Virus record (IMG/VR): IMGVR_UViG_3300048012_000251
Coordinates: 1 to 24,369 of that record
Direction: 5' to 3' (one strand)
DNA: 24,369 nucleotides
From: a virus
A model generated the notes under the pieces. That model was not told the origin of the DNA and made no database searches. It saw only the letters and a program-made list of their open reading frames with translations. The translations under genes and the position numbers were made by a program. Every line of letters begins with the position of its first letter. Position 1 is the stretch's first letter. Shown here in pieces: positions 1 through 24,369 of this stretch.

Positions 1-1662
1 TATATGTCTTGTTGCTGTGTTACTATTAGCTGCTGCTATTTTTTGAACACCAACTAAAGCGTCTTTTGAAGGAGTAGAAGCGTCTGATGCTTCATTTAAA
101 CCTGTCACGTCGCGTATCATCTGTAGATAGTAGTTATATGTTCCTATTAGACTTTGCATTTTAGCTCCTCCAGCTCCGTTTTGTATTTCTTGAATAGGAA
201 CCTTACCAGGATTCATATCCCCTTCGCTAGTCATAGATCTACCTATAATTGAACCTGTTTGAAAAAACATATTCAACGCTTCTTGTGGGTTATAGTTAGT
301 ACCATTGCCAAGATCTATTTCAGCTAAACCATCAGCGTCTAAATAAATACCATCTGGTGTCATTCTAGACATAACCTGCTGTAGTTTTAAATGAGTTAAC
401 TGTATCATGTCAGCAAAACCAGTTATACGACTAACTAGACTTTCTATTCTACCTTTATACATACGCGGTGCACATATAGCGTAGTTCATTTTAACCTTAG
501 TGTAATCACTCTTAGGTCTCATCATGTTTTTGCTTAAGTCCCATTTAAGTAGTATATCAGTACCTAATATTACAGCGCCTTCGTATAAAACCTCTAATGA
601 TCTAGAAATTTTACCGTACTTAGCCTCAAGCATTTGATCAACAACAGGGTTAAATGTATCGTCTTTTACTATGATTTTACTAGCTCCTGTTGCTGTTTCT
701 TTTACTTTGTATACTTCATTAGCGTATGTCTTGTAATTAAAGTATAAAACTTGTACTTGATTTTTATCAACCTGATTTGACTCTGTTAAGCTTCTATTAT
801 AAAAACCACTATTTTGAAAACCTTGACCTGTTATTTTATTCAACTGGTCCTCTTTTAAATGTGGAAACTGCTTTTTTAATTCGTTTACAGGTACGTTTTT
901 AACTTCACCTACATAATAAATATCATTAAAATTAGGATCTTCTGTGTAGGAGTAAACCATATTAGCTGGATCTACATATTCTACTTTTATACCTTCTGAC
1001 TTGTTATACACTGTTTTAACAGCGCCTATACCTAAAACGGTTAAATCATAATTTATTCTACGTCTTGTTAAGTCATACCTGTTACCGTCTAATATTACGT
1101 TTATTGCTTGTTCTTCAGCTAGCTCTACAGCTTGTTTGTAAGAAAGCTGCATGTGTAAATCTAACTCTTGTTGAGAATCTGGTAATATTTCAGGACTATT
1201 TTCTGATAAATCAATATCAAAAGCTTCTTTCGCAAAAGCTGTTAGATCTTTACTACGCATATCTCTAAGCATAGATTCCATGTAAGCTGTTCTTTTACTA
1301 ACACCTGATGGGTCTTGAGAATAAGCTTTAACATCGTAAACTCTTTCAGATATACCGTTTACAACTATATCTACAAACTTTGGTATAACGGGAACTGGTT
1401 TCCAGTCTAAGTTTAAATAACTTAAGTCACCATTTATTGACAACTCGTCTTTATATTTTTGTATTGATTGTTCTCCTCTAGCGTATAATCTCAACTTGTG
1501 AAACTCTGTTTGATTACCAAAAAACCTATTAGTACCTGAGTCTCTTTTAAACCACTCGCTTTCAATTGCTTTAGCAACTTTCAAACCGTAGTCTTTACTC
1601 ATTTTTTCTAAATCGCTAGCGACTTGACTTGGAAAATAACCTTTAACAACTGATTCAGCCAT
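1..1662 (-). CDS. Portal protein, N-terminal 554 residues (C-terminus off window)
   Basis: This minus-strand frame is open from an ATG at 1662-1660 to the window edge without a stop, giving 554 residues that begin MAESVVKGYFPSQ. I call it the portal, the dodecameric ring at the capsid vertex through which DNA is packaged and the tail attaches. The reasons are its place one base after the large terminase and its composition: a long mixed alpha/beta protein with charged helices (around residues 155-200, including the TRRRINYDLTVLGIGAVKT stretch), a segment with VDPANMVYSY, and a long helical part after about residue 400 (SLVSRITGFADMIQLTHLKLQQ is split here as SLVSRITGFAD and MIQLTHLKLQQ). Portals of crAss-like and other large podoviruses run to about 700-800 residues, so roughly a quarter to a third is probably missing. 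No signal peptide or membrane segment is visible. Identity rests on context and overall resemblance rather than on a catalytic motif. Confidence 0.8.
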   Translation of the reverse strand, partial: MAESVVKGYFPSQVASDLEKMSKDYGLKVAKAIESEWFKRDSGTNRFFGNQTEFHKLRLYARGEQSIQKYKDELSINGDLSYLNLDWKPVPVIPKFVDIVVNGISERVYDVKAYSQDPSGVSKRTAYMESMLRDMRSKDLTAFAKEAFDIDLSENSPEILPDSQQELDLHMQLSYKQAVELAEEQAINVILDGNRYDLTRRRINYDLTVLGIGAVKTVYNKSEGIKVEYVDPANMVYSYTEDPNFNDIYYVGEVKNVPVNELKKQFPHLKEDQLNKITGQGFQNSGFYNRSLTESNQVDKNQVQVLYFNYKTYANEVYKVKETATGASKIIVKDDTFNPVVDQMLEAKYGKISRSLEVLYEGAVILGTDILLKWDLSKNMMRPKSDYTKVKMNYAICAPRMYKGRIESLVSRITGFADMIQLTHLKLQQVMSRMTPDGIYLDADGLAEIDLGNGTNYNPQEALNMFFQTGSIIGRSMTSEGDMNPGKVPIQEIQNGAGGAKMQSLIGTYNYYLQMIRDVTGLNEASDASTPSKDALVGVQKIAAANSNTATRHI

Positions 1663-1663
1663 A

Positions 1664-3880
1664 TTAATTTTCTATTAATTTTGAATGTGTTCCGCCTTGT
1701 TTATATCTAGCAAAACTTATATTTATTTTTTGTTTTTCTATTTTAGCATTTGGAGCGTATAAATGTCTATTACAGCCCATTATAGCTAAACCAGAACTTA
1801 TAGAAGCATCGAATTTAGTTCTATTGTTTATATCAAACTTAGCCCAGTCGTTTAACAGCTCATTAAAATAAACCGTACCATAGCTTCCGTCTTGCTTCAC
1901 ACCTACGTGATCTTGTATATACATTTCAATAGCAGCAGCGTGTGATTGTTTTATATCTTCGCTTGAGTTTGGTATACCACCTACTTCTTTTTCAGCAACA
2001 GATAGTTTATTCCAAACTTTATCAGGTCTATTCATACTAAAACCTCTATAACCACGCCTTCTTAAATAATACAATAGACGGGGTTTATTATTTTCTGCTA
2101 GTATAGGCATCCCGTAAAATACAAGTGCCATTAGAACGTCCTCAAAGAATATCTCAGCAGTCTGGGGCCTAGCTATATACTCTAAAAAGAAATGATTAGC
2201 TGGAGAATCTTCCATACTAAACTTTGTTAAACCGTGTAAAGAGCCTTTTGAGCCCTTGCCGTCTACAGTTCCTGATATATCGTAGCTGTCACAACCAAAG
2301 CAACCCATGTGTTCATTGCCTGGTTTTTTTAATCCATTTTTTAATATAATATTGTTTTGTAAATGAACTGGAGGTGTCCAGCTTAATTTAAATCTACCAT
2401 TTTTATCTGGATAAAATATAACTTTACTATCTTTAACTCCATTTACCCACTGAAAATTACCAGTAGTTATAGTGTTATCATAGTTAGCTTCTTCGTTAAA
2501 ATCTATTTGTTCGTATATTTTAGCTAAATTAAATATACTGTTTTTAGTTTCATCTCTAAAAGCATGTTCTTCAGTACGTGGAAATTGTCTATAAAATTCA
2601 TTTAAAGCATCTCCATCATTTTTTAAACCATCAGCTTCGTTTTGCCAATGCTCTAGTATTCCTATATCTATATTTTCCCCATAGGGACCAAAAGTTTCTT
2701 GCTCGGGTGTATCGAATACAGGTAAGCCATAAGAATCAATGAATCCTTCGTAGTTCCATTCCATAGGTATGAACAAACTATATAATCCTGAGCTTGTCTG
2801 TCCATTGCGGTTTCTTTTTGTAACATCTGAGTTTTTATATAATTTTTTAAAATTATCACCACCTTTATCTAAAGCATTTGATGTTGAACCCATCATACAC
2901 TTTCCAATTACTCTACTACCTAGTCGTAGGGTGGTTTTCGTAACACGCCAGTTGTTGAGGATGTTGTTCGGCCTCTCCCATTTACCGCTCTCGTCGTGGA
3001 CGAGGAGTTTAAGCTTCTCACCGTCGTAGGAGTTGTCACCCGTATTCTTCCAGTCGATCGTGGTGTCGAGACCCTCGAGTTCCTGTAAGGCTTCGTTGCT
3101 GGTAAGTTTTCTTCTGGTAAGCTTACTGGCTGGGACCCTGAAGGCAAGCTCGGTCTTTGGACGATCCATTCCGTCCTGGATGGGCTTGAAAAAGAAGGGG
3201 TAATTAATGGATATTGGTACCACCTTGTCAGTAAACATCTTCTTCGCATCTGGTCCACTCTTAGATAATATTCCATATCTAGAGTCAGAGGATATGGTTG
3301 CCATGTTAACCACCTCGCCTGATGCCATAAATGAGAATCCAGATCGCCTATTCTTAAGATAGCACATCCCATAGGATCTGTGATCGGCCTTACAAGCCTC
3401 CCAGAAAATATAGAATAATCTATTTGACTCGCGAAAGTCCGGTGCTCCAACGTCGATTTTACTCCACTGCAAGTACATGTAATGAGTACCAGTAACGTAA
3501 GTAGGAACGTTTTTATTGTAAAACCAAAAACCTTCTTCCCTACGGGTAAACTCATTATCGATGTAATCATACCATTTTTCTTTAAATTCTTCTGGATATT
3601 CCTTCCAGTCAAAAACTGTTTTTATTTTACTTAATTCTTTTGGATATTCAGATTTTTCCCAAGTATTTTTATTAAACTTAAAAACATTTGTAGGTTTTTT
3701 AGGTAAAGCTATATGCAAGTTTTGTATGCTATACACTTCGCCAATCTGACCCGTTCTGCTTATAACTACAACATCATGCTCTTTGTTATAACCATATTTC
3801 CAGCTTTTAGACTTATTAAGTCTTTTTACGGTATTTATTTTTATAGGTTCTACAACCTTGTAAAGCGATTGCTGGTACAT
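1664..3880 (-). CDS. terL: Terminase large subunit (packaging ATPase-nuclease)
   Basis: This 738-residue protein powers DNA translocation into the prohead and cuts the concatemer. A deviant Walker A, KNRRSGFS (176-183), has its lysine at the early position, as in the lambda gpA type (KSARVGYS), not the usual GK(S/T). Walker B is KLLVHDE (291-297), with D296 and the catalytic glutamate E297. A coupling motif GSTSN sits at 331-335. The C-terminal RNase H-like nuclease shows GCDSYDISG (529-537, D531/D534) and a late acidic residue in KFDASISSGLA (D691). The start codon overlaps the stop of the upstream gene by one base (TAATG), and the portal follows after one base. The DNA of the ATPase core (about 2925-3480) is far richer in G+C, with C-ending codons, unlike the rest of the gene. 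The length and the stretch CYLKNRRSGFSFMASGE resemble crAss-like and flavobacterial phage terminases; that assignment is from memory. Confidence 0.95.
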   Translation of the reverse strand: MYQQSLYKVVEPIKINTVKRLNKSKSWKYGYNKEHDVVVISRTGQIGEVYSIQNLHIALPKKPTNVFKFNKNTWEKSEYPKELSKIKTVFDWKEYPEEFKEKWYDYIDNEFTRREEGFWFYNKNVPTYVTGTHYMYLQWSKIDVGAPDFRESNRLFYIFWEACKADHRSYGMCYLKNRRSGFSFMASGEVVNMATISSDSRYGILSKSGPDAKKMFTDKVVPISINYPFFFKPIQDGMDRPKTELAFRVPASKLTRRKLTSNEALQELEGLDTTIDWKNTGDNSYDGEKLKLLVHDESGKWERPNNILNNWRVTKTTLRLGSRVIGKCMMGSTSNALDKGGDNFKKLYKNSDVTKRNRNGQTSSGLYSLFIPMEWNYEGFIDSYGLPVFDTPEQETFGPYGENIDIGILEHWQNEADGLKNDGDALNEFYRQFPRTEEHAFRDETKNSIFNLAKIYEQIDFNEEANYDNTITTGNFQWVNGVKDSKVIFYPDKNGRFKLSWTPPVHLQNNIILKNGLKKPGNEHMGCFGCDSYDISGTVDGKGSKGSLHGLTKFSMEDSPANHFFLEYIARPQTAEIFFEDVLMALVFYGMPILAENNKPRLLYYLRRRGYRGFSMNRPDKVWNKLSVAEKEVGGIPNSSEDIKQSHAAAIEMYIQDHVGVKQDGSYGTVYFNELLNDWAKFDINNRTKFDASISSGLAIMGCNRHLYAPNAKIEKQKINISFARYKQGGTHSKLIEN
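2925..3480. other. GC-rich, codon-shifted block inside terL
   Basis: By hand count, 2941-3180 holds 127 G+C in 240 bases (53%). Just left, 2821-2880 has 13 of 60 (22%); 2461-2520 has 16 of 60 (27%); on the right, 3541-3600 has 17 of 60 (28%). The intermediate part 3301-3480 is about 43-47%. Codons inside the block end in C or G (GAC, CTC, ACC, AAC, AAG) where the rest of the gene uses A- or T-ending ones. The reading frame is intact and the protein motifs run straight through, so this is a change in nucleotide composition only. It covers about residues 133-317, including Walker A and Walker B. Confidence 0.85.
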
Positions 3881-4155
3881 TATTTAGATCTTCTTTCTGC
3901 AAAACCACCAAAAGCCTTCTTTTCTTCTACTTTTTTAGGTTTTTCATTCAACATATCCTCTTCTTCCTGTATTCTGTTTAATATTTCAAAAGCATCAAAT
4001 ATAGCTAGTTTTTTAGTAGCAGCAGCATTTTTAAGTCTATCAGCTGATATATCATCATCTGAATCAACAATAGCTTCTTTAGCTACTTTAATTAGCTCTT
4101 CAACAGCCTTATGTCCAGCTTGGATTATATTCTTTTTCGTTTCCTTGATATTCAT
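3880..4155 (-). CDS. Small acidic/helical protein, candidate terminase small subunit
   Basis: A 91-residue protein with no recognisable catalytic motif, predicted almost wholly helical: an N-terminal lysine-rich helix, an acidic turn SDDDISADRL, then a long helix KNAAATKKLAIFDAFEILNR and a basic tail (AFGGFAERRSK). It lies immediately before terL, with TAATG overlap, where small terminase subunits usually sit. Those are short helical oligomeric DNA-recognition proteins, so the role is inferred from position, size and helicity only. Its first 47 bases overlap the end of the upstream GroES-like gene in another frame. The ATG at 4155 is preferred because no later methionine leaves the conserved-looking helix intact. 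It could instead be an unrelated small virion or assembly protein. Confidence 0.6.
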   Translation of the reverse strand: MNIKETKKNIIQAGHKAVEELIKVAKEAIVDSDDDISADRLKNAAATKKLAIFDAFEILNRIQEEEDMLNEKPKKVEEKKAFGGFAERRSK

Positions 4156-4702
4156 ACTTTATAGTTAATGCTTGAGATCTAATTCTATAAAGTCTTTCAC
4201 CATCTATAACAAATTCATATTCGCTACTAGGCGTAAATCCAACTAAATCACCTTTTTCAAAAACACTATCTATTGTTTCATCTAGGAACTTTAATATTCC
4301 TACATAAGGTTTTTCGTTGTTAAGATTAAAAATATCATTAGATTCAATAGGTTTTACAAATGAATAGCCTTTAGGTGCTTTCCAATCGTCTTCGTTTTTA
4401 TATAAAAATATTTGATCAAAAGAACATAGATAATTTTTATCATCTATATAACTTCTGCTATTTTTTTCAACACCTCTTATGTCATGAAACCTTCTAAAAA
4501 CGTTATGGTGAACAATAACTTGATCACCTACCTTAATATTAGTGTCACCTGTTATTGGTACACTTTTAACTTTTGCAAGCCTATTAACGCTTTGATGTGT
4601 AAATATTTGAGTATTTAGTATAAGTTTTTTACCTTCAATCTCTTTAGTGTTGTTATATCTAGATCCAATAGGTTCTATAACAAAGTCAAAAATACTTTTC
4701 AT
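4109..4702 (-). CDS. Double GroES-like (co-chaperonin fold) protein
   Basis: The 197-residue protein reads as two GroES-like beta-barrels in tandem. The first half has FVIEPIGS (7-14), a loop with GKKLILN (24-30), then IKVGDQVIVHHNVFR (56-70). The second half repeats the pattern with FVKPIES (115-121), a shorter loop with YVGILKF (133-139), and KGDLVGFTPSSEYEF (150-164) followed by VIDGERLYRI. In ordinary GroES the same order occurs: a V(R/K)P(L/I) strand, a mobile loop with a hydrophobic triplet, then vkvGDxVxF, an acidic turn with dGeey, and a closing strand. The two halves are my reading and have not been aligned by software. The gene is far from groEL/groES and sits beside the terminase, which suggests a role in capsid or packaging assembly. 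The stop of the upstream gene overlaps its ATG (TAATG), and its last 47 bases overlap the next gene. Confidence 0.7.
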   Translation of the reverse strand: MKSIFDFVIEPIGSRYNNTKEIEGKKLILNTQIFTHQSVNRLAKVKSVPITGDTNIKVGDQVIVHHNVFRRFHDIRGVEKNSRSYIDDKNYLCSFDQIFLYKNEDDWKAPKGYSFVKPIESNDIFNLNNEKPYVGILKFLDETIDSVFEKGDLVGFTPSSEYEFVIDGERLYRIRSQALTIKYEYQGNEKEYNPSWT

Positions 4703-4920
4703 TAATACTCTAAGTTATACTCAACAGCTACAGCCATGTTTTTATTAAAGTCTTTCCAAGGTAAAACCTCGTCATTTTTTTTAATAAATATACTGAACTT
4801 ATCGTCTTCTTCTGTTATATGACAAATAGTATGCCCTCCGTAGACCTCTTGACCTACGGAGTAGTGCATAGCTTCATTTTTATAATCTTTACCGATACTA
4901 ATCTTTCTTATCAGCTTCAT
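4702..4920 (-). CDS. Conserved-looking small protein, function unknown
   Basis: A 72-residue protein starting MKLIRKISIGKDYKNEAMHY. I do not recognise a domain. Strand-rich pattern with alternating hydrophobics (VYGGHTICHI, KFSIFIKK) suggests a small beta-fold; there is no signal peptide or membrane segment. It is translationally coupled on both sides: its start lies 23 bases inside the end of the coiled-coil gene, and its TAA shares a base with the next ATG. This tight packing, and an intact frame, argue it is a real gene of the terminase operon. It could be a small virion or head-assembly protein, but nothing in the sequence decides this. Confidence 0.75.
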   Translation of the reverse strand: MKLIRKISIGKDYKNEAMHYSVGQEVYGGHTICHITEEDDKFSIFIKKNDEVLPWKDFNKNMAVAVEYNLEY

Positions 4921-5173
4921 CTTTTATCTCGCTTATAGTACCGTCTTTAATATTAATAGATACATTACCGTATTCTTTTTCTAGATTCCCTTGAATTTGT
5001 CTAAGGCTCATTTGTAACTCTTGAGTCATTGTTAATAAACCAAACTTCTGAGTTTCCATTTGACCTAATTGAGATTGAGCTTGTTGTATTTTGTTAATTA
5101 CATCTTGAAGCTCTTTCAGTTCTTCTTCTTTAATTGAAGGCGCTAAATCTACTATTTTTTCGTTTTTTGCCAT
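4898..5173 (-). CDS. Coiled-coil protein, first gene of the terminase-portal group
   Basis: A 91-residue protein dominated by a helix from about residue 14 to 66, rich in E, Q, K and L (EEELKELQDVINKIQQAQSQ, then LRQIQGNLEKEYG), with the heptad spacing of a coiled coil. A short strand-like tail, VSINIKDGTIS, and an acidic-basic end (DEADKKD) follow. It resembles the small coiled-coil proteins common near the terminase of marine phages; I do not know its role. The ATG at 5173 follows an A/T-only leader and is the first gene after the 88-base non-coding gap, so it probably opens a transcription unit with the genes down to the portal. Confidence 0.75.
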   Translation of the reverse strand: MAKNEKIVDLAPSIKEEELKELQDVINKIQQAQSQLGQMETQKFGLLTMTQELQMSLRQIQGNLEKEYGNVSINIKDGTISEIKDEADKKD

Positions 5174-5261
5174 TTTATTTAATTTAATTGTTATTTATGC
5201 ATTATTGCATAGTATAATTATTACATATATAGTGCTTTAATTAAAAAGCTATTGTCATATG
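5174..5261 (-). promoter_or_regulatory. 88-base gap with hairpin, likely leader/promoter of the terminase group
   Basis: This is the longest non-coding gap inside the minus block. It is almost pure A+T and contains a perfect 6-bp hairpin, TATGCA-TTAT-TGCATA (5196-5211), 22 bases before the ATG at 5173. The same 10-base core GCATTATTGC occurs at 22783-22792, at nearly the same distance from another start codon. I see no strong rho-independent terminator for the 1997-residue gene. Promoter, RNA-processing site or protein-binding site are all possible. Confidence 0.45.
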
Positions 5262-8200
5262 TTAATTAGTGGTTTTAGTAATATCTACGTTTTGTATAAG
5301 TCCTGAATCTTTATTCATTACTTGGTATCTAATTTGTATATACCAATTTCCTGTTGGTACTGTTGTAAGGTTTTGAGAAGCTTTTAACAATAAAGGCTTG
5401 TTGAGTGCCATAACTTTACCAGTTGTTCCTATACCGGCCGCATAATACCAAGCAGCGTTGGTGTTTAGTAAAGTGTTATTTATAACAAATAGTCTATTAA
5501 ATTGACCAGGATAAGTACAATTGGTAGTGTCACAGAAACCTATAGCCGCTGTTGTTTGTGCGGTACTATTCCAGTTACCAGATGTACCACCAGTATTATG
5601 TATTATACACTCGTAAGGTATTATAAAGCTATTAGCTCCTGGCGCTGGTATTAAAGTTGTTCCTGTAGTACTTAATAATTTAAACGCATCACCTGATAAC
5701 TTAATAGTTACAATACGCGTGTCTTCAACTAACTTACCTCCACTTCCAAAAGCTGTACAATATTTAGGTTGATTTTCAGTACTGGACATTGAGAAATAAT
5801 TACCCTTACCGTAGTCACCCATTTTTACGTATCGACCACCTGCAGTACCATCACCGTGAACGTATAGATTTTGCTCCGAAGTGTGCCCAACATTTAATTG
5901 GTTTCTTACGCGCATTGTTCCATTAACATCAAACGCGGAACCAGGGGTTTGCGTTCTAAATCCTACTTTTTTAGCTTGAGAATCAATATATAAAGTAGAT
6001 GTTGTCTTGTCTGCTGTTCCAATATAAATATAGCCTTTAGTTTGCGAAAGAAATAAGTCATCAGGCCCACCACCACCAATAAATGATTCACCACTTTTGT
6101 GATATATGCTCAAATCACTGCCTGTTCCATAATGACTTTTTACATTGTCTCCGTGTGAAGTGTCACCAGTCATAGTACCACCAGCTAGTGGCAAAGCGTT
6201 TGGAGTGTAACTAGGGTCAGAACTAGGCACCCACGATGGTGTTGCGTCAGCATTTGTTGGTGCAAAAGTAGTTGGTAAGGCAGATATATCTACGCCATCG
6301 ACTGTTTTACCAGAAGCCATGACAATATTACCAGCAATACTTACATTTCTATCATAATCTAATAAGTTTGTATAATCAGTATTCTCTGTGCCCGAGTAGT
6401 TAGATGTTATAAATATATTCTGTAAAGGTATTGTTAAATAACTAGAGTTACTAGGCGTCCAGCCGTAAAAATCAACTGTTATTCTTGTAGCTTGTGACGC
6501 AGCACCATTACCAGTGTGTAACCTATTTGTTGAATAAAAATTCATTCCCCAGTTATCACAGTTGTTATCAGTTGTCTCTATTGTTGTGTTACTACCTCCA
6601 AACTTAGCTATTACTCTAGTACTCCACGAACCGCTACTATACTCTTCAACCATTAATCTATGACCAGGATATGTAGAGCCTGACCAGCTTGTTTGTGTAC
6701 CTATTTTAGTTTCTGTTGGCCAACCTGTGGATGGCGTAACAGTAAACCTAAATTTATAATAAGTTGAAGTTATATCCCATCTAGTATCTTGTCTACCATC
6801 TAATAATTTTTTTACGTTTGCTAATTGAGATGATCCGTCTTGCCAAGAACTACCATTCCAGTATTCAACGTTGTCTATAGCTCTATATCTAATAATATCT
6901 GATTTGGCGTTTTTTATAAACGTAGACAAGTGTCTAACACCGCCGTAGTGATCGTGATAGTAATTATTAGAACTACCACTTTCAGTACTAGATATGTTAT
7001 CAGCGTGATATAAACCGTAGTTAATACCTTGAACAGTTAAGTCACCATTAATAGTTAAACTACCAGTAGTAGTATCACTTTGATCACTTCGTAAATATTT
7101 TGATTGAGTAGAGGATGGTGTTAAATAACCAGCTGTAGCGTGGTTACCCCAACCATGAGCTGTATTACCATTAGCAGCTTTTGTCTCCATATCGTCTAAG
7201 TCTACAGCTTGCGATACTGATATATAACCTAGTTTCTGTGCTTGGCCAGAAGATATTGTAGTTGTAACAGAGTTCATAGGTGTGAAACCTAAAGCCGTAG
7301 TTACTTGATCACCAGTCGGCGCGCCCGTGAGAAGAGTACCATTAGCAGTTACATCACCCGAAAAAGTTGCGCTTGAGCTATTTAATACAAACCAGTTTTC
7401 ACTAAGTGGAGCTGCTGCTGATGTTAGTTCTGGACTTCCAGTTTCAACATCAGACCTACCAAAAGCGATAACGTCGTCTCCAATAAGAGCTATACCGTGA
7501 TCATTGGTGCTATTGCCAGGTGCTTTTAAATATAAATAGTCTCCAGCGTATGTATTCCAGCTAGAATATAGTACATCGTGGTTAGTTGCGTTGGTCCAGG
7601 CACTTTTATACATCTCAAGTAAAGAACCAGCAGCGGTTGTTAGTATTTCATCGTGAATGTTTAAAGTACCAGATACATCTGCATTACCGTTTATATCTAA
7701 ACTTGTTCCTTCTAATTCACCATTAGCTTTGATTTGTCCTTGAAAAGTAAACGCCATGTTACCAGAGCTATCTGACGTCCATGTGTGTGTTTTATAAGTA
7801 GAACCGTAATACTGTCTCCAATTAATAGTTGCCCCAGTGTTACCAGTACCATCTAAAAAGTGTGGATAATGGTTACCACCTGAGTCATAAGCATCGTAAT
7901 AAAGATGTCCTTTATAATGATTATTATTACTTGTAAATGTTTTAGCGCCTGATATAGTTTGCGTGCCTGTTTTTGTGACAGCGCCAAGAGAACTAGCTGT
8001 TGGTATTGTAGGTTTATTTAATATAAACGCGTCACCACTAGTAGCATTCCAATCAGACTGTACGTTTTGTTCTGCATTAGATGGTGCATGTGCTGCTTGA
8101 GAATGGGAGTAAGCAGTGTTCCAGTTGCCTATAACTGTTGGACTAACAGTAGCACCACCAATTGTTAAGTAACTGCTTGTATATGCTGTTGAGTTAGCGC

Positions 8201-11200
8201 GTATTACAAAGTCAGCCCCACTATTGTTTTCTCTTGTGATAATAAAATCATTGTTGTCTGCATTGTATACTCTAAACTTGACATCATCATCATCTTGAAA
8301 TATAATGTGTGGTGATTCACCTGAGCCATCGTCTAAAGTTAAATCACCAGTCATAGTACCTCCTGCTTTTGGTAGAGCGTTATCCGCCTTAGTACCTTGT
8401 GTTGATGTTGCAAAAGCACTAGAAGCAAAATTAGCAGCAGTACCTAATCCATCAAAATCAGATTTTAAAGTTGCTACATCTACGCCATCAACTGTACCAC
8501 TAGTAATTATATTTCCATAAAAAGTAGCACTTTTGTCAGAATCTAAAAACAAAACATTTTCTAAAGCAGATCCAGTGTATACCTGCATTTTCATTCTTGT
8601 TTTCTTATCGTTAGCCGCAAATGTATTATCTGCTTCTACTAAAAGACTACCAACTGTTAAGTCACTTGTAACAACACTATCTCTTGCTTTAAAATTTATT
8701 ACACCAACATCGTCACCAGTACCAAAGTTACCGCTACCAGTAATATCTTTTCTTGTTGAAAGATCAAGAACCGCTTTAGCTGTTGCATCATCTTTTCTTA
8801 TAGTAAAATTACCATGAGATATTTGGCTAGTTGGTAAAATCTCATGAACTAAACCACCATCTACTTTAAAGTTAAATCTAGTAGAAGCAGCGTCATTATC
8901 AGTATCAGCTTCTATATAAACATATGAGTTAGCTGCTCTAATTCTGAAATCTACATCATTAGTAGTATCAATAATACTTAATCTAGGAGTATCTGCGTGA
9001 GTAATAGTTACATCACCTGTAAATGATCCACCAGTTTTAGGCATTTTAGCATCTAACTCGGTTTGTAAATTAGTTATAGTTGATATAGCCTGCGTATGTT
9101 GTGCTGGTGTAAATGAAGTTGGTATTCCAGATAAAGAACCATAAGCACCATCAAAACTTGAAGTACCAGCTCCTATATTTGTCCTAGCATTTGATTTTTC
9201 AGTAGAGGTTAATCCTTGACTAGCTGTATCTACTCTAACTCTATTAGCTAAAGCCGTTGCGGTAGTTGTACTAAAACTAGCATCATCACCTAACGCCGCA
9301 GCTAATTCGTTTAATGTATTTAATGTGCCAGGTGCTGAGTCAACTAAATTTGATACAGCTGTACTAACAAAAGCAGTTGTTGCTAATTGAGTTGTGTTTG
9401 TTCCAGCAGATGCTGTAGGTGCGGCAGGTGTGCCTGTAAATGTTGGACTTGCTATTTTAGCATATCTACCATCACCAATTGTTTTAGTAAGTATTGATTG
9501 CCATGGACCCCAACTAGTAGCTCTATACCTATAATATAAACCTTCAGTATTATTAGCACTACTATAAGAAGCCATCTGCCAACCGTAATTACCACTGTCT
9601 TCTGTTAGTGTTAAACCTGTTGTGTGGCTAGTTGAAGCAGGGCCATTTGCGCCTCCTTGAAATCTATAAAGACCTCTTGTTGTTAAAGTGTCGTAATCAG
9701 CATTTGTTGCGGTAAAGTTAGCAAATGCGTTTGAGTTTATATATGTTGTATTTGCTGTTAAACCTGTACCACCTCTTGCTACAGCTAAAGTACCTGATGT
9801 TATATCACCAGCTGCATGAGTATGTGAAGCAGCAGCAAGCCCGCTTAAATCTTGATCACCTGTAAGAGTAGTTCCGTTTGCTGTTATTGTACCGTTTGTA
9901 GTAACATTACCATTTGTAATATTAATTTTAAAATTATTGTAATCAGTAGAAGAATCTCCAATAGAAAAATGACCGTCTTTAGTAATTAAATAAGTATCTG
10001 TATCGTCATCTTTAATTCTTATAAAAGCTTTATCATCAGTGCTTTCAAATAAAGCTACAGTATTTGTTGCGCCAGTATTTACATCGAGAACACCATCAAT
10101 ATTAGCATCGCCATTTATGTCTAAACTTGTTCCTTCTAATTCCGTACCTTGTATTTTACCTGTAGACGTTATTGCACCTGATCCTATAGTACCTGCAAAA
10201 GTTGCGTTTTGTGAAGCGTCTAAACTTAAAGCCGATGTATTATTTGTTTTAAATGTAAGACCGTAAGGTGAAGAGCCTGTTTTTTCTATTCTAGCATCAT
10301 TAGTATTTCCTTGATCTCCAATACCAATACCACTTGTTGTAAAGTAGGCTTTTATTCCACCTCCCCAAACATACTGTAAATCATTATCTTTAAATCTCCA
10401 TTGAGCTGTATAAGTAGATCCAGATGAGTCTGTATAGTTTAATGATGGATTTTGATTTGAAATTGTAATACCTGTTGAAGTTATATCTCCAGAGTCTATT
10501 GTCCCAATATTTACTAAGTTTCTACTTAAATCAATAAATTGCGTTCTACCACCATCACCTATATATAGTCCATTATCACTAGCTGTACCACTATCTGTTC
10601 TAAACTGAAACTCTACTCTATTTGACCAAGATGTATCGTTACTAGGAAAACCATAAGCAATAAAACCACCTTCAGCTGACATTAAAACTTGTTCATGCGA
10701 TAATCCTACGTTTGCTCTTATAACAGATCCAGTGTCACCAGCTCTTAACCAAACAGTATCATCAGCACCTAGAGCAACACCTCTATATTCACTTATTCTT
10801 GCAAGTATTGTTGTTTCTTCGCCGCTACGATCAACTTTTAATAAAGGTACTTCTGTTGTGTATTGACCTGTATCACCTGTTGGTTCGTAATCAAATAGTA
10901 TATAACCAGTAGCGCCAGTAAATTTTAATTTACTTGCTAATACAAAATCACCAACGGTAGTAGGATTATCTAATATTAAATTAGTATTAGCTCCACCTAG
11001 AGTTAGTGTTCTTGTTGAACTAGAATCTGCATATATAGACATGTTCTGTTCAAATCTAATATCTACAGCGTTTGTTCCATCACCAATATAAACATCATCA
11101 CTACCATTACCAATAATAATATCACCAACAGCATTGCTTAAAACTAGATTATCACCATCTTGGTCTATTTTACCAGCATTAGCGCCTGCTGAGGTTTTAA

Positions 11201-11255
11201 ACTGTATGTGCCCAGCGTCATCTATTATTATGTTACTTAAAAATGGTATTGACAT
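5262..11255 (-). CDS. Very long tail fibre / receptor-binding protein (1997 residues)
   Basis: A glycine-, serine-, threonine- and alanine-rich structural protein of the type that forms trimeric phage fibres. It carries standard fibre repeats: MPKTGGSFTGDV (738-749), LPKAGGTMTGDL (961-972) and LPLAGGTMTGDT (1688-1699). There is also a block reading SPTFTGTPAAPTASAGTNTT followed by LNELAAALGDDASF (about residues 600-660), and a VARGGTGLT element near 495. About residues 1430-1610 form an aromatic, repeat-free island (YWNGSSWQDGS, then LLDGRQDTRWD and VDFYGWTPSNSSYL) that could be a carbohydrate-binding insert. The C-terminal 150 residues (from TRIVTIKLSGDAFKLL) look like a distinct globular head. 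No S74 self-cleaving chaperone signature is visible. It follows the G8/beta-helix gene by 10 bases and is the last gene before the 88-base gap. Confidence 0.85.
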   Translation of the reverse strand: MSIPFLSNIIIDDAGHIQFKTSAGANAGKIDQDGDNLVLSNAVGDIIIGNGSDDVYIGDGTNAVDIRFEQNMSIYADSSSTRTLTLGGANTNLILDNPTTVGDFVLASKLKFTGATGYILFDYEPTGDTGQYTTEVPLLKVDRSGEETTILARISEYRGVALGADDTVWLRAGDTGSVIRANVGLSHEQVLMSAEGGFIAYGFPSNDTSWSNRVEFQFRTDSGTASDNGLYIGDGGRTQFIDLSRNLVNIGTIDSGDITSTGITISNQNPSLNYTDSSGSTYTAQWRFKDNDLQYVWGGGIKAYFTTSGIGIGDQGNTNDARIEKTGSSPYGLTFKTNNTSALSLDASQNATFAGTIGSGAITSTGKIQGTELEGTSLDINGDANIDGVLDVNTGATNTVALFESTDDKAFIRIKDDDTDTYLITKDGHFSIGDSSTDYNNFKINITNGNVTTNGTITANGTTLTGDQDLSGLAAASHTHAAGDITSGTLAVARGGTGLTANTTYINSNAFANFTATNADYDTLTTRGLYRFQGGANGPASTSHTTGLTLTEDSGNYGWQMASYSSANNTEGLYYRYRATSWGPWQSILTKTIGDGRYAKIASPTFTGTPAAPTASAGTNTTQLATTAFVSTAVSNLVDSAPGTLNTLNELAAALGDDASFSTTTATALANRVRVDTASQGLTSTEKSNARTNIGAGTSSFDGAYGSLSGIPTSFTPAQHTQAISTITNLQTELDAKMPKTGGSFTGDVTITHADTPRLSIIDTTNDVDFRIRAANSYVYIEADTDNDAASTRFNFKVDGGLVHEILPTSQISHGNFTIRKDDATAKAVLDLSTRKDITGSGNFGTGDDVGVINFKARDSVVTSDLTVGSLLVEADNTFAANDKKTRMKMQVYTGSALENVLFLDSDKSATFYGNIITSGTVDGVDVATLKSDFDGLGTAANFASSAFATSTQGTKADNALPKAGGTMTGDLTLDDGSGESPHIIFQDDDDVKFRVYNADNNDFIITRENNSGADFVIRANSTAYTSSYLTIGGATVSPTVIGNWNTAYSHSQAAHAPSNAEQNVQSDWNATSGDAFILNKPTIPTASSLGAVTKTGTQTISGAKTFTSNNNHYKGHLYYDAYDSGGNHYPHFLDGTGNTGATINWRQYYGSTYKTHTWTSDSSGNMAFTFQGQIKANGELEGTSLDINGNADVSGTLNIHDEILTTAAGSLLEMYKSAWTNATNHDVLYSSWNTYAGDYLYLKAPGNSTNDHGIALIGDDVIAFGRSDVETGSPELTSAAAPLSENWFVLNSSSATFSGDVTANGTLLTGAPTGDQVTTALGFTPMNSVTTTISSGQAQKLGYISVSQAVDLDDMETKAANGNTAHGWGNHATAGYLTPSSTQSKYLRSDQSDTTTGSLTINGDLTVQGINYGLYHADNISSTESGSSNNYYHDHYGGVRHLSTFIKNAKSDIIRYRAIDNVEYWNGSSWQDGSSQLANVKKLLDGRQDTRWDITSTYYKFRFTVTPSTGWPTETKIGTQTSWSGSTYPGHRLMVEEYSSGSWSTRVIAKFGGSNTTIETTDNNCDNWGMNFYSTNRLHTGNGAASQATRITVDFYGWTPSNSSYLTIPLQNIFITSNYSGTENTDYTNLLDYDRNVSIAGNIVMASGKTVDGVDISALPTTFAPTNADATPSWVPSSDPSYTPNALPLAGGTMTGDTSHGDNVKSHYGTGSDLSIYHKSGESFIGGGGPDDLFLSQTKGYIYIGTADKTTSTLYIDSQAKKVGFRTQTPGSAFDVNGTMRVRNQLNVGHTSEQNLYVHGDGTAGGRYVKMGDYGKGNYFSMSSTENQPKYCTAFGSGGKLVEDTRIVTIKLSGDAFKLLSTTGTTLIPAPGANSFIIPYECIIHNTGGTSGNWNSTAQTTAAIGFCDTTNCTYPGQFNRLFVINNTLLNTNAAWYYAAGIGTTGKVMALNKPLLLKASQNLTTVPTGNWYIQIRYQVMNKDSGLIQNVDITKTTN
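7687..7718. repeat. Duplicated fibre module, copy B (partner 10111-10142)
   Basis: These 32 bases match 10111-10142 at 30 of 32 positions. Both encode the reverse-strand peptide ELEGTSLDING, at residues about 1180-1190 and 372-382 of the long fibre protein, and the similarity continues at protein level (DANIDGVLDVN versus NADVSGTLNIH). High DNA identity in such a divergent gene points to a recent internal duplication or gene conversion. Confidence 0.8.
10111..10142. repeat. Duplicated fibre module, copy A (partner 7687-7718)
   Basis: This is the matching copy of the 32-base repeat inside the 1997-residue fibre gene. The two differences are single transitions. The copies lie about 2.4 kb apart in the same frame, so recombination between them would delete about 808 residues without a frameshift. 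Confidence 0.8.
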
Positions 11256-11265
11256 ATTCTATTAT

Positions 11266-14067
11266 TTAAATTCTTCCTGATATTCTTTTTTTACCTGAAT
11301 CAAAACTTGCTGATGGTCTAACTGTAACTTTAGCAAAGTTATTAGGCCACATTTCTAATCCATTTGGTGGCGCTACAGACATTGCAACCTGTATATCTTT
11401 AGCGTAAAACCCCTCGTGAACTAAACTATGGTTTGAATTATAATAACCAAACCTTAAAAAATAAGCTCTATATTGTGGTTGAACTGTTAATATTTTTGTT
11501 TCCCAAGCGCCATCAGCAGCTGTAGTATGTTGGGTGTATTCTATAAAACCTTGATATAATTTACCTTGAGCTTGTGTACTGTTTTTTAAATCTGCATTTT
11601 CTTCCTCAACATCTAAGTCTAATTCATCATGAGGAAATCTATGGTTATTATCATTAACATCGTATTCATTTGCGCCATAAAGCATATTGTTAGCATAAGA
11701 CGCTACAATATAAGGAGGGTGACTACTAGATAAACTAGATCCTGTTCCATCAAGCTCGTCTGTAGGTATATATATTACAGATTTTATCTTAATTGTACAG
11801 TTTGCTGGAACTTTAATGATACCCATACCAATAGGATTACTACTCCAAGAAGGAACCCAAAGGTTGTTACGTAGGTTTTTAACTCCTTCAAACTTAGTCA
11901 TATTATGATAAACTGTTACTTTTTCGTTTTCTTTAAAACCTTGTTCAGTAAAACAATAAGTACCTTTCCAACCAGTACCACCTCTTCTTAGACTTAAATG
12001 ACTACTACCATGATTCTGTAAAGTATTTGGATATATTATACCCGTGCCTTCTCCGTATATACTCATTGTAGCATCCCAATCATTAGGGTATACTTTAGAG
12101 TTATCTACTATTACGTTGTTATTACTGTCAGCAATGTTACATAATTGTTTATATCTATTAGCAAAAAATCTTCTATAATTAGGACTTATTGTAGATCCTC
12201 CAAAGTAAAAACCATAACCACGACAATTTTCAATACGCATGTGCATTACTTTACCCTGGTCATTTTGTCTACCTATATTATAAAGCATTAAGCCGTAATC
12301 TTCAGAGCTATAATATTGACCATAAGAATATTCGTTAGGCATTTCATACCCAGCTTCTATTTGTGAAGTAGCATAGGCACAGTGCGCTGTTATATGTCCA
12401 TGCGATTTACCGTAGTATTGACTACTCCAATGCCACACGCCTCTTCCAGCTCCAATAACAACTAAATTTCTAGTTACCATACCGTATGGATGCCTTATAC
12501 ATATAGCTGGATAATCATCACCGTCTCTATTATCGTTACTAGATAAATTATAAGAACTAAAAGTGCAGCCATCTATATAGTTTTCACCTGTTTGTGTTAC
12601 GCCACTAGTATTATGTATCGTGCTACTATCTGCTGATGAACCATCTCTAGTTGTATCATAATAACCATTATAACCAGCTATTGTAACACCAGCTCTATAA
12701 TTTGTACTGTCATTAGTATTATATCCTAGTCCTTTAAACTGTACGTATTTTATCTTTACTCTTCTCGTCGGTGCATTGTTCCAACCATTACTTGTCCAAT
12801 ATCTTACATTAAAAAACACTCTAGCAGTGTCTTGGTCACCATCAGCTACATCATTACCACTAGTATCACAAGCTTTAATAACAACGTCTCTTGTCATTTT
12901 TACAACAGGATCACCTACTGCGCCATTAAAAAGTATATCTCTATCAACTGTTATTGTTTTAGCGCTAGTATCAATACTTGATATGGTATAGTTAGTTTTA
13001 AGTCTCCATACACCTTCATTACTTCCCAATGAGGTGCTTCCAAAACCACTGGAAGTATAATAGTAATTACTAGCAAGATTACCACCATATTTAGTAAAAC
13101 TAGCATGTATATATACCTCATCGCCAACTGAAAAATCAGTTACGTCGTTAAGAGTAATAGTTCTAAGATTAGTAGCGCCTACATATTCTGTTGCTATTGC
13201 ACTAGCTATTCTTCTACAAAATTTTCCGTTTATATGATATTTTTCGGTGCCTGTTTGATATACTTTTGCACCAACTAAGGAGGGAGAGTCGTCAACAGAA
13301 CTACCAAAGGTAATAACATTTGTCTTTGTGTTTATATCTGTGACTCGTAGTACGTTTCTATTATTACCTGTACCAAATATTAATAGGTAATTAATTCTAA
13401 ATACAGATGCATCATCTACTGTTATCGTGGATCCACTGACTGATTCTATCGTTGCTTCAGGGCAAACATACTGTCTAAAATAAATTCTATCGTTTGTGGT
13501 ATCTACGTCATGAATAAAAAAAACTTCATCGTTTGCAAGAGTGTAATCCTCTTCTCTTTTATATAGTGATATTCTATCATTAATAGCAAAGTTACTAGTA
13601 TCAGCAACAGTTATATAAGAAGCATCAGGAGCATGGTTACCATTAACTGTTGTTATTAGTGTTGGTTCACTACCATCTATCTGAACACCACACCATTTTC
13701 TACTTTGTACCTGTATACCGTGTTGATCGCTATTGTTACCAGATATTTTTATTTCGGTACCATTAGCCATGCTGATCAAAGAACCAGATGCTGCAGTGCC
13801 TTCTACAAATTCACCAGTGTCGTTACTATTGTGACTAGTATTGTTTACAGTCATACGACCATGTAAGTGCATTTTACCATTAGTAGCAAAATGTAAATTA
13901 CCATCTATAGTAACATCTCCAGTTCTTGTTGACTGTATGTTTGTGTTTAAAGTAACTTTATGACCATGTGCAATAACTACTAAATCATCAGCGGCAGGAA
14001 CTGATCCTCCCACCCAAGTAGAGCCTGTAGCCCAGTTACCCGATGAATTACTCGTTATTGTCGCCAT
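11266..14067 (-). CDS. G8-like / beta-helix tail spike candidate (933 residues)
   Basis: The N-terminus (about residues 9-78) reads GNWATGSTWVGGSVPAADDL, then VVIAHGHKVTLNT and TIDGNLHFATNGKMHLHG. This has the order of a G8 domain (W..ggtW.gg.vP..gd.VvI..g..VtLd), the fold of PKHD1/CEMIP-type proteins. Short beta-rich modules follow (ITVADTSNFAINDRISL, ITVDDASVFRINY, ITLNDVTDFSVGDEVYI), then a long stretch with the small-residue and asparagine turns of a right-handed parallel beta-helix (about 390-720, e.g. GMVTRNLVVIGAGRG and MRIENCRGYGFYFGG). Such architecture in phage suggests a surface-glycan-binding or -cleaving spike. No catalytic residues can be assigned by eye. It starts 20 bases inside the end of the 64-residue gene and lies between two fibre genes. 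Confidence 0.75.
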   Translation of the reverse strand: MATITSNSSGNWATGSTWVGGSVPAADDLVVIAHGHKVTLNTNIQSTRTGDVTIDGNLHFATNGKMHLHGRMTVNNTSHNSNDTGEFVEGTAASGSLISMANGTEIKISGNNSDQHGIQVQSRKWCGVQIDGSEPTLITTVNGNHAPDASYITVADTSNFAINDRISLYKREEDYTLANDEVFFIHDVDTTNDRIYFRQYVCPEATIESVSGSTITVDDASVFRINYLLIFGTGNNRNVLRVTDINTKTNVITFGSSVDDSPSLVGAKVYQTGTEKYHINGKFCRRIASAIATEYVGATNLRTITLNDVTDFSVGDEVYIHASFTKYGGNLASNYYYTSSGFGSTSLGSNEGVWRLKTNYTISSIDTSAKTITVDRDILFNGAVGDPVVKMTRDVVIKACDTSGNDVADGDQDTARVFFNVRYWTSNGWNNAPTRRVKIKYVQFKGLGYNTNDSTNYRAGVTIAGYNGYYDTTRDGSSADSSTIHNTSGVTQTGENYIDGCTFSSYNLSSNDNRDGDDYPAICIRHPYGMVTRNLVVIGAGRGVWHWSSQYYGKSHGHITAHCAYATSQIEAGYEMPNEYSYGQYYSSEDYGLMLYNIGRQNDQGKVMHMRIENCRGYGFYFGGSTISPNYRRFFANRYKQLCNIADSNNNVIVDNSKVYPNDWDATMSIYGEGTGIIYPNTLQNHGSSHLSLRRGGTGWKGTYCFTEQGFKENEKVTVYHNMTKFEGVKNLRNNLWVPSWSSNPIGMGIIKVPANCTIKIKSVIYIPTDELDGTGSSLSSSHPPYIVASYANNMLYGANEYDVNDNNHRFPHDELDLDVEEENADLKNSTQAQGKLYQGFIEYTQHTTAADGAWETKILTVQPQYRAYFLRFGYYNSNHSLVHEGFYAKDIQVAMSVAPPNGLEMWPNNFAKVTVRPSASFDSGKKRISGRI

Positions 14068-14242
14068 CTAATATTGCTTCGTTATATTGTTCTTGATATT
14101 GAGATACATTTAACGCTATTTCAAATGATAGTTTGTCGCTATTATCAACAATACTTGTATCATTGATAACAGCAACTATATCATCATCTTTCGTAAGCGT
14201 TAAAGTAGCATCTGTTTTATCATATTCTACTTTAATTATCAT
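14048..14242 (-). CDS. Small acidic protein between fibre genes
   Basis: A 64-residue acidic protein (MIIKVEYDKTDATLTLTKDD at its start) with alternating beta-strand character and many aspartates; no cysteine, membrane segment or known motif. I do not recognise it. The start has the A/T leader AAATTAAATAAAATG and sits 18 bases after the 630-residue fibre gene; its end overlaps the next ATG by 20 bases, so it is co-translated with the spike gene. A role as a connector or assembly factor for the spike would fit its place, but this is only position. Confidence 0.65.
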   Translation of the reverse strand: MIIKVEYDKTDATLTLTKDDDIVAVINDTSIVDNSDKLSFEIALNVSQYQEQYNEAILDGDNNE

Positions 14243-14260
14243 TTTATTTTATTTAATTTA

Positions 14261-16153
14261 TTAGCTTATAGCTGGAAATTTCTCAACAAGCACTAAGTAA
14301 TCTTCAGTACCAGAAGGCGCTGAGCCAAATGTTACAGTAATTTTATTATTAGAAGTGTTACTAGTTGTTGAGTTTTTAACATCAACATAGACGTTTTGAT
14401 AAGTAGCACTGTTTCCATTATTACCATAATGTAATACGGTAGTTCTGACAAGTTGTGTTCCAAAACCGTGAGTTACCTCAAAAGCTGTTGTACTGCCATC
14501 ACCACTTATTTTCTTAGTTACTTTGTTTGAAGATGATTCTTTAGCATCTAATTGAGTTTGAATATTAGACGTAACACCATCAACAAAGTTAAGTTCAGCA
14601 CCTGAAGCAGTAACTGTAGTACCAGAAAGTTTTATTGAACCAGTAAGGTATAAATCTTTAAAAGCACCACCTTGATTACCAAGATCTACAGCGTTGTTAG
14701 TTATTGGTGATAGTTTTGTCGATTGAACTTTAATACCCGCTTGACCATCTGAGTTTGCGATAATAGTTACAGCACCTGATGTACTAAAACTAATTCTAGC
14801 GTCATCACTTGCTCTACCAACTTTTAATCCAGTATTATATATACTTGTTATTCCAGTTTGAGCAGCGTCAATGTTAATTACACCTGAAGTAGCTGTTAAA
14901 CCAGTACCTGCAAACAGTGAAGCAATTTTACCAACTTGTGTTTGTTTCATAACACCATTGTCATTATGAATAAACCCGTCAGCAGCAGCAACAGCTGAAG
15001 TACCAACTGTAGAACCACCATCAAGTAAATCAAACTCTGTAGTTGTTACGCCAGTAGCTCTTAAATCTTTAGCATATGTTAAATCCGCAGTTACACCAGT
15101 AAAACCATCTAAAACATTAAGTTCAGCAGGAGTTGCAGATATTGCATCTGTTGAGGCAGTATCAAAAATAGCAACATAACCACTTTGGTTTGGTAATTGT
15201 ATTGTTCTATCTGCTGTTGGATCTACAAGCGTAAGTTTAGTTTCAAAATCATCAGCTGTAGCTCCTTCAAATAATATTGTATTATTTTCTACAACCTGTA
15301 CTGTTTCATTACTTATTGTTTGAGTACCTGATACTTCTAAGTTTGTTACTTTTAACGTACCAGTGCTTGGATTAAACTTAAAGTTACTTTGTGATTGACC
15401 TGTTTGTGCGCCAGTTGCTGTTTCAACAAAAGTAACAAATTTATCATCATCATCTGTAGCGGCGGCAATGTTTTGTAATGTATCTGTATTGTCGTTTGGA
15501 GTTGTTACAGAACCACCTAATGATATAGCTGTACCATTAATGGTAATACTATCGTTAACAAGTTCTGCGTTCGCAACACCGTTATCTTTTATTTGAACAT
15601 TACCTGTTGTTGGGTGAACAGAGAAGTTGTTCGTGCTAAACTTAGCTACACCAGCGTTTGATGATGATGCTAATTCAGCTTCAATTTTTAACGTACCATT
15701 AGTGTCATCATATGTTGTTGTTATACCTTCACCGTCATTTCCTGTTATTAATCCACCAACAAAGTCTTCAACTTGTTCTTGAGTTAAAGGTGTAGTTGTT
15801 GCTGCAATAGATAACTCATCTCCAGCACCATTTGGTGTAAGAGTTATATTGTTACCAGCAACAAACTTTATGTCTTGCGTGCCACTTGAAGCTCCAGATT
15901 TTGTAAGTCTTAATAACGCGTCGTTATTATCATCTACAAAAGATGATGTAAAAACGTTTTGGGTATTTGCATCTGAACCTGTTGCTACAGTTACAAAGTT
16001 AGTACCGTCAAGACAAACTTTTAAAAGATTGTTACCACTGTCAAAGAATATTGCACCAGCTGCCGCAGAGGGAGCTGAACTCGTAACATGCAGTTTTATG
16101 TTTTGTAGTTCATTGCCGTTTAAGTCAATGTCGTGTAAAAATTGTATTGCCAT
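14261..16153 (-). CDS. Tail fibre protein (630 residues)
   Basis: A fibre-type protein rich in T, S, N, G and A. It carries a repeated ELNxxDG element: ATPAELNVLDGFTGVTADL, TTTEFDLLDGGSTVG and ASGAELNFVDGVTS. This element is common in marine phage fibres. The N-terminal 60 residues (MAIQFLHDIDLNGNELQNIK) resemble a virion-attachment segment that also includes SSAPSAAAGAIFFDS. The last 85 residues (from KKISGDGSTTAFEVTHGFG to the end) form a separate beta-rich tip like those at the C-termini of other marine phage fibres. It follows the 243-residue gene by 12 bases. Receptor binding is inferred from composition and context; no enzymatic motif is visible. Confidence 0.85.
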   Translation of the reverse strand: MAIQFLHDIDLNGNELQNIKLHVTSSAPSAAAGAIFFDSGNNLLKVCLDGTNFVTVATGSDANTQNVFTSSFVDDNNDALLRLTKSGASSGTQDIKFVAGNNITLTPNGAGDELSIAATTTPLTQEQVEDFVGGLITGNDGEGITTTYDDTNGTLKIEAELASSSNAGVAKFSTNNFSVHPTTGNVQIKDNGVANAELVNDSITINGTAISLGGSVTTPNDNTDTLQNIAAATDDDDKFVTFVETATGAQTGQSQSNFKFNPSTGTLKVTNLEVSGTQTISNETVQVVENNTILFEGATADDFETKLTLVDPTADRTIQLPNQSGYVAIFDTASTDAISATPAELNVLDGFTGVTADLTYAKDLRATGVTTTEFDLLDGGSTVGTSAVAAADGFIHNDNGVMKQTQVGKIASLFAGTGLTATSGVINIDAAQTGITSIYNTGLKVGRASDDARISFSTSGAVTIIANSDGQAGIKVQSTKLSPITNNAVDLGNQGGAFKDLYLTGSIKLSGTTVTASGAELNFVDGVTSNIQTQLDAKESSSNKVTKKISGDGSTTAFEVTHGFGTQLVRTTVLHYGNNGNSATYQNVYVDVKNSTTSNTSNNKITVTFGSAPSGTEDYLVLVEKFPAIS

Positions 16154-16165
16154 TTTTAAATTTTG

Positions 16166-16897
16166 TTAGTTTGCGTGTATCACTCCAGAGTTCAAACCCT
16201 TGAAAAACACTTTTGATTGATTGTTTGTTATATGTACTATTGGCACTTGAACTATTGAGCCAGTGCTTATTTTTACTGTTATGTTTGGAAATTTTCCTAA
16301 ATTATGATTAACTAATAAATAATATTGTCCTGAGTCAGATACTAAGTCATTAGTTGAAAAAGATGAAGTAAAATTTTTATCTTGAGCACCTGAATAAGGT
16401 GTTAAAACGTAATAAACATCTGATATAAAACCTACGCCGTCAGAATTATTATTTGACTGTAGATGAGTCATTGAAATTTCATAATAATCTGTAGAACCTA
16501 CTTGAGTTATTGTTTTTACTCTATAAACTGCAAAAACGCTAGGATCTTGAACCTGGCAAATTACAATATCTTTTGTTACATAAGTATTTAAAACAGCTAA
16601 AGCTAACTTACCAGCTGGTCCATTTTGATACTTACTTACTACTAAGTTTACATTATTTGTAGTTGGAAAAGCCTGATTAAGTAATGGTTTTACCTGCATG
16701 GTTCCAGGAGACATATTTGCCGAGGTTGTATATTTAAAAGGAACAGAGCCAGCTATACCAGTAGCGTTTGTAGCACCTAAAAACTGAGCAATATCAGATA
16801 CCTGGAAGTTTTTTGTAGCACCTCCGCTATTTGAACCTAGTAATCTGTCTGCAGCTTCGACACTAGTATCTAGCTTTACAGTGCTTATTCTTGCCAT
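16166..16897 (-). CDS. Virion/fibre-associated protein (243 residues)
   Basis: It begins MARISTVKLDTSVEAADRLL and continues GSNSGGATKNFQVSDIAQFL, a pattern (DrLLGs..gg.TknF...diaqFl) frequent at the N-termini of marine phage structural proteins. The C-terminus, NHNLGKFPNITVKISTGSIV followed by QVPIVHITNNQSKVFFKG, is a compact beta-domain also typical of fibre tips. The mature function is probably a baseplate or short fibre component. The start follows AAATAAAATG, and the holin stop is one base upstream. No enzyme motif or membrane segment is visible. Confidence 0.7.
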   Translation of the reverse strand: MARISTVKLDTSVEAADRLLGSNSGGATKNFQVSDIAQFLGATNATGIAGSVPFKYTTSANMSPGTMQVKPLLNQAFPTTNNVNLVVSKYQNGPAGKLALAVLNTYVTKDIVICQVQDPSVFAVYRVKTITQVGSTDYYEISMTHLQSNNNSDGVGFISDVYYVLTPYSGAQDKNFTSSFSTNDLVSDSGQYYLLVNHNLGKFPNITVKISTGSIVQVPIVHITNNQSKVFFKGLNSGVIHAN

Positions 16898-16898
16898 T

Positions 16899-17357
16899 TT
16901 ATTTCTTTTTTATCATACTTGTGGCCTTTTCTGTCGTGCGTCCGCCGAAATAGGCTAATACAACAGCCATCATGACCTTCTCAAAAGTATCGTTCCATGT
17001 AACACCTATGTTAAAAGGTATTGCTTCAACACTATCTAATATACCTGCAAGTGAAAAAATAGTAATACACCACACTAAAACTAGTGGGCGTACGTTTTTA
17101 CTAAGCCATGAATCAGAAGCAGCGTCTGCTTGCCATCTATTTGTTATAGCTTCTATTTCTTTATTTTGCTGATCGTATATTAGTTGTTGTAATTTTATTT
17201 TATCCTCAACACTTACATCTGATTTTGTTATCTCTGCAATAGCGTCCTTAGGTGATACAACACCTTGTAAAACACTACCAAGTGCAGGGTTTATCATTCC
17301 AGCTGCTCCAAGTAATAACTTACCAACAGTTGTTTCTTTAAATTGTTTTTTAGGCAT
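16899..17357 (-). CDS. Holin-like membrane protein (3TM holin type)
   Basis: A 152-residue protein with an amphipathic glycine-rich N-terminus (about 11-35, VGKLLLGAAGMINPALG), a charged central helix, then SWLSKNVRPLVLVWCITIFS (83-102) and a last hydrophobic helix ending MMAVVLAYFGGRTTEK (129-144). The order WLSKNxRPL - helix - loop - helix - FGGRxxEK matches the 3TM-holin family (gene transfer agent and phage holins). Family members permeabilise the inner membrane to release endolysin. No endolysin gene is obvious beside it. It overlaps the upstream basic gene by 8 bases and is followed by the fibre genes after one base. Confidence 0.75.
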   Translation of the reverse strand: MPKKQFKETTVGKLLLGAAGMINPALGSVLQGVVSPKDAIAEITKSDVSVEDKIKLQQLIYDQQNKEIEAITNRWQADAASDSWLSKNVRPLVLVWCITIFSLAGILDSVEAIPFNIGVTWNDTFEKVMMAVVLAYFGGRTTEKATSMIKKK

Positions 17358-17721
17358 TTTCTTCTCTGTCTCTATAAAACTTTTTATCTTTTCTAGCGTA
17401 TCTCTTTTTTTCTTTACCTTCTTGTCTAGCTACTTTTTTAGCAAGTCTCTGCTTTCTTCTTTGAAGTCTGTTTGCTTTAGCGTAATTACCTTTTTCTGTA
17501 GCTTCTTCACCTTTCACTTGAGTTTTGGCTAATCTATGTTCAGCTCTAGTTTTTTTAGGCTTTACACCAATAACTACTTCGTCTAAATGGCCAGACCTAC
17601 CTGTTGTCATATCAGAAGGTATAACACCATCTTCTACTGTTGGTGTTATGGCTGGCCCTGTGTTTTTTAAAGCTGACTTATGAAATAAAGCATCAGAAGA
17701 TTTTTTTAACTTAAAAGCCAT
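17350..17721 (-). CDS. Basic small protein, paralogue of the 231-residue gene
   Basis: I place the start at the ATG 17721-17719 (123 residues, MAFKLKKSSDALFHK), not at an in-frame ATG at 17808. The N-terminus then aligns with that of the upstream gene (MSFKLKKSSDQLFHK), and the stop of that gene lies just one base upstream. The C-terminal half is strongly basic (RLQRRKQRLAKKVARQEG) and shares the pattern L-AK-A--GN--KA-R---R--R with the 231-residue protein, so the two look like products of a duplication. Its centre is unrelated. Nucleic-acid binding or an internal virion role is plausible. No enzyme motif is present. Confidence 0.75.
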   Translation of the reverse strand: MAFKLKKSSDALFHKSALKNTGPAITPTVEDGVIPSDMTTGRSGHLDEVVIGVKPKKTRAEHRLAKTQVKGEEATEKGNYAKANRLQRRKQRLAKKVARQEGKEKKRYARKDKKFYRDREENA

Positions 17722-17722
17722 A

Positions 17723-18418
17723 TTATTTCTTTTTGCTAAATATTCCTTTAACAGCAACACCAACTTTGCTACCACCTCTATTAGCTCTATCTTGAGTTCT
17801 TTTAGCACGCTTAGCTATTCTAGCAGCTTTCTTTTTGTTACCACTTGCAGCTGCGGCTTCGCTTTTAGCTGTTAACTTATTAGCTTTAGCAGAACCAACT
17901 GATTTTTTAGCATCAACTTTAGCTTTTTTAACATTAACTTTAGCAGCTTCAACTTTGCTAACTGGATTAGACTTAACTTCACTAACAGAAGTAGCTTTAT
18001 GTCTTTTCGAGTTACCATAAGCAGCGTTTATTTTGTTTTGAGCATCAGCATACTCTTTACTACCTTTTTTAGAGCTGTTTCTAGTTTTAATATAAGAATC
18101 TAAATTAGAATCTTTCTTTTTAGCAGAAGCATAAGGATCTGCTTTTGGTTTTGCTTTAGAAGCTTTTCTAGCAGCTTTACCAGCAGAATAATCAGAATAC
18201 ACTTCTTTAGCTTTTCCAACTACTTTTCCAGCTAATTTCCCAGCTAAATAAGTACCTATACCAGTAGTAATTGGATCAAGTTTAGCAGCTGAATCAGGTG
18301 CTTTTGATGGAGTTCCTGTGTTTAAAATAGGTTCTGAAGTTGCGTTACCTTCGTTTAATTTTGATTCTTTTATCTTATGAAATAATTGGTCAGAAGATTT
18401 TTTAAGTTTAAATGACAT
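17723..18418 (-). CDS. Lysine/alanine-rich protein with glycine-zipper segment
   Basis: A 231-residue protein starting MSFKLKKSSDQLFHK. After a short linker with GTPSK (35-39) comes a glycine-zipper-like helix, TTGIGTYLAGKLAGKVVGKA, possibly membrane-inserting. Most of the rest is Lys/Ala/Ser-rich, like histone H1 tails (AAKVNVKKAKVDAKKSVGSA, and KKAARIAKRAKR). It has nearly no aromatic residues in its C-terminal half. This composition suggests DNA binding or a flexible internal virion protein. Its N-terminus and C-terminal GN--KA-R pattern are shared with the next gene. It sits in the cluster of small (T/S)P(F/L/M)K-motif proteins upstream of the holin. I do not recognise a named family. Confidence 0.7.
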   Translation of the reverse strand: MSFKLKKSSDQLFHKIKESKLNEGNATSEPILNTGTPSKAPDSAAKLDPITTGIGTYLAGKLAGKVVGKAKEVYSDYSAGKAARKASKAKPKADPYASAKKKDSNLDSYIKTRNSSKKGSKEYADAQNKINAAYGNSKRHKATSVSEVKSNPVSKVEAAKVNVKKAKVDAKKSVGSAKANKLTAKSEAAAASGNKKKAARIAKRAKRTQDRANRGGSKVGVAVKGIFSKKK

Positions 18419-18442
18419 GTCTTTGTTTTTTTGTTTTATTAA

Positions 18443-19225
18443 TTAATACTTGCGTAATTTAAAAGGAGTTCCGGATGATTTCCTTCCATATTTTAGTTTA
18501 AAAGGAGTGCCTTCTGCATCTCTTCTTAAGTCGTCAACGTTTTGTAGATTAGCTTGTTGCTCTTCGCTAGCTTCAGTGTAATCAGATCCTTTGCTACCTT
18601 TAGTCATATCGTGATCATACTTTATTTGCTCACCAGATCTATAAGGATTTCTACCTTGCGTTAATTGATCAGAAGCATTTTTAGCCATAGCTAATTGAGC
18701 GTCCATTTGTTGCTGTCTAACTTCTTGTTTAATTTCGTTAAACCTTTTTCTATCTATCTTACCTGATCTCATTAGTTTTCTAGCGGATTGTATTGCTAAT
18801 CTGCTTTGAGATTTATTATACCTAGATTGACCTCTACCTTCTGCTGACGTAAATGGATCTGTCATATCACCGTCACTAGGTGGTTGAGGTTTTTCTTTCT
18901 CTTTGTATTCTACTTTCTCAGTGTCTTTAGCGGCTTCATCTCTAGCAGCTTCTCTTTCTATATCTCTATCGTCACCTTTTTTTATACCACTCATATCAAC
19001 AACGTAGTCGCTGTAACTATCGTACTTACCTTTTATACCCTCTAAGTCTTGCTCCCAAGCTTCTTTGTAAGTAGGTAACCTACCACCTTTTTTAGTTGTA
19101 GTTTGTTTGGTAACATCAACTAAATGATTCTGGTCATTAACCATTTCACCTAGGTCTTCTGATTTTGTTTCTTTAAAAGGACTTGCAGATCTTAATTTAA
19201 ATGGTGTTCCGTATGCTTTTCTCAT
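18443..19225 (-). CDS. Charged protein with terminal GTPFKL repeats
   Basis: A 260-residue, highly charged, mostly helical or disordered protein. It opens with MRKAYGTPFKLRSASPFKET and closes with two further copies, GTPFKLK (239-245) and GTPFKLR (252-258). The motif is thus displayed at both ends. The DNA of the three GTPFKL copies is similar (reverse-strand matches at about 18456-18472, 18494-18511 and 19192-19210). The middle is rich in K, E, D, Q and R (QSRLAIQSARKLMRSGKIDR, EIKQEVRQQQMDAQLAM), like a scaffold or linker. Function unknown. It lies 13 bases after the 108-residue gene and 24 before the 231-residue gene. Confidence 0.75.
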   Translation of the reverse strand: MRKAYGTPFKLRSASPFKETKSEDLGEMVNDQNHLVDVTKQTTTKKGGRLPTYKEAWEQDLEGIKGKYDSYSDYVVDMSGIKKGDDRDIEREAARDEAAKDTEKVEYKEKEKPQPPSDGDMTDPFTSAEGRGQSRYNKSQSRLAIQSARKLMRSGKIDRKRFNEIKQEVRQQQMDAQLAMAKNASDQLTQGRNPYRSGEQIKYDHDMTKGSKGSDYTEASEEQQANLQNVDDLRRDAEGTPFKLKYGRKSSGTPFKLRKY

Positions 19226-19238
19226 AATTTATTATTTT

Positions 19239-19565
19239 TTATCCTTTAAATGATTTCATTATCGCATCAGCCGCGTTTGATATTGTTTCATTATCTGATT
19301 CTGAAAGCTTGTTTACTTTGTTTTCAGTTTTTTCATTCTCAGATTGTTGAGATGGTGTTATTCCTGGTGGTTTTTTTCTTTTTTTACCCGCTGCTTCTGC
19401 TTGTTCAAACCCACTATCTAAACCTGCTCTAAGATGACCTACACCTTTACTAAACATATTATGGTTTTTAGCGTATATACTTTTTAGCGGAGTTCCCTCT
19501 TCTGCCATTTTTCTTTTTTGATATATACTAAACGGCGTGTAGTTTGATTTATTTTTGTTTGACAT
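19239..19565 (-). CDS. Small basic/hydrophilic protein with GTPLK motif
   Basis: A 108-residue hydrophilic protein with no recognised domain. It has TPFSI at 10-14 and GTPLKSI at 24-30, a Gly/Lys/Arg-rich centre (AGKKRKKPPGITPSQQ), and an acidic helical end (NETISNAADAIMKSF). Low hydrophobicity and mixed charge suggest mostly disorder. It belongs by motif and position to the same cluster as its neighbours. It follows the metalloprotease-like gene by 3 bases, so it is almost certainly co-translated with it. Confidence 0.7.
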   Translation of the reverse strand: MSNKNKSNYTPFSIYQKRKMAEEGTPLKSIYAKNHNMFSKGVGHLRAGLDSGFEQAEAAGKKRKKPPGITPSQQSENEKTENKVNKLSESDNETISNAADAIMKSFKG

Positions 19566-19568
19566 TTT

Positions 19569-19937
19569 TTATTTTTTTACTGGTTTGTGATTTGCATGAG
19601 CTTCAGCTTCCCACTCTAAGTTATGAGCTCCTTCTTCCATCAACTTTCTTGGAAATACTTTCATAGGACTACCTGTATTTTTTTTCCAATAAACATTTTT
19701 ATTATCATACCTAAGTCTATTTTGACCCATTTGATCATGGTGAGTATCTTCATGTTTTTTTACTTCTATCCTATCTTTGGGTGGCAATGACTTGTCTACA
19801 TATGTAGTACCGTCGGTATTAGCCTCACCTTTTATTGAGCCTGGTAAGTCTTTTAAAAACACAGGGTTTGAATAAGTACTCGTAACTGGATCTAATCCTA
19901 GTAAGCTATATTTATTATTAGGTAGTTTAAAAGCCAT
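19569..19937 (-). CDS. Small zinc-metalloprotease-like protein (HExxH)
   Basis: A 122-residue protein with VKKHEDTHHDQM (59-70), containing the HExxH zinc-binding and catalytic signature at 62-66. About 45 residues later comes LEWEAEAHANH (107-117), where E110 or E112 could be the third zinc ligand, as in the gluzincin arrangement (HExxH ... E). Size and layout resemble minimal gluzincins rather than any large peptidase. It starts MAFKLPNNKYSLLG, like the MAFKL start of a neighbour, and has its own GSPMK motif (89-93). Possible jobs are prohead or virion protein processing, or cell-wall peptide cleavage in lysis; the sequence does not decide. Spacing and burial of the ligands have not been modelled, so activity is unproven. 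Confidence 0.65.
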   Translation of the reverse strand: MAFKLPNNKYSLLGLDPVTSTYSNPVFLKDLPGSIKGEANTDGTTYVDKSLPPKDRIEVKKHEDTHHDQMGQNRLRYDNKNVYWKKNTGSPMKVFPRKLMEEGAHNLEWEAEAHANHKPVKK

Positions 19938-19938
19938 G

Positions 19939-20163
19939 TTAATATCCTTTGCAACCTTTTTTCTTTAATGGTGTTGCTGATTTGTTTTTGTTAGCCATAA
20001 CTGCTTTAGCAAAGTTTTCAGGTAAATTACCTTTCATTGCTTGACTTTCTAACTTATCGTTAAATTTAGCTGCACTACCCGTGTGATCGCATCCTGGTAT
20101 TCCACAGCAGTAGCTACCTGAAGACTTTGATGCGCCTAAGTTGTTTGGACCTATTCCTTTCAT
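19939..20163 (-). CDS. Small Cys-containing protein with SATPLKKK tail
   Basis: A 74-residue protein with CCGIPGCDH at 19-27 and a basic tail SATPLKKKGCKGY at 62-74. Cysteines at 19, 20, 25 and 71, with H27, could bind a metal or form disulphides, but the pattern is not a standard zinc ribbon. The tail carries the cluster's (S/A)TPLK motif. The gene starts 2 bases after the winged-helix gene's stop and ends one base before the metalloprotease-like gene, so it is part of the operon. I do not recognise its family. Confidence 0.7.
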   Translation of the reverse strand: MKGIGPNNLGASKSSGSYCCGIPGCDHTGSAAKFNDKLESQAMKGNLPENFAKAVMANKNKSATPLKKKGCKGY

Positions 20164-20165
20164 AA

Positions 20166-20606
20166 TTATCTATTTTTATCTTTTATCATATCGTCTATAG
20201 ATTTATTATAGACTTTATCTGTATATGATTTGTTTTTATAGAATTTACTTCTTTCTGAAGTAGGTAAGTCCTCTTCTGCTAAAAGTATTCTATATATTCT
20301 TGATATAAGTTGACTGCATTTAAATGATGTTTTATAGATGGCGTATTTTTGTGAAGTTCTGTTTCTTTCTCGCCAAACATCGATCCAACCTTCTTTGCGA
20401 AGCCTTTCCCATCTGTTTTTATCCCACGAGTAAGTGTATACACCCTCTATAAAGTTATTACGTGTAAATCGTGATTTGCAATCTAAATAGATTAAAAGTT
20501 CTAAATCAGCATCTTTAAGATTATAAGTTTTACAGGCCCATTTTCTAACAAGCCTGTAATACTTAAACAAATTCATTTCTCTTAAATCTTGTGCTGTTAA
20601 TTTCAT
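20166..20606 (-). CDS. Winged-helix (MarR-like) protein, possible late regulator
   Basis: A 146-residue protein whose pattern fits a winged helix-turn-helix. Two N-terminal helices (FKYYRLVRKWACKTYNL) are followed by LKDADLELLIYLDCKSRF (30-47), a recognition-helix region FIEGVYTYSWDKNRWERLRK (52-71), and a beta-wing GWIDVWRERNRTSQKYAIYK (73-92) typical of MarR-like proteins. A last helix (SQLISRIYRILL) could dimerise. It would bind DNA, perhaps at the phage's own control regions; this is inference. Its ATG overlaps the TGA of groES (ATGA), so it is translated together with the chaperonin pair. No effector-binding site is evident. Confidence 0.6.
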   Translation of the reverse strand: MKLTAQDLREMNLFKYYRLVRKWACKTYNLKDADLELLIYLDCKSRFTRNNFIEGVYTYSWDKNRWERLRKEGWIDVWRERNRTSQKYAIYKTSFKCSQLISRIYRILLAEEDLPTSERSKFYKNKSYTDKVYNKSIDDMIKDKNR

Positions 20607-20860
20607 TCAACTAAAACTACATCACCAACTTGTATAACTTTATACAAATCGTCTTTTACTTGTATGCTATGACCAGCATGCCTGTCGTAATAAACTATGT
20701 CATTCTTACTAACACCTTTAACTAAATTACCTATAGAAAGTATTTTAGCTTTTACATATCTATTGTCAGTGTCTGTTTTATCGGTTAATATAAGCCCACC
20801 TACTTTCTTCGGCTCGACTTTTATGTTTTCTACTATTATATAATAATTAACTGCTTGCAT
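20603..20860 (-). CDS. groES: Co-chaperonin GroES
   Basis: An 85-residue single-barrel GroES that caps the GroEL ring. Visible features: the YYIIVENIKVEPKK strand region, a mobile loop ending GGLILTD (21-27) with the hydrophobic triplet LIL that docks on GroEL, a central AKILSIGNLVKGV, then KNDIVYYDRHAGHSIQVKDD and a closing VGDVVLVE. It is somewhat shorter than the host norm (about 95), with a compact roof loop. It lies downstream of groEL and overlaps it by 14 bases, the reverse of the usual bacterial groES-groEL order. Its TGA overlaps the next ATG. Together with groEL it forms a phage chaperonin pair. Confidence 0.9.
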   Translation of the reverse strand: MQAVNYYIIVENIKVEPKKVGGLILTDKTDTDNRYVKAKILSIGNLVKGVSKNDIVYYDRHAGHSIQVKDDLYKVIQVGDVVLVE

Positions 20861-22412
20861 TTTCTATTCTAATGTTTGAAATTACACAATCTGCAGAAAT
20901 TATAGTAGAAACAACTGATATAGCGTTCTTGAGCGCCGATTTTGTAACCAAAACCGGGTCAATAATACCAGCATCTATCATATTTTTTTCGCAACCACAC
21001 GTTACATCCATTCCTTCACCATCTTTCCATTGTAAAACTGGTACTTTTGCAAGACCAGCATTATCTAATATCGTAAAAAATGGAGCTAAAACAGCTTTTG
21101 ACAATATTTCTTCCCCTTCATCTTCAGGTGTATTGTTTCTAACAGCATCGACCAATGCAACGCCACCGCCCGGGACTATTCCTTCTTTCAAGGCGGCCTT
21201 AACAGCGTAAATAGCATCTTCTATTCTGTCTTTTTTCTCTTTTAACTCCACTTTTGAGTCAGCGCCAACCCTAACCAGCCCAACTGAACCACTTAACATG
21301 GCTAACCTCTGGTCTAGTCTACGTTTTATATACTGATTTTTTTCTTTTTTTATGCTTTTTTGTACATCTTCTATCCTTTCTTTCAAATCTAAGCCTAAAT
21401 CCATAGTTGTTAAGACTGTAGTTTTGTCATCTGTGACAGCTTTTTGTACTTCACCTAAACAATCAGGGTTAATAAGGTCTAAATCGTCACCTAAGTTCTC
21501 ATCCATTATAGTAGCACCTGTTAAAAATGCTAAATCTTCAAGCGTGCTTTGCTTTGTAGGGCCAAAACCTGGCGGATCTATGTAGTTTACCTTGATATTA
21601 CCCTTTACTTTGTTCATTAACAATGTAGACGATACTTGAGTACTAACTTCTGCTACTATAAGTAATGATCTTTTGTTCTTTATAACATGTTCTAGTATAG
21701 GTTGTATCTTTCTTATATTAGGTATTTCCGATGCTACTATTAAAACTAACGGTTTTTCTAGTATTGTTCTTTGTTTATCCTTGTCTGTTATAAGGTGCGG
21801 TGATTTTAAGCCAGATTCTAGTTGTACTCCATCTACGATTTCAACGTACGTTTGTTCTGTATCTGACTCTTCCATCAGCACCACACCTGATTTACCTACT
21901 TTAGTGTAAGCTTCAGATATTATACCACCTAATTTTAAATCATTGTTACAAGATATAGCCGCTACGTCTTTTAACATCTCACCCTCTACAGGTATAGCTA
22001 CATCGTCTAGGTATTTATTTATTTTCTTAGCATAAGAAGCAATGCCTTCTTTAGTATCTCTTATTGATTCTTTAGCTTTTGTTGCTTCTTTTAATAGTGA
22101 TTCAGCAATGACGGTAGCTGTAGTAGTACCGTCACCTGCTTCTTTCACTGTATTTCTAGCAGCTTCTTTAATAAGTGTTGCCCCTATGTTTTCAACCGGA
22201 TCAAGTAAGACTACGCTTTCCGCAACGGTTACACCGTCTTTTGTTATCACCGGTTTTCCTAAGGCATCTTCGTATATTACACACTTACCTGATGCTCCTA
22301 ATGTAGATTTAACTGCTCTTGCTAGTTTATCTACACCTGTTATTACTTTGTTTTTTGCTTCATCGCCAAAAGATAAGTCTTTGACGAGTTCACTTGGATT
22401 GTGATATTGCAT
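20847..22412 (-). CDS. groEL: Chaperonin GroEL, phage version
   Basis: A 521-residue chaperonin that folds proteins in an ATP-driven cage with GroES. The ATPase residues are intact: TLGASGK (37-43), ITKDGVTVAE (56-65; D59 matches E. coli D52), the GDGTTTATV loop (93-101), IEDAIYAVKAALKEG (397-411; D399 matches D398), PGGGVAL (414-420) and IIDPVLVTKSAL (483-494; D485 matches D495). Two oddities: the nucleotide loop reads LGASGK for LGPKGR, and the apical stretch is GLKSPHLITD (201-210) where bacterial GroEL has YLSPYFIN. The protein ends in NIRIENASS and lacks the C-terminal GGM tail. At 521 residues it is shorter than E. coli GroEL (548). The ATG at 22412 follows an A/T-only leader. Confidence 0.95.
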   Translation of the reverse strand: MQYHNPSELVKDLSFGDEAKNKVITGVDKLARAVKSTLGASGKCVIYEDALGKPVITKDGVTVAESVVLLDPVENIGATLIKEAARNTVKEAGDGTTTATVIAESLLKEATKAKESIRDTKEGIASYAKKINKYLDDVAIPVEGEMLKDVAAISCNNDLKLGGIISEAYTKVGKSGVVLMEESDTEQTYVEIVDGVQLESGLKSPHLITDKDKQRTILEKPLVLIVASEIPNIRKIQPILEHVIKNKRSLLIVAEVSTQVSSTLLMNKVKGNIKVNYIDPPGFGPTKQSTLEDLAFLTGATIMDENLGDDLDLINPDCLGEVQKAVTDDKTTVLTTMDLGLDLKERIEDVQKSIKKEKNQYIKRRLDQRLAMLSGSVGLVRVGADSKVELKEKKDRIEDAIYAVKAALKEGIVPGGGVALVDAVRNNTPEDEGEEILSKAVLAPFFTILDNAGLAKVPVLQWKDGEGMDVTCGCEKNMIDAGIIDPVLVTKSALKNAISVVSTIISADCVISNIRIENASS

Positions 22413-22433
22413 TTGATTAAATTATATTGTATG

Positions 22434-22760
22434 TTATTTAAATGTTTTAACTACTTTTGGTCCTTTTAAGAAATCTACTTTCTTAGCATAGTGCTCTACT
22501 GATCCATCAATAGCAGCTTCTGCACCTTCTATAGTTTCTCTTCTTGTGACATCATGCCATTTTTCACAGCAATCATCTTTTTCAGGATCACAAGGACAAT
22601 CGATGTCTTTGTATTCTGTTTGAAAGAATCCATTTGGTAGTTGTACAATCCTCCAGTTCTTTTTATCTGCGAGGTGTTTCCAAAGGTTTATTGTTTCTTC
22701 GGTTAGTTTTGGTTGTGGTTGACTATTCCACGTATTAGTCTTGTAATAAAAATACGTCAT
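22434..22760 (-). CDS. Conserved-looking small protein with Cys cluster
   Basis: A 108-residue protein containing ADKKNWRIVQLPNGFFQTEY (31-50) and TRRETIEGAEAAIDGSVEHY (72-91), stretches I associate with a small protein common in marine phages but of unknown role. Between them lies CPCDPEKDDCCEKWHD (55-70), with C55, C57, C64, C65 and H69 that could hold a metal. No membrane segment. It sits between the basic first gene and groEL. Its start is preceded, 21 bases upstream, by the hairpin with core GCATTATTGC, so it may be the head of a sub-operon with groEL and groES. Confidence 0.7.
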   Translation of the reverse strand: MTYFYYKTNTWNSQPQPKLTEETINLWKHLADKKNWRIVQLPNGFFQTEYKDIDCPCDPEKDDCCEKWHDVTRRETIEGAEAAIDGSVEHYAKKVDFLKGPKVVKTFK

Positions 22761-22781
22761 TGTTTTGGTATTTAGGTTATT

Positions 22782-22793
22782 GGCATTATTGCC
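22782..22793 (-). promoter_or_regulatory. Hairpin with core GCATTATTGC before the Cys-cluster gene
   Basis: GGCA-TTAT-TGCC is a perfect 4-bp inverted repeat with a 4-base loop, in the 42-base gap 22761-22802, 21 bases before the ATG at 22760. The identical 10-base core is at 5199-5208, 22 bases or so before the terminase-group start. I infer a shared signal, either protein-binding or RNA-level. The two occurrences mark the two largest gaps within the minus block. Confidence 0.4.
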
Positions 22794-22802
22794 GGGTTAC
22801 GC

Positions 22803-23039
22803 TTATGCGTTTCTTTCTTTACTTGTATCTCTGTTTTCAGATATAGACTGGTATATTGTTCTACCAGCTACACCGTTAACATGATGTATATCTCTGGTTG
22901 AGTTCTGGCCTATACTTTGGTTTTGGGACCTCATCTTCGTACGTCTTGGTGTTTTAGCCATTGCTAAGTCTCTGTCTCTCTTTGCTTTTAAAGCAGTAGG
23001 TGATAATCCTTGTGAGTTACCTCTTCGTTTTCTAGCCAT
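22803..23039 (-). CDS. Small basic protein (HNH-like remnant or virion protein)
   Basis: A 78-residue basic protein, first gene of the minus block. It opens MARKRRGNSQGLSPTALKAK, then KTPRRTKMRSQNQ, and ends with TRDIHHVNGVAGRTIYQSIS and ENRDTSKERNA. The DIHHVNG stretch recalls the first histidine pair of HNH nucleases, but the second half of that motif is missing, so nuclease activity is doubtful. The arrangement TPRRTKMR...DxHHxxG...SxNR matches a family of small basic phage proteins of unknown function. The ATG at 23039 has a very short A/T leader and lies next to the divergent control region. Confidence 0.65.
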   Translation of the reverse strand: MARKRRGNSQGLSPTALKAKRDRDLAMAKTPRRTKMRSQNQSIGQNSTRDIHHVNGVAGRTIYQSISENRDTSKERNA

Positions 23040-23076
23040 ATCAATATAATCACATATATTTAAAATGTTTTAAAGT

Positions 23077-23121
23077 GTGACAATAGGGGCTTACTTATAT
23101 ATCTTATAAGGCTACTGTCAC
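23077..23121. repeat. 10-bp inverted repeat GTGACAATAG / CTACTGTCAC
   Basis: The arms at 23077-23086 and 23112-23121 pair at 9 of 10 positions around a 25-base A/T-rich loop. Each arm contains the TGACA element that is repeated further right. It lies 38 bases upstream of the first minus-strand ATG (23039), a suitable place for an operator or promoter-proximal structure. A T5/A7 run follows the right arm, so a terminator read on the plus strand is also possible. Confidence 0.55.
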
Positions 23122-23147
23122 GTTTTTAAAAAAATGTCAGATAATTA

Positions 23148-23174
23148 GGGGTATAGCGTATCCCCCCTCCCCCC
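23148..23174. other. GGGG/CCCC hairpin and C6-T-C6 tract (G-quadruplex-prone on minus strand)
   Basis: GGGG (23148-23151) can pair with CCCC (within 23162-23167) around ATA-GCG-TAT. The tract C6-T-C6 (23162-23174), followed by ACC, reads on the minus strand as GGTGGGGGGAGGGGGG, which could form a G-quadruplex. This is exceptional in a genome of roughly 30% G+C. Confidence 0.5.
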
Positions 23175-23385
23175 ACCGTATTAGCCTTGTACCGAAACGA
23201 AATTTTTTGGCCCAGCCCCGCACCGATTTTTAATTTTCCCCTGTATATACCCCCTCCACCATCCTCGGATCTATATCTATAATCATTCACATGCTACAAT
23301 TTCCGTCTAGCATTTCACATATTCACCTCGCTATGCTGTCATTCACGCTCACCTCAACAACCATGCCAAACTAAACTCTGAACTA

Positions 23386-23491
23386 TGACAATTTGACATG
23401 ACACATATGACTGATTGTCATGACATTACGACATCTTCTTATTTATTTTATTGTATGACATTGTGACATAGTGTGGAATGACATAATGACA
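23386..23491. repeat. TGACA repeat array (four 13-base TGACA-NNN-(T/C)GACA units)
   Basis: Four direct units with half-sites 8 bases apart: TGACAATTTGACA (23386), TGACATTACGACA (23421), TGACATTGTGACA (23456) and TGACATAATGACA (23479). An extra TGACA is at 23399, and a perfect palindrome TGTCATGACA at 23416-23425. Single copies in either orientation occur at 23078, 23116, 23135 and 23337. The 8-base spacing of half-sites is the mark of direct-repeat operators or iterons. Confidence 0.75.
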
Positions 23492-23515
23492 TATTCTACT
23501 ACTAAACAATTCATA

Positions 23516-23556
23516 TACTTTTTACAAACTAAATACGATAACAAATGGATAATATT
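23516..23556 (+). repeat. Leader-like direct repeat, copy 1 (partner 23691-23729)
   Basis: The core AATACGATAACAAATGGATAATAT (split here as AATACGATAAC and AAATGGATAATAT) at 23532-23555 matches 23706-23729 at 21 of 24 bases. The similarity extends left over ACTTTT(T)ACAAAC. Each copy has an ATG opening a short MDNI frame: 37 codons from 23545 in copy 1 and 9 codons from 23719 in copy 2. Confidence 0.65.
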
Positions 23557-23563
23557 ATTGACT

Positions 23564-23707
23564 ATGAAACGAATATACTACATAAAGCAATTAACTACAT
23601 TTCTTCAATCAAATCAAGAAATACTTTTACAACAATTGTTGCCACAAGAATTACTTAATGAAATATATTACTTTCAAAGATTTCAAGAAAAACTTTTACA
23701 AACATAA
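23564..23707 (+). CDS. Possible 47-residue protein (uncertain)
   Basis: From the ATG at 23564 the frame encodes MKRIYYIKQLTTFLQ and continues as a Gln/Leu-rich helix (NQEILLQQLLPQELLNEIYY) to a stop at 23707. The frame stays open leftwards to ATGs at 23486 and 23471, but those lie inside the TGACA array, so I prefer the inner start. A competing frame from ATG 23545 gives a 37-residue peptide (MDNIIDYETNIL...). The DNA is extremely A/T-rich, where chance frames are common. Of the two frames this one has the more protein-like helix, but neither is well supported. It lies between the two copies of the leader repeat, which may itself be an untranslated or attenuating leader. Confidence 0.3.
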   Translation: MKRIYYIKQLTTFLQSNQEILLQQLLPQELLNEIYYFQRFQEKLLQT

Positions 23708-23729
23708 TACGATTGTAAATGGATAATAT
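23691..23729 (+). repeat. Leader-like direct repeat, copy 2 (partner 23516-23556)
   Basis: Second copy of the roughly 40-base repeat, 175 bases downstream of the first and 35 bases before the ATG of the 75-residue gene. The duplicated sequence may be a promoter/leader unit copied in front of successive small genes. Between this copy and that ATG lies only A/T sequence (AATAATAATAACT). Confidence 0.65.
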
Positions 23730-23763
23730 AAATGTAAATAATAACTAATAAATAATAATAACT

Positions 23764-23991
23764 ATGCAAAATTTAATTTCTAAAAGATTTGTAATCAGAA
23801 AATCTTTAATCGGTAAAAATCAAACTATCACTGTCAACTTTAAAAATGGCAAAACTGTAACTTACAATCACGATAAAGTGTATGAAGTTATGAAAGATAA
23901 ACTTGAAAATATGCCTTGCTTTATCAAATACAAATCTTACACTTCATCAACTAGTGTACCAGTATCAGTAAGAGAAGTAGTTGAACAATAG
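23764..23991 (+). CDS. Small plus-strand protein, function unknown
   Basis: A 75-residue mildly basic protein beginning MQNLISKRFVIRKSLIGKNQ, with beta-like TITVNFKNGKTVTYNHDKVY, a helix (EVMKDKLENM) and an end VPVSVREVVEQ. The composition looks like a folded small protein rather than a chance frame. Its start context AATAACTATG is the same as that of the 49-residue gene at 24148, which supports both. I do not recognise a family. As the first well-supported gene right of the control region, it may be an early protein; that is inference from position. Confidence 0.7.
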   Translation: MQNLISKRFVIRKSLIGKNQTITVNFKNGKTVTYNHDKVYEVMKDKLENMPCFIKYKSYTSSTSVPVSVREVVEQ

Positions 23992-24016
23992 TAAACTACT
24001 CTCTTCAAAATAAAAT

Positions 24017-24081
24017 CTCACACAGGTGACTGTCCGAACCTTCAGGCAACGGGAAAACTGGGCAGGGTAAATACACGTGAG
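24017..24081 (+). ncRNA. Candidate structured RNA between two small genes
   Basis: An outer stem CTCAC (24017-24021) / GTGAG (24077-24081) encloses an inner 6-bp stem CTGTCC (24030-24035) / GGGCAG (24060-24065; one T-G pair). The inner loop has CCTTCAGG and CAACGGGAAAAC. The G+C content is well above the flanks, as expected for RNA structure in an A/T-rich genome. It is followed directly by the tRNA-like hairpin. The outer CTCAC could instead pair with GTGAG of that hairpin (24100-24104), giving two alternative folds. No known riboswitch or ribozyme core was recognised. Confidence 0.4.
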
Positions 24082-24083
24082 TA

Positions 24084-24123
24084 AGACATAATGGTTAATG
24101 TGAGTTCGATTCTCATCATGTCT
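24084..24123 (+). ncRNA. tRNA-like minihelix (acceptor stem + T-arm, no anticodon arm)
   Basis: AGACATA (24084-24090) pairs with CATGTCT (24117-24123) at 6 of 7 positions like an acceptor stem. Directly before the 3' strand lies a T-arm: GTGAG-TTCGATT-CTCAT (24100-24116; the first pair is G-T), with the universal TTCGATT loop. The nine-base linker ATGGTTAAT has the D-loop-like GGTTA. D-arm stem and anticodon arm are absent, so it cannot be a decoding tRNA. CCA is not encoded; the next bases are ACTA. It could be a tRNA remnant or a functional minihelix of the kind RNase P and CCA-adding enzyme recognise. Confidence 0.55.
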
Positions 24124-24147
24124 ACTAATCTTAAAAACTAAATAACT

Positions 24148-24297
24148 ATGGCAAAATTCCATCACAATAAAGTGATTGACGTAATCACTAAAGTAATATC
24201 TTATTCAACAGTAGCATTCATCTTATTTTCTTGTGCAGCATTACTTGTACACATATATAATAACGGTGCTCCAACACACTTCGGAATATATGGATAG
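24148..24297 (+). CDS. 49-residue single-pass membrane peptide
   Basis: This short gene runs from ATG 24148 to TAG 24297 and encodes MAKFHHNKVIDVITKV, then a hydrophobic segment ISYSTVAFILFSCAALLVHI (17-36) and the tail YNNGAPTHFGIYG. One transmembrane helix is clear, with a basic N-terminus that is probably cytoplasmic. The start context AATAACTATGGC matches that of the 75-residue gene. The next gene's ATG overlaps its end by 8 bases. Phages often encode such small membrane peptides in early regions to affect host membrane functions or superinfection; the sequence does not show which. Confidence 0.65.
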   Translation: MAKFHHNKVIDVITKVISYSTVAFILFSCAALLVHIYNNGAPTHFGIYG

Positions 24298-24369
24298 AGC
24301 ATATTACAGTAAATTACAGCAGAGATTTGTGACGAGTGATGTTTACTTTGATGAACTACTCTTTGCAAC
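24290..24369 (+). CDS. N-terminal fragment of a plus-strand gene (runs off window)
   Basis: The frame opens at ATG 24290 and is still open at the window end: MDRAYYSKLQQRFVTSDVYF then DELLFA. Only 26 residues are visible, so no function can be given. Its overlap by 8 bases with the membrane-peptide gene and its mixed, protein-like composition support it as a coupled gene. Confidence 0.5.
   Translation, partial: MDRAYYSKLQQRFVTSDVYFDELLFA

Follow-up and report, generated by a model that had tools for sequence, protein, structure and literature searches.

The stretch of DNA analysed here (the window: 24,369 nucleotides of the IMG/VR virus record IMGVR_UViG_3300048012_000251) codes on its minus strand for a 122-aa protein that we assign with high confidence to the gluzincin-type zincins. 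Since almost all relatives conserve its active-site residues, the gene probably codes for a real, working enzyme. The protein belongs to a previously undescribed family, on which no paper was found in the literature, and a gene without annotation in hundreds of ocean phages thereby becomes a predicted enzyme whose catalytic residues can be named. The protease also has an N-terminal peptide in common with otherwise unrelated neighbouring proteins, and this peptide leads to a hypothesis on how abundant Bacteroidota phages might select their internal virion proteins, which in turn predicts which uncharacterised proteins belong in the particle.

The original prediction had placed HEDTH at residues 62-66 and WEAEAHA at residues 109-115 of a 122-aa ORF, and exactly this is read in the reverse complement of positions 19569-19937. 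It was silent on the strand; the plus-strand reading of this interval was ruled out by stops throughout, and the protease gene is therefore on the minus strand. The encoded sequence runs MAFKLPNN...KKHEDTHHDQM...LEWEAEAHANHKPVKK (122 aa) and contains the following features:

19569..19937, minus strand: predicted minimal zinc metallopeptidase, 122 aa
19920..19937, minus strand: N-terminal tag MAFKLP (consensus M[AG][FY]K[LM]), predicted disordered
19809..19826, minus strand: E38-A-N-T-D-G43, the stretch ahead of the predicted edge strand, with E, A, N, D and G kept in 90/90 homologues
19740..19754, minus strand: HExxH (H62 E63 D T H66), predicted zinc ligands H62 and H66, predicted general base E63
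19659..19670, minus strand: SPMK (residues 90-93), the motif meant by the original prediction
19608..19610, minus strand: E110 (of W109-E110), predicted third zinc ligand, kept in 90/90 homologues

Scans of the window protein against Pfam, NCBIfam and PHROG gave no significant match, and neither a signal peptide nor a membrane helix was evident in its sequence. A first IMG/VR scan revealed four close relatives at 78-83% identity, a profile scan added nine distant ones at 26-31%, and wider IMG/VR profiles recovered the family in 527 and then in at least 589 viral stretches. Among GTDB genomes, a strict search pattern matched a single family member (L163), located on the 63-kb contig JAAXIF010000025.1 of a Sphingobacteriales MAG; this contig is probably a phage co-binned with the MAG and a hint at the host. 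Since this match is the only one, the family looks essentially viral.

Although identity to the window protein is only ~27-40%, HExxH is kept across the family. Among 90 non-redundant homologues, H62 is conserved in 89, E63, H66 and E110 in all 90, and W109 in 88. Glu 112 (34/90 only) and His 114 were rejected as zinc ligands, neither being conserved. The original prediction had named WEAEAHA and chosen no residue within it; of its two Glu residues E110 is invariant and E112 is not. The patterns used in the two widest scans comprised EANMDG and TPV.RK-like stretches, and neither HExxH nor WE, so that conservation of the latter two was not built in by the search, whereas the 90/90 obtained for E38-A-N-T-D-G43 is partly due to the use of EANMDG. 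A second, independent sample of loci was collected via the conserved 146-aa neighbour gene. The protease was found in 75/79 of these anchored loci, or 75/78 usable ones, since one of the four exceptions (L225) ends at the anchor gene, and HExxH was intact in all 75 proteases recovered in this way; the two most distant members of the set (L261 and L266) have lost EANMDG and retain HExxH and WE. Comparison with the three closest distinct relatives gave a dN/dS of ~0.11 (0.11-0.13; dS 0.8-1.6). In one clade of near-identical members (L008:698-1111, L009:2767-3180 and L010:2532-2945), HExxH is replaced by EEMIH, the first His being lost and the remainder conserved. These are natural candidates for inactive members, and some proteins of the family may accordingly not cut. 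The active site, whose conservation in homologues had been put forward as a check, is thus what the family conserves, and it is lost only in this small clade. We are fairly confident in predicting that the window protease is catalytically competent in its phage.

The fold was assessed on two predicted models. That of the window protein (50 sequences) was weak, with a pLDDT of 57.6, and that of the homologue L087 (88 sequences) was confident, with a pLDDT of 80.6; in both, pLDDT fell below 50 for the N-terminal 16-22 residues, the L087 model being weak only there (first 16). In the window model, strands occupy residues 26-29, 37-39 and 45-48, and HExxH is located on a helix spanning 53-71; a hairpin and a further helix (108-115), which includes E110, complete the model. 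E110 opens the C-terminal helix in both models. The 122 residues thus accommodate a minimal single zincin domain (~100-120 residues), with strands, a long HExxH helix, hairpins and a C-terminal helix. In a Foldseek search of the PDB with the L087 model, abylysin came out on top, and SPRTN, PprI/IrrE and selecase also headed the lists; E-values were above 0.1, below formal significance, and the leading rows were nearly all zincins. Alignment by VIA gave IrrE at Z 6.6 (the maximum) and 5.8, and also the VgrG2b effector, BepA, ArdC, CapP and Wss1; Z values of such size would not by themselves prove a common fold, and the agreement among the matches counts more. Residue 118 of the window model pairs with IrrE 121, and residue 119 of the L087 model with IrrE 123; judged only from these alignment end points, E110 of the window protein (E109 of L087) would sit on IrrE residue 113, which we take to be the third zinc ligand of IrrE. 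In a library of predicted viral structures, a significant match to an uncharacterized viral protein was obtained (E 2.3e-8), together with phage proteins annotated as 'SprT-like' (E 2.9e-4 to 6.9e-4) and a protein of phage pT24 (E 3.9e-4).

At the sequence level, no match to a named peptidase family reached the cut-off. The weak Pfam matches of family members were to M91, M90, eCIS core and SprT, the M91 effector-peptidase profile being the commonest (18/50 members, best E 0.0022), and in a PDB sequence search selecase alone came near significance (E 0.14), these being short, fast-diverging proteins. The metzincin motif HExxHxxGxxH is absent, the window protein reading HEDTHHDQMGQN, with no Gly or His at those places in the family. 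Conservation and models together make E110 the probable third zinc ligand of a minimal gluzincin-type zincin. The conservation of H62, E63, H66 and E110, the zincin-like predicted fold and the structural matches all lend good support to the original description as a small gluzincin-type zinc protease.

The window codes for a large terminase with 62% identity to that of MW202828, 45% to those of Flavobacterium elemoviruses and 38% to those of Cellulophaga phages. With these terminase relatives, the source phage is most likely a marine Bacteroidota podovirus. The terminase and the genes surrounding the protease are:

1664..3880, minus strand: large terminase, which places the phage near Bacteroidota podoviruses
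16899..17357, minus strand: holin-like protein (GTA_holin_3TM; Pfam E 3.5e-5, 24.7 bits, just missing the cut-off of 24.8)
17350..17721, minus strand: lysine-rich neighbour, likely starting at an internal ATG (MAFKLKKSSDALFHK), with an N-terminus common to the 17723..18418 gene
17723..18418, minus strand: lysine-rich neighbour of 231 aa, starting MSFKLKKSSDQLFHK
18443..19225, minus strand: 260-aa neighbour with TPFKLR, SPFKET, TPFKLK and TPFKLR (4 sites versus 0.16 expected)
19239..19565, minus strand: 108-aa neighbour with TPLKSI
19939..20163, minus strand: 74-aa neighbour with C-terminal TPLKKK
20166..20606, minus strand: 146-aa protein, highly conserved and encoded immediately upstream of the protease module, present in 130 loci and used as the independent anchor
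20603..20860, minus strand: GroES-like co-chaperonin (Cpn10 E 2.6e-7)
20847..22412, minus strand: GroEL-like chaperonin (Cpn60 E 3.1e-51)

The 17350..17721 gene is contained in an ORF called from a GTG (17350-17808), which has a Met at residue 30, and translation probably starts near 17721. Elsewhere in the window, positions 5262-11255 code for a fibre-like protein of 1997 aa with a weak Pfam match to a phage tail repeat. The gene order is conserved in more than 100 loci, where GroEL, GroES, the 146-aa gene, small genes, the protease, the holin-like gene, fibres, further small genes, the terminase and the portal follow one another. In nearly all loci a member of the holin-like family lies downstream of the protease, and the protease was single-copy in each of 18 related records (18/18). 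No copy of the protease was detected in MW202828 or in the 50 kb examined of elemovirus 6-9C.

According to the original prediction, the neighbours share a short motif, and this was borne out: seven [ST]PxK sites occur in four other motif-bearing ORFs of the window, versus ~0.6 expected. That the protease itself carries TPxK held only loosely, as its residues 90-93 read SPMK (one site versus 0.13 expected) and not TPxK. SPMK was rejected as a family feature, because it sits in an insertion kept by close homologues and missing from most of the family. A better family-wide description is the N-terminal peptide M[AG][FY]K[LM], with which 129/146 protease homologues start. It was also found, with varied codons, in members of 33/143 non-protease neighbour clusters versus 0.26 expected, a count that is not fully independent, since the clustering may have separated distant homologues. 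Two adjacent genes of the window have MxFKLKKSSDxLFHK in common and then diverge, and the internal TPFKLR, SPMK and TPLK look like the same short motif. The ejection-type protein, a class assigned from sequence character, starts with SPFKIP, SPYKIA and SPLKLF in G004, G005 and G008 (three of the five genomes examined); that of the window-type genome G003, among the L171-L184 set, starts without the motif. Two tagged proteins (L017:253-879 and L096:5390-5932) contain a Gly/Ala-rich hydrophobic stretch (GMIPGVGNIADAANTALSAGRAGYAKY) like membrane-inserting segments and are possible ejection proteins. The string MAFKMK was found in none of the papers searched.

The N-terminus common to the protease and to unrelated small neighbours suggests that these proteins travel together, perhaps inside the virus particle. 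A link of the protease to the virion is favoured by this common N-terminus and by the SPFK/SPYK/SPLK that opens the ejection-type protein. A dedicated role on the tagged proteins is spoken against by the loci themselves: a tagged neighbour within 8 genes is absent, by a simple pattern, in 55/120 flank-complete loci, and in L197 and L199 a MAFKMK tagged protein is present and the protease absent. Since either can occur alone, protease and tagged proteins are associated and neither needs the other, and the original proposal that the enzyme processes motif-sharing, head or fibre proteins is unproven.

The reading that we tentatively favour, at somewhat less than an even chance, is that of a late-made, virion-associated protease bearing a virion-targeting tag. 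The gene is located in the late block, between the chaperonin and 146-aa genes and the holin-like gene. As judged from conservation and fold, H62 and H66 on the long helix would hold the zinc together with E110, which opens the C-terminal helix, and E63 would activate the water. The predicted disordered N-terminus M[AG][FY]K[LM] may have the role that the capsid-targeting sequence plays in T4 internal proteins; the protease, made late, would then reach the assembling particle along with other tagged, otherwise unrelated lysine-rich proteins and cleave a protein either within it or, once ejected, in the next host cell. The broader proposition is that M[AG][FY]K[LM], together with [ST]P[FLM]K as its internal variant, serves many Bacteroidota podoviruses, a large group, as a virion-targeting peptide that carries fast-evolving lysine-rich proteins and a tagged minigluzincin first into the particle and from there into the host cell; we regard this as possible and, on balance, doubtful.

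Near the original idea is a head-maturation protease that would cut scaffold, capsid or tagged proteins in the prohead, replacing the serine prohead protease. The S78 prohead protease (Pfam PF04586), the only family searched, was not found in 18 related records, which leaves room for a maturation role, and the window protein itself has no Pfam match to PF04586; the late-gene position, the single copy and the tagged neighbours would also suit this role. We nevertheless consider it unlikely: in one relative the portal is P22-like, and heads of the P22 type do not require a prohead protease, MW202828 and elemovirus 6-9C (50 kb examined) are without the gene, and L197 and L199 retain the tagged protein without the protease. 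The structural resemblance to IrrE/PprI and CapP, the lack of an evident signal peptide and the prevalence of M91 among the weak Pfam matches would fit an unpackaged intracellular effector, cleaving a host regulator or defence protein as IrrE/ImmA-type peptidases do, with the N-terminus merely a translation or localisation feature. This is improbable for a gene that has chaperonin, holin-like and virion-type genes of the late block as neighbours and does not lie among early genes, and its retention in 75/78 anchored loci is unusual for accessory host-takeover genes.

That many loci have the protease next to the holin-like gene could indicate a helper of lysis acting on the envelope or on the holin. 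This role is weakened by the separate M15_3 endolysins encoded elsewhere in the genome in 8/18 related viral records, and with no apparent signal peptide or membrane helix in the protease we give it very little credence. The window protein has no Pfam match to an M15 endolysin domain, and a search for lysins in the related records without M15 found neither PF13539 nor PF00959. In two records without M15_3, a 155-aa protein (MKLKVLRFSSQ...LCYTLEDE) is encoded close to the virion block at L177 (G004 57268-57735) and L178 (G005 14816-15283), and this common protein is a possible lytic enzyme of the two. Finally, that the protein is a zinc-binding or degenerate structural relative without a proteolytic role, as the loss of the first His with retention of the rest in L008-L010 could suggest, is scarcely credible for the family, since E63, the expected catalytic base, is unneeded for zinc binding alone and yet is present in 90/90.

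Comparison with known systems concerns both the putative targeting tag and the enzyme. In phage T4, a short N-terminal capsid-targeting sequence is common to unrelated internal proteins, as here, and targeting to the head takes no more than the first 10 residues of IPIII (PMC9026906). The T4 internal proteins differ in being cut by the prohead protease and in the sequence of their tag; the likeness is one of kind, the tag described here being a putative targeting sequence. Among isolates, a homologue was detected in Tenacibaculum phage pT24, the hypothetical protein BPT24_172 (HMM E 1.1e-9), which carries HEATH...FPWEIEA and belongs to phrog_16532. This protein, of 191 aa in a 235-kb phage, has never had its function named, and phrog_16532/phrog_10499, of unknown function, represent a distant homologue with HEATH and FPWE; phrog_16532 was matched by 38/50 family members (best E 1.4e-5). 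In tblastn against GenBank phages the window protein had no matches, and another member matched pT24 only (E 0.04). Cellulophaga phage phi38:1, the subject of a proteome paper (PMC13288928), contains no family member by profile over 42.5 of its 72.5 kb or by PHROG over the whole record. Other small HExxH proteins, not matched by the family profile, occur in Cellulophaga phage phi13:2 (FYHERTH; L268 ~3895) and in Tenacibaculum phage Gundel_1 (LAHECLH; L269 ~42219).

The ImmA/IrrE family (IrrE/PprI, 3dte and 8sln, and also CapP) gave the best VIA matches (Z 5.8-6.6) and has HExxH with a downstream Glu, but the phage protein is too short for further domains, its sequence is unrelated, the Z values are modest, and no Pfam match to ImmA/IrrE was listed for the protease family. 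SprT-like proteins, SPRTN and Wss1 are matched in fold in the viral library, and SPRTN in the PDB list; no Pfam SprT-like match was above the cut-off (1/50 members at E 0.0055). The third zinc ligand of SprT/SPRTN is a His and, unlike these, the phage family has no conserved His after HExxH in the alignments, H67 and H114 being confined to the window clade. Similar in size are the minigluzincins proabylysin (4jiu), projannalysin (4jix) and selecase MJ1213 (4qhf-4qhj), which have ~105-110 aa, a single zincin domain and HExxH. Minigluzincins are archaeal and without significant sequence similarity to this family, whereas the family described here is phage-borne, with 42-49 residues from HExxH to WE, extra hairpins and a signature of its own, EANMDG...HExxH...FPWE.
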